Positions 1 to 64,000 of a DNA stretch of 64,000 bases are shown one piece after another (the first letter of the stretch is position 1; the number at the start of each line of letters is the position of its first letter). The stretch lies in assembly GCA_026390775.1 (NCBI GenBank), contig JAPLFF010000003.1:62001-126000 (forward strand). Direction: 5' to 3'. The notes under the pieces were generated by a model that saw nothing but the letters and a program-made list of their open reading frames with translations, was not told where the DNA came from and made no database searches. The translations under genes were made by a program, and so were the position numbers. The DNA is from Ignavibacteriales bacterium. GTDB lineage: Bacteria > Bacteroidota > Ignavibacteria > Ignavibacteriales > Melioribacteraceae.

Positions 1-2
1 CT

Positions 3-191
3 CCGGATAGTGTTACTCTTGAGGAAACAACTCCCGATGAAAAAACTATCGAGTTGTCTCTGAAAGTTGGTGCGGAAGATGTCGGCAAAGTAATAGGGAA
101 ACAAGGTAAAACTGCTCAGGCAATGAGAACCTTGCTTACTGCTATTGCGGCTAAAGAAGGCAAGCGTGCTATCTTAAAAATATTAGATTAA
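3..191 (+). CDS. khpA: KH-domain RNA-binding protein (KhpA/YlqC-like), 3' part only
   Basis: The 5' end lies outside the window; 62 codons remain. The fragment contains a KH-domain core with the RNA-binding loop written GKQGK inside VIGKQGKTAQAMRTLL, and it ends in ILKILD, as the small single-KH proteins of the YlqC/KhpA family do. It lies 10 bases upstream of rimM, and the order rpsP-KH protein-rimM-trmD-rplS is a widespread translation operon, so the missing upstream gene is probably rpsP (inference). The acidic, Thr/Glu-rich segment before the KH core may be a linker or an N-terminal extension. Confidence 0.85.
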   Translation, partial: PDSVTLEETTPDEKTIELSLKVGAEDVGKVIGKQGKTAQAMRTLLTAIAAKEGKRAILKILD

Positions 192-201
192 AATTTCGGT
201 T

Positions 202-720
202 GTGGATGATTTTTTTCTGATTGCAGAAGTAAAAGCTGTTTATGGCTCAAAAGGTTTCGTACTAATTGAGTCTTATTCTGATTTTTCCGAAAGATTTTTT
301 AAGCTAAATTCTGTTTACTTAGAGTTCTTTAGCTCAAGGAAAGAGTTCTTTGTCGAAAATGTTATGGAAGTTGATGGTAATATTGCCCTCAAGTTCAAAG
401 GGTTTGATAACAACGAAGATGTAAAATTTCTTCTTGACAAAAAAATCTACGTTGATAAAGAGCATTCCGTTAAACTTTCTGCTGATACATATTTTATTCA
501 TGATTTGATTGGAAGTGAAGTATTTCAAGGATCAAAATTAATCGGGTTTCTTGAAGATGTTTTAATTCTTCATTCTAATGATGTATATGTAATTAGAGAT
601 GCTGACAAAAAGAAAATTTTAATACCGGCAATTAAAGATTATGTACAATCTTTCGATCCGGAAAAGAAAAGATTAGAACTAATACCCGATTGCGATTTGC
701 TTTACGATGATGAGAATTGA
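202..720 (+). CDS. rimM: 16S rRNA processing protein RimM
   Basis: RimM binds ribosomal protein S19 and helps mature the 30S head. The 172-residue length fits the family. The N-terminal half has the RimM barrel pattern (IAEVKAVYGSKGFVLIE) and the C-terminal half the PRC-barrel pattern, with DLIGSEVF near residue 101 and ILIPAIKDYVQSFDPEKKRL near the end. The start is GTG: no in-frame ATG precedes the conserved N-terminus. The gene overlaps trmD by 14 bases, implying translational coupling. The N-terminal domain is rather divergent, so the call rests on both domains plus gene order. Confidence 0.9.
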   Translation: MDDFFLIAEVKAVYGSKGFVLIESYSDFSERFFKLNSVYLEFFSSRKEFFVENVMEVDGNIALKFKGFDNNEDVKFLLDKKIYVDKEHSVKLSADTYFIHDLIGSEVFQGSKLIGFLEDVLILHSNDVYVIRDADKKKILIPAIKDYVQSFDPEKKRLELIPDCDLLYDDEN

Positions 721-1390
721 TATTATTTCTGCCGTGCCTGACTCTCTTGTAAGTCCGCTTAATACAAGCATATTAAAAAGAGCGCAGGAACGAAAAAAAG
801 TTGAGATCATTGTGCACAATCTTCGTGATTATGCTTACGATAAACACAAACAGATTGATGATAAACCGTTTGGTGGTGGTCCGGGAATGTTACTTAAGCC
901 GGAACCGTTCTTTGAATGTATTGAAAAACTTATTAGTGAGAGAAAGTACGATCATATTATCTTTCCAACACCGGGCGGAAAAATTTATGATCAAAAACTT
1001 GCAAATGATTTTTCAATGACTGAAAATTTAATGATAATTGCCGGGCATTATAAAGGTGTTGATGATAGAGTCCGAGAACGATTTGCAACCGATGAAATTT
1101 CTATCGGAAGATATGTATTAACAGGCGGTGAGATAGTTGCTCTTGCAATTATTGATTCTGTAGTTAGGCTTATACCTGGAGTATTGAATGATAGTGAGTC
1201 TGCGCTTAACGATTCGCTGATGGACGGCGACATAATAGAAGCACCTTACTACACACGTCCGGCTGAATACAAAGATTTGAAAGTTCCGGAAGTTTTACTA
1301 TCAGGACATGAAAAAAAAGTTAAAGAGTGGAAAGAAGAACAATCAAAAATTTTAACTGAACATTGGAAAAAAATAAATAGTATGGAGTAA
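707..1390 (+). CDS. trmD: tRNA (guanine37-N1)-methyltransferase TrmD
   Basis: TrmD methylates G37 of tRNAs with a 36-GG-37 sequence, using S-adenosylmethionine, and so prevents +1 frameshifting. The deep trefoil-knot SAM-binding core is intact: IIAGHYKGVDDRV, then SIGRYVLTGGE near residues 135-145, then an Asp-containing DSVVRLIPGVL segment. KPFGGGPGM near residue 53 is the usual N-terminal signature. The 227 residues are normal for the family. Two consecutive ATG codons are possible starts. Six bases separate it from rplS. Confidence 0.97.
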   Translation: MMRIDIISAVPDSLVSPLNTSILKRAQERKKVEIIVHNLRDYAYDKHKQIDDKPFGGGPGMLLKPEPFFECIEKLISERKYDHIIFPTPGGKIYDQKLANDFSMTENLMIIAGHYKGVDDRVRERFATDEISIGRYVLTGGEIVALAIIDSVVRLIPGVLNDSESALNDSLMDGDIIEAPYYTRPAEYKDLKVPEVLLSGHEKKVKEWKEEQSKILTEHWKKINSME

Positions 1391-1396
1391 TAAGAA

Positions 1397-1744
1397 ATGG
1401 ACAAGCTAAAAGAATTCACAGCAGATTTTATGCGCACGGATTTTCCCGCATTTAAACCTGGCGATCATATCAGATTGCATGTTAGAGTAATTGAAGGCGA
1501 TAAAGAAAGAATTCAGCCTTTTGATGGAGATGTAATAAACATTCGTGGAACGGGATTGAACAAAACGTTCACGGTCCGTAAAATTGCCAGCGGTGTAGGC
1601 GTGGAAAGAATATTTTCATACAGCTCACCAAAATTGGCTAAAGTTGAAATGGTTCGTGAGGGTAAAGTCAGAAGAGCAAAACTTTTCTACTTACGAGAGC
1701 TCTCCGGTAAAGCGGCACGTATTAAAGACAAAAACGTAAAGTAA
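1397..1744 (+). CDS. rplS: 50S ribosomal protein L19
   Basis: L19 sits at the 30S-50S interface. The 115-residue length and the motifs [52 protein letters not shown] and [18 protein letters not shown] are diagnostic. It is the last gene of the rimM-trmD operon and is followed by a strong intrinsic terminator. Confidence 0.98.
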
Positions 1745-1765
1745 TAACCAAAATTTAATTTCTCT

Positions 1766-1796
1766 AATCCCGCTTCTTTAGCGGGATTTTTATTTT
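1766..1796 (+). terminator. Intrinsic terminator of the rimM-trmD-rplS operon
   Basis: An 8-bp stem, AATCCCGC paired with GCGGGATT across a 7-base loop, is followed directly by a T-rich tract (TTTATTTTA). It starts 22 bases after the rplS stop codon. Confidence 0.9.
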
Positions 1797-1815
1797 AAAT
1801 ATTTCGGAAAATCAG

Positions 1816-2583
1816 ATGAAATTGATCCTGCCAAAAAATGTTTTTTCTGCTATCTTGAAAACTGCGTTACCTCAAGAATATCAAACAGAAATATTGTATC
1901 AAGAATCTTCTCTTATTTGTAAAAGTCTCGAATACAACACTTCGGCAATTGCTTTAATTCCATCGTTGGAATTAGTAAATCACCGCAATTTATTTGTTTC
2001 AAACAAAATTGCATTGTCGTTCGATGGTGTGCTGTCAAACTCATATTTCTATTTTATTGAGGGAGAGAAGAAATTTCAAAAAATATATTTACGCGGAGAT
2101 ATTTCTCTTAATGAAATTCTACTTGCTAAAATATTATTTGCGGAAAAATTCTCCTCGCAGATTGATATTACTTTGGATACAAATAAAACCGTCGAAAAGG
2201 GAAGGGATTACATTATAGCCGGTGATGAAAATTTTCATTCGTGGGATTATAGCTCGGCAATTAGTCTGTCCGATGAAGTTTCTGAAATGATTGATCTTCC
2301 CTACGTAAATTTTGTTTTCGCTTCTCAGGATAAAAATGCGCTTGAAAAATTTAATGAACAAATAAATCCCGTTGATGAAAAAATAGACAGCGATATTGCA
2401 AATATCATTAAAGAGCTAAATCTTTCCGAGAAGGCAAAAGAATTCCTTACAGAGAATCTTGGTTCGGTTTATTTTGATATGACTGATAATGAAGAAACCG
2501 CCGTGAATGAACTGATAAAACTAATTTTCTATCACGGGATTATTGATGACATTTTTGAGGTGAAGTTCCTACCATCGAAATAA
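1816..2583 (+). CDS. MqnA-like protein (menaquinone/futalosine pathway family)
   Basis: The 255-residue protein has the pattern of the MqnA/MqnD group, which share a periplasmic-binding fold but act in the cytoplasm. It shows SAIALIPSLELVNHRNLFV (family form: DxALISSIEY), an LSFDGVLSNSYF strand, GDISLNEILLAKILFAEKF, and YIIAGDENF followed by SEMIDLPYVNFVFAS, corresponding to the family's GDxAL...TGLPFVFAVW. There is no signal peptide. MqnA dehydrates chorismate in the futalosine route to menaquinone. The protein is divergent and shorter than typical MqnA, so substrate and exact role are uncertain. It stands alone between a terminator and a convergent operon; no other mqn gene is recognisable here. 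Confidence 0.5.
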   Translation: MKLILPKNVFSAILKTALPQEYQTEILYQESSLICKSLEYNTSAIALIPSLELVNHRNLFVSNKIALSFDGVLSNSYFYFIEGEKKFQKIYLRGDISLNEILLAKILFAEKFSSQIDITLDTNKTVEKGRDYIIAGDENFHSWDYSSAISLSDEVSEMIDLPYVNFVFASQDKNALEKFNEQINPVDEKIDSDIANIIKELNLSEKAKEFLTENLGSVYFDMTDNEETAVNELIKLIFYHGIIDDIFEVKFLPSK

Positions 2584-2588
2584 ATCTT

Positions 2589-2627
2589 CCTTTAATCCCT
2601 CTCCTTTACAAGGAGAGGGATTAAAGG
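2589..2627. repeat. Palindromic repeat, copy 1 (also a likely bidirectional terminator)
   Basis: A perfect 18-bp inverted repeat (arms CCTTTAATCCCTCTCCTT and its complement) surrounds a 3-base loop between two convergent genes. Its core, CCCTCTCCTT/AAGGAGAGGG, recurs at two other places in the window (near 40.5 and 41.2 kb). It therefore looks like a dispersed REP-type element that may also end transcription from both sides. Confidence 0.8.
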
Positions 2628-2634
2628 GAGAGGT

Positions 2635-3579
2635 TTATTTTTTATTTACACAGTTCAAAACTTTGCCAGTGTTTTTATACTCGACAATAATTTTTACAGT
2701 TTCTTCCGCAACAGCATCTTGAGCTTGTTCTGTTGATGCACCTATATGGTGTGTAACATAAATACCGTCAATGTTCTGTAATTTGGAAGTAACAGAACCG
2801 TCTTTTCCTTCCGGTTCGCCTTTGAACACATCAACGCCAGCAGCAACGCCTTTTTCTTTAACTGCTTTTATAAGTGCGTCTTCATCAATAACATCCGCAC
2901 GTGAAGTATTAATAAGAATCGCTCCCTTTTTCATCAGACCAAATAATTTGTCGTTGAACATTCCTTTTGTTTGCGGATTTGCCGGAACATGCAATGTAAT
3001 TACATCAGCCATAGCAATTAATTTTTCAACATCGTCAATATATGCAATCCCTAATCCTTCAGATTTTACAACATCATAACCGATCACTTTCATACCGAAA
3101 GCCTGAGCACGTTTGGCAATTTCTTTCCCGATATTTCCAACTCCAATTATACCAAGAGTTTTCCCATACAACCCTTCTGCTTTGGAATATTTTGCTTTGT
3201 TCCAAACACTGCTGTTAAAATCTTTTACGTTATCCGGAATTTTTCTATCGAGCGAAATCATCAAACCCATTGCAAGTTCTGCCACAGCTATTGAATTCTT
3301 GCCGGGTGTATTGGAAACCGAAACACCTTTTGCGCTTGCCGCTGCAACATCAATGTTGTTGTAACCAGAACCGGCACGAATAACAATTTTTAAATTTGTC
3401 CCGGCGTTAATTGCAGCAGCATTAACGTTGGTAGAACGTACTACAATGAATTCTGCATCCTTAACGATATTTGGAATGTCATTCTCGCCAGCTTTTGGCT
3501 CATAGATAATTTCAAATCCGGCACCTTTTAATGTCTGTACATGGTTATCCGGAAATTTGTCTGCGATTAATACTTTCAT
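2635..3579 (-). CDS. serA: D-3-phosphoglycerate dehydrogenase-like 2-hydroxyacid dehydrogenase
   Basis: An NAD-dependent D-isomer-specific 2-hydroxyacid dehydrogenase of about 314 residues. The Rossmann motif reads GIIGVGNIGKEIAKRAQAFG. The catalytic Arg lies in NTSRADVIDEDAL, the Glu in FKGEPEG and the His in THHIGAST. VIRAGSGYNNID near residue 90 is typical of SerA-type enzymes. It has no C-terminal ACT domain, so it is a short SerA; another 2-hydroxyacid substrate remains possible. The chosen ATG (third codon of the longest frame) has AAGGAG seven bases upstream, whereas the first ATG is too close to it. It is the last gene of the operon, 16 bases after hutU. Confidence 0.85.
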   Translation of the reverse strand: MKVLIADKFPDNHVQTLKGAGFEIIYEPKAGENDIPNIVKDAEFIVVRSTNVNAAAINAGTNLKIVIRAGSGYNNIDVAAASAKGVSVSNTPGKNSIAVAELAMGLMISLDRKIPDNVKDFNSSVWNKAKYSKAEGLYGKTLGIIGVGNIGKEIAKRAQAFGMKVIGYDVVKSEGLGIAYIDDVEKLIAMADVITLHVPANPQTKGMFNDKLFGLMKKGAILINTSRADVIDEDALIKAVKEKGVAAGVDVFKGEPEGKDGSVTSKLQNIDGIYVTHHIGASTEQAQDAVAEETVKIIVEYKNTGKVLNCVNKK

Positions 3580-3595
3580 TTTCATACTCCTTTTT

Positions 3596-5254
3596 TTATT
3601 TCATCATAGGAATTTTTACAGAGAACTTTTTTGCGTTATCAATTGCTTGTTGGTATCCGGCATCAGCGTGGCGAGCAATTCCCATTCCAGGATCGTAGGT
3701 TAAAACTCTTTCGAGCCGCGCTTCCGCTTCTTTAGTTCCATCGGCAACTACGACCATACCCGCATGAATAGATTTTCCAATTCCTACTCCGCCGCCATGA
3801 TGAACAGAAACCCAGCTCGCTCCGCCGATTGCATTTAATAATGCATTCAGAATTGGCCAATCAGCAATTGCATCACTGCCGTCCTTCATTGCTTCCGTCT
3901 CACGATTTGGTGATGCAACCGATCCGCAGTCAAGATGATCTCTGCCGATAACGATCGGTGCTTTAACTTTTCCTTCCGCAACAAGACGGTTAAAAATCTT
4001 TCCCATCTTTGCACGTTCGCCGTAACCAAGCCAGCAGATGCGTGCGGGCAATCCTTGAAAGTGAACTTTCTTTTGTGCTAGTTCAATCCAGCGGATGAGC
4101 GCTTTGTTTTCCGGAAAAGTTTCGATCACAGCTTTATCAGTTTCGTAAATATCTTTTGGATCACCGCTCAATGCAGCCCAACGGAAAGGACCTTTGCCAT
4201 CACAGAAGAGAGGACGAATATATTCCGGAACGAATCCAGGAATATCGAAAGCATTTTCTAATCCGTTTTCTTTTGCTTCTCCGCGTATATTATTTCCGTA
4301 ATCAAATGCAACTGAGCCGCGCGCTTGAAATTCAAGCATCGCTTTAACATGTTCAACAATTGTTTTTTTGGAAAGTGAAATGTATTTGTTAGGATTACTT
4401 TTACGAAGATCTAACGCTTCATCCAAACTCATACCCATCGGGACGTATCCGTTAAGAGTATCGTGAGCAGATGTTTGATCTGTAATAATATCGGGAGTAA
4501 TTTTTCTTTCTAAAATTTTTGGTAGAATTTCTCCCGCATTGCCGAGCAATCCAACCGAAAGAGGAATCTTTTTTTCTTTTGCATCAAGAACAAGTTTAAG
4601 CGCTTCATCCAAATCTTCAGTCATCACATCAAGATACCCGGTATCAATTCTTTTTTGCATACGTGATCGGTCAACATCAATTCCAAGAAAAGCTGCACCG
4701 TTCATTGTTGCCGCTAATGGTTGAGCTCCACCCATTCCGCCGAGACCTGCAGTTAGTAAAAATCTTCCGCTTAGTGTTGAATTGAAATGCTGCCGTGCGC
4801 ATTCTGCAAATGTTTCGTAAGTGCCTTGCAAAATTCCTTGTGTCCCGATGTAAATCCAGCTACCGGCTGTCATTTGTCCATACATTGTTAGACCAAGTGA
4901 ATCAAGTCTGCGGAATTCATCCCAAGTTGCCCAATCGGGAACAAGCATTGCGTTGGAAATAATTACGCGCGGTGCATTCTGATGTGTCTTAAAAATTGCA
5001 ACCGGTTTACCGGATTGAACTACAAGAGTTTCATCGTTCTCTAAATTTTTTAGCGAAGAAATAATTGCTTCATAAGATTCCCAATTGCGAGCGGCTTTTC
5101 CCGAACCGCCGTAAACAATTAAATCCTCAGGTCGTTCTGCAACATCCGGATCGAGATTGTTCATCAGCATTCTCATTGCTGCTTCTTGAATCCAACCTTT
5201 ACAACTTATTTTAGTGCCGGTCGGCGCCTTAATATTTTTTCCTTTTGTTTCCAT
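3596..5254 (-). CDS. hutU: Urocanate hydratase
   Basis: This enzyme converts urocanate to imidazolonepropionate in histidine degradation, using NAD+ as an electrophile. The 552 residues match the family. Signatures are [13 protein letters not shown] near residue 50, the NAD-binding stretch [12 protein letters not shown] near 168-179, [14 protein letters not shown], and the active-site region [15 protein letters not shown] near 405. No hutH, hutI or hutG lies nearby; the gene is instead directly abutted by an unknown small gene and an adenosine-deaminase-family gene. The rest of the pathway must be elsewhere. Confidence 0.97.
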
Positions 5255-5593
5255 TTAATTACTGAAATGAGTTTCTAAAAGATTTTTGTATTGATTGTAA
5301 GCAGATTTGTAAAGCCATCGTTTAAGAAAAAATCCTTTGGTAATCTGCTTTTTCATGTGGTCAACATTTTCTTTAAGACGGAAAACTAGTTTGGTCTTTT
5401 CATCTTTTGTTAGTTTAATCTCATCTGCTGGATCATTGATTTTATCAATTATGGAATTAAATGTACGGAGATCGGTGTAAAATCTTTCATCAGCCGCCAT
5501 TTGCTTTTGAATTGTTTTACAGAATTGGAGAAGGATTTTTTTCTCGTTCTTATCGAATTGATATGAATAATTTTTAAAAAGTGGTTTTGCCAT
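5255..5593 (-). CDS. Conserved-looking small protein of unknown function
   Basis: I do not recognise this family. The protein has about 112 residues, is Lys-rich and probably helical. It has neither signal peptide nor membrane segment and carries aromatic residues near both ends (FKNYSYQFDK, FFLKRWLYKSAYNQYKNLL). The ATG chosen is the third codon of the longest frame (the first is TTG). Its stop codon directly abuts the hutU start and its own start lies 7 bases after the upstream stop, so it is surely co-transcribed with both neighbours. The context suggests an accessory role in nucleoside or histidine catabolism, but nothing in the sequence proves this. Confidence 0.7.
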   Translation of the reverse strand: MAKPLFKNYSYQFDKNEKKILLQFCKTIQKQMAADERFYTDLRTFNSIIDKINDPADEIKLTKDEKTKLVFRLKENVDHMKKQITKGFFLKRWLYKSAYNQYKNLLETHFSN

Positions 5594-5600
5594 AAACAAA

Positions 5601-6689
5601 TTATACTTTTAGTGAAAGAAGTTTTTCCCGCATCTTTTGGAAACCGGGTTTGATAATATTATAAATGTATGGTAATCTTTCTTTGTATGGAATGAAGGAA
5701 GATTTCATTGCATTGATATTTAATTTTTCTATATCATCCAATGTTAAACCAAACATATCCGTTGCGATCAAATATTCTTTTGTAAGTGTAGTATCGCTCA
5801 TCAAACGATCGTCTGTGTTTAGAAAGACTCTGTACTTTTCTTTGTAAAGTTTTATGAAAGGATGATTTTCCATTTTATCTATTGCACCGGTGTGGACATT
5901 GCTCAATAGATTAATCTCAAGAGGAAGACGAGTATCTAATATATACTGTGCAAGATCACCTAGTGAAACAATATTGCCATCTTTATCGAAATGCATATCT
6001 TCAATTAAACGCGTTGCATGCCCGATGCGGTGAGCGCCGCAAATCTGAATTGCCTGCCAAATAGATTCTATACCAAATGCTTCTCCGGCGTGAATCGTAA
6101 TATTAAAATTTTCCCGCTTGATAAATTGAAATGCATCAATATGTTTTTTGGGAGGATAACCGCCTTCTTCACCTGCAAGATCAAATCCTACAACACCCTG
6201 TCTTCTAAAATTAACTGCTAGCTCGGCAATCTCTAAAGTATTTTTCATATTACGCATACCGCAAAGAATCAAACCATAGCCAACACCAAAATCTTTTTTC
6301 CCTTTTTCCAATCCTTCAAGAACAGCATTAATTATGTCTTCGTAATAAAGTCCTTTTACAGTATGGAAAACAGGTGCAAATCGTGTTTCAACATAACAAA
6401 CGCCATCCTTCTTCATATCTTCCATCATCTCGTATGCAATGCGCTCGAGCGCTTCTTTGGTTTGCATTACTGCGCATGTATGTTCAAATCCTTGAAGATA
6501 TTCTACAAGGTTTCCTTTATTTGCACCGCGGAAAAACCATTCGGCAAGTTCAACCGGATCTGAAATGGGTAGTTTTGTGTATTTCAAATCTTTGGCTAGT
6601 TCTATTATAGTTTGTGTTCTAAGACCGCCGTCAAGGTGATCGTGCAGTAATACTTTTGGAACGTTGCGTATAATCTCTTCTGTTTTCAT
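5601..6689 (-). CDS. add: Adenosine deaminase family protein
   Basis: A zinc-dependent deaminase of about 362 residues. The metal-binding HDH lies at residues 16-18 in LLHDHLDGGLR, followed by TIHAGEAFG near 200 (His ligand plus catalytic Glu), RIGHATRL, and the Asp pair in LNTDDRLMS. These are the four canonical adenosine-deaminase motifs. Adenosine or deoxyadenosine is the expected substrate. 6-aminodeoxyfutalosine is also deaminated by relatives of this family in some bacteria, and an MqnA-like gene is close by; the sequence alone does not decide. It is the first gene of a minus-strand operon. Confidence 0.88.
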   Translation of the reverse strand: MKTEEIIRNVPKVLLHDHLDGGLRTQTIIELAKDLKYTKLPISDPVELAEWFFRGANKGNLVEYLQGFEHTCAVMQTKEALERIAYEMMEDMKKDGVCYVETRFAPVFHTVKGLYYEDIINAVLEGLEKGKKDFGVGYGLILCGMRNMKNTLEIAELAVNFRRQGVVGFDLAGEEGGYPPKKHIDAFQFIKRENFNITIHAGEAFGIESIWQAIQICGAHRIGHATRLIEDMHFDKDGNIVSLGDLAQYILDTRLPLEINLLSNVHTGAIDKMENHPFIKLYKEKYRVFLNTDDRLMSDTTLTKEYLIATDMFGLTLDDIEKLNINAMKSSFIPYKERLPYIYNIIKPGFQKMREKLLSLKV

Positions 6690-6819
6690 CTTCACTTCTT
6701 TATTCCAAAAATATTCTTTTGCGTTCCGAAAATCAATTAATCTATCTGTTGTTTAATATGATTCATTCAAAATCAATATTCTTGTTATTGATTCTGCGAA
6801 TAAATGAACTAATTTAACC

Positions 6820-6848
6820 TTGACTTGGCAATCCTAAATTGGTTATTT
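6820..6848 (+). promoter_or_regulatory. Candidate sigma-70-type promoter for the TPR gene
   Basis: TTGACT is followed by a 17-base spacer and TTATTT, about 47 bases before the downstream start codon, in the divergent intergenic region. It is identified by consensus resemblance only. Bacteroidota-type promoters differ from the E. coli consensus, so this is tentative. Confidence 0.4.
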
Positions 6849-6894
6849 TTGTTCAAATTAATTATGAATTTATTTTTTATTAACAGGAGCATCA

Positions 6895-8256
6895 ATGAAA
6901 AAAGCATTTATTTATTTGAGTATTTTGACAATGGTCTTAGGTATAACAGCTTTTGAATGCGGTTCGGCAGAATTAGAAGGCGCTAAGTTATACATCAGAC
7001 AAAAGCAATATGATAAAGCTAAAGAAATTTTGTTGAAAGAAGTTGCTAAGAATCCGGCAAGTGATGAGGGATGGAGTATGCTTGGTAAGCTTTACTCTGA
7101 AGAAGGAGACATTCCCAAAATGCTGGAAGCTTTTGATAAATCACTTGCAGTCAGCAAAAAATTTGAAGTTGATATAAAAGAATTTAAAAAATATGCATGG
7201 GCAAACAGCTTTAATAAAGGAGTATCATTCTTTAATTCTGCTGTCAAGACTACAAAGCCAGACAGTATGAACATGTTTTTTGAAAAAGCTGTTGAACAAT
7301 TTAAATATACGATTATGTGCGAACCTGATTCGACAATTGGATATGAAAACATTGCTGCAGCTTATCTAAATATGGGTAAAACAAATGAATCTATACCAGT
7401 GCTTGAGAAATTAATTAGTTTAGATAACACTCCTGCTTTGGTGGAAGGTAAGGAGTTAATAGGGAAATCCGAAAATGAGATCATAAATAAATTAGGAAAC
7501 CCAAAGGAAAAAATCGAGACTACATATAAAGATGGAAAAATAGCCCTGATGTTAGTTTATCAACAATATTTTGTTTATTTAAGAGAAGGAAGATGTTTTG
7601 AAGTTACAAAGTTTTCTAGCGGAAAATCTCTAGCATGGGTTTATTCTAGATTAGGACAAATACATTTGGTTAACGGCGGTAAGCAATTGGATAGTTACAA
7701 GATATCTAAGAATACTAATGATAGTTTGAAAGCTTTTGAGATGTATAATAAAGCGATTAGTGTTTTAGAGAATGGTAGATATAGATATCCCAGTGATGCT
7801 GATATACTTTTACAATTAGGTAATGCATATTATTATGCCAATAAAATTGATGTAGCCGAATCTTCTTTCAAATATCTTGTTGAAAAAAATCCGACCAATA
7901 AAGAAATAAGATATGCATACGGTGTTATATTACTTAAAGAACATAAATACACCGAAGCTGCTTCTCAATTAGAACAAGTTGTAAAAATGGATGAGAATAA
8001 TATTGATGCATGCTATAATCTTGCTGCAACATATATAAATTGGGGAAATGATCTTAGAGATGAAGCTTTGAAGAAAGAGAATAATGATAAATCATTCCAG
8101 GAAAAATTTAAATTAGCTGCACCTTTATTGGAAAAATATTTATCAGTAAAATCCAACGATGCAAGAGTCTGGATGAGTCTAGGCCAGGTTTATGCAAATC
8201 TCGGTGAAGCAGAAAAATCTAAAGCAGCTTTCAAAAAGGCAGATGAGGTTAAATAA
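6895..8256 (+). CDS. TPR-repeat envelope protein with a BamE/SmpA-like insert
   Basis: The 453-residue protein begins with an export signal (MKKAFIYLSILTMVLGITAF, Cys at 21), but the lipobox is imperfect. TPR-like helical pairs occupy about residues 26-180 (YDKAKEILLKEVAKNPASDEGWSMLGKLY and others) and 270-453 (AFEMYNKAISVLENG, AESSFKYLVEKNP). Between them, about 183-250, is a non-TPR segment reading ELIGKSENEIINKLGNPKEKIET then LMLVYQQYFVYLREGRC. This matches the pattern of SmpA/OmlA (BamE-like) domains: G-x-S-x-x-E-hydrophobic followed by L-G-x-P. The role is unknown; a periplasmic scaffold is the simplest reading. It has its own promoter candidate. Confidence 0.8.
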   Translation: MKKAFIYLSILTMVLGITAFECGSAELEGAKLYIRQKQYDKAKEILLKEVAKNPASDEGWSMLGKLYSEEGDIPKMLEAFDKSLAVSKKFEVDIKEFKKYAWANSFNKGVSFFNSAVKTTKPDSMNMFFEKAVEQFKYTIMCEPDSTIGYENIAAAYLNMGKTNESIPVLEKLISLDNTPALVEGKELIGKSENEIINKLGNPKEKIETTYKDGKIALMLVYQQYFVYLREGRCFEVTKFSSGKSLAWVYSRLGQIHLVNGGKQLDSYKISKNTNDSLKAFEMYNKAISVLENGRYRYPSDADILLQLGNAYYYANKIDVAESSFKYLVEKNPTNKEIRYAYGVILLKEHKYTEAASQLEQVVKMDENNIDACYNLAATYINWGNDLRDEALKKENNDKSFQEKFKLAAPLLEKYLSVKSNDARVWMSLGQVYANLGEAEKSKAAFKKADEVK

Positions 8257-8282
8257 TTATTTTGTAATTTATTTTATTTCAG

Positions 8283-8333
8283 CGAGGCTTATCAAATCGA
8301 CAGGAAATTACTTTTGAGACAGCCTCGTTTTTT
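8283..8333 (+). terminator. Terminator-like hairpin after the TPR gene
   Basis: CGAGGCT pairs with AGCCTCG across a 31-base loop and is followed by seven T residues. It lies just before the DUF3467 gene. The long loop makes it less certain than the other terminators here. Confidence 0.6.
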
Positions 8334-8354
8334 ATGATTAATCAAGGTGAAAAG

Positions 8355-8681
8355 ATGAATCAGAACAATGATCAAAACGCACAGCAGATAAACATAGAAC
8401 TCGGTGAAAAAGAAGCCGAAGGAATTTATTCCAATCTTGCAATCATTACACATTCGCCGGCGGAGTTTGTTATTGATTTTACTCGTGTTGTACCCGGCGT
8501 TCCTAAAGCAAGAGTGCTTTCCCGTATAATTACTACTCCGCAGCATGCAAAGATGTTAATGCGCGCATTAAAGGACAACATCGAAAAGTTTGAATCACGC
8601 TTTGGTGAAATAAAGATTGATAATCAACCAACGCCACAGTTTGGATTTATCAACACTGATAAAGGTGAAAAAGTAAATTAA
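8355..8681 (+). CDS. DUF3467 family protein
   Basis: A small cytoplasmic protein of about 108 residues with the DUF3467 pattern: an acidic N-terminus, then YSNLAIITHSPAEFVIDFTRVVPGVPKARVLSRIITTPQHAKMLMRALKDNIEKFE. The biochemical role of the family is unknown to me. The ATG chosen is the eighth codon of the longest frame because AAGGTG lies five bases upstream of it and nothing comparable precedes the first ATG. Confidence 0.88.
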   Translation: MNQNNDQNAQQINIELGEKEAEGIYSNLAIITHSPAEFVIDFTRVVPGVPKARVLSRIITTPQHAKMLMRALKDNIEKFESRFGEIKIDNQPTPQFGFINTDKGEKVN

Positions 8682-8836
8682 TATTTCAGAGATTCCTGAA
8701 AGAGAATGTTAATTTAGAGCAAACTTACAATTCTATTCTCATGTAAATCATTTCTTGAGTTAGTTAAAATAAATAGGTAGTTTATTAATAAGGTAAACCT
8801 TTTGTTTTCCACCATTCAAATCTTTTGGAGTAAATT

Positions 8837-9901
8837 ATGAAAAGATTTAGAAGCATTTTCATACTCACTATATTCCTATTAATACCTCTAACAACGAGAG
8901 CTCAAAATTCTATCAACCTAACAATTTTGGCTGGCTTAAATACAATTGATTTTGCAGCATTCACTTTTACTAATAATCTTTCCGGAGCACCACGCATTTT
9001 TCACGTAGAAATCCAAACAACACCACCGGGTAAGCAGGTAATGGTTGGAGGTAATTTGGCATGGAAGAAAAATGAAAGTTCTGGGTTTGTAAGTCTTGTA
9101 AATAATTTTAAAACAAAACTATTTTCTGCAATTAGTTTTTTCAATGATGAATTAGGAAATTCAACTATTCTGATTGATCATGTTGATGCCAACAGTAGTG
9201 TTATTACAGAAAATTTTAAAATGGGTAAACCAACTGGTATCTATAGAATCCAACTTTACCTTTATGACGAGCGTAATAATCAAATAAGTGAAACTCATCA
9301 GGATATTTCATTCCTTAATCCGGCACCAACAATTTCTATACTTTCACCACAGGAAAATAGTTCGTTTGATGTAGGAAATGTACAAGCGCAGTGGACACCT
9401 GTTCAAGGAGCGGCATATTATACTGTCCGGGCAAATGCATTACAAACGGCATTTCAAAGTGCTGAGGAAGCATTAAATGCCGGCAATCCACTAATTAATG
9501 ATAAGGATGTTGGTAAAATTGAAACTGTTAATCTTAGTACTCTTTTAGACCGTCAGTGGGTTGGCGGTCAGCGGATTGCACTTGCTATCACAGCATACGT
9601 TATAGGACCAGGTGGAGGAAGTTCTCTTAGAAGTACTCCGGTGATTTTCAATTTGAATGAATCCGGAAAAAATTCAAATGCTGTCATGAATCCAGATTTA
9701 GTTCGTCTTGGAAATCTATTATCGGGTAGGGTTAATCAAGATTTTGTGAACAAGCTTATTAATGGACAAATTCCCGCTGAACAAATTCAATTTACTGATG
9801 ATAAAAATGCAACAATCAGTTTTTCAGATTTCTTGCAAATTCTTTCTTTTTGGGAATTGCATTCTGAATCTATTATATCAGTCAATTACCAGGCTAAATA
9901 A
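8837..9901 (+). CDS. Secreted protein of unknown function, first gene of a FecR/CHASE2-cyclase cluster
   Basis: The 354 residues start with a clear Sec signal peptide ending near TTRAQ. A beta-rich region follows. About residues 165-260 look like an Fn3/Ig-type sandwich introduced by TISILSPQENSSFDVGNVQAQW and VQGAAYYTVRA. The C-terminal 80 residues are helical and polar. I do not recognise a named family for the whole. It lies 17 bases upstream of the FecR gene, in one plus-strand cluster with a beta-barrel-like protein and a CHASE2-adenylate cyclase, so it probably works in the same envelope process. Confidence 0.75.
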   Translation: MKRFRSIFILTIFLLIPLTTRAQNSINLTILAGLNTIDFAAFTFTNNLSGAPRIFHVEIQTTPPGKQVMVGGNLAWKKNESSGFVSLVNNFKTKLFSAISFFNDELGNSTILIDHVDANSSVITENFKMGKPTGIYRIQLYLYDERNNQISETHQDISFLNPAPTISILSPQENSSFDVGNVQAQWTPVQGAAYYTVRANALQTAFQSAEEALNAGNPLINDKDVGKIETVNLSTLLDRQWVGGQRIALAITAYVIGPGGGSSLRSTPVIFNLNESGKNSNAVMNPDLVRLGNLLSGRVNQDFVNKLINGQIPAEQIQFTDDKNATISFSDFLQILSFWELHSESIISVNYQAK

Positions 9902-9918
9902 AAAAGGATGCTAAAATT

Positions 9919-10611
9919 ATGAGAGCAAAAAAATTAATATATGTATTTGTTCTACCGTTGTTATTCGGATTTGCATCCGATAAAAATTCTCTAAATCCAG
10001 GGGATACGCCAGTTGCATTGGTTAAAAAGATCTTTAAAAATGTTCAGTATGCAAAAAAAATAAATCAAGATCTCTGGGAAGAAGCAAAAACCGGATTACC
10101 GTTGAACAGTGGTGAAAGAGTCAAGACCGGTTCAAAATCAATAGCTTTGATTTTATTCACAGATGGATCAGGATTACTTACTGTTAGAGAAAATTCAATA
10201 CTAACCATCAATTCAAAACTTGAGAATAAAAAAATTAATAAAGATACTTTCATTGAAAAAGGAACGGTAAGTTTTGATGTGAATAAGCAGGAAGACGAAG
10301 AGTTTAAATTCACAACACCAACTGCAGTTGCTTCAATCCGAGGAACAACCGGATTATTTGATGTTGCCGAGAATGGCGAGTCAAAAATGATTTTGGAATC
10401 AGGTTCTGTTGAACTGTTAACAAAATCCGGGAAAAAAGTAACATTAACAACAGGTAATACAGTCGTTTTTGATTTGGCCGGTAATGCCAATGTTTATCCT
10501 TCTACAGATAATGATAAAAAGAAATTAGGACAAGCAAAATCTTTGAACACTAAAAAGGTAAAAATTCATACAAATTTTGGTGATGTTGAAGTTGAGTATT
10601 TCTCTGACTAG
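9919..10611 (+). CDS. FecR-domain periplasmic protein
   Basis: The 230-residue protein has an N-terminal hydrophobic signal (KKLIYVFVLPLLFGFAS) and a FecR domain at about residues 45-180: LNSGERVKTGSKSIALILFTDGSGLLTVRENSILTI, then TPTAVASIRGTTGLFDV and SGSVELLTKSGKKVTL. FecR domains of this stand-alone type occur beside CHASE2 cyclases and kinases and are thought to sense periplasmic signals; there is no nearby ECF sigma factor of the classical FecI-FecR kind. The two downstream genes follow on the same strand. Confidence 0.88.
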   Translation: MRAKKLIYVFVLPLLFGFASDKNSLNPGDTPVALVKKIFKNVQYAKKINQDLWEEAKTGLPLNSGERVKTGSKSIALILFTDGSGLLTVRENSILTINSKLENKKINKDTFIEKGTVSFDVNKQEDEEFKFTTPTAVASIRGTTGLFDVAENGESKMILESGSVELLTKSGKKVTLTTGNTVVFDLAGNANVYPSTDNDKKKLGQAKSLNTKKVKIHTNFGDVEVEYFSD

Positions 10612-10687
10612 GACAAATAAAGAGAATTATTAACAATGAATTCTTAACAAAAATCTTTTGGAATTTATCTGTGCGGAGAGAAATCAT

Positions 10688-13105
10688 ATGATGAAAGGAA
10701 AATATTATATAATAAAAATTCTACTTTGTGTTTTTTTATTCTCTTTTTTATTAACGAACGAATCATTCAGCCAGGTTAGTAATATAGTTTCTGCAGTCCG
10801 AATAGGTGATGCAAAAGAGAAGACGCCGCTTTCAATTTCGGCCGAACTCTTTACAGCAGAAAATATTTCTATTGTCAGTTTCATCTATAGATCATTCGGG
10901 CAAACGGAATTTAAGAAAACAGAAATGTTAATTGCGGGAAACACAGCATCAGTTACTATTCCGGCAGATGAAATACAACCGCCATATTTAGAATACTATT
11001 TATCAATCACACTTCGGAATGGTCCATCGCAAACGTATCCACTTGATATTGATAGAGGTGTCGCCCCGCTTCAAATTCCGGTATCAGCTTACTCTCAAAA
11101 AGATAAAGAGATTTTAATCCTTAGTCCTTCTGTAGGTGAAATACTCTCCGTTGATGAATTACTGATTTCAGTTTCGTTCATTAAAGCACCGGATAATATT
11201 GATGTAAACAAAACTAAAATTTATCTGAACAGTCAAGATGTTACTTCGTATGCGTTGATAGCCGGTGACCTGATAATTCTTAGTGGCGAAAATCTTTCGG
11301 GTACAATTGATCTTGGTGCAAAGCTATTAAAGATTGATGTTTATGATAAATCGGGAAATTTATATCACTCAATTTCAAGAAGTTTTCAAACAGTCTCTGC
11401 TGAAGTTGCAATGGAAGTAAGTTCCCGTTGGAAATATTTTGGTAACCTTAGGGGCGAATCTCGGAATGAAAATTTTAATTCCGCATCAACATGGTATAAT
11501 AATTTATCAGCCGATATCAATAGTTCTTATGATCAATGGAGATTTAGCGGCAATGCATACTTAACTTCAGAAGAAAAAAGTTCTTCACAGCCATATAATA
11601 GATACTCAGCTACAGTTCAAGGTGGGGATTGGTTTGAACTAAAAGTTGGTGATGCATATCCGCGTTTTCCAAATTTAATTATGGATGGAAAAAGAGTTCG
11701 AGGTGTTACCGGAGCGATAAATTTAGGTTCATTTAATTTACAAGCATCATACGGTGAGACAGTGCGTGAAGTTGAAGGAACGGTGCTGCAGACTTACACA
11801 TCAAACAATGTTCCGTTAGGAACAGACATTATTAAAGTAAATCAATCAAAGTATGGTGCACCCTACGCAAGAGTTGATCTCGGTACTTTCAGCAGAAAAA
11901 TATTAGTAGTACGGCCATCTTTTGGCAGTGGGGAAAATTTTCAATTCGGGTTAAGCTATTTGCATTCGAAAGATGACCCCGGTTCCATTGCACTTGGTGC
12001 TCGTCCGCAAGAAAATATTACGCTTGGTTCTGACTTGATGTTCGCATTTGACAATCAAAATATTTTATTTACATCTCAAGCAGCTGTAAGTATTCTTAAT
12101 AAAGATATTTCAACTGGCAATTTAACCGATGCACAAATTGATTCCGTTTTTGGTGCGAATAGTACTTATGATATTAAATCCAGTACAGTTAAAAATATAC
12201 GCGACATAATTGGAAAGTTTATTACAGTGAATCAATATTTAGGGCCATGGAATCCGCAAGAATTTTCTTCACTTGCTGCCGAAGCAGCCTTATCGTTGAA
12301 TTATTTCGATAATAATTTACGCGCCTCATATATCTATCGTGGAAATGAGTATCAATCATTCGGGCAATCATTTTTACGCACAGATGTTAAAGGAATTAAT
12401 CTTGTTGATAGATTCCGAATGCTTGATAATAAACTTTTTGTTTCCTTTGGTTATGAAAGCTTAAATGATAATCTTCAAAAAACAAAACCGGCTACTACAA
12501 CATTCCAAACAACAAGTATATCGGTTTCATATTTCCCACGAATGGATTTCCCTAATATCACGCTCGGCTTTAACCGCTATGATAATAATAATGATTTAGT
12601 ACTTGCAGACTCGGCGAAAAACCGAATCGCTCTAAATGCTGTTGGTGATATAACAAATAGATTTTTACTTCAATTCTCTTACGATTTTAATTATATAGTA
12701 AAACAAAGTGCATCATTGTCGTTCACGACTTCAAACAGAATTGATAATAGTATTTCGCATTTAGATTCAAAATTTAATTCAGGTTCATTAACCTTAAATA
12801 GTTATTGGGATCAACAGTTGACTTCACTCTTTGGTGTGGTTTATAGTTCTAGTTCAATCGCGGGTATTCCATTTAATTATTTTACTCTTACACTTGGTGG
12901 ACGATATAGAATGCTTGAAAATAAATTATTGCTTTCTGCTACACTAAGTCCAAGCTTTGGAGATTTTAAAAGACAAGCAGTTGAGTTCACAGCTGATTAC
13001 AACATATTATTGAATTTGAATTTAATGTTCCAGATGAGATTATACAGGATCCCAGGTGCTTCAACAAATTCTATTATCGGATTAGTTACACGTCTCACTA
13101 TATAA
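10688..13105 (+). CDS. Large outer-membrane beta-barrel-like protein
   Basis: About 805 residues. The start is the ATG with GCGGAGAG eight bases upstream; the longer frame begins at an unsupported TTG. A signal peptide (IIKILLCVFLFSFLLTNESFSQ) leads into two Ig-like beta domains (about 30-240, with LQIPVSAYSQKDKEILILSPSVGEIL between them). A long C-terminal half (about 250-805) then shows alternating polar and aromatic strands (WRFSGNAYLTS, NIRASYIYRGNEYQSF-type repeats), as in outer-membrane barrels. The family is not recognised. The gene lies between the FecR gene and the cyclase gene, 15 bases before the latter. Confidence 0.75.
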   Translation: MMKGKYYIIKILLCVFLFSFLLTNESFSQVSNIVSAVRIGDAKEKTPLSISAELFTAENISIVSFIYRSFGQTEFKKTEMLIAGNTASVTIPADEIQPPYLEYYLSITLRNGPSQTYPLDIDRGVAPLQIPVSAYSQKDKEILILSPSVGEILSVDELLISVSFIKAPDNIDVNKTKIYLNSQDVTSYALIAGDLIILSGENLSGTIDLGAKLLKIDVYDKSGNLYHSISRSFQTVSAEVAMEVSSRWKYFGNLRGESRNENFNSASTWYNNLSADINSSYDQWRFSGNAYLTSEEKSSSQPYNRYSATVQGGDWFELKVGDAYPRFPNLIMDGKRVRGVTGAINLGSFNLQASYGETVREVEGTVLQTYTSNNVPLGTDIIKVNQSKYGAPYARVDLGTFSRKILVVRPSFGSGENFQFGLSYLHSKDDPGSIALGARPQENITLGSDLMFAFDNQNILFTSQAAVSILNKDISTGNLTDAQIDSVFGANSTYDIKSSTVKNIRDIIGKFITVNQYLGPWNPQEFSSLAAEAALSLNYFDNNLRASYIYRGNEYQSFGQSFLRTDVKGINLVDRFRMLDNKLFVSFGYESLNDNLQKTKPATTTFQTTSISVSYFPRMDFPNITLGFNRYDNNNDLVLADSAKNRIALNAVGDITNRFLLQFSYDFNYIVKQSASLSFTTSNRIDNSISHLDSKFNSGSLTLNSYWDQQLTSLFGVVYSSSSIAGIPFNYFTLTLGGRYRMLENKLLLSATLSPSFGDFKRQAVEFTADYNILLNLNLMFQMRLYRIPGASTNSIIGLVTRLTI

Positions 13106-13120
13106 CATGAAATTTTTCTT

Positions 13121-15367
13121 ATGAAGAGCAGTGCAGGTAAAAAGAAAGATTTTTTCAAAAAAAATCTAGTTGTACTTGGTGCTGCTCTTTTCACTATTAT
13201 TCTCACTCAAGATTATGTCTTTACTTTCGCTCCTCTAAAAGAACTTGAACTGAAATTAATTGATACGCGTTTTTCAAAGAGAGGACCTATAGAAATAAAA
13301 GATTCTTCAAAAGTTATCATCGTAGAAATTACACAAGAAACCTACAATCAAATTCCACCTCCCAATAATAAAGCACCTTTACCTCGATCAATTTATGCGA
13401 AGGCAATTGAGAATCTTACTAAAGCTGGTGCTAAAGCAATTGGAGTTGATCTTATAATGTCGGATGCAGATAGATATTCTGTAATGAATGATACTATGTT
13501 GATGCAAGCGATAAAAAAATCCGGCAAAGTTGTTGTTGCCGGAAAGATTGATGAAGTACGAGAAAGTCAGATTCAAGAGGGTAAAAATTATTCTTTACAA
13601 AATTTTACAGATTCGAGCTACAATAGAATTCAATACAACTACGAAAACATTTTCTATGATGCAGATAGTTCTTTAGGAATTGTACAAATGCCTCCCGACT
13701 TTGATGGAGTTTATCGTAGGTACATGCCTTTTAGAAAAACAGCAATTACTAGAAAAAAGATTCCAAGTTTTGGTTTTGCATTAGTCAATAAGTATTTAGG
13801 ATTGAAAGGTACAGACACTGCTAAAATTGATAATAATTTTTTCATCTTAGGTAATAAAAGAATACCAAAGTTTGACCAGACAAGTGTACTCATTAATATT
13901 TATGGGTCAAGCCGAACATTCCCACATATTAAACTTATGGATGTACTTGATGATAAAGAGTTTAAGACTAAAGATGAGATCGATTTTGATACTGATATAA
14001 ACTCATGGGATGAGATGATGTCTGATTCTGTTTATCGAAATAAGTTCAAAGATAAAATTGCTATCATCGGTTCAACTATGCCGGAAGATAAAGATGTTAT
14101 AGCATCTGCATTTGCGAAAGGTGAAAGAAAAGGTGATAATCAAATTAATGGTGTTGAATACCATGCAAATATTATCCAGAATATTCTAAGCAACAATTAT
14201 CTTTACCCTCAATCGAAAGAAAGCGAACTTCTCGTTATCCTTTTTCTTACTACGATATCATTTTACATCTCATCATTCATTAGAAAAATAAAACTAAGAA
14301 TTGGTTTCTTGGTTGAAGTTATCAACTTTATTTTCGTTTTATTTTTTATTTATGGAATTTATGAATTAAGTATTTTTCTTTTCATACACGACAAATTAGT
14401 AATTGCAATTGTAAGTCCTTCTCTTGCTGTAGTAGTTGGATATTTTTTCAGCACCGCATATCATTTCTTGCGGGAACGCCAGCAGAATGTTATCATAAAA
14501 GGAATGTTCAGTCAATATGTAAGCAAAGAAGTAGTTAATCAGCTAATAATTGATCCTGACAAATTACGTTTAGGTGGAGAAAGAAAAAATCTTTCCGTTT
14601 TATTCAGTGATATAGCTGGATTCACAACATTTGCAGAAAAAAAACAGCCGGAAGAACTTGTAAGTTTTATAAATGAATTCTTAAATGCAATGACTGAAAT
14701 AATTTTAAGTCATAACGGAACACTTGATAAATATCTTGGTGATGCAGTTATGGCTTTTTGGGGTGCGCCTGTTGAAGTCAAAGATCATGCATATAAGGCA
14801 TGTGTTACTGCTTTACAGATGCAAGAAAAATTAGTTGAGATGAGAGAGAAGTGGACAAGTTCTGGTGGAACTCCCATTCGAATACGAATCGGTATTAATA
14901 CCGGTGATGTTATCGTCGGGAATATTGGCGGAGAGAAACGTTTTGACTATACTGTTCTTGGCGACAATGTTAATTTAGCATCACGGCTTGAAGGAGCTAA
15001 TAAAGAATATGGAACTAATATCATGATCAGCGATACGACTTATGATTGCTGTAAAGATAAAATTCTTGCAAGAGAATTAGATGTAATTCTTGTTAAAGGA
15101 AAGAACAAACCGACTAAAGTTTATGAATTGATTAGTGTTGTTGGCGATAAAAAAGCAGAAGAAGCAGTTGAGAAGATGGATTTTTATTTTCAAGCATTGG
15201 AATTGTATAGGCAAAAAAGTTTTGAACCAGCACTTGATTACTTTAAAAGATCATGTGAAAAATTAGGAGATTATCCTTCTAAAGTTTATATACAACGGTG
15301 TGAGTTCTATCTGAAATATCCGCCTGATAAAAATTGGGATGGTGTATTTGAAATGAAAAATAAATAA
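13121..15367 (+). CDS. CHASE2-domain class III adenylate/guanylate cyclase
   Basis: The 748-residue protein has an N-terminal membrane segment (VLGAALFTIILTQDYVFTF) and a large extracytoplasmic CHASE2 sensor (about 40-360, with SKVIIVEITQETY and KAIGVDLIMSD). About three membrane helices follow (370-450), then a cyclase domain (about 485-680). The metal-binding Asp residues sit in LFSDIAGFTTF and YLGDAVMAFWG, and IRIGINTGDVIVGNIGGEKRFDYTVLGDNVNLASRLE is diagnostic. A short TPR-like tail ends it. It should make cAMP (or cGMP) in response to a periplasmic signal. The FecR and barrel genes upstream probably provide that signal (inference). Confidence 0.93.
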   Translation: MKSSAGKKKDFFKKNLVVLGAALFTIILTQDYVFTFAPLKELELKLIDTRFSKRGPIEIKDSSKVIIVEITQETYNQIPPPNNKAPLPRSIYAKAIENLTKAGAKAIGVDLIMSDADRYSVMNDTMLMQAIKKSGKVVVAGKIDEVRESQIQEGKNYSLQNFTDSSYNRIQYNYENIFYDADSSLGIVQMPPDFDGVYRRYMPFRKTAITRKKIPSFGFALVNKYLGLKGTDTAKIDNNFFILGNKRIPKFDQTSVLINIYGSSRTFPHIKLMDVLDDKEFKTKDEIDFDTDINSWDEMMSDSVYRNKFKDKIAIIGSTMPEDKDVIASAFAKGERKGDNQINGVEYHANIIQNILSNNYLYPQSKESELLVILFLTTISFYISSFIRKIKLRIGFLVEVINFIFVLFFIYGIYELSIFLFIHDKLVIAIVSPSLAVVVGYFFSTAYHFLRERQQNVIIKGMFSQYVSKEVVNQLIIDPDKLRLGGERKNLSVLFSDIAGFTTFAEKKQPEELVSFINEFLNAMTEIILSHNGTLDKYLGDAVMAFWGAPVEVKDHAYKACVTALQMQEKLVEMREKWTSSGGTPIRIRIGINTGDVIVGNIGGEKRFDYTVLGDNVNLASRLEGANKEYGTNIMISDTTYDCCKDKILARELDVILVKGKNKPTKVYELISVVGDKKAEEAVEKMDFYFQALELYRQKSFEPALDYFKRSCEKLGDYPSKVYIQRCEFYLKYPPDKNWDGVFEMKNK

Positions 15368-15370
15368 GAA

Positions 15371-16453
15371 CTATTTCTGAGCACGTTTAATATTGTACAG
15401 CGCCGCCAACAAGAAAATAAAATTTGCCATCCATGCAGTTGTTAACGGATTCAATTGCCCGCTCTTTCCAAATGCCTGACTAACTTTCATAAATACTAAA
15501 TAAATAAAAGTGATCAGCAAATTAATTCCGAATTGAATTGCCAATCCGCCGCGTCTTCTATTTGCGGAAATAGAAAGTCCGAAAAGAACAACAACAACAC
15601 TTGCAAACGCAAAAGCAATACGCGATTCATATTCAATGAAAATCGCTGTCGGATCATTTCCTGTCCTGTCCTGTTCATCTCCGTAATCTTTTAATTCTGA
15701 AAGTGTCATCTCTTCGGGTTTACGTTGTTTTTTTATAACATCTTCAGGTTTAAAGTTTAATTGTCTGAATTCTTTCACCAGAAACTTTTCATCTGATTCA
15801 GTCGTATCACTGAATATTCTTGTTATACCATCGTAAGCAAACCAGCTGCTTTTAGTTGAATCGTAGATCATTCTAAATGCATCTGTGCGTGAAATTAATT
15901 TTGTTCTGTCTTTGTCGCTAAATTCTTGAATGCTAATTTGATTCGCTTGCTTCTGCGAGAGATCATAGTTATTAATTGAAACAATTTTTGTTTTTGTGTC
16001 TTGAAAAAAAATGTTACTTCCTAAATAAACTAAATCTTTCTTCATATAATTCTGTTCAATGAAAACTTTTTGCTTATTTGCAATCGGGACTAAATAACCA
16101 CCGAAGTAAACAGAAAAAATACTTATTACTATTGTAGTTATAATAAATGGAGTCATAAATCTATAAAGACTGATTCCGCTTGCTTTGATTGCTGTAAGTT
16201 CGTTTTGATTTGTCATTTTACCTGCCGTAAATAAGCTTGCAAGTAGAACTGCAATAGGAGTTATCAATCGAACCATTTCCGGAGTAAAAACAAAATAGTA
16301 CTGAAGGATCAAACTTGTAGGAACATTTTGATCAAGAAAATCATCAAGATTTTCCATCATATCAATCACAATAAAGATCAATGTGAAAGTAAGCAAACCA
16401 AAGAGGATTGACTGTAAAAATTGTTTAACAAGATATCTGTCAAGAATTTTCAT
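15371..16453 (-). CDS. lptG: LptF/LptG family permease (YjgP/YjgQ), second gene
   Basis: An inner-membrane permease of the lipopolysaccharide transporter LptB2FG, 360 residues. Three hydrophobic helices lie in the first 110 residues, with TPIAVLLASLFTAGKMTNQNELTAIKASGISLYRFM, the family's hallmark coupling-helix region. A periplasmic jelly-roll follows (about 130-260), then three C-terminal helices. It overlaps the preceding lptF-like gene by 14 bases. Which paralogue is LptF and which LptG cannot be settled by eye. Confidence 0.9.
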   Translation of the reverse strand: MKILDRYLVKQFLQSILFGLLTFTLIFIVIDMMENLDDFLDQNVPTSLILQYYFVFTPEMVRLITPIAVLLASLFTAGKMTNQNELTAIKASGISLYRFMTPFIITTIVISIFSVYFGGYLVPIANKQKVFIEQNYMKKDLVYLGSNIFFQDTKTKIVSINNYDLSQKQANQISIQEFSDKDRTKLISRTDAFRMIYDSTKSSWFAYDGITRIFSDTTESDEKFLVKEFRQLNFKPEDVIKKQRKPEEMTLSELKDYGDEQDRTGNDPTAIFIEYESRIAFAFASVVVVLFGLSISANRRRGGLAIQFGINLLITFIYLVFMKVSQAFGKSGQLNPLTTAWMANFIFLLAALYNIKRAQK

Positions 16454-17807
16454 CGTTCTCTTGTTGTGTTTTCCATGATTGCGGAATTAATTTAGTGATG
16501 AAATCAAAGCTTAGTGTAACTTTTTCTCGTGCACTTTTAATCATTAAAAATATTCCAAGAATACCAAGTAGTATATTTGCGCTCCAGATTCCCAAGAAAG
16601 GTGAAAGCAAACCGCGGTCTGCAAATTTTTCTCCACCGATAAGAAATGCCCAATAGACTAAAAAGAAAATTAAACTCATTCCTGCTGCCATTCCGAAACC
16701 GCCTCTTCTCATCATTGTTCCTAACGGGGCGCCGATCAATACAAAAACAATACATGCAAACGGAAGTGAATATTTTTTGTGAATCTCAACCCAATATTTG
16801 TCTATTTGATCATCATTATACTCAAGACTGTTTAATACATCAAGCATTGAACTTTCATCAGATCTAATTTTTTGTTGGGATTTAATAAAAATAAATTGTC
16901 CCGGAAAGATTGTTTGCGTTAAATTGGATCTTCCGTTTTTACTATCGGTAAGTGAAATAATTTTCGAATAATATTTCTTAAAATAATCTGCTCTTATAAC
17001 TTTGAGACTGTCAACTAAAACTTTTAATTTAGGGGCGCCTATTTCACGCTCGTAACGTTGTCCGCCCGGCGCTGACTGTTCAAAAGTAAATTGCTCTGCA
17101 GGCATTGCAATTTTGTGACGTTCAAATCTTAATCTTCTATAAGAATTTTGTTCCGTGTTATCAGATTCATGGATCTCGCCGTTCTTTAGATCCATTATTA
17201 ATTTTTTCTGATTCGCGGAAAAATAAATTTGTCCGGTTGATGCTGTTACTATATTAATTTTCGGACGATTGGAATAATCATAAATCGTTATTTGTTTTAG
17301 TTGATTGTTTGATTGATCAATTTCTCTAACTAGAATTGAATAGTTTGGAACTTCTTGAGAGAAAACTCCCGGTACAAGTGAAAGTGTTGGTTTTTTGCGT
17401 GAGATGTCTTCCAACAAAAGACGTGCAGCATGGTTGGCATCAGGATAAATATTATTATTAAAATATACTAGAAAAAGAGCAACGACAACACTTCCTACAA
17501 GCGGTGGTATCATCATTTTGTATAAACTAACCCCGGTTGCTTTTAAGATTGCTATCTCATTGTTCTGAGACATCGAACCGAATGCCATTAAAGTTGCGAT
17601 TAGAACAGCCATCGGTACTACAAGAGCAACAATCCATGCAAGACTGTAAGTTATCAATTGAATTATAACCCACGCACTCAATCCTTTACCGATAAGGCGA
17701 TCTGACATTTTTACTAAGTATTGCAATACGAAAATGAAGAGTAGAATCGAAACTGAAAATAGAAATGGGGTCAGATGATTTTTTAATATGTAGCGGATCA
17801 TGATCAT
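16440..17807 (-). CDS. lptF: LptF/LptG family permease (YjgP/YjgQ), first gene
   Basis: The 455-residue partner of the downstream permease. N-terminal helices carry VVPMAVLIATLMAFGSMSQNNEIAILKATGVSLYKMM, matching the coupling region of the paralogue. The periplasmic domain is larger (about 130-345), and three helices plus a cytoplasmic tail close the protein. Two Met codons two residues apart could both be the start. The pair moves LPS from the inner membrane to the Lpt bridge, which supports a diderm cell with LPS. Confidence 0.9.
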   Translation of the reverse strand: MIMIRYILKNHLTPFLFSVSILLFIFVLQYLVKMSDRLIGKGLSAWVIIQLITYSLAWIVALVVPMAVLIATLMAFGSMSQNNEIAILKATGVSLYKMMIPPLVGSVVVALFLVYFNNNIYPDANHAARLLLEDISRKKPTLSLVPGVFSQEVPNYSILVREIDQSNNQLKQITIYDYSNRPKINIVTASTGQIYFSANQKKLIMDLKNGEIHESDNTEQNSYRRLRFERHKIAMPAEQFTFEQSAPGGQRYEREIGAPKLKVLVDSLKVIRADYFKKYYSKIISLTDSKNGRSNLTQTIFPGQFIFIKSQQKIRSDESSMLDVLNSLEYNDDQIDKYWVEIHKKYSLPFACIVFVLIGAPLGTMMRRGGFGMAAGMSLIFFLVYWAFLIGGEKFADRGLLSPFLGIWSANILLGILGIFLMIKSAREKVTLSFDFITKLIPQSWKTQQENDENS

Positions 17808-17923
17808 TTTATTAGCTAAGCTTCACTGTTCTTTTGTTGACAAATTTACCATAATTAGGAAAGAAACCAAAGCGGGATAAAGTATTTGGTCTTATATAAC
17901 TGATGATATGAATGATTCTAAAT

Positions 17924-17985
17924 TGTATTCAACTGATACTTGCATCGAGAATTTATTTCATTTGGCATTATATCACTTGAATACA
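17924..17985. repeat. 15-bp inverted repeat in a divergent intergenic region
   Basis: TGTATTCAACTGATA is mirrored by TATCACTTGAATACA with one mismatch across a 32-base spacer, between the divergent lptF-like and M20 dipeptidase genes. It could be a two-half-site operator or the stem of a leader RNA. No T-tract follows, so it is not a terminator. The rest of this 264-base gap shows no gene. Confidence 0.5.
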
Positions 17986-18071
17986 GAGATTGTTAGGTGT
18001 AAATTTGATACGATAAGTTATGCTGTTATTTAATTGTTCATATTCATTTATATTATCTTAATGGAGGAATA

Positions 18072-19439
18072 GTGGAATCTGTTGTTAATTACCTTAAAAG
18101 TAATTTAGATAATTATTTGGAAGAATTTAAAGATTATTTAAGAATTCCAAGCATAAGTACATTAGCTTCGCATAAAGTTGGAATGATACAATGTGCAGGA
18201 TTTGTATCTCAGAAATTAAAAGATGCAGGAATGACTAAAGTTGAGATTTTTCCGACAGCCGGTTATCCAATTGTTTACGGGGAATGGCTTGGCAAACCCG
18301 GTAAACCAACTGTATTGGTCTATGGTCATTATGATGTTCAGCCTGTGGATCCGATAAATTTGTGGACCAATCCGCCGTTTGAACCTGTAATAAAAGAAGG
18401 AAAAATTTGGGCTCGAGGAGCTAATGATAATAAAGGTCAAAATTTTGTTCACATTAAAAGTGTGGAAGCATATTTCAAGACGGTAGGCGAACCTCCTGTA
18501 AATATTAAATTCTTATTCGAAGGTGAAGAGGAAATTGGAAGCACAAATCTTGGCGCGTTCTTAAAAGAGAAACAAGAATTACTAAAATGCGATACTGTTT
18601 TAATTTCGGATACAAGCATGTACGCAAAAGGTATTCCAACAATTACATATGGACTAAGAGGATTGCTCTACATGGAAGTAGAAGTAACTGCAGCAGATCG
18701 CGATCTTCATTCCGGTAGTTTCGGCGGTGCGGTTGCCAATCCGATCAATGAATTAGCTAAGATCATTTCTAAACTTCATGATAAGAACGGTAAAGTAACT
18801 GTTCCAAATTTTTATAAAAGTGTTCTTCAATTATCGAAAGAAGAAAAAGAAAATTTTAGAAGGTTAAAATTATCTGATAAAGAATACGCAAAGGAACTCG
18901 GCGTTAAAGAATTGCAAGGTGAAAAAGGATATACAACTTTGGAAAGATTGTGGACCCGTCCTACTTTGGATTGTAACGGTATAATCGGCGGCTTTACGGA
19001 AAAAGGAGCTAAGACAGTATTACCATCTAAAGCAATGGCTAAGATCAGCATGAGATTGGTTCCCAAACAAGAACCGTTAAAAATTGCAAAGGAATTTACA
19101 AAACACATCAAGGCATTATCACCAAAAAGTGTTAAAGTTGAAGTTAAAACAATACACTACGGTTACCCGGTAATGGTTCCGTTAGGAAGTAAATCGTTGA
19201 TTGCAGGAGCTAATGCTGCTGCAAAAGCATTTGGTAAGAAAACCGTTTTCACTCGCGAAGGTGGTTCTATTCCAATCGTTGTAGATTTTATGAGAATATT
19301 AAAAGCTCCGGCTGTGTTAATGGGATTGGGCTTGGATAGCGATAACATTCATTCTCCGAACGAACATTTCCTTCTGGAAAATTTTGAAAAAGGATTGTAT
19401 GCATCAGCATATTTCCTTGATGAGTTTTCAAAAAGTTAA
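18072..19439 (+). CDS. M20-family dipeptidase
   Basis: A zinc metallopeptidase of the M20 (CNDP/PepV-like) family, 455 residues. Metal ligands and catalytic residues are visible in VLVYGHYDVQPVDP (near 83), IWARGANDNKGQ (near 118) and FLFEGEEEIGS (near 152). The lid domain follows (about 205-360), and HSPNEHF near the C-terminus carries the last His ligand. It probably cleaves dipeptides in the cytoplasm; there is no signal peptide. The start is GTG with GGAGG four bases upstream. Confidence 0.92.
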   Translation: MESVVNYLKSNLDNYLEEFKDYLRIPSISTLASHKVGMIQCAGFVSQKLKDAGMTKVEIFPTAGYPIVYGEWLGKPGKPTVLVYGHYDVQPVDPINLWTNPPFEPVIKEGKIWARGANDNKGQNFVHIKSVEAYFKTVGEPPVNIKFLFEGEEEIGSTNLGAFLKEKQELLKCDTVLISDTSMYAKGIPTITYGLRGLLYMEVEVTAADRDLHSGSFGGAVANPINELAKIISKLHDKNGKVTVPNFYKSVLQLSKEEKENFRRLKLSDKEYAKELGVKELQGEKGYTTLERLWTRPTLDCNGIIGGFTEKGAKTVLPSKAMAKISMRLVPKQEPLKIAKEFTKHIKALSPKSVKVEVKTIHYGYPVMVPLGSKSLIAGANAAAKAFGKKTVFTREGGSIPIVVDFMRILKAPAVLMGLGLDSDNIHSPNEHFLLENFEKGLYASAYFLDEFSKS

Positions 19440-19474
19440 TAGAAAATATTTAATAACAATTAAGGATAAACGAG

Positions 19475-20332
19475 ATGAAACTCTATAAAATGTTTATAGT
19501 GTTCTCTCTTTTGGGATTATTAATTTACTCGTGTACATCAAAGCAGGGCGGCGGCGGAGATGCGGCTACATCGAATGCTAAAGATGAACAAATACAACAG
19601 TATAATATTGGTATAGACAAAGAACAAACAAAAAATCGATTTGTGTGCGATACTATTTCCTTAAAAGAATATATTCTTAGTCATTATGATCCGGGCACTT
19701 ATTTAGTTGAATTCGATAGAACGTTAACTTTCAACGTTCCGAAAATTGCCGTAATATATTTTAGAGATGTTGCAAACTATGTTCTTTGTGTCGTTGCAAA
19801 ATCGAAACCTGGAGAAAGAAATATTGAGACTAAGAATGTTATCGGTTATGAATCAAGCTACATTAATCTCGACAGTACAAAACTTGGGACAACTTTTTTC
19901 TGGTTAACACTTTTTGAATGTAAGGATGGAGAATTCAACAGAGTATGGGAATCGGAAGTTCCTATTCATGGCGGATTTAATAGCATGACGATCAAGAATT
20001 GGAAAGTTAAAAACATGAAATATGTTGAGTTGAATTTTGAAGATGGAATCATTTCAGGTCATCGTAATTACAATTTCTTTTTAACGGACGGATGGAATAA
20101 GCCTCCTCATTTAATGGAAACATATCTTGCACTTGTTCTTAAAAGATCATTAGCAAACATTAACAACGATAAATATCCCGATTATTATGAATACGTATTT
20201 AGCACAGGAAGAAATTATAAGGATTCTCTTTTTGCATCTATTCGTATTATAGATTCTATCCCTTTTTATTGGAGTGAGAAGAGACAGTTATATATAACAG
20301 ATAAAAACTCACGCTGGTATAGAAAATATTAA
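19475..20332 (+). CDS. Putative lipoprotein of unknown function
   Basis: A 285-residue protein with an N-terminal hydrophobic stretch ending in LLIYSC, a near-consensus lipobox with Cys at about residue 20, then a Gly-rich low-complexity linker (TSKQGGGGDAATSN). The mature part is a mixed alpha/beta domain without a family I recognise. It lies 35 bases after the dipeptidase and 20 bases before ygfZ on the same strand, so it may be part of that transcript. Confidence 0.75.
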   Translation: MKLYKMFIVFSLLGLLIYSCTSKQGGGGDAATSNAKDEQIQQYNIGIDKEQTKNRFVCDTISLKEYILSHYDPGTYLVEFDRTLTFNVPKIAVIYFRDVANYVLCVVAKSKPGERNIETKNVIGYESSYINLDSTKLGTTFFWLTLFECKDGEFNRVWESEVPIHGGFNSMTIKNWKVKNMKYVELNFEDGIISGHRNYNFFLTDGWNKPPHLMETYLALVLKRSLANINNDKYPDYYEYVFSTGRNYKDSLFASIRIIDSIPFYWSEKRQLYITDKNSRWYRKY

Positions 20333-20352
20333 TTGTATTAGAAAGGTTCTGA

Positions 20353-21447
20353 ATGTTTCATGAGAATAATAATTTGTTAACGATTGCAGAATATTTTGCA
20401 AAAAAATATCCGGAATCAAATAAGGAAGAAAATTCCATACGATTTTTTTATTCAGCTAAAGATGAGTATGGATCATTGAAAAATGGTATTGGTATTAGAA
20501 TAAAATTAAATTCTACTATCATTGAAATGACAGGCAAAGATGTTCTGGATTTTTTGCATCGGGTATCAACCAACACAATTAAAGATTTAAAATCATTTGA
20601 GAAAAGAAATACACTCTTCCTAAATGAAAAAGGAAGATTCATTTCGAGATCAACTTTATTAAATCTTGAAAATAATTTTTACTTAATTGGAAACAGTGAT
20701 TATGATAAGCGACTTTTCAGTTGGGTGAACAAATTTATAATTACTGAAGATATAATTGCTCGTGATGTGTCAGATAGTTTTGTCGTTTTGGAATTAATTG
20801 GTAAACAATGCAATTCTTTTCTTTCTATGCTTGTTGGTGAGGAGATTGATTTGGTTGATATGAACTTAGTAAAAGTTAATGAAATTGATGGGTTTAGATT
20901 TTATTATTATATAGAACAGGGATTTAATAGTCATAATATTTATAGAATTTTAATTGATAGAGAAAAGTGCATTGATTTCTTAGAATACCTTTCTAACATT
21001 AAAAGTGTATTCGACCTATCTGTTGTTGGAGAAAATGCTTATGATGTTTTTAGAATTGAGAATGGTATACCGTCTTATCCTAATGAGATAAATGATTCAA
21101 CAAATCCACACGAAGTTAATTTGATAAACGAAATAAGTTTTAAAAAAGGTTGTTACATAGGTCAGGAAGTAATTGCACGTCTAGATACATACGATAAAGT
21201 ACAGCGGAAATTGGTTAAAATTACAATTGACGAACCTACAAATATTATTACTCCATTAATGATAATAGATGAAGCAGAAAACGAATGGGGTGAATTGACG
21301 ACCTTATCTTCACAGGAACTTGTTAATCCGCAAATCGGATTAGCATTAATAAAGAAGAAAGCTCTTGCTGATCATACTGCTTTATTTATTAAATCAAGTG
21401 ATAAGAAAATAAAAATTAGAATCTCTGAAATAAACTTGATAAGATGA
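20353..21447 (+). CDS. ygfZ: YgfZ/GcvT-like folate-binding protein
   Basis: A 364-residue member of the folate-dependent YgfZ family, which supports iron-sulfur cluster assembly. The family signature is KKGCYIGQEVIARLDTYDKVQRKLV near residue 262, with the conserved Cys. The N-terminal part, MTGKDVLDFLHRVSTNTIKDLK, matches the GcvT fold. Its stop overlaps the start of the adenosyltransferase gene (ATGA), so the two are translationally coupled. Confidence 0.9.
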   Translation: MFHENNNLLTIAEYFAKKYPESNKEENSIRFFYSAKDEYGSLKNGIGIRIKLNSTIIEMTGKDVLDFLHRVSTNTIKDLKSFEKRNTLFLNEKGRFISRSTLLNLENNFYLIGNSDYDKRLFSWVNKFIITEDIIARDVSDSFVVLELIGKQCNSFLSMLVGEEIDLVDMNLVKVNEIDGFRFYYYIEQGFNSHNIYRILIDREKCIDFLEYLSNIKSVFDLSVVGENAYDVFRIENGIPSYPNEINDSTNPHEVNLINEISFKKGCYIGQEVIARLDTYDKVQRKLVKITIDEPTNIITPLMIIDEAENEWGELTTLSSQELVNPQIGLALIKKKALADHTALFIKSSDKKIKIRISEINLIR

Positions 21448-21992
21448 AAATTTATACAAAAACCGGCGATAAAGGAAAAACATCTCTCTTCGGCGGTAAA
21501 AGAGTTTGGAAAGATGATCTAAGAATTCAATCATTTGGAACAGTTGATGAATTAAATTCCATTCTTGGTATAGCTATTACTGAAATAAAAAATAGGGAAC
21601 TCAAAAAGATTTTAAGCAGTATACAGCATGAATTATTTAATATAGGCTCTGATTTGGCGTCTCCGGAATATAAGGATAGTAAAAAATTTTCTATTCCGCG
21701 AATTAATGAATTTAATACAAAACGCCTTGAAGTATTGATAGATAAGGTTGATAATAAATTATCATCATTAAAAAATTTTATTTTACCTGGCGGATTAAAA
21801 GGCGCTGCGTTATTACATCATGCAAGGGCAGTTTGTAGAAGAGCAGAAAGGGAAGTCATTTCTCTTTCAAAAGTTGATATGATAAACTCAGAAATAAAGA
21901 TATATTTGAATCGTCTTTCAGATCTATTATTTGTTCTTGCACGATTTGAAAATTTTTCATCCAAACACCCTGATATTGAGTGGAAGAAATAG
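21444..21992 (+). CDS. pduO: PduO-type cob(I)yrinic acid a,c-diamide adenosyltransferase
   Basis: The enzyme adenosylates cob(I)alamin with ATP to make coenzyme B12. The ATP-binding N-terminus reads YTKTGDKGKTSLFGG (residues 4-18), followed by FGTVDELNSILGIA. The C-terminal helices carry HHARAVCRRAEREV and YLNRLSDLLFVLAR, both diagnostic of PduO. The 182 residues are a normal length. Its stop codon lies 17 bases before the tmRNA 5' end. Confidence 0.95.
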   Translation: MKIYTKTGDKGKTSLFGGKRVWKDDLRIQSFGTVDELNSILGIAITEIKNRELKKILSSIQHELFNIGSDLASPEYKDSKKFSIPRINEFNTKRLEVLIDKVDNKLSSLKNFILPGGLKGAALLHHARAVCRRAEREVISLSKVDMINSEIKIYLNRLSDLLFVLARFENFSSKHPDIEWKK

Positions 21993-22008
21993 TTCTACAT
22001 TCTCAGAC

Positions 22009-22357
22009 GGGGGTGACATTGGCTTCGACGGGATTATTTGTTCTTTGGACTGCGCACCGTGTTCTCCGTAGACACGTTAAACGACGGTAAAAAACATAAA
22101 AGGCGAATATAACTACGCTTTAGCTGCGTAATTAACGCAGCCGTTCTTCAGCTTCATTCATACCTGGGGTTGAAAGAACGTCGTCTGGTATGATAGCCAA
22201 ATCGAACTTCCGAATAGAAGAGGCGAAACTAATTTCGGAATAGTCCCGACATAATTTGTCTATCAATGCTGTCGGGATGAAATTAAAAGATAGAATATGT
22301 GTGTAGACGTTCATAGGATTGTAATTTCGGACGCGGGTTCGACTCCCGCCACCTCCA
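22009..22357 (+). ncRNA. ssrA: Transfer-messenger RNA (tmRNA)
   Basis: One-piece tmRNA that rescues stalled ribosomes with SmpB. The 5' end begins GGGGGTGACATTGGCTTCGA, and the 3' end has the T-arm GGGTTCGACTCCC followed by CACCTCC. GGGGGTG and CACCTCC pair to form the acceptor stem (one G-U), with an A discriminator. The mature CCA is not encoded: the next bases are CTT, so it must be added enzymatically. The internal reading frame ends in ALAA-stop. The RNA is about 349 nt. Confidence 0.95.
22102..22131 (+). other. tmRNA proteolysis-tag reading frame (GEYNYALAA)
   Basis: Resuming on a GGC codon, the frame reads Gly-Glu-Tyr-Asn-Tyr-Ala-Leu-Ala-Ala-stop. The ALAA end is the classical ClpXP recognition sequence, and the tag resembles Bacteroidota tags such as GETNYALAA. 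The resume codon is inferred from this resemblance. Confidence 0.85.
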
Positions 22358-22387
22358 CTTGTAGTTTTCATTATTTCATTTTAGAGT

Positions 22388-22419
22388 GAGAATGCGTTTA
22401 TAAAGCGTATTCTCATTTT
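22388..22419 (+). terminator. Terminator downstream of ssrA
   Basis: A 12-bp stem with two G-U pairs (GAGAATGCGTTT with AAGCGTATTCTC, loop ATA) is followed by ATTTTCC. It starts 30 bases after the tmRNA 3' end. Confidence 0.75.
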
Positions 22420-22795
22420 CCTAATACAACTACTCCAATAAATCCAATCAATAATATGCGGTCTGGGCACAAAATGGGCACAGCTTTATTAGAGATTTAT
22501 ATTTCTACTGCTGCCTTCATCGTTGTCCATATACAAAACTCCATCCACATAAAAAATTCACAATTATGATTGACCTTTCGAAAAAAGAAATGTAGGAATA
22601 GCAGTACAATTTGTTCAGGATTTCAAACTGTAGTTGAGTTTCAGTTTTGAAGCAACAGAGACAGAAGGAGAGTAGAGATTTGGGCATATTAAGTTTTTAC
22701 ATGGTAATTTTCTAAGCGCATAGATACATCAGTTAATAAAAGAGTTATTTTAATTTATATATTACGTTGCAAATCCTAGAAACATTGGAGGCAAT
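22420..22795. other. Intergenic stretch after ssrA without a recognisable gene
   Basis: No convincing coding frame is visible. It includes a short direct repeat, GGGCACAAAATGGGCACA, near 22465-22482. The 3' end of ssrA is a common integration site, so this may be a scar of a lost element, but I found no integrase remnant and no duplicated tmRNA 3' end. The last bases (ATTGGAGGCAAT) hold the ribosome-binding site of the OmpA gene. Confidence 0.5.
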
Positions 22796-24283
22796 ATGAA
22801 AAGGTTTTCAACTGTTAAGACATTATACTCGATTACTGTGTTTTTCTTCCTCACCAATCAAATCTTCTCTCAAAGCGATTCTGCAATAATGTTTAAGACC
22901 GCACGGGAACTTAGCAAGAAAGCTTTGGTGGCCGCTGCTAATATTTTTGCCAATGCAGATTTTGAAAAAGGAACTGAATTGCTTACCGATGCTGAAAAGC
23001 TTTTAAAGAAAAACGGAAAACCCGAAGAGATTCAACAAAACTTGACAACAGCTATTGATCTTTTTAATAAATCAATAGAAACAACCAAAACATTGAATAC
23101 AAGTTTTACAGATTTAATGAAAATCCGTCAACTTGCGTTTAATGTGGAGGCTTACAATAACGCTACGAAATTATGTAAAGAAGGAGAAGAGAATTTCTTA
23201 AGTGCTGTAGAAGATTATAACGATAAAGATATGGAAGGATATCAAAAATATGTGAAGGCCGCAGAGACTAATTACAAAGATGCGGAGTTGGTAAGTATAA
23301 AAGGTAAATTCTTAAATGATCTTAATGCTTCTATAACTCAAGCCGAGGATAAAGATTTAAACAAATATGCGCCTGTTACATTAAAGAAGAGCAAACAATT
23401 CGCTCAAGACATAGAATCAATTCTAAATGCCAATCGTTACGATACTCTCAAAGCACGCAACAACTTGGACCAAGCAACGTACGAACTTAAACATGGTTTA
23501 TACTTACAGGATCTTTTTATGAAAATGAAAGAAAAAGACAAGAACATGGAAGATCTAATTTTATCATGGGAAGAACCACTGACTAAAATTGCAGCTGAAT
23601 TCAAGATTCAACCTTCATTCGATCAAGGTTATGATGAAATAACTTCCCAGATAATTTTTAATATAAACGACAGACTTACAAAATTAGATAAGGCACTAAA
23701 AGACAATCAAAAGTTATCTTCAGAACGGGATGATTTGAAAAAAACAATAGAAGAACTAAATAAGTTGGTTGAAGAGTATAAAACTAAATTTGCACAACTT
23801 GAAAATGAAAATCTAAAGTACAAGACTCAATCGCAAGAATTGGATATGAGCAATCAAATCATCGAGAACGCATCAAAACTTTTTCTCCCTTCTGAGGCAG
23901 AAATTATAAGAAATGGTGATTTAATAATAATTAGATTAATCAACATTGTTTTTCCGGTAAACAAGGCAACTCTTGAACCTAAGTATTATGATTTGTTTGG
24001 AAAAGTTCAGAAAGCAATTCAATTATTTCCAAACGGAACCACAGTGATTGAAGGACATACCGATGGTCAAGGCGATTTTCAGAAGAATCTTGATCTCTCA
24101 CAAGCACGAGCTAATGCTATATTTCAATATTTATTGTCTAGCATGGGGGCCGAAGCGAACAGAATTACTGCGGTGGGACTTGGCGGCACAAAACCGATTG
24201 CCAACAATTTATCTGAGGAAGGAAGAGTAAAAAATAGAAGAATTGAAATAGTAATTAATCCGCACTTTTCGGTAACTAAGTAG
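22796..24283 (+). CDS. OmpA-family peptidoglycan-binding protein with a coiled coil
   Basis: The 495-residue protein starts with a signal peptide ending near TNQIFSQ. The middle (about 30-370) is helical and strongly Lys/Glu-rich. A coiled coil (SSERDDLKKTIEELNKLVEEYK) precedes the OmpA C-terminal domain (about 385-490), which reads VIEGHTDGQGD, NLDLSQARANAIFQYL and GRVKNRRIEIVI. The domain binds peptidoglycan diaminopimelate through Asp and Arg residues, both present. It probably ties the outer membrane or a periplasmic assembly to the wall. No beta-barrel is visible. GGAGG lies just upstream of the start. Confidence 0.88.
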   Translation: MKRFSTVKTLYSITVFFFLTNQIFSQSDSAIMFKTARELSKKALVAAANIFANADFEKGTELLTDAEKLLKKNGKPEEIQQNLTTAIDLFNKSIETTKTLNTSFTDLMKIRQLAFNVEAYNNATKLCKEGEENFLSAVEDYNDKDMEGYQKYVKAAETNYKDAELVSIKGKFLNDLNASITQAEDKDLNKYAPVTLKKSKQFAQDIESILNANRYDTLKARNNLDQATYELKHGLYLQDLFMKMKEKDKNMEDLILSWEEPLTKIAAEFKIQPSFDQGYDEITSQIIFNINDRLTKLDKALKDNQKLSSERDDLKKTIEELNKLVEEYKTKFAQLENENLKYKTQSQELDMSNQIIENASKLFLPSEAEIIRNGDLIIIRLINIVFPVNKATLEPKYYDLFGKVQKAIQLFPNGTTVIEGHTDGQGDFQKNLDLSQARANAIFQYLLSSMGAEANRITAVGLGGTKPIANNLSEEGRVKNRRIEIVINPHFSVTK

Positions 24284-24700
24284 AGGCGCCGAGTTGTCTA
24301 TATTCAAAACTTTATCCGTATATAAAATGTAAATACATAGCGCGACAACATTGTAAAATGAAGAGCAAACAATTATTGAGGTTAAATATATAGCGGGGTT
24401 CAACTCAGAATTTCCAGCTTCTTTTTAAGATTGAATTTAATGCAAACTAAGTGCTTTTAATGCCAGTGAGGTTTTGGATATGCACAACTATTTTTTTATG
24501 CTTTACTCACTATTAGTTGAACCAAATAACTAATAGGGATAAAATTTTTTTACCTCTAAATAATTCTGCAATTTAAAACTACCATGTTCACTTAGTTGTC
24601 AAAAGTTTGTTTATTAATCGCTCTTCATTAAAATAAATACCGTGCCAAAACCCATTTCTCATTGCTTTAAGTGCTTTAATGCCGTAAATTTGAAATCATT
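24284..24700. other. Intergenic stretch without a recognisable gene
   Basis: No coding frame is convincing. A 9-bp inverted repeat (CTATTAGTT at 24510-24518, AACTAATAG at 24528-24536) precedes GGGATAAAATTTTTTTA and might be a weak terminator. AAGTGCTTTTAATGCC at 24449 recurs as AAGTGCTTTAATGCC at 24669, close to the dapF start. The function of this direct repeat is unknown. Confidence 0.4.
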
Positions 24701-25555
24701 ATGAAGCGTTTTTCTTTCACAAAAATGAGTGGTGCAGGGAATGATTTTATCTTATTTGATAAAAAAGTCAATCCTGATATTGAGCTAACAACTCAAAACA
24801 TCAAAATTATGTGTGAAAGACGCATCGGGATTGGCGCTGATGGTGTTCTTTTAATTTCTGATCTGAAGGATTTTGCATTTGAGATGAATTACTTTAATGC
24901 TGACGGTTCCACCGGCAGTTTGTGTGCTAACGGAGCCCGTTGTGCAATAAAGTATGGAAATGAAAGCGGCAGAATCTCTAATAATAAAATATCATTCATA
25001 GCTAATGGTGTTGAATATTCCGGGCAGTTATTGGATGATGGGCTGGTTAAGTTTTTCTTAGACAGTCCAAAAAAAATGGAACAGAATTTTAAGATCAAAG
25101 CGGGAAATCAGTTAATGCCGGCTTCGTTTGTAGATACCGGTTCTCCACATGTTGTTATAAAATTTATTGATGTTCTTAGAAATCCGGTTGATCCAAAATC
25201 ATATTATAATGATTTTGATATTTTCCCGGTTTATGAACTTGGTAAGGAAATTCGTTATCACAAAGATTTTGCACCGGATGGAACAAATGTAAATTTTATA
25301 CGCATTCATAATGGAGAAATTGATATTAGAAGTTACGAGCGCGGTGTAGAAAATGAAACACTTTCTTGCGGAACCGGAACTGTTGCAGCAGCATTATTAG
25401 TTTTTGCAAAAGAAAATTTTAATCCGCCAATTAAAGTGCACCAAAAGAGTGGTGATGAATTGATAGTAGATTTCAAAATAGAAGGACAAAAAGTGCAGGA
25501 ACTCTCATTAACTGGTCCTGCTAAAATTATTTTTAATGGTGAAATTACAATTTAA
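24701..25555 (+). CDS. dapF: Diaminopimelate epimerase
   Basis: DapF interconverts LL- and meso-diaminopimelate for lysine and peptidoglycan synthesis, using two Cys residues. The N-terminus MSGAGNDFILFD is canonical. The first active-site Cys is C75 in NADGSTGSLCANGARC, the second C223 in ENETLSCGTGTVAAALL, so both are present. The first motif reads CANG rather than the usual CGNG, a substitution next to the catalytic Cys. The 284 residues are slightly longer than usual. It is followed after 11 bases by a small ABM-like gene. Confidence 0.95.
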   Translation: MKRFSFTKMSGAGNDFILFDKKVNPDIELTTQNIKIMCERRIGIGADGVLLISDLKDFAFEMNYFNADGSTGSLCANGARCAIKYGNESGRISNNKISFIANGVEYSGQLLDDGLVKFFLDSPKKMEQNFKIKAGNQLMPASFVDTGSPHVVIKFIDVLRNPVDPKSYYNDFDIFPVYELGKEIRYHKDFAPDGTNVNFIRIHNGEIDIRSYERGVENETLSCGTGTVAAALLVFAKENFNPPIKVHQKSGDELIVDFKIEGQKVQELSLTGPAKIIFNGEITI

Positions 25556-25566
25556 CAGAGGGATAA

Positions 25567-25872
25567 ATGAGTAAAGTTATTTTTTCCATACGATACAATA
25601 TTTTTCAGGAAAAACGAGAAGAATACTTAGATGTTGTTCGCGAATTAAAAAATATTGTTAAAGCAGAAGGATTAGAGACCTATTCTGTTTTTGAACAAAA
25701 AAATAAACCGAATAATTTTGAAGAGGTATATATTTTCAAAAGCAAAGAAGCTTATGAAAATTTTGAAGATAATACCGATGAACGAATTGATATTTTAATG
25801 ACAAAACTTTCTGATATGATAAAAGAACAAACAACTCAGTACACAACATTGTTCGAAGTAAATAACGCATAA
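25567..25872 (+). CDS. Small antibiotic-biosynthesis-monooxygenase-like (dimeric ferredoxin fold) protein
   Basis: The 101-residue protein starts with a strand (VIFSIRYNIFQEKREEYLDVV), then a helix, then LETYSVFEQKNKPNNFEEVYIFKSKEAYENFED. This strand-helix-strand arrangement, with the 'vyxFxskeAyexf' pattern, is typical of ABM/NIPSNAP-like dimeric alpha/beta-barrel proteins. The substrate is unknown; many relatives are not oxygenases. It probably belongs to one transcript with dapF. Confidence 0.6.
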   Translation: MSKVIFSIRYNIFQEKREEYLDVVRELKNIVKAEGLETYSVFEQKNKPNNFEEVYIFKSKEAYENFEDNTDERIDILMTKLSDMIKEQTTQYTTLFEVNNA

Positions 25873-25931
25873 CAGAAAGATACCGGCAAATAAATTTTTA
25901 TCTGCCCGCCTAATTAATCCGGGAATTATAA

Positions 25932-26981
25932 ATGTTTGAATATGTTGGCGCAATACATATACACTCAATTTATTCCGATGGCTCCGGTGAAGTAAAAGAT
26001 ATTGCTCAATTTGCCAATGAATCGGAGCTGGATTTTTTTATCCTTACAGATCACAATACTATCCGCGCTCTTAAAGAAGGATTCGAGGGTTGGTACTCGA
26101 ATACTCTTGCATTAGTTGGCTGCGAAATAAATGATAAGGAAAATAAAAATCATTATCTCGCATTCGGTATTAACGAAACAATTTCTACGCGCTTACCTGC
26201 TAAAGAATATGTAAAAAAAGTAAACGAAATGGGAGGCATAGGATTTTTAGCTCATCCCCATGAAATAAGAAATTCGATGAAAGAACATCCGCCTTATCCT
26301 TGGACTGAATGGGAGTCAAATGATTTTACCGGAATTGAAATATGGAATCACATGTCTGAGTGGATGGAAGGGCTTACCGAACAAAATAAATATAATTACT
26401 TTGTTCATCCTTTAAGATCAATAATTGCTCCGCCTGTAGAAACATTAAAAGTCTGGGATTCATTAAATCTAAAAAGAAAAGTAGTTGGAATTGGTGGTGT
26501 AGATGCACATGCGCATAAAATTAATATGCTTGGTTTTGTTGAAATGGAAGTCTTCCCGTACAAAGTTCTTTTCAAATCAATTCGTACTCATATCTTATGT
26601 GAAGAGGAATTAATTATTTCTTCAGAGACTCATGAAATAAATAAATCAAAGAAAAATGTTTATAAAGCTTTGGCTGCTGGAAGATGTTTCATCTCAAATT
26701 TTTACCATGGTGATGCAAGAGGATTCCGTTTTTATGCGGAGAATGAAAATAATAGATATCAAATGGGTGATTCTGTCCCTCATTCTAAAAAGGTGAAGTT
26801 AATTGTAAACTTGCCGAGTTCATCTGATAAAATCAGATTGATCCATAATGGGAACTTAGAAGAAGAAAAAAGCGGTACAAATGTTGAATTTTTAGCTCCT
26901 AAAAAGGGAGTTTATCGTGTTGAAGTATATAATAATCAGAATGCCTGGATTTTTTCAAATCATATTAGAATAGGTCTATAA
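25932..26981 (+). CDS. PHP-domain metal-dependent phosphoesterase
   Basis: The 349-residue protein opens with the PHP metal-binding motif IHIHSIYSDGSG (His 9, His 11, Asp 16) and FILTDHN (Asp 40, His 41). Further ligands are visible in GFLAHPHE near 110 and GGVDAHAHK near 190. About 100 C-terminal residues form a beta-rich extra domain (VKLIVNLPSSSDKIRLIHNG). The PHP superfamily hydrolyses phosphoesters with a tri-metal centre. Which phosphoester is cleaved here is not evident, and histidinol phosphatase is not specifically supported. Confidence 0.85.
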   Translation: MFEYVGAIHIHSIYSDGSGEVKDIAQFANESELDFFILTDHNTIRALKEGFEGWYSNTLALVGCEINDKENKNHYLAFGINETISTRLPAKEYVKKVNEMGGIGFLAHPHEIRNSMKEHPPYPWTEWESNDFTGIEIWNHMSEWMEGLTEQNKYNYFVHPLRSIIAPPVETLKVWDSLNLKRKVVGIGGVDAHAHKINMLGFVEMEVFPYKVLFKSIRTHILCEEELIISSETHEINKSKKNVYKALAAGRCFISNFYHGDARGFRFYAENENNRYQMGDSVPHSKKVKLIVNLPSSSDKIRLIHNGNLEEEKSGTNVEFLAPKKGVYRVEVYNNQNAWIFSNHIRIGL

Positions 26982-27036
26982 TTTTTCTTAGATTTCTCGC
27001 CGAATTTTTCCGATTTATCAAAATAAGAGGTTCAAA

Positions 27037-27729
27037 GTGTTAGAAAGAAGAAAAAAAATCAGCAAAAAGCAGATGAAAGAAGACAAACTGGTAACTACTT
27101 ATTACAAAGCTTATAATTTTTTTAATGAATATCAGGCTAAAATATTAATTGGCGCCGCTGTAGTAGCATTACTTGTAGTTGCTATCGTTCTCTTTTCAAA
27201 CAAGAGAAGTTCTGATAATAAAAATGCAGCAGAAATACTTTCGAAAGTTATTCCTCTTTATGAAGCCGGTCAATTTAAAGAAGCTGTGGATGGAATAACT
27301 TCAAGTAGGATCATTGGATTGAAAAAAATTGTTTCAGATTACGGCAGCACAGAAAATGGTGAAACAGCAAAAATTTATTTAGCCAATTCTTATGTGGTAT
27401 TAGGGAATTCCGAATCAGCTTATGAAGAATATAATTCCTATTCCGGATCTAATCCATTATTTAAAGCTACAGCATTAGCCGGAAAAGCCGGATGTTTAGA
27501 AAATAAGAAAGATTTTGAAAAAGCAGCTGATTTGTATAAGGATGCTGCAAAAGTATCTAAAGGGAATCCATCAAATAGTGAGTATCTTCTAAAGGCGGGA
27601 ATTGACTTTATTAAGTTGCGTAAAAAAGAAGAAGCTAAATCTGTTTTAGAAACAATAAAAAAAGATTATAAAAATTCACCGGCATTTTATGAATTAGACC
27701 GTTATCTAATTCAAGTTGAAAATTTATAA
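27037..27729 (+). CDS. Membrane-anchored TPR-like protein
   Basis: A 230-residue protein with a basic N-terminus (KKISKKQMKEDK) and one membrane helix at about 38-56 (ILIGAAVVALLVVAIVLFS). A helical repeat domain follows (AAEILSKVIPLYEAGQFKEAVDG, NSYVVLGNSESAYEEYN, AGKAGCLENKKDFEKAADLY). The layout resembles YfgM/TPR_21 anchor proteins. The start is GTG with AAGAGG six bases upstream. Confidence 0.8.
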   Translation: MLERRKKISKKQMKEDKLVTTYYKAYNFFNEYQAKILIGAAVVALLVVAIVLFSNKRSSDNKNAAEILSKVIPLYEAGQFKEAVDGITSSRIIGLKKIVSDYGSTENGETAKIYLANSYVVLGNSESAYEEYNSYSGSNPLFKATALAGKAGCLENKKDFEKAADLYKDAAKVSKGNPSNSEYLLKAGIDFIKLRKKEEAKSVLETIKKDYKNSPAFYELDRYLIQVENL

Positions 27730-27822
27730 TCAATTCGATATTAATTTTACAGAATTATCCATTCTTGATTTTATATTAAGCGGTGGGTATATTTTCATTA
27801 CGATAGAAGGATTAATAAAATA

Positions 27823-28389
27823 ATGGCTGATACTTCCGATTTCAGAAACGGATTAATAATTAAATATAAGAACGAACCATACGTAATAGTTGAATTCCAA
27901 CATGTAAAACCGGGTAAAGGCGGCGCTTTCGTTAGAACTTCGTTGAAAAACTTAAAAACTGGACGTGTTTTAGACAATACATTCCGATCTGGTGAGGGTG
28001 TTGAAATAATTCGTATTGAAAGAAGAAAATATCAATATCTTTACAGAGAATCTGCCGGGTTAGTTCTAATGGATAACGAAACTTACGAACAGATTACAGT
28101 TGCAGAAAGTATTATTGGTGATGGACAAATCTATTTAAAAGAAGGTGTTGAAGTTGAATTGTTATTGGATGACAAAGATCAAATCATCTCGGCAGAAATA
28201 CCTATCTTCGTTGAGCTTAAAGTTGTTGAAACTGAACCGGGATTTAGAGGTAATACAGCAAACAATGCGTTGAAACAGGCAACGGTAGAAACAGGCGCAA
28301 AAATTAGTGTTCCACTATTTATCAATGAAGGTGATTTACTTAAAATTGATACACGAACAGGTGGATACTTAGAACGAGTTAAAAACTAA
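27823..28389 (+). CDS. efp: Translation elongation factor P
   Basis: EF-P relieves ribosome stalling at proline runs. The 188 residues and the KOW/OB/OB arrangement are typical. The loop that reaches the peptidyl-transferase centre reads [12 protein letters not shown], with Lys 32 at the position modified in many bacteria. [11 protein letters not shown] is the standard C-terminus. It heads an efp-accB-accC cluster, a common bacterial arrangement. Confidence 0.97.
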
Positions 28390-28400
28390 CGGTTGAGAAA

Positions 28401-28874
28401 ATGGATCTAAATCTTCTAAAAAAGCTCATCAAAATGGTTGAGCAAAGCGAGGTCACCGAATTTACTGTTCAAGAAGGTGAACTTAAAGTAAAGATTTCTA
28501 AAAATTCCAAACAAGCTCCGCAGGTTCATTTTCAACCTGCAGCTGATTATGGAAGACAATCATCCGGGTTACAGCAATTCACAACTTCAGGTGAATCAAA
28601 ATCTTCTGTATCAGCTGAACATACCCAATCGAACATGCACGAGATTAAATCTCCAATTGTAGGAACATTTTATCGCGCACCGGCACCGGATGCTGACCCC
28701 TACATACAAGTCGGCGATATCGTTTCAGTCGGTTCTGTTCTATGTATTGTTGAAGCGATGAAATTAATGAATGAGATTGAATCTGATATTAACGGCAAGG
28801 TTGTAAAAATTCTTGTAGAAAATGCTACCCCTGTTGAATACAATCAACCTCTTTTTTTAATTGAAACCGTTTAG
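28401..28874 (+). CDS. accB: Acetyl-CoA carboxylase biotin carboxyl carrier protein
   Basis: Carries biotin between the carboxylase and the transferase in the first step of fatty-acid synthesis. The C-terminal biotinyl domain (about 82-157) has the biotinylation motif EAMKLMNEI with Lys at residue 121, and [23 protein letters not shown] at its start. The N-terminal helix and the Ser/Gln-rich linker are as in other AccB. It lies 12 bases after efp and immediately before accC. Confidence 0.97.
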
Positions 28875-28900
28875 TGTTATCAAATCTCTATGAGGAAAAT

Positions 28901-30241
28901 TTGTTTAAGAAAATTCTAATCGCTAACCGAGGCGAGATAGCACTAAGAATAATTAGAACATGTAAAGAGTTGGGCATCCCAACAGTAGCGGTTTATTCCG
29001 AAGTAGATCGTGATTCCTTACATGTTGTCTTTGCCGATGAAGCAGTCTGCATTGGTCCCGCCCCAAGTAATCATAGTTACCTAAAAATTCCCAGCATATT
29101 ATCAGCCGCTCAAATTACAGGTGCAGATGCAATTCATCCCGGCTATGGATTTCTTGCAGAGAATGCAGAATTCAGTGAGATATGTGCTGATTCAAATATA
29201 AAATTTATTGGACCTTCACCGGATTCAATCCGTAAAATGGGTGATAAAGCTTTTGCAAAAGAAACAATGCGTAAGGTTGGCGTTCCTGTTGTTCCAGGAA
29301 GTGAAGGAGTAATTAACGATGTTGAAGAGGCAAAGAAAATTGCTGCTAAGATCGGTTACCCTGTTATGCTTAAAGCAACGGCAGGCGGCGGTGGAAAAGG
29401 TATGCGTATTGTATGGGAAGAAAGTGAGATCGAAAAAGCATTTCAAACAGCAGGCAACGAAGCAGGAGCTGCTTTTTCAAATTCCTCTCTTTATATGGAA
29501 AAGTATGTTGAAAATCCTAGGCACATTGAAATACAAGTTCTTTGTGATCGGCATGGTAATTTTTATCAATACGGAGAAAGAGACTGTTCAATTCAGAGAA
29601 GGCACCAAAAATTAATTGAAGAATCGCCATCACCATTTATCACAAATGCAGTTCGTGCTAAAATGGGTGAAGCGGCGTTACTTGGAGTTCGTTCAGTTAA
29701 TTATGAAGGAGCCGGTACAATCGAATTTTTAGTTGATAAACATCAGAACTTTTATTTCATCGAAATGAATACAAGAATTCAAGTCGAGCATCCGGTTACT
29801 GAGATGGTTCGTAATATTGACCTGATCAAAAATCAAATTTTAATTGCAGCCGGTAGAGAAATTGAAGATAAGCCGCTTGATCCGCGCGGTCATGCATTTG
29901 AATTTAGAATTAATGCAGAAGACCCCGATCATAATTTTAGACCATCACCCGGTCAAATTGAATATTTACATTTTCCCGGCGGCTTCGGTGTTCGTATTGA
30001 TTCACATGTTTATGATGGTTATGTAATTCCTCCAAATTATGATTCACTTATTGCTAAGATGATTATTTGGGGAACCGACCGCAAACACGCTATAGCTCGA
30101 TCCCGACGCGCATTCGAAGAATTTCAAATTGAAGGAATTAAAACTACAATACCATTCCATAAAAAAGTTTTGGAAAACGAAAAATTCATTAATGGAGATT
30201 TCGATACTTCATTTATAGATAAGCACATTAATACAAACTAA
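28901..30241 (+). CDS. accC: Acetyl-CoA carboxylase biotin carboxylase subunit
   Basis: ATP-dependent carboxylation of biotin on AccB. The ATP-grasp core is complete: [15 protein letters not shown] at the N-terminus, [27 protein letters not shown] near 160, [29 protein letters not shown] and [16 protein letters not shown]. The TTG at 28901 is chosen because GAGGA lies four bases before it and it gives 446 residues, the family norm. The longer frame starts at a GTG inside the accB stop. Confidence 0.96.
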
Positions 30242-30251
30242 CGAGGGAACA

Positions 30252-30632
30252 ATGAACATTCCGCAAAATCTTAAGTACACAAAAGATCACGAATGGATAA
30301 AAGTTGAAGGAAAAGTTGGAACGATTGGAATAACTGATTTTGCTCAAAGCGAACTTGGTGATATAGTTTATGTTGATATAGCTCCTGATATTTCCGAGTT
30401 AACAATGGGAGAATCATTTGGTACAATTGAAGCAGTTAAAACCGTAAGCGATATGTATGCGCCGGTTTCAGGTAAAGTTTTAGAGTTAAATAAAAAATTG
30501 AATGATGAACCGCAGCTTGTAAATACAGATCCATACGGAAAAGGTTGGATTATTAAAGTTGAGTTGAGCAACGCATCTCAATTGATTGATCTTCTTGATG
30601 CAGCAGCTTACAATTCTCAACTTGGTCATTGA
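30252..30632 (+). CDS. gcvH: Glycine cleavage system H protein
   Basis: Lipoylated shuttle protein of the glycine cleavage complex. The lipoylation site is Lys 63 in [53 protein letters not shown] and WIIKVELSN are canonical. The 126 residues are normal. It lies 10 bases after accC and is followed by a hairpin. No gcvT or gcvP is in the window; the YgfZ protein near 20.4 kb is a paralogue of GcvT, not GcvT itself. Confidence 0.96.
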
Positions 30633-30652
30633 TTTTTTTAGATCATAATTTA

Positions 30653-30683
30653 AACAGCAGAATCTACGATTGGTTCTGCTGTT
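30653..30683 (+). terminator. Hairpin after gcvH
   Basis: AACAGCAGAA pairs perfectly with TTCTGCTGTT over an 11-base loop, 20 bases after gcvH. The following ATTTAAATT is only weakly T-rich, so termination may be partial. guaA starts 22 bases later. Confidence 0.65.
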
Positions 30684-30704
30684 ATTTAAATTCACTTCAC
30701 ATTC

Positions 30705-32246
30705 ATGCTTCACACACAAAAAATCTTAATACTCGATTTTGGTTCGCAATTCACACAGCTAATCGCAAGAAGAATCCGCGAAAGCAAAGTATATTCTGAA
30801 ATTCATCCGCACACTTATTCGATCGAACAAATAAAAAAAGAAAAACCGGTTGGAATTATTTTATCCGGCGGACCAATGAGCGTTAACGAATCCGATTCAC
30901 CGAAAATTCCAAAAGAAATATTGGAACTCGGTATTCCTGTACTTGGTATCTGTTACGGATTACAATTAATATGCAAAATACTTGGCGGTAAAGTTGAACC
31001 GGCTTCCGATCGTGAGTATGGCAAAGCCCATTTGGGTATTATTAAAAATGATCTTCTTTTTAACGGTGTTGGTGATGGTTCGGTTATATGGATGAGTCAC
31101 GGTGATTATGTTACAAAATTGCCCGATGGATTTTCTTTGACCGCTAAAACTGAAAACTCCCCGCTATGTGCAATATCAAATCCGCAGAAGAAGATTTATG
31201 GAATTCAGTTCCATCCCGAAGTAGCTCATACAATATTCGGCAAGAAAATATTGGATAATTTTTTGTTTGATATCTGTAATTGCAAAGCAGATTGGACCTC
31301 CAAAAATTTCATTAACACTGTAATTGAAGAAGTAAAACAAAAAGTTGGGAATAAAAAAGTAATTTGTGCTTTAAGCGGCGGTGTGGATTCATCAGTTGCT
31401 GCTGTTTTAATTCACCAGGCAATCGGTGATCAGCTTGTTTGTATTCATGTAGATCATGGCATGATGCGTAAAGATGAAAGCGTTTCTATCATTAAAATGT
31501 TCATTGATAATTATAAGATGCGTGTTGATCACGTTGATGCTTCTCAACTTTTTCTTACACGTCTTGTTGGAGTTATAGATCCCGAAAAGAAAAGAAAAAT
31601 TATCGGTAATACTTTTATAGAAGTATTTGAAACCGAGTCCAAAAAATTATCTGATGCAGAGTTTCTCGTTCAAGGTACACTTTATCCCGATGTAATAGAA
31701 TCAGTCTCTGTGAAAGGTGCCTCGGCTACTATTAAGACACATCATAATGTTGGCGGACTTCCCGAAAAAATGAATCTGAAATTGATCGAACCATTCCGTG
31801 AACTTTTTAAGGATGAAGTAAGAGCAATCGGAAGAGAACTTGGTTTGCCTGATATTTTTGTTAAGCGTCACCCGTTTCCTGGTCCAGGACTCGCTGTGCG
31901 TGTTTTAGGTGAGATTACCGTAGAAAGATTAGATCTGCTTCGCGAGGTTGATTCTATTTATATAAATGAACTATTGAATACAAATATTTACGATAAAATC
32001 TGGCAAGCATTTGCTGTTTTACTGCCGATCCAAACGGTTGGTGTTATGGGAGATGCACGCACTTATGAAAATGTAATTGCCTTAAGGGCAGTTACATCAA
32101 CTGACGGAATGACTGCAGACTGGTTTAGATTTGATCATAATTTTCTTGAAACCGTATCGAATAAAATTATTCGTTCCGTTCGCGGTGTTAATCGGGTTGT
32201 TTATGATATTAGTTCCAAACCGCCAGCTACAATAGAATGGGAATAA
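30705..32246 (+). CDS. guaA: GMP synthase (glutamine-hydrolysing)
   Basis: Converts XMP to GMP using glutamine and ATP. The glutaminase domain has the nucleophile Cys 83 in GICYGLQLI, plus His 170 and Glu 172 in QFHPEV. The ATP pyrophosphatase P-loop is ALSGGVDSSVAAVLI near 223. The dimerisation domain has KRHPFPGPGLAVRVLGE, and the protein ends with KPPATIEWE, the universal C-terminus. At 513 residues it is full length. Confidence 0.98.
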   Translation: MLHTQKILILDFGSQFTQLIARRIRESKVYSEIHPHTYSIEQIKKEKPVGIILSGGPMSVNESDSPKIPKEILELGIPVLGICYGLQLICKILGGKVEPASDREYGKAHLGIIKNDLLFNGVGDGSVIWMSHGDYVTKLPDGFSLTAKTENSPLCAISNPQKKIYGIQFHPEVAHTIFGKKILDNFLFDICNCKADWTSKNFINTVIEEVKQKVGNKKVICALSGGVDSSVAAVLIHQAIGDQLVCIHVDHGMMRKDESVSIIKMFIDNYKMRVDHVDASQLFLTRLVGVIDPEKKRKIIGNTFIEVFETESKKLSDAEFLVQGTLYPDVIESVSVKGASATIKTHHNVGGLPEKMNLKLIEPFRELFKDEVRAIGRELGLPDIFVKRHPFPGPGLAVRVLGEITVERLDLLREVDSIYINELLNTNIYDKIWQAFAVLLPIQTVGVMGDARTYENVIALRAVTSTDGMTADWFRFDHNFLETVSNKIIRSVRGVNRVVYDISSKPPATIEWE

Positions 32247-32274
32247 ATAAAATCATCAGCTAAAGGGGGTAAAC

Positions 32275-32952
32275 ATGAAAGTTAAAGAATTGCCGATAGA
32301 TGACCGCCCGCGTGAGAAATTAACTTTAAGAGGTTCACAAAGTTTATCTGATGCCGAACTTATTGCAATTCTCTTGCGAACAGGTACAAAAGGTAAAAGT
32401 GTTATTCAAGTAGCTCAGGAATTAGTTCAAAAGTCCGGTGGATTAAATAATCTTGCTTCGCAGACAAGTGAAGCTATTCAAAAACATCTTGGGATAGGGA
32501 AAGATAAAGCAGCCACACTAATTGCCGCATTTGAAATAAGCCGAAGAGCAGACGCTCAGAAAAAATTATATTCAGTGAAAAAAATTACTTCCCCCGGTGA
32601 TATTGCAGAAGTTTTTATTCCTCTTTTGCGGGATAAAGTTAAAGAAGAATTTTATGTGGTGTGTTTAAATTCTGCTAATAAGATCACAAAAGTTGAATTG
32701 ATCTCTGTTGGAAATCTAAATTCAAGTTTGGTTCATCCGCGGGAAGTATTTAAGGTAGCAATCGAAAATAATTCTGCAAATATTATTTTACTTCATAATC
32801 ATCCAAGTGGAAATACCGAACCGAGTAATGAGGATATTGTTATGACACGTAAAATGGTTGAAGCCGGTAAACTGATGGAAATACAAGTTTTCGACCATAT
32901 TATTATTGCTGGAAACAATTTCACCAGTTTGGTTGAAAAAAGAGTGATATAA
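32275..32952 (+). CDS. radC: RadC-family JAB/MPN-domain protein
   Basis: The 225-residue protein has the N-terminal UPF0758 region (DRPREKLTLRGSQSLSDAELIAILLRTG), a helix-hairpin-helix-like segment (IQKHLGIGKDKAATLIAAFE) and the JAMM metalloprotease-type motif LLHNHPSGNTEPSNED. The name RadC is historical; a role in DNA repair is not established. It follows guaA on the same strand after 28 bases, with AAAGGGGG as ribosome-binding site. Confidence 0.93.
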   Translation: MKVKELPIDDRPREKLTLRGSQSLSDAELIAILLRTGTKGKSVIQVAQELVQKSGGLNNLASQTSEAIQKHLGIGKDKAATLIAAFEISRRADAQKKLYSVKKITSPGDIAEVFIPLLRDKVKEEFYVVCLNSANKITKVELISVGNLNSSLVHPREVFKVAIENNSANIILLHNHPSGNTEPSNEDIVMTRKMVEAGKLMEIQVFDHIIIAGNNFTSLVEKRVI

Positions 32953-32972
32953 TTGAAAATCAGTTGATTTAA

Positions 32973-33002
32973 TTGAAATTTTAAATAAGAAAATTCTTAT
33001 AT
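32973..33002 (+). promoter_or_regulatory. Candidate promoter for the lipoprotein-LysM gene pair
   Basis: TTGAAA is followed by an 18-base spacer and TTATAT, about 44 bases upstream of the next start codon. It is a consensus-based guess in an AT-rich region where chance matches are common. Confidence 0.35.
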
Positions 33003-33046
33003 TTATTTCAGATTTTTACACACCAAAAAAGGAAGGGAGAATTAAG

Positions 33047-33313
33047 ATGAAAAAAATCATCAATACAGGGTTAGCCTTAGTTCTCGTTGCTGGAATTATC
33101 GGATTTACTGGTTGCAGCGGCGTTTCTGAAGAACAAATGGCAGAACTCGATGCGCTTCGTTCTGAAGTAAAAGTACTTGAGAAAGAAGTTGGATCATTGA
33201 AAACAGAAAAGGCAGCTATTGAAAGAGAAATTGCTGAAAGGAATGCAAAACTTGATCAGTGCGCTAAAGAGAAAGCTGAAACTAAAAAGAATCTCGAAAA
33301 ACTCGGGATGTAA
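33047..33313 (+). CDS. Small coiled-coil lipoprotein
   Basis: An 88-residue protein with a lipoprotein signal peptide (lipobox GFTGC, Cys about residue 24) followed by an almost uninterrupted coiled coil (EEQMAELDALRSEVKVLEKEV onward). This resembles Lpp-like envelope spacers in design but not in sequence. GGAAGGGAG lies upstream of the start. It lies 29 bases before the LysM gene and is presumably co-expressed with it, so it may serve the same cell-wall function. Confidence 0.8.
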   Translation: MKKIINTGLALVLVAGIIGFTGCSGVSEEQMAELDALRSEVKVLEKEVGSLKTEKAAIEREIAERNAKLDQCAKEKAETKKNLEKLGM

Positions 33314-33342
33314 TTAAAAAGTTTATAATGACGGAGGAATCA

Positions 33343-34083
33343 ATGAAGATTTACAAATTATTATTAGCCAGCATGTTTTTTATGCTTCTCTCTGTCAATC
33401 TCTTTGCGCAGGATCAGGAAATGACCAAAGAGGAATGGCAGAATGAGATTAATCGTTTAACAGAGAAAAAAGTTTCTCTTACATCAGAATTGAATTCACT
33501 AAAAGCAGAAGTTGCTAATCTGAATAAGATGAGAGACGGCTTAAAAGCATACGATGACTGCATGAATGAACTTTATGCAATGCTTGGTGCTACAAAAGCC
33601 GATATAGATAATTTCAGAAAACAATTAGCAGCATTAACATCAAAGATAGATGCTCAACAAGCCCCGAAAGCTGATCGTCAAGCTGAACTTGATGCTATGA
33701 AGAAGAGCAAGATAAGCGCTCTTCCTGAATTCTTTGATAAAGTTCAAAACCAGCTTCAAAGAAAACTTGATGCATGGGTTGAAGCCCCCAAAGAAATAAA
33801 CTATACAGTTGTAAAGAACGATAATCTTTGGAATATTGCTAAGAAGAAAGAACATTATGCAAATCCGTTTGCTTGGCCGATTATTTATAAAGCAAACAGA
33901 GATCAAATTAAGAATCCTGATCTAATTTTTCCGAAACAAAATTTCAAGATTCCAAATTTGACCGAAGAAGAAAAAGCAAAGTATGATAAAATCAGAAGAA
34001 ATTATAAACCAGCACCTCCAACTCAAACACAAAAACCGGTTACTCCTGCTCCTGCACAAAAACCGGCTACTCCGGCTAAGTAA
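33343..34083 (+). CDS. Secreted LysM-domain protein
   Basis: About 246 residues. The start is the ATG preceded by GGAGGA; a longer frame begins 15 bases earlier without such support. After the signal peptide (ends near NLFAQ) comes a coiled coil (about 30-90) and a linker. A LysM domain lies at about 150-200: YTVVKNDNLWNIAKKKEHYANPFAWPIIYKANRDQI, LIFPKQNFKIP. A Pro/Thr/Gln-rich tail (PAPPTQTQKPVTPAP) closes it. LysM binds glycan chains of peptidoglycan. The extended 'YANPFAWPIIYKANR' form is typical of LysM in secreted structural proteins. Confidence 0.88.
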   Translation: MKIYKLLLASMFFMLLSVNLFAQDQEMTKEEWQNEINRLTEKKVSLTSELNSLKAEVANLNKMRDGLKAYDDCMNELYAMLGATKADIDNFRKQLAALTSKIDAQQAPKADRQAELDAMKKSKISALPEFFDKVQNQLQRKLDAWVEAPKEINYTVVKNDNLWNIAKKKEHYANPFAWPIIYKANRDQIKNPDLIFPKQNFKIPNLTEEEKAKYDKIRRNYKPAPPTQTQKPVTPAPAQKPATPAK

Positions 34084-34121
34084 GGAATATTATTCTTTTA
34101 ATGTGATTATTAATTTTTAAG

Positions 34122-34162
34122 ATAAAGCCCTTTTCATTTTTGTTGAAGAGGGCTTTATTTAT
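34122..34162 (+). terminator. Intrinsic terminator after the LysM gene
   Basis: ATAAAGCCC with a TTTT extension pairs with AAGAGGGCTTTAT (13 pairs including one G-U) and is followed by TTATTT. It lies just upstream of the phoH ribosome-binding site. Confidence 0.85.
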
Positions 34163-34166
34163 TTAC

Positions 34167-34171
34167 GGAGG
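34167..34171 (+). promoter_or_regulatory. Shine-Dalgarno sequence of phoH, placed for an ACG start
   Basis: A perfect GGAGG lies five bases before an in-frame ACG codon and nowhere near an ATG. No other ribosome-binding-like sequence precedes the first possible ATG or GTG of the gene. It therefore decides the start discussed in the phoH entry. Confidence 0.7.
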
Positions 34172-34176
34172 TTTTT

Positions 34177-35142
34177 ACGCAAGTAGAAAAAATATTAAAA
34201 TTAGATAATGTTGATCTTCTTTCGTTCATCGGTATTAATGACGGAAATATTAAACCGTTAGAAGAAAGATTTAATACGAGCATTACTGTACGCGGCGATG
34301 TAGTTTATGTTCAAGGCATACAGGAAGAAGTGGACGCTATTGAAAAAGTTATCAAGGAGATGATTTTTGTTCTTAACACAACGGGTAAACTTCAACCGGC
34401 TGATGTATATACTATTATTGATCTGACGCTTCAAGGCAAAGAAATTATAAACGGTAATGATTATGATAATATTGTTCTCTACTCTAAGAAGGATGTAATT
34501 AAAGCTAAGACGCCGAATCAAATTGTTTATGCTAAAAGCGTTCGTGAAAATGATATTTGTTTTGCAATTGGTCCGGCAGGAACGGGAAAAACTTATTTAG
34601 CCGTTGCATTTGCCATAGCAGCGTTAAAAAAAGGAATTGTAAAAAAAATAATTTTAGCCCGCCCGGCAGTTGAAGCCGGGGAAAGTTTAGGATTCTTACC
34701 CGGCGATTTCAGAGAAAAGATTGATCCGTATTTACGCCCATTATACGATGCTCTTGAGGAAATGATTCCTTCGGAACAACTGAGAAATTATTTTGAGAAA
34801 AATGTTGTGGAAATCGTTCCGTTAGCATTTATGCGCGGCAGGACATTAAACAATGCTTATGTTATACTGGATGAAGCACAAAATGCAACTGCCATGCAAA
34901 TGAAAATGTTTCTAACACGTTTAGGACCAAATTCCAAATCAATTATAACCGGAGATATTACGCAAATAGATTTACCTAGTTTTTCTCAAAGCGGATTAGT
35001 GCAAGTAAAAGAAATATTAAAAAGTGTAGATGGAGTTAGCTTTGTCTATTTTGATAAAGGCGATGTAGTAAGACACAAATTGGTTAAAGACATAATCAAT
35101 GCTTACGAGAAACATTACAGTGATAATGGGAAAAGCGCTTAA
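34177..35142 (+). CDS. phoH: PhoH-family ATPase, apparently initiated at ACG
   Basis: Cytoplasmic ATPase of the PhoH family, likely RNA-related. The P-loop is AIGPAGTGKTYLA and the Walker B VILDEAQNAT; RPAVEAGESLGFLPGD and TGDITQIDLP are family signatures. The region upstream of the first GTG (34330) translates in frame into the conserved N-terminal KH-like segment: LLSFIGINDGNIKPLEERF and then TVRGDVVYVQG. The gene must therefore start earlier. The only codon with a well-placed GGAGG is ACG at 34177, giving 321 residues, the family norm. An in-frame stop at 34144 excludes a start further upstream. ATA at 34192 is a less likely alternative. Confidence 0.93.
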   Translation, partial: TQVEKILKLDNVDLLSFIGINDGNIKPLEERFNTSITVRGDVVYVQGIQEEVDAIEKVIKEMIFVLNTTGKLQPADVYTIIDLTLQGKEIINGNDYDNIVLYSKKDVIKAKTPNQIVYAKSVRENDICFAIGPAGTGKTYLAVAFAIAALKKGIVKKIILARPAVEAGESLGFLPGDFREKIDPYLRPLYDALEEMIPSEQLRNYFEKNVVEIVPLAFMRGRTLNNAYVILDEAQNATAMQMKMFLTRLGPNSKSIITGDITQIDLPSFSQSGLVQVKEILKSVDGVSFVYFDKGDVVRHKLVKDIINAYEKHYSDNGKSA

Positions 35143-35900
35143 ATAAATTTTTTACTTTCATCCCAGAATTTATCCATCTCTGTTAAAGTGGATCCAGATA
35201 AAGATTTCCCCGATTCTTTTATTTTCTTTTCAACATAGCTAAACCGCGCAATAAATTTTTCGTTTGTAAGTCTTAAAGCATTTTCCGGGTTAACGCCGAG
35301 AAAACGTGCATAATTAGTTAGAGCAAAGAAAACATCTCCCATCTCTTTTTCGAACTCAGCCTGGTTACCGGCTTTTTCCATTTCATGCATCTCTTCTATT
35401 TCTTCAATAACCTTTTTCCAAACATCTTCTTTCTTCTCCCAATCAAAACCGACTTTAGAAGCTTTCTCCTGCAAACGGTAAGCGCGTGCTAAACTTGGCA
35501 GATTTTTCGGGACGCCCTCTAAAACGGAATCTCTTCCTTCCGAAAGTTTTATCTCTTCCCAATTTTTCAAAATTTCTTTTGTGTCTTTAACTTTTGTATC
35601 ACTGAAAATATGCGGGTGACGTCTTATCAATTTATCTGTTATGGAATCTATTACATCATTGATAGAAAAATTTTTATTCTCTTCGGCTATTGCAGAATGA
35701 AAAACTATATGAAGAAGCAGATCGCCAAGTTCGGCTTTTAACTCATTATAATCTTTCAGATCTATCGCCTCTATCATTTCATAGGTTTCTTCAAGAGTAG
35801 CTGCTTTAATCGAATCATGAGTCTGTTCTTTATCCCACGGACATTCTTGACGTAATCGTTTCATAATTGCCCAGAGATTTTCAAATTTTTCACCGGTCAT
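35139..35900 (-). CDS. mazG: Nucleoside triphosphate pyrophosphohydrolase MazG
   Basis: MazG hydrolyses NTPs to NMP and pyrophosphate and serves housecleaning. About 253 residues with two MazG repeats. The first has RLRQECPWDKEQTHDSI and LEETYEMIEAI with the ExxE-12x-ExxD metal site ending in ELGDLLLHIVFH. The second has VIEEIEEMHE and FEKEMGDVFFALTNYAR. The chosen ATG (ninth codon of the longest frame) has GGAG six bases upstream; the first codon is an unsupported TTG. Its 3' end overlaps the convergent phoH by 4 bases. Confidence 0.95.
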   Translation of the reverse strand: MTGEKFENLWAIMKRLRQECPWDKEQTHDSIKAATLEETYEMIEAIDLKDYNELKAELGDLLLHIVFHSAIAEENKNFSINDVIDSITDKLIRRHPHIFSDTKVKDTKEILKNWEEIKLSEGRDSVLEGVPKNLPSLARAYRLQEKASKVGFDWEKKEDVWKKVIEEIEEMHEMEKAGNQAEFEKEMGDVFFALTNYARFLGVNPENALRLTNEKFIARFSYVEKKIKESGKSLSGSTLTEMDKFWDESKKFI

Positions 35901-36017
35901 TCCATTCTCCAATTTTGACAGCAAAGATAATCAGACTAGTGCGAATCGAAAAATATTTCCGGAAGATATTATGATTTATTTTTCGATATATTTGAACAGA
36001 AAATTTTACGAGGAGAA

Positions 36018-36479
36018 ATGATAGAGCAGAAGATAAAAGAAATCCTTGGTTACGATCTTCCCACTTCGGCGAAACCGCTTGCAGCTTATATCCCAGCACA
36101 GCAATCCGGTAATTTAATTTTTACTTCAGGACAGCTACCTACTAAAGAAGGGAAACTTATAGCAGAAGGGAAAGTAGGTTATGAAGTATCCGAAGAAAAA
36201 GGAATTGAGTGTGCACGCGTTTCCGCAATTAATTGTTTAGCTGCAATTAAAATGGTAATTGGTGATTTAGATAAAATAGAACAAGTTGTAAAATTAGTTG
36301 TGTTCGTAAATTCTAAAATCGGTTTTACCGCACAGCCAAAAATTGCAAACGGTGCGTCGGAATTTTTAGTTCAAGTTTTTGGTGAAAAAGGAAAGCACGC
36401 CCGCAGTGCAGTCGGCGTTAGCGAATTACCTATTAACGCACCGGTTGAAATTGAAATGATTGTACGTGTTAGTAATTAA
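36018..36479 (+). CDS. RidA-family protein (YjgF/YER057c/UK114)
   Basis: The 153-residue protein shows the trimeric RidA-type fold: SGNLIFTSGQLPTKEGKLIAEGKVG, INCLAAIKMVIGDLDKIEQVVKLVVFVNS and ARSAVGVSELPINAPVEIEMIV. Classical RidA deaminates reactive enamines with an Arg in the C-terminal part; an Arg is present in HARSAVG, but this longer subtype (YjgH/Rid2-7-like) may have another substrate. It has its own GAGGAG ribosome-binding site and starts divergently from mazG. Confidence 0.88.
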   Translation: MIEQKIKEILGYDLPTSAKPLAAYIPAQQSGNLIFTSGQLPTKEGKLIAEGKVGYEVSEEKGIECARVSAINCLAAIKMVIGDLDKIEQVVKLVVFVNSKIGFTAQPKIANGASEFLVQVFGEKGKHARSAVGVSELPINAPVEIEMIVRVSN

Positions 36480-36600
36480 TTTGTTGAATTGACTTGAATA
36501 TGTGGTTTCTTTCCAATAAAATTGATTCAGTGATTGATAATTTACAGAAACAATTCAAATCAATTGATTGTTAAATGAGCATAAAAAGTTAGGGACTGAA

Positions 36601-37101
36601 ATGAGAAAATTTATTCTAACAATTATTGTTCTTGTTGCATCAATTTCGCAAGCTCAATACCGCGATGATCTAAACAAACAAACTGATGTTCGCAGCGGTA
36701 TTGTAAAAAATAATTCTTTTGGTTCAATACTTGGATTCATCAATCCCGATAATTTTTCTATGCACCATACATTCGATTTGTCTTACTCTGCTTTCGGCGG
36801 AATAGGTGGAATGGCACTGGGTGTTTATACAAACAGCATGGCTTACAAATTCAGCGATAGACTAAATTTAGAGACAGATATTAGTATAGTAAATTCACCA
36901 TACAATTCTTTCGGTCAGGATTTCTCAAAGCAAATCAACGGAGTGTACTTAAGCCGTGTACAAATGACATACAAACCTACCGATAACATGAACATAATTC
37001 TTCAATACAGACAAGTGCCTGGCGGACTTTATTCCCCATATTCTTATGGTGGTTCATCGCTTTTCAACAGAGACAACTATTTCAATAATTGGGGCTTCTA
37101 A
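36601..37101 (+). CDS. Secreted/outer-membrane protein of unknown function
   Basis: About 166 residues from the ATG that opens a signal peptide (MRKFILTIIVLVASISQAQ); the longer frame would place 11 polar residues before the signal. The mature part is rich in Tyr, Ser, Asn and Gly with amphipathic strands (MALGVYTNSMAYKFSDRLNLETDISIV, NMNIILQYRQVPGGLY), as in small outer-membrane proteins. Its family is unknown to me. It lies upstream of the LytR_C gene on the same strand. Confidence 0.7.
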   Translation: MRKFILTIIVLVASISQAQYRDDLNKQTDVRSGIVKNNSFGSILGFINPDNFSMHHTFDLSYSAFGGIGGMALGVYTNSMAYKFSDRLNLETDISIVNSPYNSFGQDFSKQINGVYLSRVQMTYKPTDNMNIILQYRQVPGGLYSPYSYGGSSLFNRDNYFNNWGF

Positions 37102-37168
37102 GAAAGAGAGATAGTTTTTTATTAAATTGCGCTTAGGATAACAAAGAAAAATTGAGCGCAACTTCGAA

Positions 37169-37654
37169 TTGGAAAACATTAACCCAAAAAAATCATCAAA
37201 TCCGGCACACCGAAAATCTTCCGCTGTTAATCTGATCCTTAATGTATCCATTTTTATTTTAGCCGTAATAATTCTTTACATGCTTTATTCGATCTACGTC
37301 AAGCTTGCAAATAATCCGGGAGAAGGCGATACACAGGCAAACGGACAAGTTGCATCGGACATAATTCAAGTTGAAGTTTTGAACGGCTGCGGTATTGGCG
37401 GAGTAGGAGATAGGTTCACGGATTTTCTTCGCTCAAATAATTTTGATGTTGTAAATATGGGCAATTACGTTTCGTTTGATGTTGATGAGTGTCTTGTGAT
37501 TGATAGAACCGGAAACATGGCTAATGCATACAAGGTTGCAAAAGCACTTCGCATAAAAAACGAAAATGTAATTCAACAACTGAACAAAGATTATTTCCTT
37601 GATGTCTCGGTTGTCATTGGAAGAGATTATTTTAATTTAGCTCCATTTAAATAA
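37169..37654 (+). CDS. LytR_C-domain membrane protein
   Basis: The 161-residue protein has one membrane helix at about 24-45 (LILNVSIFILAVIILYMLYSIYV) and an extracytoplasmic LytR C-terminal domain: IIQVEVLNGCGIGGVGDRFTDFLRSNNFDVVNMGNY and later DVSVVIGRDYFN. The domain's function is unclear. The start is TTG and its ribosome-binding site is weak. It lies 9 bases before rsfS and is probably in an operon with rsfS and argS. Confidence 0.82.
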   Translation: MENINPKKSSNPAHRKSSAVNLILNVSIFILAVIILYMLYSIYVKLANNPGEGDTQANGQVASDIIQVEVLNGCGIGGVGDRFTDFLRSNNFDVVNMGNYVSFDVDECLVIDRTGNMANAYKVAKALRIKNENVIQQLNKDYFLDVSVVIGRDYFNLAPFK

Positions 37655-37663
37655 GAGGTAGAA

Positions 37664-38017
37664 TTGGATTCATTAAAATTTGCAAAAATGATCACAGAGA
37701 TCATCAAAACTAAAAAAGGTTTTGACATAAGAATACTTGATCTTCGAAAACTTTCCGGAGGAATAGCCGATTGTTTTGTTATCTGTTCGGCTGATGCAGA
37801 TAGACAGGTTAAGGCAATTGCCGATGCTGTGGATGATGAACTTCATAATAAAGGAATCAGATGTTTTCACAAAGAAGGATTTGAAACACTGAATTGGGCA
37901 CTGCTTGATTATTTTGATGTTGTGGTTCATGTATTCCGCGCAGAAGCAAGAAGTTATTACAACCTTGAAAAACTTTGGGGAGATGCACCGGTAATTAAAA
38001 TTGCCGATGAGAAATAA
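37664..38017 (+). CDS. rsfS: Ribosomal silencing factor RsfS
   Basis: RsfS binds L14 on the 50S subunit and blocks subunit joining in starvation. The 117 residues match. Motifs: KGFDIRILDLRKLSGGIADCFVICSADADRQVKAIADAV and NWALLDYFDVVVHVFRAEARSYYNLEKLWGDA. The start is TTG with GAGGT upstream. Confidence 0.95.
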   Translation: MDSLKFAKMITEIIKTKKGFDIRILDLRKLSGGIADCFVICSADADRQVKAIADAVDDELHNKGIRCFHKEGFETLNWALLDYFDVVVHVFRAEARSYYNLEKLWGDAPVIKIADEK

Positions 38018-38043
38018 TCGTTGAAATCAGTCCGGAGATATAT

Positions 38044-39672
38044 TTGAAAAATTATTTAATTAAACTTTTTAAAACCACACAAGAAAAACTTCCTTATCTC
38101 TTTGAAATTGATCCGACATTCTCTGTCCCGAGTCAAGATAATCATGGTGATTACGCAACAAACACTGCAATGATCCTTTCTAAAAAACTAAAAAGAAATC
38201 CAAAAGAGATAGCAAATGAAATTATTGCAAACTTAGATTATGATAAAAAAATTATTGAGAAAATAGAAATTGCCGGACCGGGATTTATCAATTTTTATTT
38301 TACAGCTTCATACAATTCTCAAATTGTAAAATATGTTCTCTTTGAAAATGAAAATTTCGGCAAGTCGAAAAAATATACCGGTAAGAGAGCGATGGTTGAG
38401 TTTGTCTCTGCAAATCCTACCGGACCATTAACAGTTGGACATGGCCGCGGTGCTGTTGTTGGTGATACTGTTGCGAATATGCTTGAATGGATAGGGTATT
38501 CTGTTGACCGCGAGTATTACTTCAACAATGCGGGGAGACAGATGCGTGTACTTGGTGATTCTGTTCGTCTGCGTTATTTGGAATTACTCGGACGAAAAAT
38601 TGAATTTCCGGAAGATTATTATCAAGGCGAATACATTAAAGAAATTGCCGCTAAGTTGAAGAATGAATATGGTGATAAACTTGTCAATGAAGATGCTGAA
38701 GGTAAATTTAAGCAAGCCGCTGAGAAAGAAATATTTTCTGAGATTATCAAAACGATGGAACGTATTCATATCCGCATGAAAAACTTTTTTAATGAAAATA
38801 CTTTGTATGAAGATGGGAAGATCAAAGCTTTGCTCGAAGAGTTTAAGAAAAAAAATCTATCGTATGAAAAAGATGATGCTGTTTGGCTGAAACTGACCGA
38901 ACTCGGCAACGATCAGGATAAAGTGATTGTAAAAGCGACCGGAGAACCGACATACCGTTTACCGGATATTGCTTATCACATTACAAAATACGAACGCAAT
39001 TATGATTTGATGATTGATCTTTTCGGCTCCGACCATAGCGCAACTTATCCCGATGTTCTTGCCGGATTGCGCGCACTCGGTTATGATACAAGCAAAGTGA
39101 AAGTGCTGATCCATCAATTTGTTACGATAATGGAAAAAGGCGAAGTGGTTAAGATGTCAACCCGCAAAGCAAATTATATAACGCTTGATGAGTTGGTTGA
39201 TGAAGTAGGGAGTGACGTTGTACGTTACTTTTTTAACATGAGAAGCATTACAAGTCATTTGAATTTTGATCTTGATCTTGCCAAGAAACAATCCGATGAG
39301 AATCCGGTTTTTTATCTGCAATACGCCCATGCAAGAATTTCTTCGATTCTACGTATGACAAAAGATGAAGGATTAAATTCTTCTTTGGAAAATCTTGAAC
39401 TGTTAATTACAAAAGAGGAACAGAATCTTCTCAAAAAACTTTATGAATTTCCGGATGATGTAATCTATAGTGCAAAAAATTATGAAACGAATCGAATCAC
39501 TTCATACCTTGAAGAATTAGCCGCTCTCTTCCACAGATTTTATACTGAGTGCAGAATTATCGGCAGCGAAAAGAAACTTGCCGAAGCGCGCATTGCACTT
39601 TGCATCGCTGTTCAAACTGTAATTAGAAATGGATTATCAATTCTTGGTGTTAGCGCTCCCGAAAAAATGTAA
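38044..39672 (+). CDS. argS: Arginyl-tRNA synthetase
   Basis: Class I synthetase, 542 residues. The signature region reads SANPTGPLTVGHGRGAVVGD (about 122-141), where the HIGH motif appears as TVGH, a known ArgRS variant. The KMSK-like motif is VKMSTRKANYITLDEL. The N-terminal tRNA-binding domain (Add-1) and the C-terminal DALR anticodon-binding domain (HARISSILR, ending GLSILGVSAPEKM) are present. The start is TTG, with CGGAG about six bases upstream. Confidence 0.97.
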   Translation: MKNYLIKLFKTTQEKLPYLFEIDPTFSVPSQDNHGDYATNTAMILSKKLKRNPKEIANEIIANLDYDKKIIEKIEIAGPGFINFYFTASYNSQIVKYVLFENENFGKSKKYTGKRAMVEFVSANPTGPLTVGHGRGAVVGDTVANMLEWIGYSVDREYYFNNAGRQMRVLGDSVRLRYLELLGRKIEFPEDYYQGEYIKEIAAKLKNEYGDKLVNEDAEGKFKQAAEKEIFSEIIKTMERIHIRMKNFFNENTLYEDGKIKALLEEFKKKNLSYEKDDAVWLKLTELGNDQDKVIVKATGEPTYRLPDIAYHITKYERNYDLMIDLFGSDHSATYPDVLAGLRALGYDTSKVKVLIHQFVTIMEKGEVVKMSTRKANYITLDELVDEVGSDVVRYFFNMRSITSHLNFDLDLAKKQSDENPVFYLQYAHARISSILRMTKDEGLNSSLENLELLITKEEQNLLKKLYEFPDDVIYSAKNYETNRITSYLEELAALFHRFYTECRIIGSEKKLAEARIALCIAVQTVIRNGLSILGVSAPEKM

Positions 39673-39700
39673 ATCATAATTTTTTAATAGATCAAACATT

Positions 39701-40501
39701 ATGGAAATCTACAGCAAGATAATTGAATTAAAAAAAGAGAATAGAAGTTTTGTAACTATCAGCGTTGTAAAATCAACGGGTTCTACTCCGGGTAAAGCCG
39801 GATTTAAGATGGTAGTTGATCACGAGGGAAAGACTTATGGCACAGTTGGCGGCGGCGCCATTGAGATGGAAGCAATTCAAGAATCAAAAAGATTGATGGC
39901 TTCCGGTGAAGAAAATTTGTTGAAAGAATATTTACTTAGCAGCGATGAAAAAATAATCAATCCAAATGTAACCGTAGTTCCAATGAGCTGTAACGGTAAG
40001 ATTTGGCTCTACTATGAATTCGAAAGGAACTTACCTGTAATCTACATTTTCGGCGGGGGACATGTAGGACAAGCTTTGATCGAGATTCTGGGTAAACTTA
40101 AATATCATGTAATATTGATTGATAACCGGCAGGAATTATTTGAAAAGAATAAAGCACAAGGAATTAATTGCATCTATATGGAATACAAAGATTTTGTTGA
40201 GCAGTTTATTCCGGCGGATGATTCTTATTTTGTTGCTGTTACTTACGGACATCTATTTGATTATGAAATCTTAAAAACATTGTACAGCAGAAATTTAGTT
40301 AAGAAGTATATTGGAATAATTGCTTCGCGAGCTAAAGCTGCTGCTATGATAAACAATTTGAAGAATGAAATTGATGCAAACATAGATCTCTCCAAACTTC
40401 ACATGCCGATTGGATTGAAGATCGGTGGGGATACCGCTTACGAAATTGCACTTTCCATTGCTGCTGAGATACAATCTGTTAGATATGAAAAAAAGTTTTG
40501 A
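39701..40501 (+). CDS. xdhC: XdhC/CoxI-family molybdenum-hydroxylase maturation protein
   Basis: The 266-residue protein has the XdhC N-terminal domain (SVVKSTGSTPGKAGFKMVV, GTVGGGAIEMEA) and the C-terminal Rossmann domain (VIYIFGGGHVGQALIEIL and DNRQELF). XdhC proteins insert sulfurated molybdenum cofactor into xanthine dehydrogenase-type enzymes. No xdhA or xdhB lies in the window. Its stop codon touches palindromic repeat copy 2. Confidence 0.9.
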   Translation: MEIYSKIIELKKENRSFVTISVVKSTGSTPGKAGFKMVVDHEGKTYGTVGGGAIEMEAIQESKRLMASGEENLLKEYLLSSDEKIINPNVTVVPMSCNGKIWLYYEFERNLPVIYIFGGGHVGQALIEILGKLKYHVILIDNRQELFEKNKAQGINCIYMEYKDFVEQFIPADDSYFVAVTYGHLFDYEILKTLYSRNLVKKYIGIIASRAKAAAMINNLKNEIDANIDLSKLHMPIGLKIGGDTAYEIALSIAAEIQSVRYEKKF

Positions 40502-40560
40502 CCTCACCCTAACCTTCGGGTGACCCTCTCCTTAATAAGGAGAGGGATCGAGGGTGAGGT
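40501..40560. repeat. Palindromic repeat, copy 2
   Basis: A nested palindrome: outer arms ACCTCACCCT and AGGGTGAGGT (10 bp), inner arms around CCCTCTCCTTA/TAAGGAGAGGG. It overlaps the last base of xdhC. The sequence matches copy 3 in reverse orientation, including the CTTCGGGTGACCC / GGGTGACCCGAAGG segment. Confidence 0.85.
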
Positions 40561-40561
40561 T

Positions 40562-40628
40562 GAAAAATGTTTTTGATATAGTTTGTATTTTATTTTAAGT
40601 TGCACTTACCACAAGGGGCGGTTCTATG
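40562..40628 (+). repeat. Leader repeat, copy A
   Basis: A block of about 65 bases, running from GAAAAATGTTTTTGATATAG to CACAAGGGGCGGTTCTATG. It is nearly identical to a block 727 bases downstream in the same orientation. Each follows a palindromic repeat and each lies shortly before a gene (105 bases before the lipoprotein start here). Confidence 0.8.
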
Positions 40629-40732
40629 AGAAAAATGATATTATTGAAATAAATAAAAGTTTTTATAATAAAGGCAGAGTAACAGCTCTGACTATTTATT
40701 TATTCAAAATAAATAATTAAAAGGAGGAACAG

Positions 40733-41170
40733 ATGTTGAATCTAAGAAGATCCTTTCTTTTTATTCTCGCCGCAATTGTTCTCACTATAGCATATGGATG
40801 CAAGAAAGATGACAGTAATCCAACTGCATCTGGAGATGATCTGGTTGGAACGTGGGTTTTGACAAAAGTAATAGTGACAACTCCGCAAGGAAAAGTAAAC
40901 TATACTCCACAGCAAGCAGGTATTACTATGACAGTAACATTAAGGAGTGATAAAACTTATCAGCAGACGCAAACAACTAACGGGCAAACAACAAACGAGA
41001 GCGGTACATGGAGTGTTTCAAATGGTTCAATAATTGCAAATGCCACTACAGGAACTACAATGACTTTACCTTATCGAGTTAATGGAAATATCTTACAGTT
41101 AGATTCTACAACTACCGACCCTTCAACTGGAGCGGTATTACCTATGACACTTGAATATACTAAACAATAA
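40733..41170 (+). CDS. Lipocalin-like lipoprotein
   Basis: The 145-residue protein has a lipoprotein signal (lipobox IAYGC, Cys about residue 22), a KKDDSNPTASGDD linker, and a beta-barrel-type domain reading LVGTWVLTKVIVTTPQ, MTVTLRSDKTYQQTQ, ESGTWSVSNGSIIANA and LPYRVNGNILQLDS. This is the 'lipocalin-like' pattern found in many Bacteroidota surface lipoproteins. The ligand is unknown. AAGGAGGAAC lies before the start. Palindromic repeats and the duplicated leader flank it on both sides. Confidence 0.82.
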   Translation: MLNLRRSFLFILAAIVLTIAYGCKKDDSNPTASGDDLVGTWVLTKVIVTTPQGKVNYTPQQAGITMTVTLRSDKTYQQTQTTNGQTTNESGTWSVSNGSIIANATTGTTMTLPYRVNGNILQLDSTTTDPSTGAVLPMTLEYTKQ

Positions 41171-41196
41171 TTTCCCCGCATACGAAATATTTTTTA

Positions 41197-41256
41197 ACCT
41201 CATGCTTTGTCCCTCTCCTTACAAAGGAGAGGGTGACCCGAAGGGACGGGTGAGGT
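41197..41256. repeat. Palindromic repeat, copy 3 (inverted relative to copy 2)
   Basis: The core CCCTCTCCTT ACA AAGGAGAGGG lies between ACCTCA and TGAGGT ends. Read on the minus strand it aligns along its whole length with copy 2. It lies 26 bases after the lipoprotein stop. Confidence 0.85.
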
Positions 41257-41266
41257 CGTGAGCCTG

Positions 41267-41286
41267 CCCCGTGTTTTTTACGGGGG
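41267..41286 (+). terminator. Hairpin CCCCGT...ACGGGG inside the repeat region
   Basis: A 6-bp GC-rich stem with a GTTTTTT loop, present after copy 3 but absent after copy 2. It has no T-tract after the stem, so termination is uncertain. Confidence 0.4.
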
Positions 41287-41288
41287 TG

Positions 41289-41355
41289 GAAAAATGTTTT
41301 GATTAGTTCGTATTTTATTTTAAGTTGCACTCACCCACAAGGGGCGGTTCTTATG
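41289..41355 (+). repeat. Leader repeat, copy B
   Basis: Second copy of the leader block, ending CACAAGGGGCGGTTCTTATG. It is followed in frame by a 21-codon open frame (41353-41418) that runs into the start of the HerA gene. Whether this small frame is translated is unknown. Confidence 0.8.
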
Positions 41356-41407
41356 CAAAATGATCTTGTACATAACACAAAATCTATTTTAATAATCGGG
41401 GAGTATT

Positions 41408-43549
41408 ATGACCAATAAGATAAAAACATCGATTGAATTAGAACACAAAAACATTCAAAAAGAAAATGCAAAAAAAGTATTCTCGGAGTTAATCCAGAAT
41501 CCTCAGTATGTTGGTGAATTATTCTCTATCAATTATGAAACTGCAAAAGTTCAAATCCATGATAATGAGAGAAAAAAAGTTGGTGGAATCCCGAGTCTTA
41601 GTTTTCTAATTGCAACGAGAATAAATGTTGAATCAGATGAGATGGATTTCAAAGAAGAAGATGCTTCAATAATTCTTTTAAGAGTTAAAGACGCGGCCCC
41701 ATTACCAAATAGTTCGGAAGCAGAGAGAATACGAGTTGAATCAGCACAAAGGATCAGCGGTGAAACCGATAAGCATTGGGATGCGGATGGGGTAATGGAT
41801 ACGAAGACAAGAGTTTACCTTGGGTATGCCGGTCTTGAATGCAGAATTATTGGTACATTTTTTTTGGATGCCATAGATGAAGAAAATCCTGAATCACCAC
41901 TTCAATTAAAATTTGGAAGCGATATATCAAATTATTATCCGAATCGTGGGTTAAAAGTATATAAACCGAACGCAACAGCACTTCAAAGAATTGTCAATTA
42001 TGTTGATCCAAAAAATGTTGCAGATCATTTTGAAAAATATGGTAACCGTTCAACTGTTGAATTAGGTAATATTCGATATGCTTCTACAAACAGAAAGTAT
42101 CAGCATATTGATGGAGTTCCTGTGTCGATCTATCCAGCCGATCTACTTTCGCAAAAGACTGCTTTATTTGGTATGACAAGAACTGGTAAGTCGAATACAA
42201 CAAAAATAATTGCAAAGTCTGTCTATGAACTAAGATTCCCTGCAGAGGGAGAAGGCAAATCTTTAAGAATTGGTCAATTAATCTTTGATCCTAATGGAGA
42301 ATATGCGAATGAAAATGTTCAAGACAATAATAATGCTCTTAAAAATATCTGGAGTATAAACTGTTCTTTGACTTCCGAAAACGAAAGAAAGGAATACAAG
42401 AATAGGGAAATTGTAACATATGGATTATTAACACACCCTAATGATCCCGATAGAATTCTAATGCTGCTTAATTTTTATACTACAGAAAATTTACAAATAG
42501 GTAAAGAGATTATTGATAATATGTTTTCGAACGATGACCCAATTTATATTAAAAATTTTATGCAAATAGTTTTTGAAGCTCCAGATCTTAATGATAGAAG
42601 TGCTGTGATAAGATATAACAGAAGAATTTTAGCGTATAGATCAATTTTATTTCGTGCTGGTTTTACTCCTCCAACAACTTTAAGACCTCAAACGAGTGGA
42701 TTATTTAATCAAAGATTAGTTCAAGCACTTCAACAATATACGGGTGATGATGAAATAACTTATCATTCAGCAGCCACAATTTTGCAAAATAATAATCCAA
42801 CTTGGGGGCAGGTTGCTGATGCATTTGAAGCTATTGAAAAATTTATTAGAAACGATAGCGTTACTGGATATAATACGTTTGAAAATTGGTATGTAAATCA
42901 AAGACCGAATGCTAGTGGAGATAAATGGGCAGAAGAAGATTTCAAAAAACTAATTGGAATTTTTCAATATCCCAATGGTATAAGGCGTATTGGAAGAGCA
43001 TCAAATCAACACACACATTTAACTACAACAGATTATGCAGTTGATATTTACCGTGATCTAGAAGCTGGCAAACTAGTTATTATTGATCAGTCAAGTGGCA
43101 GTCCTGAATTAAACGAATCTTCTTCAAGAAGGATAATGCAGAGAATATTTGATGAAAATAAATCAAGATTCACTTCTGGGCAAACCCCACCAGATATAAT
43201 GGTTTATGTTGAAGAAGCCCATAACTTATTACCCCCTGATAAGGAAAAAGATTATAGAGATATTTGGGTTAGAACAGCTAAAGAAGGAGCTAAATTACGT
43301 ATTGGTATGGTATATGCCACTCAAGAAGTTAGTAGTATTCAAAAGAATATTTTGAAAAACACTGCTAACTGGTTTATTGGGCATTTGAATAATACAGACG
43401 AAACAAAAGAACTGTGCAAATATTATGATTTTGCAGATTTCGAACCTTCTATTCGTAGAGCTCAAGACAAAGGATTTTTAAGAGTAAAAACATTAAGTAA
43501 TCCTTTTGTTATTCCTGTACAAATTAAGTTTTTTACTGTTGAGGAGTGA
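41408..43549 (+). CDS. HerA-like DUF87 ATPase/helicase
   Basis: The 713-residue protein belongs to the HerA/FtsK-like hexameric ATPases. An N-terminal beta-barrel (HAS-like) region comes first (about 25-230). The Walker A is GMTRTGKSNTTK (from residue 255), QLIFDPNGEYANENV follows, and the Walker B is IMVYVEEAHNLLPP (about 597-608). An Arg-finger-like region (WVRTAKEGAKLRIGMVYATQ) and SSIQKNILKNTANWFIGHLNNT close the motor. HerA partners with the NurA nuclease in end resection in archaea and in defence-associated pairs in bacteria. The downstream gene overlaps its stop region, and its product starts with a NurA-like segment. Confidence 0.88.
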   Translation: MTNKIKTSIELEHKNIQKENAKKVFSELIQNPQYVGELFSINYETAKVQIHDNERKKVGGIPSLSFLIATRINVESDEMDFKEEDASIILLRVKDAAPLPNSSEAERIRVESAQRISGETDKHWDADGVMDTKTRVYLGYAGLECRIIGTFFLDAIDEENPESPLQLKFGSDISNYYPNRGLKVYKPNATALQRIVNYVDPKNVADHFEKYGNRSTVELGNIRYASTNRKYQHIDGVPVSIYPADLLSQKTALFGMTRTGKSNTTKIIAKSVYELRFPAEGEGKSLRIGQLIFDPNGEYANENVQDNNNALKNIWSINCSLTSENERKEYKNREIVTYGLLTHPNDPDRILMLLNFYTTENLQIGKEIIDNMFSNDDPIYIKNFMQIVFEAPDLNDRSAVIRYNRRILAYRSILFRAGFTPPTTLRPQTSGLFNQRLVQALQQYTGDDEITYHSAATILQNNNPTWGQVADAFEAIEKFIRNDSVTGYNTFENWYVNQRPNASGDKWAEEDFKKLIGIFQYPNGIRRIGRASNQHTHLTTTDYAVDIYRDLEAGKLVIIDQSSGSPELNESSSRRIMQRIFDENKSRFTSGQTPPDIMVYVEEAHNLLPPDKEKDYRDIWVRTAKEGAKLRIGMVYATQEVSSIQKNILKNTANWFIGHLNNTDETKELCKYYDFADFEPSIRRAQDKGFLRVKTLSNPFVIPVQIKFFTVEE

Positions 43550-43554
43550 AAGTA

Positions 43555-44946
43555 ATGCCTTTTGAGAATGAATTTGCAAGTTATGAGCCTCTGCGGAGGA
43601 TATTAGAGAATCCTAAGGTAAAAGCTCTACAAAACAGATTAAAGATTAGAACTTTAACTGAAAGCCATGAAGAAATTCAAAAACGATTAACAGAGCTTTC
43701 GAAAATTAAACCAAGTGATTTCCAGCCTGACTTAATTATTGCAATTGATGGAAGTCATCATGAAGTGAAAATTGAAAATGGATTTCCCGGTGCTGAAATT
43801 GGATACATTACAGTAGCTTCTGTTTTACTATTTTTAGATAAAGTTCGCGAACATTCTAAAGAAGAATTTATTTCGAGATGGCTGCGGTTTGGGCCTTACT
43901 ATGCTATGTTCCCAATGGAGTTCGCTTTTAAAGTTATCGAAAAGTACAGTGAACTGGGTGACTATATAATCGATCCCTTTTTTGGCAGAGGAACAAGTAT
44001 TATTGCAGCGAGTGTATTAGAAAGGAAAAGTTTGGGTATTGAAATCAATCCTCTTGGTTGGCTATATACTCAAACTAAATTACATCCTGCCTCAAAAGAT
44101 AGAGTATTGAGCAAATTAGATGAGATAAATGATTATTCGCACAAATACAAAGATGAATTAAAAGAACAATCACGATTTTTCAGACTCTGTTTTTGTGATG
44201 ATGTCCTTAAGTTTTTAATTTCTGCTCGTAAGAACCTTAATTGGAAAAAATCAAAAGTTGACGCAACATTAATGTCATTTATTTTAGTTTATCTTCATGG
44301 TAAAATTGGTGAAGGATTATCAAACCAGATGAAGATGACAAAGTCAATGGGGTACAATTATTCAATTGAATGGTGGTTAAAGAATGGTTATGAAAAACCT
44401 CCCGTAATAAATCCGTCCGAGTTTCTGAAAAAGCGTATTGAATGGAGATATGAAAAAGGGAAACCAAACTTAAATCATAATAAAATATTTCTTGCTGATG
44501 CATCGACGAAGTTGAATACTATTTCACAAAAAGCTGAATCAAAAAAATATTCTCTTTTATTCACCTCGCCTCCATATTGGTCAATTACTAATTACCATGT
44601 TGATCAATGGCTAAGGTTGTGGCTATTAGGCGGTGCTCCTAGACCAACATCCCTTACAGAAAATAACAAAGGTAGATTTTTATCTAAACAAAAGTACATG
44701 GAAATGTTGCAAAGTGTATTTGCTTCAACTGCTAAGATGATGAAAAGGAAAAGTATAATTTATGTTAGAACAGATGCGAGGGAATTTACTTTTAATATTA
44801 CAAAAGAAGTATTGCAAAGAAATTTCCCAAATCATAAACTTCAAATAAAAAAACAACCACTTAATTCTCATAAAACGCAAACTCAATTATTCGGTGATAA
44901 ATCTGAAAAACCTGGTGAAGTAGATATAATCTTAAAAAGAAACTGA
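43555..44946 (+). CDS. NurA N-terminal segment fused to a DNA methyltransferase
   Basis: 463 residues from the ATG with GAGGAG eight bases upstream (a GTG at 43546 is alternative). Residues 1-97 match the start of bacterial NurA: MPFENEFASYEPLRRI, LIIAIDGSHHEVKIENGFPGAEIGYITVASVLLFLDK, with the DGS of nuclease motif I at 65-67. From about 105 the chain becomes a SAM-dependent DNA methyltransferase: FGPYYAMFP, DPFFGRGTSIIAA (140-152) and the catalytic TSPPYW (337-342), typical of amino-methylating N4-cytosine/N6-adenine enzymes. The later NurA motifs are absent, so nuclease activity is unlikely. I infer that the N-terminal part docks onto the HerA-like ATPase encoded immediately upstream. The gene ends 2 bases from convergent comF. 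Confidence 0.8.
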   Translation: MPFENEFASYEPLRRILENPKVKALQNRLKIRTLTESHEEIQKRLTELSKIKPSDFQPDLIIAIDGSHHEVKIENGFPGAEIGYITVASVLLFLDKVREHSKEEFISRWLRFGPYYAMFPMEFAFKVIEKYSELGDYIIDPFFGRGTSIIAASVLERKSLGIEINPLGWLYTQTKLHPASKDRVLSKLDEINDYSHKYKDELKEQSRFFRLCFCDDVLKFLISARKNLNWKKSKVDATLMSFILVYLHGKIGEGLSNQMKMTKSMGYNYSIEWWLKNGYEKPPVINPSEFLKKRIEWRYEKGKPNLNHNKIFLADASTKLNTISQKAESKKYSLLFTSPPYWSITNYHVDQWLRLWLLGGAPRPTSLTENNKGRFLSKQKYMEMLQSVFASTAKMMKRKSIIYVRTDAREFTFNITKEVLQRNFPNHKLQIKKQPLNSHKTQTQLFGDKSEKPGEVDIILKRN

Positions 44947-44948
44947 AC

Positions 44949-45632
44949 CTAATCCGCTATTGCCACAGAAGTCGCATAAACATTTGCTGCACCACTTTCC
45001 AAAATAATTCTTCCGCATTCGGCAATAGTAGCGCCGGTTGTTATAACGTCATCAACCAGTAATACATTTTTATTTTGTAATAATTTATTTCGGTGGAGAG
45101 CGAAAGCATCTTTTATATTCTCCTTTCTCTCTACTAAATTCCGACTTGTCTGTGTCTCTGTAAAACGAACGCGCTTTATCAATCTGCTTTTTACCGGAAC
45201 AAGTAAAATCTTTTTCATTCCTTTAGCAATAAAATCCGATTGATTATATCCGCGTTCCGCACGTTTTAAGTGATGAAGGGGAATTGGAATAATTAAATCA
45301 ATTTTCCACTCTTGAATTTTATCATTCACAGCGGCGGCTAATAATTTACCGAGGAAAATTCCAATATTGAATTTACCGTTGTACTTCAGATCGTGGATTA
45401 TATCCTGAAGCTCTTTATCTTTTTCAAAAACAAAAAGGGAAGTAAATCCTTTTATGATCTTTTCATTCTTAAATTTTCTTGCGAATTCGTTTTCGATTCT
45501 TTCACTATCGGCATGTTTTATTTTTGATAAACAAGAATTGCATACAACAATTTCAGCATTCGTAAGTTTATTTTTACAAGAAGGACAGAAACGCGGCAGA
45601 AAGAAATCGGAAATGTCGGTTAGAAAGCTCAT
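44949..45632 (-). CDS. comF: ComF-family phosphoribosyltransferase-like protein
   Basis: The 227-residue protein has an N-terminal zinc-finger-like cysteine cluster (RFCPSCKNKLTNAEIVVCNSC) and a phosphoribosyltransferase fold with the PRPP loop NVLLVDDVITTGATIAECG. The middle motif is LIIPIPLHHLKRAERGYNQSDFIAKGM. ComF takes part in DNA uptake in naturally competent bacteria; here it stands at the end of a minus-strand gene run without other com genes. Confidence 0.92.
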   Translation of the reverse strand: MSFLTDISDFFLPRFCPSCKNKLTNAEIVVCNSCLSKIKHADSERIENEFARKFKNEKIIKGFTSLFVFEKDKELQDIIHDLKYNGKFNIGIFLGKLLAAAVNDKIQEWKIDLIIPIPLHHLKRAERGYNQSDFIAKGMKKILLVPVKSRLIKRVRFTETQTSRNLVERKENIKDAFALHRNKLLQNKNVLLVDDVITTGATIAECGRIILESGAANVYATSVAIAD

Positions 45633-45641
45633 CTATATTTA

Positions 45642-46058
45642 TTAAGAAATACCTTTTTCAATAAAATATTTCCCGCACTTTTTATCACTGAGTTCTAAGT
45701 GATTAAAGAACCACTGCCTAATTCCTTTCAACTGTTCTAATTCGATCGTCTCAAGGCCTTTGCTGTAACGGTCTGTTGAGGTGAGCATCTGTTTGTAAAA
45801 CCGGTCGTGCTCGAGCTTATGAGAAATATAACCGGGAAATTTTGTTGACCTCATCAAATTTTCTTCGTTCTCAAAATGAACTTCAACAACCTCAAGAAGT
45901 TTATACAGATAATTTTTAATTAACTTTTTATCTGCAGAAATTATTTTATCATACAGCTTATTAACCAATACCGCCATTGATTGATGCTGCTCGTCAATCG
46001 AGTTGATTCCGATAAGATCGTTCTTGGTAAGTTCAATGAAGTTCATTGCTGTGCCCAT
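45642..46058 (-). CDS. Bacteriohemerythrin
   Basis: A 138-residue four-helix-bundle protein that binds O2 at a di-iron centre. The ligands are visible: His in GINSIDEQHQSM, the HFENEENLM pair (His and Glu), the HKLEHDRF pair, and a final His/Asp in HLELSDKKCG. A cytoplasmic form without signal peptide, perhaps an oxygen store or sensor in a microaerophile or facultative anaerobe. A second Met four residues in is an alternative start. Confidence 0.92.
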   Translation of the reverse strand: MGTAMNFIELTKNDLIGINSIDEQHQSMAVLVNKLYDKIISADKKLIKNYLYKLLEVVEVHFENEENLMRSTKFPGYISHKLEHDRFYKQMLTSTDRYSKGLETIELEQLKGIRQWFFNHLELSDKKCGKYFIEKGIS

Positions 46059-46072
46059 TTATAATATTGTTA

Positions 46073-48211
46073 CTAAATCATTCCGGATCGTTTTCGTAAA
46101 AACCATTCGACAGCAAATAAAAAGATAATTACTATAAGCACCCGCTCATCAGACCATAAATTATATTCTTTCTTAGTACCGGTTTCTTTTACTGGATTTC
46201 TATTTATCCCGAGCAGTTTATCAAGCAGATTAGAATAATTATCAATTGAATAATACTCACCGCCCGTTGATTTAGCAAGCGATTTTAAGAATGCGGGACG
46301 CATCCGCGTATCAATTTTTTCGATTTGTGTTTCGCTAACGCTGAACCGCACGATATCGGTTTTCATCTTTGTGCCATTTAAAAATGATGATGCGGAAAAG
46401 AGATAATCACCGTGTTCGTTTGGTGTAAATGCCGCATTGTAAATTCCGTTTCCGGCTGGCGTTAATGCTAAGTCGTATTTCTTTTCACCTTTAGAAATTT
46501 GTAATTCAATTTGTGCAGTATCAATCGGCGAGAAAGTATTATCATATAATTGTGCGGTAAAATTCACTTCTTCATTTGGTGAATATATTTTTTTATCAGT
46601 CGAAACACTGAATTGTTTTTGCAGTGATGAAAGGTTAAGCCATTTTACAATATCGTTAATAAAATTATCAAAAAATTCAGGATGCTTCTCCGCAGTCTGC
46701 AATTGCCATTTCCAAATATCACCAGCTAAAATTGCGAATGCTCTCTGCTTGCCTAAATTTCTTGAAACAACTAAAGGATTAGCGATTGGAATGTTCCTAA
46801 CCTTTGATGAAACTAAAGTATTGCTTCCCGGTTTGATTTGAATTTTTACCGCCGCTTGTGAGACCGGAGGCAAATTATTCCAAATTTCTTTTTTGTTATT
46901 AGCTGTAGAAAAAGATGAAGAGTATAGATCGCTGTTAAGTTCCGGTAAAACTTGTATAAACTCTGTGTTGTTATTTTCTATTGTGAAAGGAAGAACATTC
47001 TCCAGCAATTTTAATCGTCCGATGTTAACACTGTTTGAAAGCAAAATAAAAAACGGTTTGTTCTGATTATTGACAGCAGATGAAGTCTTATCAATTAAAT
47101 TCTGAGGCGAACCGGAAGCGGGAAAGTCTATTAAGAACAAAACATCGGCGCTGTCTATTGCAGATATTTTTACATCATTCAAAAATTTATTAGCGGAGAT
47201 CTGTATTATTTTTTTTAGCTGTATGTTTTTATCGGTTGTTATCACTTTTGAAATTGCAGACACATCAGCCGATGGGCTTCCCGCAATTAGACAAACTTTT
47301 AATTTTGTATCCAATACATTCAAAAAAATTACTCGGCTGTTGTTGGATGTTGTAACTTCGCCGCTCAATGGCGATACGGAGATGCTCAACTTTTTTTCAC
47401 CACCCGAACCGGGTTTGTAATTAAAACTAATTTTATTCAATCCGGTTTCACTTAAGAGAATATCTTTTGTCTCGATCAGTTTATTCTCTTCATATAAAGA
47501 AACACGGGTATTGCCGCCGTTGAAACCGATATTTTTTATTGCTGTCTCTATTGTTGTCGGTTTTTCCGCATAGATGGTGCTGTTGTACTGAACATTGTAA
47601 ATAAGAATATCTTTCTTTTCTGTGGAATCACCTATCCCTATTGTGAAGATAGGTAATTGTAATTTTTCCACTTGATATGTAGGATCGTTTCCATCATTGA
47701 TAATACCATCACTTAGAATAACAGCGGAGTTTACAGAAGCCCCTTTCTTTTTGATAAGATCAATAACCGAAGAGAAATTTGTTTGTGCTTCTCTGAAATT
47801 TAGTTTAGATGAACCCGCATCTTGAACTGAATCAACTTTCTTTCCGAAAAGAAACAATTGAGATCTTATCTCGCTACTACCGGAGATTTTTTTTATAAGA
47901 GAATTCACTTGCTCTAATCTTTTTGAACTATCCTTTGCTGCAAGTGAATTTGAATTATCTATAAATACCAGAGTCTTGGATTCAACATTGGAATGAAGCA
48001 TTACCGAAATTACCGGTTCGAAGATCATTATTAATATTAGAATAAATATGAGAGAACGAAGAATGATCAGAAATGTTTTAAGTAATGTGGATACATTCGG
48101 AATGGTGTACTTATAAACGCAAAACGTAAAGACAGATAGTATAAGTACTAAGAATAAAATTAGCCACGGATTTATTGATGTTGATATGCTAAAAATTTCA
48201 GCGAGTATCAT
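46073..48211 (-). CDS. Large membrane-anchored VWA-type protein
   Basis: The 712-residue protein has two N-terminal membrane helices (PWLILFLVLILSVFTFCVY and TFLIILRSLIFILILIMIF) and a von Willebrand A-type segment with a MIDAS-like DNSNS in TLVFIDNSNSLAAKDSSKRL. A large extracytoplasmic beta-rich part includes a FSVSTDKKIYSPNEEVNFTAQLYD domain, and a C-terminal helix (ERVLIVIIFLFAVEWFLRKRSG) ends it. The layout resembles Bacteroidota 'VWA domain-containing' proteins related to BatA/BatB. The function is unknown. It lies 7 bases after surE. Confidence 0.82.
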   Translation of the reverse strand: MILAEIFSISTSINPWLILFLVLILSVFTFCVYKYTIPNVSTLLKTFLIILRSLIFILILIMIFEPVISVMLHSNVESKTLVFIDNSNSLAAKDSSKRLEQVNSLIKKISGSSEIRSQLFLFGKKVDSVQDAGSSKLNFREAQTNFSSVIDLIKKKGASVNSAVILSDGIINDGNDPTYQVEKLQLPIFTIGIGDSTEKKDILIYNVQYNSTIYAEKPTTIETAIKNIGFNGGNTRVSLYEENKLIETKDILLSETGLNKISFNYKPGSGGEKKLSISVSPLSGEVTTSNNSRVIFLNVLDTKLKVCLIAGSPSADVSAISKVITTDKNIQLKKIIQISANKFLNDVKISAIDSADVLFLIDFPASGSPQNLIDKTSSAVNNQNKPFFILLSNSVNIGRLKLLENVLPFTIENNNTEFIQVLPELNSDLYSSSFSTANNKKEIWNNLPPVSQAAVKIQIKPGSNTLVSSKVRNIPIANPLVVSRNLGKQRAFAILAGDIWKWQLQTAEKHPEFFDNFINDIVKWLNLSSLQKQFSVSTDKKIYSPNEEVNFTAQLYDNTFSPIDTAQIELQISKGEKKYDLALTPAGNGIYNAAFTPNEHGDYLFSASSFLNGTKMKTDIVRFSVSETQIEKIDTRMRPAFLKSLAKSTGGEYYSIDNYSNLLDKLLGINRNPVKETGTKKEYNLWSDERVLIVIIFLFAVEWFLRKRSGMI

Positions 48212-48218
48212 TCACTGT

Positions 48219-48995
48219 TCAGGACTTTTGTTTGAACAAATTTTCCAATTGCCATGATTTCATTGTATCATAAGTTTCGTAATCTGTTAAGTCAAAATGG
48301 ATTGGTGTTACCGATACATAATTATTCTGGACTGCGTGCTGATCCGTTTCCAATGTAGAATCTGCTTGAACCAAGTTGCCCGTTAACCAGTAATATTTTT
48401 TTCCATAAGGATCTTTTCGTTCCTCGTAGATGTCATCCCATTTTGATTTACCTTGCTGCGTCAGCATAACTCCGGCAATTTCTTCTTCAGGAAGATCGGG
48501 CACGTTCACATTCAGTAATGTTCCGGTCTTTAATTTATTTTTTACGATCAGCTTAGTTAGTTCAAGAGAAATCTTAGCTGCGTATTCATAATGCTTCGGC
48601 TCGTGGCTTGTAACTGAAACTGCGATTGAAGGTACATCCATAATCGCCGCTTCACGCGCAGCAGAAACAGTTCCGGAATAAATAATATTAATTGCAGTGT
48701 TCGATCCAAGATTTATTCCGCTAAGAACTATATCCGGTGGTTCTTTCATTATGTTTCTTATACCAATTTTTATACAGTCTGCGGGAGTTCCGTCAATTGC
48801 ATAGCCGAAAAAATCTCCGTTCTTATAATATTCTGTGATCCGTAAAGGGAACTTCATTGTAATCGCATGACCAACAGCGCTTTGTTCTGTTCGCGGTGCA
48901 ATTACAATCACTTCACCTAATTTCTTCATTTCATTTGCAAGAGCGCTTATTCCCGGTGAGTCTATTCCGTCATCGTTTGAGATTAGTATTTTCAA
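48219..48995 (-). CDS. surE: 5'/3'-nucleotidase SurE
   Basis: Divalent-metal nucleotidase and exopolyphosphatase, 258 residues. The metal-binding N-terminus is ILISNDDGIDSPGI (Asp 8, Asp 9), followed by APRTEQSAVGHAIT, YAIDGTPADCI and LSGINLGSNTAINIIYSGTVSAAREA. The start is TTG with AGGGA about four bases upstream. It heads the minus-strand run surE-VWA-hemerythrin-comF. Confidence 0.95.
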   Translation of the reverse strand: MKILISNDDGIDSPGISALANEMKKLGEVIVIAPRTEQSAVGHAITMKFPLRITEYYKNGDFFGYAIDGTPADCIKIGIRNIMKEPPDIVLSGINLGSNTAINIIYSGTVSAAREAAIMDVPSIAVSVTSHEPKHYEYAAKISLELTKLIVKNKLKTGTLLNVNVPDLPEEEIAGVMLTQQGKSKWDDIYEERKDPYGKKYYWLTGNLVQADSTLETDQHAVQNNYVSVTPIHFDLTDYETYDTMKSWQLENLFKQKS

Positions 48996-49160
48996 TTATT
49001 CCCTAAAGGTTAATTAGATATTTATTTCGTTTGTGTACAAATATACTGAATAGATGATAAGCATTGAAATCATTTCTCTTATGCAAAGTAGAGAAGAAAA
49101 TTCAAAATCTTATCCTAAAAAAGTTTAATTTTATCCGCGAGAAAAAATCTTAGACTTCCA

Positions 49161-49994
49161 ATGCACTTAATAAAAATAATTTTAATTTCAATAATAATTG
49201 CGGTTCAAATAAAAGCTCAAACAGACACAACAACTTCTGCTGTAGAGATTTTTATTATAGATTCGTACATCACTCCGGAAATACCTAATAAGTTTGTTCT
49301 CTCATTTTTTACCAGCGATAGTTCTACTTCTAAACTGATAATTATGGATAAAAAGATTTTCGATGTTTCAAAAAAGTTATCTGAGAATCATAAAATTGAA
49401 CTTGAGCTTAAAAAACTGAATTTGGATACGGCAATGTTTAAGTATGTTGTTGTTGCATACGATCGTAAAGGGAACAAAACCCGGAGCGAGGTTTATCAGG
49501 TGGAACTTCCTAAAGGATTAATTATTTCCGAAGAGCAGGAAGTTGGAATTTTCAGTGTTTGTCTTGGCGGAATTGTATTTGCAATACCATCTCCCGCATA
49601 TTTATGGTTTAATAATGAACATCATTGGTCAATTAGTAAAGAGATTCCGCTCTTCTCATTTTATTCGGTTGGGTATAATTATCCTTCGGGTTATTTGGGT
49701 GTTGAATATTCATATATTTTTGATTCAGACCGTAAAAACTTTTTTCGTGTAGGTTACAAACAGATCATTCAAGTTCCGGAAATAAAATATATCTCACCGG
49801 GCTTAAATTATTTTACTGATTTTACCGGGTACAATGGATTAAGCGCAGAACTTTCTATAGGTTTATTTCAGATTCAAAACACTTTTACTTTTTATACGCG
49901 TTACAGATATAATTTTCAGTTACAAAATAATGGAACAGGTTTTCATGAATTTTCAATCGGTCTGTTCTCAAATTTCTTTTCACTAAATCTTTAG
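49161..49994 (+). CDS. Secreted protein of unknown function
   Basis: A 277-residue protein with a signal peptide (KIILISIIIAVQIKAQ). A beta-sandwich-like N-terminal half follows (VEIFIIDSYITPEIPNKFVLSFFTSD), with strands resembling an Fn3 or Ig module. The C-terminal half (about 130-277) is rich in Tyr, Phe and Gly and ends in Leu, as outer-membrane barrels often do. The family is unknown. It is the first gene of the plus-strand run leading into the methyltransferase and exonuclease VII genes; its stop lies 6 bases before the methyltransferase start. Confidence 0.72.
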   Translation: MHLIKIILISIIIAVQIKAQTDTTTSAVEIFIIDSYITPEIPNKFVLSFFTSDSSTSKLIIMDKKIFDVSKKLSENHKIELELKKLNLDTAMFKYVVVAYDRKGNKTRSEVYQVELPKGLIISEEQEVGIFSVCLGGIVFAIPSPAYLWFNNEHHWSISKEIPLFSFYSVGYNYPSGYLGVEYSYIFDSDRKNFFRVGYKQIIQVPEIKYISPGLNYFTDFTGYNGLSAELSIGLFQIQNTFTFYTRYRYNFQLQNNGTGFHEFSIGLFSNFFSLNL

Positions 49995-50000
49995 TACAAA

Positions 50001-50867
50001 TTGAACAAGAGAGAAAATAATTTCATCAATCTCGGTTTACGGGGACGATTAAACAAAAATAATAAGCTTAACGATCTTACCGGCAAAGAATGGCTTAAGT
50101 TTACCAAGAGCTGGTTTATACACCGTCCTCCGCGGAGAAAAGAAAATGAAATATTACATCCGGCTAAATTTCCGGAATCGTTAGTTGAAGAGTTTATTAA
50201 ATTTTTTACAAAGAAAAACGGATTGGTGTTAGATCCTTTTATGGGGACGGGAAGTACTCTAATCTCTGCAGCAGGAATTAATCGTAAATCAGTTGGCGTA
50301 GAACTGAACAAAAATTATTTCCGGTCTGCTTCAAAAAGAATTACTAAAAGAGAATTCGAAAAATTAGCTTTTCCAATTAACGGAGATTCCCTTCATTTGA
50401 AAGAGCTGTTATTAAAAAACGGATTTGAAAAAATTAAATTTGATTATACTATTACTTCTCCTCCGTATTGGAATCAGCTTATGAGAAATTCATTGCGTCA
50501 AAAAAACAGAAAAGAGAAAGGACTTGATACAAAATATTCAATCAACAAAAATGATATTGGAAATATAAATTCTTACGAAGAATTTTTAGAAAAACAAGCA
50601 CAGGTATTCGATCAAGTGTATGATGTAACAAAGCCGAACTGTTACTTAACAATTATTACCAACAATGTTTATTTTGAAGGGAAACTTTATCCGCTCGCGT
50701 TCGATACGGCAATCTCATTAACAAAGCGCGGTGAAAAAAGCTGGGTACTGAAAGATGAAAAAGTTTGGCTTCAAGATGATAAAAAATTAATTGCACTTGG
50801 TGTTAACAATGCTTGGGTGGGTAACCGCCACCATCAATATTGTTTGATCTTTAGAAAAGAGAAATGA
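50001..50867 (+). CDS. Solitary DNA methyltransferase (N4-cytosine/N6-adenine type)
   Basis: The 288-residue protein carries HPAKFPESLVEEFI, the SAM-binding DPFMGTGSTLISAA (78-90) and the catalytic TSPPYW (152-157). It ends with NRHHQYCLIFRK, all typical of amino-methyltransferases. No restriction endonuclease gene is adjacent, so it looks solitary. It starts at TTG, follows the secreted-protein gene by 6 bases and overlaps xseA by 4, so it is embedded in a housekeeping transcript. Its motif order (DPF-G-GT before TSPPYW) is the same as in the methyltransferase near 44 kb, but the two are not close copies. The target site is unknown. Confidence 0.88.
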   Translation: MNKRENNFINLGLRGRLNKNNKLNDLTGKEWLKFTKSWFIHRPPRRKENEILHPAKFPESLVEEFIKFFTKKNGLVLDPFMGTGSTLISAAGINRKSVGVELNKNYFRSASKRITKREFEKLAFPINGDSLHLKELLLKNGFEKIKFDYTITSPPYWNQLMRNSLRQKNRKEKGLDTKYSINKNDIGNINSYEEFLEKQAQVFDQVYDVTKPNCYLTIITNNVYFEGKLYPLAFDTAISLTKRGEKSWVLKDEKVWLQDDKKLIALGVNNAWVGNRHHQYCLIFRKEK

Positions 50868-52039
50868 TGGAAGGAATTTTATCGGTAAGTGAAATAACCG
50901 GACTAATCAAACAAACGCTGGAGGAAAATTTTTCCGAAGTAAATGTAATCGGAGAGATCTCAAATTTTAAAGCGCATGTATCCGGGCATTGGTATTTCAC
51001 ACTAAAAGATGCAAACGCTCAAGTAAGCTGTACAATGTGGCGCGGAATTAACAATTATGTTTTCTTTACTCCGCAAGACGGAATGAAAGTGATCATTACA
51101 GGAAAAATAACTATTTATCCGCCGCGCGGAAGTTATCAAATTGATGTACGTTCAATGAAGCCCGCAGGAGTTGGCGAACTTCAAGCAGCATTTGAAAAAC
51201 TTAAACAGAAACTTTCCGCTGAAGGATTGTTCGATGAACAATACAAAAAACCAATTCCTAAGTTTCCTCAAAAAATTGGAATAGTAACTGCAATAGATGG
51301 CGCTGCATTTCAAGATATGAAAAGTATTGCTTCACGCCGCTATCCGCTTGTGGAAATTGTAATTGCATCAAGCAAAGTTCAGGGAGAAGGCGCCGCCGAA
51401 GAAATTGCTGAGTGTATTAAACTTCTTAACCGGCAAAAAGATGTTGATTTAATTATTGTGGGACGTGGAGGAGGATCATTAGAAGATTTATGGGCTTTCA
51501 ACGAAGAAATTGTAGCACGTGCAATATTCGATTCGCAAATTCCAATCATCAGCGCGGTCGGGCATGAAATTGATTTTACTATTTCAGATTTTGTTGCGGA
51601 TCTTCGAGCAGCAACTCCATCTGCTGCAATGGAGCTTGCAACGCCAAATAAAGATGAACTCTTTGCTTTTATTGATGAATTTTCCGATTATTTCCCGGCG
51701 AAAATGTTGGAAATAGTCTCAAACTATAATGATGAAATTGATCGGACTATTTCTTCTTATGGATTCCGTGTACCGCAGGATATTGTTAAAAATAAAATTC
51801 AATTGCTTGATAATTTGATTTACCGGTTCCAAAATAATTTTGATATTAAACTTTCCGATCAGAAAAAAGGTTTGGAATTACTAGAGAGCAAAGTTGATTC
51901 TTTTAACGTTGATAATGTTCTTAAAAGAGGTTTTTCAATTATAAAACAAAATGATAGATATATTACACGTAAGAAAAATTTAGAAAAAGATAAATCATTA
52001 GATATAAAATTTTATGACGGAGAAGTGAGAATAAAATGA
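50864..52039 (+). CDS. xseA: Exodeoxyribonuclease VII large subunit
   Basis: Single-strand exonuclease subunit, 391 residues. The OB-fold N-terminus reads VNVIGEISNFKAHVSGHWYFTLKDANAQVSCTMW. The catalytic region has KIGIVTAIDGAAFQDMKSIASRRYP, IIVGRGGGSLEDLWAFNEE and SAVGHEIDFTISDFVADLRAATPSAAMELA. A coiled-coil region and the C-terminal VLKRGFSII repeat follow. In the second motif GIVTAIDGAAFQD replaces the usual GVVTSPTGAAIRD. ATGA overlaps with both the upstream methyltransferase and downstream xseB. Confidence 0.96.
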   Translation: MMEGILSVSEITGLIKQTLEENFSEVNVIGEISNFKAHVSGHWYFTLKDANAQVSCTMWRGINNYVFFTPQDGMKVIITGKITIYPPRGSYQIDVRSMKPAGVGELQAAFEKLKQKLSAEGLFDEQYKKPIPKFPQKIGIVTAIDGAAFQDMKSIASRRYPLVEIVIASSKVQGEGAAEEIAECIKLLNRQKDVDLIIVGRGGGSLEDLWAFNEEIVARAIFDSQIPIISAVGHEIDFTISDFVADLRAATPSAAMELATPNKDELFAFIDEFSDYFPAKMLEIVSNYNDEIDRTISSYGFRVPQDIVKNKIQLLDNLIYRFQNNFDIKLSDQKKGLELLESKVDSFNVDNVLKRGFSIIKQNDRYITRKKNLEKDKSLDIKFYDGEVRIK

Positions 52040-52251
52040 GTAAGAAAAAAGAAAACAGTTTTGAAGAATCACTGAACAGGCTTCAAGAAATTTCCAATTC
52101 ACTTGAAAGCGGTGATATTGGTTTGGAAGAATCAATCAAATTGTATGAAGAGGGAATTAATTTAGCTAAACTGTGTTACACAACTTTGAAAGATGCTGAA
52201 TTAAAAGTAACAGAGTTGAAAAAACAATTGGAACAAAGTATCAAACAATAA
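52036..52251 (+). CDS. xseB: Exodeoxyribonuclease VII small subunit
   Basis: 71 residues with the family core FEESLNRLQEISNSLESGDIGLEESIKLYEEGINLAKLC. It forms helical hairpins that coat the large subunit's coiled coil. Its ATG overlaps the xseA stop, and dxs follows 25 bases later, the widespread xseA-xseB-dxs order. Confidence 0.95.
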   Translation: MSKKKENSFEESLNRLQEISNSLESGDIGLEESIKLYEEGINLAKLCYTTLKDAELKVTELKKQLEQSIKQ

Positions 52252-52276
52252 TTTTGTAAATGATAGGATATTATTA

Positions 52277-54193
52277 ATGGTAGATGAATCGAAATACAAA
52301 GTTCTTTTTAAGGTTAATTCACCTGCAGATGTAAAAACATTGTCCATAAATGATCTTAAAACACTTTGTGTAGAAATCCGCGAATATATGGTGGATGTAA
52401 TTTCGCAAATTGGCGGACACTTCGGCGGCGGACTTGGAACAGTTGAACTTACAGTTGCGCTTCATAAAGTATTTGATACACCAAATGATTTAATCGTTTG
52501 GGATACAGGACATCAAGCTTATCCGCATAAAATAATAACCGGAAGAAGAGACCAATTAAAAACAATTCGAAGACTAAACGGGATTAGCGGATTTCTAAAA
52601 CGAACCGAAAGCGAATACGATGCATTTGGAGCCGGGCATGCTTCAACATCAATATCGGCCGCTCTTGGAATGGCTGTTGCACGTGACATTCAGAAGACAA
52701 ATAAAAAAATTATTGCCGTAATCGGTGATGGTGCAATGACCGGTGGAATGGCTTACGAAGCAATGAATAATTCTGGTTTAATTAAAAGTAATTTAATTGT
52801 TGTGTTGAATGATAACAACATGTCAATAGCTCCAAATGTTTGGCAACTCTCAAATTATTTCAGCGAGATGATCGCTCATCCGGATTACAATAGATTCAAA
52901 GGTGCGATCTGGGATCTAACAGGAAAACTTGACAACTTTGGCGACAGAATTAGAAGAGTAACTGCACGAGTCGAATCCGGAATTAAATCTATGATCACGC
53001 CTGGTATGTTGTTCGAAGCTTTGGGATTTAGATATTTCGGACCGGTAAACGGACATAGTCTGGAACAACTAATTAAAATTTTTGAACAGATAAAAAATCT
53101 AAACGGACCAATTCTTGTTCATGCAACAAGTGAAAAAGGAAAAGGTTATAAACCGGCAGAGAATCATGTCCAGCGTTTACATGCGGCGACTCCATTTGAT
53201 AAGGTAACAGGCGAGTCAATCAAGAAAGCAGGCGGAACTCCGGCATACACAACAATATTTGGTAATGCATTAGTAGAAATTGCAAAACAAAATCCTAAAG
53301 TGATTGGAATAACTGCTGCTATGCCCGATGGAACAGGACTTGATATTTTTCAGAAAGAAATGCCTGAAAGATATTTTGACGTCGGAATTGCAGAAGAACA
53401 CGCTGTAACTTTTGCTGCTGGAATGGCAACACAAGGAATTATTCCTGTGGTTGCTATTTATTCTACTTTTCTTCAACGTGCATTCGATCAAATGATTCAC
53501 GATGTTGCGTTACAAAAACTACATGTGGTTTTTGTTTTAGATAGAGCAGGATTAGTCGGTGCTGATGGACCGACCCACCACGGTGCATTTGATCTAACTT
53601 ATCTGCGTTTGATACCAAACATTGTCATCATGGCGCCGAAAGATGAAGCAGAGCTCCGCGATATGCTTTTCACTGCTGTTAATTATGAGAAAGGACCAAT
53701 TGCAATTCGTTATCCGCGTGGTTCGGCGCTCGGAGTTCCAGTAAAAAATGGATTTACTGAAATCCCGATTGGTAAAGCTGAAAGATTGGTTAACGGGCAA
53801 GATGTTGCTCTACTTGCAGTTGGAAATATGGTTGAGTATGCAAAAAAATCTTCTGAGAAATTATTGGCAGAAGGTATTCGTTGCGAAATAATTAATATGC
53901 GGTTCATTAAACCTCTTGATGTTGATATGTTGCATGATGTAGTTACTCGATTTGAAAAAATCGTTACGCTTGAAGAAAGTACAATTATAGGCGGATTTGG
54001 AACCGGTGTGCTGGAATATCTAGCCGAGAGAAATTTAAAGAATGATATTTTAAGAATTGGACTACCCGATAAATTTGTTGATCATGGAACTCAAGAAGAA
54101 TTGCACAAGCAGATTGGTATAGATCCGGATGGTATTGTTGAAAAAATTAAAAAATTTCTCAATACAAAAATAAATCATGGTGTGGTAGCTTAA
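52277..54193 (+). CDS. dxs: 1-deoxy-D-xylulose-5-phosphate synthase
   Basis: Thiamin-diphosphate enzyme that condenses pyruvate and glyceraldehyde 3-phosphate, the first step of the MEP isoprenoid pathway. 638 residues. The ThDP motif is IGDGAMTGGMAYEAMNN (149-165). DTGHQAYPHKIITGR, FGAGHASTSISAALGMA, YFDVGIAEEHAVTFAAGMA and DRAGLVGADGPTHHGAFDL are diagnostic. The stop codon overlaps the next start (TAATG). Confidence 0.97.
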   Translation: MVDESKYKVLFKVNSPADVKTLSINDLKTLCVEIREYMVDVISQIGGHFGGGLGTVELTVALHKVFDTPNDLIVWDTGHQAYPHKIITGRRDQLKTIRRLNGISGFLKRTESEYDAFGAGHASTSISAALGMAVARDIQKTNKKIIAVIGDGAMTGGMAYEAMNNSGLIKSNLIVVLNDNNMSIAPNVWQLSNYFSEMIAHPDYNRFKGAIWDLTGKLDNFGDRIRRVTARVESGIKSMITPGMLFEALGFRYFGPVNGHSLEQLIKIFEQIKNLNGPILVHATSEKGKGYKPAENHVQRLHAATPFDKVTGESIKKAGGTPAYTTIFGNALVEIAKQNPKVIGITAAMPDGTGLDIFQKEMPERYFDVGIAEEHAVTFAAGMATQGIIPVVAIYSTFLQRAFDQMIHDVALQKLHVVFVLDRAGLVGADGPTHHGAFDLTYLRLIPNIVIMAPKDEAELRDMLFTAVNYEKGPIAIRYPRGSALGVPVKNGFTEIPIGKAERLVNGQDVALLAVGNMVEYAKKSSEKLLAEGIRCEIINMRFIKPLDVDMLHDVVTRFEKIVTLEESTIIGGFGTGVLEYLAERNLKNDILRIGLPDKFVDHGTQEELHKQIGIDPDGIVEKIKKFLNTKINHGVVA

Positions 54194-55194
54194 TGGAAAA
54201 AACAAAAGTTGCCGTTATCGGTCTTGGCGGAATCGCTCAGCTAGTACATTTGCCAATATTATCAAAATTGATGAATGTTCAAATTTCAGCTGTGGCTGAT
54301 AGAAATAAGAATCAACTTAATTCAGTTGGTGATATATTCAAAATTGAAAAACGCTATACTGACCATAAAGAGATGCTTGATAAAGAGGAAATCGAAGCTG
54401 TTATAATTGCAACTCCAACAAATACACATCTAGAAATAGCATTAGATTGTTTAAAAGCAAACAAACATATCTTGATAGAAAAACCGATTGCAAGAAGTGT
54501 TGAGGAAGCAAAACAAATAAATGCAGCATCAAAAAAATATAAAAAACAAGTAATGGTTGGAATGAACTTACGTTATCGTCCGGATGCTATGTTAATGAAA
54601 AGTTTAGTAAATAGCGGTGAACTGGGAGATATTTGTTATATCCGCTGCGGGTGGTTAAGAAAACAAAGCAACGAGCAAAAATGGTTTATTAATAAGAGCC
54701 AATCCGGCGGCGGCGTAATAATTGATCTTGGTATTTTAATTCTTGATTTGGCGCTCTGGATTTTGAATGATAAAAAGATGAAAAGTGTTTCCGTCCAAAA
54801 ATTTAATCACAATACAAAAGATGTAGAAGATTCCGCAATCGGATTGATCCGTTTCGATGACGATCGTGTTATAAGTTTTGAAGTAAGTTGGGGGTTACAT
54901 TCGGAATGGGATAAATTTCATCTTGCAGCATTTGGTACCGAGGGCACTGCTCATCTTAATCCCTTACGTGCATATAAGCGAATGGAATCAAGCCATATTG
55001 ATTATACAGTTTCAAATCAATCTAATCAAACAAACCTATTTAAGAAATCTTATGAAAATGAATTAAAACATTTTATCGGCGTTGTTCGCGAAAATACTCC
55101 GGTTATTTCAACCGGAGACGATGCAGTTTCTTTGATGATTTTATTGGAAGCACTTTATAAATCGGCAAAGCTTAAGAAGGAAATAAATCTTTAA
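54193..55194 (+). CDS. Gfo/Idh/MocA-family oxidoreductase
   Basis: NAD(P)-dependent oxidoreductase of 333 residues. The N-terminal Rossmann motif is KVAVIGLGGIAQLVHLPIL, followed by AVIIATPTNTHLEIALDCLKANKHILIEKPIA, where EKP carries the catalytic Lys, and GGGVIIDLGILILDLALWIL in the second domain. Substrates in this family are usually sugars or cyclitols; none can be assigned. It is translationally coupled to dxs and lies 5 bases before the response-regulator gene. Confidence 0.9.
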   Translation: MEKTKVAVIGLGGIAQLVHLPILSKLMNVQISAVADRNKNQLNSVGDIFKIEKRYTDHKEMLDKEEIEAVIIATPTNTHLEIALDCLKANKHILIEKPIARSVEEAKQINAASKKYKKQVMVGMNLRYRPDAMLMKSLVNSGELGDICYIRCGWLRKQSNEQKWFINKSQSGGGVIIDLGILILDLALWILNDKKMKSVSVQKFNHNTKDVEDSAIGLIRFDDDRVISFEVSWGLHSEWDKFHLAAFGTEGTAHLNPLRAYKRMESSHIDYTVSNQSNQTNLFKKSYENELKHFIGVVRENTPVISTGDDAVSLMILLEALYKSAKLKKEINL

Positions 55195-55199
55195 AAATT

Positions 55200-55892
55200 A
55201 TGCAGACAAAGATTCTTTTAGTTGATGATGAAAAAGATATTGTAGAATTTCTTCAATATAACTTGGTCCAAGAGGGATTTAAGGTAATCACTGCCTTTAA
55301 TGGTAAGGAAGCACTGGAAAAAATTTCTCAAAAACCAGATTTGATTATATTAGATGTTATGATGCCTAAGATGGACGGTTACGAAGTATGCTCTAAAATC
55401 AGAAGCATGGAGGAATTTAAAAACACGCCAATTATTTTTCTAACCGCTAAAGCAAGTGAACAAGATGAAGTACTCGGACTGAATATCGGCGCAGATGATT
55501 TTATTCAGAAACCAATCTCTCCAAAGAAATTAACAGCTCGTGTAAAATCTAACCTTCGCAAATTAGAAACCTCTCAGACTGAAATAAGTAATGCCGCAGA
55601 AATAAATGCCGGCCCCTTAACTATTAATAAAGAAAAATATTCAGTTTCACTTGCTGGGAAACAAATTGTATTTCCGAAAAAAGAATTTGAAATACTCGCT
55701 TATCTGGCATCGCATCCAGGTAAAGTTTTTCATAGGGACAAAATACTGAGTGATATTTGGGGTTCTGAAATTTTTGTTGTAGAAAGAACTATTGATGTTC
55801 ATGTTAGAAAGATAAGAGAGAAACTCGGCGATTACGCAGATTTGATTGAAACAATAAAAGGCGTTGGATACCGGTTTAAAAGTGATGAGTAA
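55200..55892 (+). CDS. OmpR/PhoB-type response regulator
   Basis: The 230-residue protein has a receiver domain (about 1-120) with acidic residues VDDEKD near 9, phospho-acceptor Asp 52 in LIILDVMMPKMDG, and Lys in FIQKPISPKKL. A winged-helix DNA-binding domain follows (about 135-228) with FPKKEFEILAYLASHPGKVFHRDKIL and RTIDVHVRKIREKLG...IKGVGYRF. The pairing with a PhoR-like kinase suggests envelope or phosphate stress, but no pst genes are near, so the signal is unknown. Confidence 0.95.
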   Translation: MQTKILLVDDEKDIVEFLQYNLVQEGFKVITAFNGKEALEKISQKPDLIILDVMMPKMDGYEVCSKIRSMEEFKNTPIIFLTAKASEQDEVLGLNIGADDFIQKPISPKKLTARVKSNLRKLETSQTEISNAAEINAGPLTINKEKYSVSLAGKQIVFPKKEFEILAYLASHPGKVFHRDKILSDIWGSEIFVVERTIDVHVRKIREKLGDYADLIETIKGVGYRFKSDE

Positions 55893-56913
55893 TCTCAAAA
55901 AATATTTTTTCTCCGCAAAAAGAATAATCCCGTCAGTTTTTTCTGTCACAACAATTCTAATAATTTTGTTTTCTTTTTTATTCAGCTTAACCGTAATTCA
56001 ACTACTCGAAACAATTTTATTCTTTGCAATCTTAGATTTTCTATTAATTCTATTCATAAGTAAGAATAGAAATGATGAACTGATCGCGATAAAAAACGTA
56101 ATTGAAATGATCCGAACAAATAGTTTTCATTCGGCTGATGAAATTCAATTAGGAAACGACTTAAAAGAATTGGAAGACGGAATCAAATCAATGTTTTTAA
56201 GGACTCAGAACGATATAACCAATCTAAAAAGATTAGAGCAGGTAAGAACTGAATTCCTGGGAAATGTTTCTCACGAACTACGCACTCCGATTTTTGCAAT
56301 TCAAGGATACATAGAAACATTACTCGATGGCGCAATCAACGATGAGAATGTGAACAAATCATTTCTACAGAAAGCTAATCAGCATACAATCAATCTAAAT
56401 AACCTTCTTAATGATTTGATTAACATTTCGATGATAGAATCCGGACAGATGCTTATGAGTTTTCGTTATTTCAATGTTCACGAATTTTTAGAAGGAATAA
56501 TTCACGACCAAAAACCAAATGCAGTTAAGAAAAATCTTGAATTAAATCTTGTTCAGTTTAATCACACACTTCAATTGTTTGGAGATAAGCAGCGGCTCAG
56601 ACAAGTGATGACTAATCTGATTCAGAATGCATTAAAATATACAGAAATAGGAAAAGTTGATGTTGGTGTTATTGAAGAAGAAAATCACGGAAGAATTTTT
56701 GTCCGTGATACTGGAATTGGAATTTCCGGTAATGATATTGATAGGATATTTGAAAGATTCTATAGAGTTGATAAAGACAGATCCAGAGAGATGGGCGGAA
56801 CGGGATTAGGATTAGCCATTGTTAAACATATAGTTGATGCGCATGGTTCAAAGATTGAGTTGGTAAGTAATTTGGGAAAAGGAAGTGAGTTTTCTTTTCG
56901 TTTGAAGAAATGA
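55885..56913 (+). CDS. Membrane sensor histidine kinase (PhoR-like)
   Basis: About 342 residues from the ATG overlapping the regulator's stop by 8 bases (the longer frame begins 21 bases earlier at a non-ATG codon). Two membrane helices (about 18-57) with almost no loop between them suggest sensing within the membrane or by the short cytoplasmic linker. HisKA has the phosphorylated His 130 in FLGNVSHELRTPIFAIQGY. HATPase_c shows the N box (RQVMTNLIQNALKYTE), VRDTGIGISGNDIDRIFERFYR and GGTGLGLAIVKHIV. Partner of the preceding regulator. Confidence 0.95.
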   Translation: MSNLKKYFFSAKRIIPSVFSVTTILIILFSFLFSLTVIQLLETILFFAILDFLLILFISKNRNDELIAIKNVIEMIRTNSFHSADEIQLGNDLKELEDGIKSMFLRTQNDITNLKRLEQVRTEFLGNVSHELRTPIFAIQGYIETLLDGAINDENVNKSFLQKANQHTINLNNLLNDLINISMIESGQMLMSFRYFNVHEFLEGIIHDQKPNAVKKNLELNLVQFNHTLQLFGDKQRLRQVMTNLIQNALKYTEIGKVDVGVIEEENHGRIFVRDTGIGISGNDIDRIFERFYRVDKDRSREMGGTGLGLAIVKHIVDAHGSKIELVSNLGKGSEFSFRLKK

Positions 56914-56994
56914 TAATTACAATTCATTAATAAATAGACCGAAAACAAAACTTTTTTCATATAATCCTATCGTAGAATTTAATTCATCAATTTA

Positions 56995-57024
56995 TTGACA
57001 TCAATAAGTGGTTTAGCTTATATT
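56995..57024 (+). promoter_or_regulatory. Candidate promoter of rplU-rpmA
   Basis: TTGACA is followed by an 18-base spacer and TATATT, about 33 bases upstream of the rplU start codon. This is the best consensus match of the promoters noted here. A short leader (GGCTCAAAAATTGAGTG, a small hairpin) precedes the GGAGG ribosome-binding site. Confidence 0.55.
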
Positions 57025-57056
57025 TACGGCTCAAAAATTGAGTGTTTGGAGGAAGA

Positions 57057-57365
57057 ATGTTTGCAGTTGTTGATATAGCTGGGCAGCAATTTAAGGTACT
57101 GGAAAACAATAAGTATTACGTCCCGCGCTTAGATGCTGAACCTAATGCGGAGGTTACCTTTGATTCTGTATTGATGTTAGGTGATGATAAATCTACTAAA
57201 GTTGGCACACCAAATATTAAAGGTGCAAAGGTTCAAGCAAAAGTTTTAGAACATCTTAAAGATGAAAAAGTAATTGTGTTCAAAAAGAAAAGAAGAATTT
57301 CTTATAGAAGAAAGAACGGACACAGACAACTATTAACTAGAATAGAAGTTACTAAGATTTCTTAG
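57057..57365 (+). CDS. rplU: 50S ribosomal protein L21
   Basis: 102 residues from the ATG preceded by GGAGGA. Family motifs: [45 protein letters not shown] and [27 protein letters not shown]. It pairs with rpmA, the universal arrangement. Confidence 0.97.
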
Positions 57366-57382
57366 TAGCGGAGGATTTTTCA

Positions 57383-57643
57383 ATGGCACATAAAAAAGGT
57401 CAAGGTTCATCTCGTAACGGTCGTGATAGTAATCCGCAATATCTTGGTGTAAAAGCTTTCGGCGGAGAAAAAGTTACTGCAGGTTCAATCCTTGTTAGAC
57501 AAAAAGGGACAAACTTTCATCCCGGTAAGAATGTAAAGTTAGCCGGTGATCATTCATTGTTTGCTACTGTTAATGGAGTTGTTAAATTCGAAAGAAAAAA
57601 GAACGATAGACAATTCATCAGCGTTTACGAAGCAACAGCATAA
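57383..57643 (+). CDS. rpmA: 50S ribosomal protein L27
   Basis: 86 residues starting [31 protein letters not shown], the canonical N-terminus that reaches the peptidyl-transferase centre. There is no N-terminal cleavable extension of the Firmicutes kind. A bidirectional terminator follows. Confidence 0.98.
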
Positions 57644-57665
57644 GAATTTTTTATATTCAGAAAAT

Positions 57666-57698
57666 AAAAACCCCGACAAAAGCCGGGGTTTTTATTTA
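57666..57698. terminator. Bidirectional intrinsic terminator between rpmA and mdh
   Basis: AAAAACCCCG pairs with CGGGGTTTTT over an 8-base loop, with A- and T-rich flanks on both sides. It can serve both the rplU-rpmA operon and the convergent mdh gene. Confidence 0.92.
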
Positions 57699-57717
57699 TT
57701 CAAATATTGAAATAATT

Positions 57718-58683
57718 TTAGAAACCGAGTCTTGTCATAGCTTCAACTAATTCTTTAACAGCCTTAACAGAATTATCAAGAGCAGCTTGTTCTTCAGCAT
57801 CAAGTTTGAATTCGATAATTCTCTCAACTCCGTTAGCTCCAAGCACAGTCGGCACGCCAACATAATATCCTTTAACTCCGAACTCGCCGTTTAAGAATGC
57901 ACAAGTCGGAAGAATTCTTTTTTCATCATATAAGATGGCTTCAGTCATAGCAATTGCAGAAGAAGCGGGAGAATAGAAAGCTGAACCGGTCTTCAATAAT
58001 TTTACAACTTCGCCGCCAGCCATCTTTGTTCTGTTAACCATTGCATCCATAACTTCTTTTGCTTTGGTTTTGTCATTGTATTTTCTTTCTAACAATTCCA
58101 TAACCGGAATACCGTTTACATTAGCATAACGAACGATTGGAACCATTGTATCGCCATGTCCGCCCATCACCATTGCATTAACATCTTTAACAGACACACC
58201 AAGTTCCCAAGCAATGAAAGTTGCAAAGCGTGATGAATCAAGAACACCGGCTTGACCGATAACGCGTTTTGTTGGGAATCCCGTAATTTTTTGGAATAGT
58301 GTTACCATTGCATCAAGAGGATTTGAAATTACAATTACAATTGCATTAGGTGCATATTGTTTTACATTCTCGGCAACAGTCTTCATAATTTTAGCATTCG
58401 TTACAAGAAGATCATCTCGGCTCATGCCGGGTTTTCTTGGAAGTCCTGCGGTGATAATCACAAGATCAGATCCTTCAATATCTTTGTAATCATTCGTTCC
58501 TCTAAGATTAACATCAAACAAATCAACTCTTGAAGCTTCAACAATATCAAGTGTTTTTCCTTGCGGAAGGTCTTCAACGGTATCAAACAAAACAACATCA
58601 CCTAATTGTTTTTGAGCGATTAATTGTACAAGTACTCCGCCAATCTGTCCGCCGCCGATTAAAGCAATTTTTTTTCTTCCCAT
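57718..58683 (-). CDS. mdh: Malate dehydrogenase (LDH-like type)
   Basis: Interconverts malate and oxaloacetate with NAD. About 321 residues from the ATG with TTGGAG upstream; the longer frame starts at TTG. The nucleotide motif is [19 protein letters not shown], the substrate Arg pair lies in [30 protein letters not shown] follows, and the active His is in [18 protein letters not shown] is typical of malate (rather than lactate) specificity in this LDH-like clade of Bacteroidota and Chlorobi. Confidence 0.95.
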
Positions 58684-58785
58684 ATTATTCTCCAATTGAA
58701 ATAATTAAATAGATAGACAGACAAAATATATGAAGATTGAGTTCAATTTTCATTAAACAAAAATGAGTTAAAAATACCGATGGTA

Positions 58786-59199
58786 TTACTTTAATTTAAT
58801 TTCTAGAATTGCTTCTGTACCGGTAGGAGTAAAATTATATCTGAGACCGTTCAGAAAAGAACGCATGATGTGTATTCCTCTTCCGTTATCCTTTAAAATA
58901 TTTTCCGGTTTGGTGGGATCTGGTACGGAATCTAAATTAAAACCTTTTCCTTCATCTTTTATGATAACGGTCATTTTATCTTTATCAACTTTGATAGTGA
59001 TTTTTACTTTTTTGTTAACATCGAGTTTATTTCCATGAACAATACTATTGGATGCAGCTTCGGAAAAAGAAAGTGCTAAGCTGTTTAATTTTTCGTCAGT
59101 TAGATTATATTTTTTTGCCAATTTAATTATTAACTCTTCAAGTTCAGGCAAAAGATCAGGATCGCTCTGGATTTCTTTCTCGAAAATTATTTCCTGCAA
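58786..59199 (-). CDS. RsbW-like serine-kinase/anti-sigma-factor-type ATPase
   Basis: A 137-residue GHKL ATPase lacking a His-phosphotransfer domain. The N box is FSEAASNSIVHGNKL, the G1 box DEGKGFN and the G2 region DNGRGIHIMRSFLNG. The family regulates sigma or anti-sigma-antagonist partners by binding or phosphorylating them. No such partner gene is adjacent. The start is TTG with GGAG five bases upstream. Confidence 0.88.
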   Translation of the reverse strand: MQEIIFEKEIQSDPDLLPELEELIIKLAKKYNLTDEKLNSLALSFSEAASNSIVHGNKLDVNKKVKITIKVDKDKMTVIIKDEGKGFNLDSVPDPTKPENILKDNGRGIHIMRSFLNGLRYNFTPTGTEAILEIKLK

Positions 59200-59291
59200 G
59201 TTTTCTCCGCAATTAATTCAATCAGTTATGTCGAAAAATATAATTACTTGTTCATTCTTACAATAGTAAATCTTAATGATTAAAAATATTT

Positions 59292-61199
59292 CTAAATTTT
59301 ATAATTAAGCTTAATACTCATATTTGCCATTTCGCGGTTCGTATTATCTTCGGATTTTATAAATTCATACCAGCCATAAATTTTAAGATTAATCCTTTCA
59401 CCAACCACGTAGCTAATTTCAGCAAGTGGTCCAATGCTTCTATAATCGGAGATTTTAATTTTTTCAATTCCTTTATTATAATTAAATGTCTCTAATGAAA
59501 AGTAACGAATGCCTAATCCGATGCTAAGCGACTGAAACTCATAATAAATTTTTGGATCAGCATACTGTTCGCTTAAATAACGTAATGGTTTACTAGAAAA
59601 ACTTGACCACTTAAAATCGCCCTGCTCTGATAATTTTAAGTAACCGGAAAAAAATAATCTAAGCTTACGGCTCAATTTATAATCGGAAGAATCTCTAAAC
59701 ACAAATTGGCGGAATGAGTAACTCCTAAAGTTAGGATTGAGTTCTTCATAATCGAAGACTGTGTAATTTGCCGATACTTCAGCGGAGTTTGATGATGAAA
59801 AATTTCCGGTTGTAAATGCACCGCCTGAAGAAAATTTTAGAGTTCTCTTGTTATTGTTATTAGAACTACGCTGTGCAAAAATATACACTAATTTATTTAA
59901 GCTTCCTTCGAGATTAACAAAAATTCTAAAGTAGGGATTGAATTCTTTCTCAAATAGTATTCTGCCGATTGATAAAAGCTCATCCCGGTCATCATAATTA
60001 AGAATGCTGGGAGTATCGTACATCAATTTTCTATGGAAAATGCTGAAAGTAATTTTATCGTTACGGGATAAATATATTTTACTTAGTAGTGAAATATTTG
60101 CAAACTGTGAAGTATTATTTTTTTGTTGTTCAATTTCATTTCGCTCATCAATAATAATGTTATTTAATCCTTCAGTAGCCATCGGCAGATGTTTCTCATC
60201 TCTCTCAGAGAATGTAAAACGGAATGATAAATTAATATCGTCTGTTAAATAATCCGCTGAAGATGCAAAATCAATACGCGATTCTTCAATGCGTGTATCA
60301 TAATTTGTGTTTGCAACATTGGTGAATGATATGTAGCGCGTGTTCCGGTCAATCCTGCGCCATGCTATTCGACCCTGAATGTCGAATGAAAGCGGAGAGT
60401 TTGCGGGTGTGAATTTTATCCTGTCCTGAATTGAGTAATTGGATTCTATTCTGCTCTGAATGTTATTCGTAATATTAAATTGGGCCGCACTTAAAGGATC
60501 TGCTGTAAAGTAAAAATCTTTTCTCTGTTGTGAATAATCTGCTGATATTGAGTTGTGAAAGCTTTCTTCAAACGTACTATTGAGATCAAAATTTATTAAA
60601 CGCAGGTAATTTTTTCTTGGAGAAATATCTTCGTTTTGAAATTTCATAAGGGATGATAAATCAAAATCTCCGAAGTTGTACTTATCAATATTAAATTCCG
60701 AGCCATATATAAGTCCGTTATTCGTTTCACCTATTTGATTGTTTTGTGAAAATCCGGCGAACGGAGTTAATACGATATTATTAATAGGAACAAATTTTGT
60801 AAATACCGTTGTAGTAAGAAGAGATGTTTTATTTATTGCTAAATCTCGATCATCAGTATAAAAATTATTGTTGATCATCATTCCCATCTTAAACTTTTCC
60901 GATAGATCGTACTGTCCTAAAACCCAAAGGAATTGTTCGTCCTTAATGTTTTTGGTAGAAGATTTAGTAACAGTTGAGTTGAAGTTTTCTTTTATACCGA
61001 AAAATAATTTATCCGAACCGAGAAAATATTTAAGTAATGTGCTGTAATTAAAAGTGTTGAGTTGTTTATCGAAATTATTGATAATTTGTTTATCGCTGAA
61101 ATTCAATTTAGAAAAACTCAAACTGTCTTTTCCTAATTGAGCAAAAAGAAAAGAGTTGTAAAAAAGCAGAATAGAAAATATTTGGAATAATTTTTTCAA
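59292..61199 (-). CDS. Large outer-membrane beta-barrel-like protein of unknown function
   Basis: A 635-residue protein with a signal peptide (KKLFQIFSILLFYNSFLFAQ). Nearly the whole mature chain consists of alternating hydrophobic/polar strands rich in Asn, Ser, Phe and Tyr (FSKLNFSDKQIINNFDKQL, SADYSQQRKDFYFTAD, GLGIRYFSLETFNYN). The C-terminus, MSIKLNYKI, ends in a hydrophobic residue as barrels often do. The family is not recognised. It is the last gene of the minus-strand run, 13 bases after the Fn3 lipoprotein. Confidence 0.72.
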   Translation of the reverse strand: MKKLFQIFSILLFYNSFLFAQLGKDSLSFSKLNFSDKQIINNFDKQLNTFNYSTLLKYFLGSDKLFFGIKENFNSTVTKSSTKNIKDEQFLWVLGQYDLSEKFKMGMMINNNFYTDDRDLAINKTSLLTTTVFTKFVPINNIVLTPFAGFSQNNQIGETNNGLIYGSEFNIDKYNFGDFDLSSLMKFQNEDISPRKNYLRLINFDLNSTFEESFHNSISADYSQQRKDFYFTADPLSAAQFNITNNIQSRIESNYSIQDRIKFTPANSPLSFDIQGRIAWRRIDRNTRYISFTNVANTNYDTRIEESRIDFASSADYLTDDINLSFRFTFSERDEKHLPMATEGLNNIIIDERNEIEQQKNNTSQFANISLLSKIYLSRNDKITFSIFHRKLMYDTPSILNYDDRDELLSIGRILFEKEFNPYFRIFVNLEGSLNKLVYIFAQRSSNNNNKRTLKFSSGGAFTTGNFSSSNSAEVSANYTVFDYEELNPNFRSYSFRQFVFRDSSDYKLSRKLRLFFSGYLKLSEQGDFKWSSFSSKPLRYLSEQYADPKIYYEFQSLSIGLGIRYFSLETFNYNKGIEKIKISDYRSIGPLAEISYVVGERINLKIYGWYEFIKSEDNTNREMANMSIKLNYKI

Positions 61200-61212
61200 G
61201 TAAGTATTCTAT

Positions 61213-62199
61213 TTAGTGTGGAATATAAGTGAATGTAAAACTTCCGCTAAAACTGTTCGGATCTATTTCATTTGAAGTATAAGTAAATACACGCCAAGTA
61301 TAAGTCTTTGAAGATTCAAGTTGCACATTCGAAACATCAGCTTTTAATTCTTGATCTAATAATTCCGAAGTGAAATTAAATTCTTGAACTGTTCCATAAA
61401 CCTCATTGGATTGAATTACCAATTTATATTTAGCCGGCAGAGAAACTGATTTGAATCGAAATTCTGTTAACTTATTAATAATAGAATTATTCGAAGGGAA
61501 TATAAGTGCTGGTGAATTCAATACTACATCGCTTATTACAAAAGTTGGAGGACTTTTTAAGAATCCTTTGTCTACAGCTTTAACTTTATAATAATATTTT
61601 GTCAGAGTTAGAATGTTTTTAGTATCGGAATAAGATGTAAGCTGAGTAAAATCTAAAAAATGAGTTGTATCAGGTTCGAATGATTCAGTTGTACTTCTAT
61701 AAATATTGTATCCTTTAATATCAGTGTCCAAAGGAGGATCCCAATAAAGAAGGATTGTTGGAACCGTTGACCAATTGCGCCCATTAATTCTAACATTACT
61801 CGGAGATAATGGTGCGTAGATATTAATAGGTTTTGCATAAACAAAATCCGTCATTGGACTTTCATGACCAAATGAATTGATAACACTGATCTTATAATAA
61901 TAAGTTGAATCATATTCTAAATGGTTATCAATAAAATAATTATCATTTACCTGTGTTATGAAAATGAAATTATACGGTTTATTAATACTCCGGTAAATTT
62001 TATATCCTGCAATATTGCTCTCAGAATTTTTGTGCCAATCAATACCAATTTCACCATCCTGCGCGCCAAAGATTTGCAGATCGGTTGGAATTGCCGGAGG
62101 TTTTCCGTCATCAATGGGTTCTATCAAACTCTCCCGACTGCAGCTTAAGAATAATATAAATAGTAAAGAGAGATTTATTAATTTAAATCTTAACAGCAT
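61213..62199 (-). CDS. Fibronectin-type-III lipoprotein
   Basis: A 328-residue lipoprotein (lipobox LFLSC, Cys about 20) with two Fn3 repeats: about 38-130 (PAIPTDLQIFGAQDGEIGIDW, IAGYKIYRS, YYYKISVINSFGHES) and 133-225 (PSNVRINGRNWSTVPTILLYWDP, IKGYNIYRST, YYYKVKAVD). A third beta domain lies at the end. It may be a surface or adhesion component. It overlaps the beta-CASP gene by 17 bases at its start; CGAGG lies upstream of its ATG. Confidence 0.87.
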   Translation of the reverse strand: MLLRFKLINLSLLFILFLSCSRESLIEPIDDGKPPAIPTDLQIFGAQDGEIGIDWHKNSESNIAGYKIYRSINKPYNFIFITQVNDNYFIDNHLEYDSTYYYKISVINSFGHESPMTDFVYAKPINIYAPLSPSNVRINGRNWSTVPTILLYWDPPLDTDIKGYNIYRSTTESFEPDTTHFLDFTQLTSYSDTKNILTLTKYYYKVKAVDKGFLKSPPTFVISDVVLNSPALIFPSNNSIINKLTEFRFKSVSLPAKYKLVIQSNEVYGTVQEFNFTSELLDQELKADVSNVQLESSKTYTWRVFTYTSNEIDPNSFSGSFTFTYIPH

Positions 62200-63580
62200 A
62201 TCCTCGTTCAGGTATGATTATATTTTTAAATCCAATCGCTTCTAGATGATTTTTGTAAATCTCTTGTTGATCAATTTCTCCATGTACGAGAAAAATATTC
62301 TTCATCATATTTTTATCAAGCTTTGATGTATAATCAATTAACTCGTTGGCATCCGCATGAGCGCTGAAAGATTGCATTACGATCACTTCAGCATTAACAT
62401 TATACTCATCTCCCAATATATTGACCCTCTTTTCACCATCAATAAGTTTTCTTCCAAGCGTATTTTCTGCACAATATCCAACCATTAAAATAATATTATT
62501 AGGATTTTCAATGTTGTTAACAAGATGATGTAAGATACGCCCTGCTTCGCACATACCCGAGCTAGACATTATAATACATGGACCGGCAACATCATTGAGT
62601 CTTTTTGATTCTTCAACGCTTGTTATGTAAGTAAGCCGATTAAATCCAAACGGATCTTCATGCTTCAGAAGAAACTCGGCAGTTTCAGAATCAAAACATT
62701 CGGGATGAAGACGAAAAACGGAAGTTGCATTTACAGCGAGCGGGCTGTCTACATAAACGGGAATTCTTTCTGCTTTACCATTCTCAAAAATTTTATGCAA
62801 TGAATAAACAATTTCTTGAGTTCTTCCAACGCTAAATGCCGGAATAATAATTTTAGATTTATTTGTTATTGCTTTAGAAATTACAGCTGCTAAGGCGCCT
62901 TCAGAATTTGTTGCGCTCTCATGAAGTTTTCCGCCATAAGTGCTTTCACAAATAAAATAATCAACACTTGGAATATTTTCCGGGTCTTTTAGAATTGGAA
63001 GATTCGGTCTCCCAAGATCACCGGAAAATGCAAGGTTAATAATATTTTCATCTTCTTTAATTGTAAGCGTAACAATTGTTGAACCAAGAATATGTCCGGC
63101 ATCATAAAACTTAAGTGTAATGCCGGGGACAATTTCGTACTCTTGATGATAATTTAATCCAACAAATAGTTCTAATGCTTTTACGGCATCGTCTGGGACA
63201 TAAAGCGGTTCAAAAAGTTTTTTCCCTAGACGCTTTCTTTTTTTGTTTACAAATTCAACATCTTTTTCCTGGATGTGTGCGCTGTCTTGAAGCATAACAA
63301 CGGAGAGATCGCGCGTTGCAAATGTTGAATATATTTTTCCGTGAAAACCATTTTTAAAAAGTGTTGGTAAGTTTCCTGCATGATCAATATGGGCATGAGA
63401 GAGGATAACAAAATCAATATCTGCCGGATTGAAGAAATTAAATGATCTGTTTATTTCAAAAGCATCTTTTCTTTTGCCTTGATAAAGACCGCAATCAAGT
63501 AAAAAATTTGCTTGTTTAGTTTTGATGTGGTGCATTGAACCAGTTACAGTTTGTGCAGCACCGATAAATTGAATTTCCAT
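62183..63580 (-). CDS. Beta-CASP metallo-beta-lactamase RNase-like protein
   Basis: About 465 residues from the ATG with AGGGAAAG upstream; the longer frame adds 17 residues that are not family-like. The MBL zinc motif is VILSHAHIDHAGNLP (His 62, 64, Asp 66, His 67). The beta-CASP motifs follow: FICESTYGG, IPAFSVGRTQEIVYSLH, SSSGMCEAGRILHHL (motif B) and QSFSAHADANELIDY (motif C), then FLVHGE. Proteins of this group (CPSF73-like, TTHA0252-like) degrade RNA. The substrate here is not known. Confidence 0.93.
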   Translation of the reverse strand: MEIQFIGAAQTVTGSMHHIKTKQANFLLDCGLYQGKRKDAFEINRSFNFFNPADIDFVILSHAHIDHAGNLPTLFKNGFHGKIYSTFATRDLSVVMLQDSAHIQEKDVEFVNKKRKRLGKKLFEPLYVPDDAVKALELFVGLNYHQEYEIVPGITLKFYDAGHILGSTIVTLTIKEDENIINLAFSGDLGRPNLPILKDPENIPSVDYFICESTYGGKLHESATNSEGALAAVISKAITNKSKIIIPAFSVGRTQEIVYSLHKIFENGKAERIPVYVDSPLAVNATSVFRLHPECFDSETAEFLLKHEDPFGFNRLTYITSVEESKRLNDVAGPCIIMSSSGMCEAGRILHHLVNNIENPNNIILMVGYCAENTLGRKLIDGEKRVNILGDEYNVNAEVIVMQSFSAHADANELIDYTSKLDKNMMKNIFLVHGEIDQQEIYKNHLEAIGFKNIIIPERGYAVKI

Positions 63581-63671
63581 TTCTTTCCCTAATTTTGGTA
63601 ACAAACTATCCAAAGTTTGTTTGAGATTCAATTCACAGGATTATTACTTTTTAGAAGGGATAGTAGTTATT

Positions 63672-64000
63672 TCAAACGCGTATGATCTGATAATTCTTAT
63701 AACCAAGATAGATTTCCCGGGCTGCAGTTTTTACAACAGTTGCAGTTGGAACTGCAAGAAGCATCCCGAAAACGCCAAGTGTTTCGCTTCCAATAAGGAT
63801 TAATAAAATTATTACAAGCGGATGCATATCGGTACTTTTAGAAAAAACATTTGGCTGAATAAAACCGTTATCAATTAAATATATACATGCGAACATAAAA
63901 AGAATACTTGGTATCATTGAGAAATCACCAAATTGAATTATCGAAATAATAATTGCAGGAATGCCGCCAATTATCGGGCCGAAGTATGGAATTAGATGTC
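63672..64000 (-). CDS. AI-2E family (PerM-like) membrane permease, C-terminal part
   Basis: The 5' part lies beyond the window; about 109 codons are visible. PYFGPIIGGIPAIIISII, then VIILLILIGSETLGVFGMLLAVPTATVVKTAAREIYLGY, is the characteristic C-terminus of the AI-2E/PerM permease family. Members export various solutes or ions; the name is historical. It is transcribed on the minus strand toward the beta-CASP gene. Confidence 0.92.
   Translation of the reverse strand, partial: HLIPYFGPIIGGIPAIIISIIQFGDFSMIPSILFMFACIYLIDNGFIQPNVFSKSTDMHPLVIILLILIGSETLGVFGMLLAVPTATVVKTAAREIYLGYKNYQIIRV

What the first reader, a model, noticed from the sequence alone, without database searches (positions are those of the whole stretch)
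41408..44946. HerA-like ATPase coupled to a NurA-fragment/DNA-methyltransferase fusion: candidate new defence or DNA-modification module
The second protein begins with a NurA-like segment (IIAIDGSHHEVKIENGFPGAEIGYITVASVLL) that carries nuclease motif I. It then switches at about residue 100 to a complete-looking amino-methyltransferase with DPFFGRGT and TSPPYW. NurA is the obligate nuclease partner of HerA, so the N-terminal part looks like the retained HerA-facing end of NurA with the nuclease replaced by a methyltransferase. This would give a HerA motor that delivers a methylase instead of a nuclease. HerA and the fusion are translationally coupled and lie in a repeat-rich, accessory-looking spot between housekeeping genes. 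I know HerA-NurA, HerA-SIR2 and similar pairs, but I do not recall this arrangement.
Basis: partly seen in the sequence, partly recalled or inferred. Interest (0 to 1): 0.8.

Follow-up and report, generated by a model that had tools for sequence, protein, structure and literature searches.

The report
Deletion-damaged HerA-NurA-methylase defence cassette
The apparent nuclease-methylase fusion is best read as the scar of a deletion inside a widespread three-gene DNA-motor, nuclease and methylase cassette; the fusion itself seems a one-off, while the intact cassette looks like a little-described bacterial defence system.

Summary
An intact HerA-type motor (41408-43549) is followed by one ORF (43546-44946; probable start ATG 43555, 463 aa). 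Its first 106 residues are the start of NurA (family profile 1-106 of 449, E 6e-37); the rest is a DNA methyltransferase beginning at profile position 14 of 373. Of 80 related loci, 69 have all three, 54 at full length, none with NurA and methyltransferase in one ORF. Best reading: an in-frame deletion of about 1.1 kb that removed three quarters of NurA, with conserved nuclease-core positions and six of nine listed HerA contacts, leaving a restriction-dead, possibly modification-competent remnant.

The by-product is more interesting: a HerA-NurA-methyltransferase cassette in 21 named phyla, whose HerA and NurA are closest among solved structures to TdpA and TdpB. In the window's genus its site holds another defence-like module in a relative. 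A Vibrio phage carries HerA-NurA beside its integrase, with a methyltransferase of another family.

The parts
41408..43549 (+). HerA-type DNA-translocase ATPase, 713 aa, intact
   Evidence: DUF87 46.4 bits; Walker A and EEAH motifs; 206 of 208 columns that are at least 97% conserved in relatives are kept; best PDB sequence match TdpA 8wet, E 2.8e-16
43546..44946 (+). NurA-fragment/methyltransferase fusion ORF (probable start ATG 43555, 463 aa)
43555..43872 (+). NurA remnant, residues 1-106: motif I Asp and the part that forms the N-terminal helices, first two long strands and a helix in an intact relative
   Evidence: family NurA profile 1-106 of 449, 121.7 bits; secondary structure read off the model of intact L061 NurA
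43872..43873 (+). Fusion junction (KEEFI / SRWLRFGPYYAMFP), read as the scar of an in-frame deletion of about 1.1 kb
   Evidence: alignments A1 and A2 and DNA of four intact relatives at both edges
43873..44946 (+). Amino-methyltransferase part (N6_N4_Mtase), lacking about the first 15 residues of relatives
   Evidence: PF01555 60.4 bits; 54-61% identical to the 15 relatives listed
43972..43995 (+). Methyltransferase motif I, DPFFGRGT (SAM binding)
   Evidence: meaning of the motif recalled
44563..44580 (+). Methyltransferase motif IV, TSPPYW (catalytic)
   Evidence: meaning of the motif recalled
41234..44935 (.). Accessory stretch absent from the same site in same-genus genome G410
   Evidence: blastn of the window against L167: window 40570-41233 and 44936-45893 match; the stretch between has only one weak match (41291-41367, a second copy of the upstream repeat)

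Best explanation
The locus is a damaged copy of a widespread HerA-NurA-methyltransferase cassette. The intact cassette most likely works like a restriction-modification system: the methyltransferase marks host DNA, and a HerA hexamer with a NurA dimer (a TdpAB-like translocase-nuclease) threads and degrades unmarked DNA. In the window one in-frame deletion joined NurA residue 106 to methyltransferase residue ~16. Shown: the parts, the intact relatives and the missing stretch. Inferred: the nuclease is dead, HerA has lost its partner, and what remains active is at most the methyltransferase, an orphan modification activity with a vestigial NurA tail.
For: Separate full-length NurA and methyltransferase genes behind HerA in relatives. 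Of 80 related loci 69 hold all three, 54 full length, none fused. No second fusion seen in 395 phylum or 79 family genomes. NurA profile covers only 1-106 of 449, MTase profile 14-372 of 373. Four intact NurAs match Pfam NurA over nearly its whole length (114, 82, 77, 45 bits). Columns invariant across 32 NurAs (such as P108, N128, R142, D213, R216) or at least 90% conserved (D267, H434) lie in the missing part. No other Pfam NurA match in the own genome. Model of intact L061 NurA (pLDDT 85) best matches TdpB (8wfd_G, Z 20.1, 320 aligned), then Sulfolobus NurA (Z 14.9). Variable, defence-type site; very short HerA branches across phyla.
Against: The join is in frame and the NurA fragment shows no decay: its identity to relatives is 4.5-8.7 points above expectation (rank 46 of 56 given HerA, 54 of 56 given MTase), and 10 of 10 conserved columns are kept. 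HerA looks intact. The MTase is slightly more diverged than expected from HerA (rank 10 of 56 from the low end; 2 of 84 conserved columns changed, fifth worst of 52), so its activity is not assured. A recent deletion and a fusion under selection cannot be told apart. HerA groups with L103 (support 100), MTase with L099 (82), so the genes may have partly different histories. The pre-deletion parent was not found. HerA-NurA also occurs without a family MTase hit nearby (L170, L171). The defence role is inferred.
Confidence: 0.82

Rival explanations
1. Functional fusion: the NurA start tethers the methyltransferase to the HerA ring, so HerA delivers a methylase instead of a nuclease.
For: Frame kept, fragment not decayed, HerA intact. 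Three of nine listed Thermococcus NurA contacts (R3, I5, F70) lie in the N-terminal part (PMC12977600 passages; that F70 maps inside the retained part is my estimate).
Against: Seen once: 0 of 80 loci, and only the own genome among 395 phylum and 79 family genomes. The other six listed contacts (M365, H390, R401, I423, P441, L442) and Deinococcus motifs 3 and 4 lie in the deleted part. Residues 1-120 of the fusion were modelled with low confidence (block means 26-61, but with one row over that part, so weak).
Confidence: 0.1
2. Assembly artefact: the genome really has an intact nurA and methyltransferase gene, and about 1.1 kb was lost in assembly.
For: Seen once; reads were not available. Two short repeats (14-15 nt, 87-93%) span the junction, with partners elsewhere in the region, though of chance size.
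Against: Good assembly (8 contigs, 99.94% complete), locus inside an 848-kb contig, and no long repeat at the break. An in-frame join is one chance in three.
Confidence: 0.07
3. The intact cassette serves DNA transfer or repair rather than defence, like the Thermus tdtA operon (restriction enzyme, NurA-like, TdtA, methylase) needed for DNA donation.
For: Same three protein types in one Thermus operon; TdtA and the NurA-like protein are needed for transjugation (PMC5365140 passages), and loss of the methylase has minor effects (PMC7767461 passages).
Against: Different gene order and sizes there. Here the site holds a defence-like module in a relative, HerA-NurA lies beside a phage integrase, and 2 of the 8 methyltransferases without HerA and NurA stand beside FRG and GmrSD_N genes (L108, L113). 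Homology to the Thermus operon was not tested.
Confidence: 0.2

Closest known systems
TdpAB (PDB 8wet, 8wfd; An et al. 2025, Nat Chem Biol 21:1160, seen only as a reference-list entry)
   Same: Window HerA's best PDB sequence match is TdpA (E 2.8e-16), as is that of the divergent L050 HerA (E 2.5e-15); the intact L061 NurA model's best structural match is TdpB (Foldseek E 2.9e-7, Z 20.1).
   Different: Recalled: Tdp pairs with a phosphorothioation enzyme. Here the third gene is a base methyltransferase, and in the window the nuclease is mostly deleted.
Thermus thermophilus ICETh1 tdtA operon (PMC5365140, PMC7767461)
   Same: NurA-like nuclease, FtsK-HerA superfamily ATPase and N4/N6 methylase in one mobile operon.
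   Different: Order NurA-TdtA-methylase behind a type IIG restriction enzyme; NurA-like 377 aa, methylase 410 aa; shown role is DNA donation.
Archaeal and Deinococcus HerA-NurA end-resection complex
   Same: Same motor and nuclease families; L061 NurA model matches 2ygk, 9x1m and 7f6d (Z 14.9, 13.0, 12.2).
   Different: No methyltransferase partner (recalled); a repair role; window HerA is far below the NCBIfam repair-HerA equivalog cut-offs (36 of 800 and 31 of 970 bits).
HerA-SIR2 and HerA-DUF4297 defence pairs
   Same: HerA motor with an effector; NCBIfam antiphage HerA models hit weakly (31 and 22 bits).
   Different: Effector is NurA plus a methyltransferase; curated cut-offs of 800 and 850 bits are not reached.

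Membership tests
NurA nuclease | Whole nuclease domain (PF09376, 254 positions, cut-off 21 bits) | tested here: not met
   Window 2-31 of 254, 15.0 bits; four intact relatives 114, 82, 77 and 45 bits over nearly the whole profile
NurA nuclease | Conserved residues of the nuclease core (motif I D65, D267, H434 in A3 numbering) | tested here: not met
   Only the motif I Asp is present; D267 and H434 lie in the deleted part. That D267 and H434 are catalytic is recalled.
HerA ATPase | DUF87 domain, Walker A and B | tested here: met
   46.4 bits over a cut-off of 23.2; GMTRTGKS 255, EEAH 602
HerA ATPase | Hexamer and dsDNA translocation | not testable with these tools
   Needs biochemistry
N4/N6 DNA methyltransferase | PF01555 with motifs I and IV | tested here: met
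   60.4 bits; DPFFGRGT, TSPPYW; 82 of 84 conserved columns kept
HerA-NurA-MTase cassette | Three full-length adjacent genes | tested here: not met
   NurA and MTase are truncated and joined in the window; 54 of 80 loci have three full-length genes
Tdp system | TdpA-like motor and TdpB-like nuclease | tested here: inconclusive
   Best PDB matches for HerA and for an intact relative's NurA, but remote; the window lacks most of the nuclease
Tdp system | Phosphorothioation enzyme in the operon | not tested
   The third gene is a methyltransferase; no TdpC sequence was searched for
A new NurA-MTase fusion family | Fusion recurs in other genomes | tested here: not met
   0 of 80 loci; only the own genome of 395 and of 79; 28 further relatives were not returned

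The most novel reading that the evidence does not exclude
The intact HerA-NurA-methyltransferase cassette is an undescribed, widespread class of restriction-modification in which a TdpAB-like motor-nuclease, not a site-specific endonuclease, is controlled by base methylation. The window preserves a natural restriction-minus, modification-plus deletion of it.
Probability: 0.5. Interest if true: 0.65.

Novelty: new variant of a known kind. Interest (0 to 1): 0.38.

Why it matters
The fusion itself teaches little: it looks like a scar. What it led to may matter. A motor-nuclease-methyltransferase cassette occurs in 21 named bacterial and archaeal phyla (69 loci), with forms on plasmids, and no paper found here describes it as a defence system (searches; the library lacks most subscription journals). 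If it is restriction-modification, it poses a testable question: how does a base mark stop an end-processing HerA-NurA engine?

Tried and rejected
Structure of the fusion: pLDDT 58.6, residues 68-120 under 50; only 7 rows and one over the N-terminus, so it neither supports nor refutes an independent fold. PDB sequence search with the NurA alignment: no match at E 0.01; with L061 NurA: one chance-level match; only the fold comparison worked. Fusion protein against IMG/VR: 1 stretch matched a pattern, none a relative; with A2: 2 relatives, of which L172 has a whole MTase but no HerA or NurA hit. PADLOC gives no hit for 4 of 4 NurAs tried, L045, L047, L048 and L050. Pfam NurA misses L050, L121 and L051, and L052 falls just under the cut-off (20.9 of 21), so Pfam alone undercounts the family.

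Plasmids and phages: the fusion matched 13 of 72,556 plasmid and 4 of 50,697 phage records, mainly over its MTase part; HerA matched 5 and 2. I opened six: L141 and L142 have an MTase but no HerA or NurA hit; L143 and L169 have all three; L170 has HerA and NurA with an MTase that the family profile does not match; L171 has HerA and NurA and no MTase hit.

I expected relaxed selection on the NurA fragment to show; it does not. These residuals come from pairwise identities that share ancestry, so ranks are descriptive; two pairs of rows (L047/L085, L048/L096) seem to be the same contigs (equal contig lengths) and were counted twice. One search used only pairs over 50% HerA identity; one search left out seven divergent rows (L050, L121, L125, L130, L131, L133, L136). 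The trees left out L048 and L085. The HerA and MTase profiles included the window's own rows; the NurA profile did not. The similarity of HerA across phyla (L045, L058, L061, L062) may partly reflect MAG contamination.

Of 108 relatives in genome contigs the best 80 were returned and examined; 8 show neither HerA nor NurA and 3 only one of them; some contigs are cut. The genome search scored only a few first-look candidates per genome in the phylum searches. Papers: PMC9960219 section 7 and passages; PMC12977600, PMC10853773, PMC12839542, PMC5365140, PMC7767461, PMC12345140 and PMC13251355 passages only; others only as search listings. Gene names XdhC, ComF, xseA (window), ORF6N, PIN-like and topoisomerase, and the Dam- or N4/N6-type methyltransferases beside HerA-NurA in L051-L056, are by eye.
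Full report
What is there. Two overlapping genes lie at 41408-43549 and 43546-44946. The first is a HerA-type ATPase (DUF87 46.4 bits; Walker A and EEAH). Its first 106 residues are NurA and the rest is an amino-methyltransferase. Pfam sees only 30 residues of NurA, below its cut-off. A profile made from 32 NurAs, without the window, matches at 121.7 bits over profile positions 1-106 of 449, while the methyltransferase profile starts at position 14 of 373.

Where the fusion came from. In 395 genomes of the phylum, G106, G052, G087 and G363 match both halves, and there they are two genes: HerA (701-751 aa), then NurA (455-459 aa), then methyltransferase (372-375 aa), the last two overlapping by four bases. 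G278 has the same order with more divergent genes. Four intact NurAs match nearly the whole Pfam profile. A scan of GTDB species genomes gave 108 relatives, of which 80 were returned. Of the 80, 69 have HerA, NurA and methyltransferase hits, 54 as three full-length genes, 8 have neither HerA nor NurA, 3 have one; in none are NurA and methyltransferase in one ORF. Among 79 genomes of the window's family only its own has a match at E 1e-20. NurA plus methyltransferase span about 2490-2510 bp in L045, L047, L048, L061 and L103 and 1392 bp here, so about 1.1 kb is missing, from NurA codon 107 to methyltransferase codon ~15. The parent copy was not found and I could not tell what drove the deletion; two repeats of 14-15 nt span the junction but are of chance size.

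What the deletion costs. The intact NurA of L061 models well (pLDDT 85.3). The retained part corresponds to its N-terminal helices, two long strands and a helix; the remaining strands and helices, with D267 and H434, conserved in 90% or more of the 32 NurAs, are gone. In Deinococcus NurA, mutating C-terminal motifs 3 and 4 weakens HerA binding significantly, motifs 1 and 2 slightly (PMC9960219 section 7). In Thermococcus, six of nine listed contacts lie at residue 365 or later (PMC12977600 passages). So the fusion keeps a minor part of the HerA interface and no complete nuclease core. The own genome has no other Pfam NurA match. HerA keeps 206 of 208 and the methyltransferase 82 of 84 columns that are at least 97% conserved in relatives. 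I infer a restriction-dead remnant with a possibly active methyltransferase.

What speaks against me. The fragment is not decayed, which fits either a recent deletion or a useful fusion. The methyltransferase is a little more diverged than expected (rank 10 of 56). HerA and methyltransferase trees place the window differently. The structure of the fusion is uninformative.

Place in the genome. Between an XdhC-like and a ComF-like gene (named by eye) the genus has a variable site. G410 has the small lipocalin/NlpE-like gene followed by the ComF-like gene without the cassette; G411 has there a gene matching PADLOC PDC-S05, a DGQHR/DndB-like gene, an unknown, a Dam-like methyltransferase and a PDC-S14 gene. 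This looks like a defence hot spot.

What the intact cassette is. Window HerA is nearest in the PDB to TdpA (E 2.8e-16); the L061 NurA model is nearest to TdpB, ahead of NurA itself (Z 20.1 against 14.9). The order is mostly HerA-NurA-MTase, but MTase-HerA-NurA in L110 and divergent in L128 and L134, so the partnership, not one order, is kept. All three are also on a Deferribacter plasmid (HerA interrupted by a TnpA/TnpB element) and a haloarchaeal plasmid, confirmed by profile. A Vibrio phage has HerA and NurA beside its integrase with an annotated type II methyltransferase that the family profile does not match, and a Tolypothrix plasmid has HerA-NurA without a methyltransferase hit, so the motor-nuclease pair is not tied to this methyltransferase alone. 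Of the 8 methyltransferases without HerA and NurA, two stand beside FRG and GmrSD_N genes (L108, L113). This suggests a modification gene with exchangeable restriction partners. The nearest described operon is Thermus tdtA (PMC5365140), whose shown role is DNA donation.

Verdict. The fusion is most likely a one-off deletion product. The cassette it came from is the better finding.

Noticed in passing
window 50001-50867: A second, solitary N6_N4 methyltransferase (288 aa, PF01555 103.9 bits) overlaps the start of an xseA-like gene (named by eye); in L087 a methyltransferase of the cassette family also stands directly before an exonuclease VII large-subunit gene.
   Followed up: no
L165 1672-6587 (genome G411): At the same site a same-genus genome carries PDC-S05, a DndB-like DGQHR gene, a 275-aa unknown, a Dam-like methyltransferase and PDC-S14: a candidate defence module of its own.
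   Followed up: partly
L071, L074, L076, L077, L080, L091, L096 upstream of HerA: A conserved ~340-aa protein (FCFDANVLLNLYRY or near, PIN-like by eye) precedes HerA in a subset of cassettes: a possible fourth component.
   Followed up: no
L086, L094, L097, L104 upstream of HerA: Another conserved ~280-aa basic protein (RLTAVDIQNMRTLAEMLGELVPYSGRGNFNLQ or near) precedes HerA in a second subset.
   Followed up: no
L052 6020-13489; L055 6631-14100: A five-gene variant in two genomes: methyltransferase (by eye), HerA, NurA-like, SMC/AAA ATPase, HNH protein (families checked for L052 only).
   Followed up: partly
L063, L066, L069, L075, L109, L119, L122, L135: In 8 of 80 loci HerA or NurA falls into more than one ORF (L075 lies at a contig end), so damage to the motor-nuclease arm may be frequent.
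   Followed up: no
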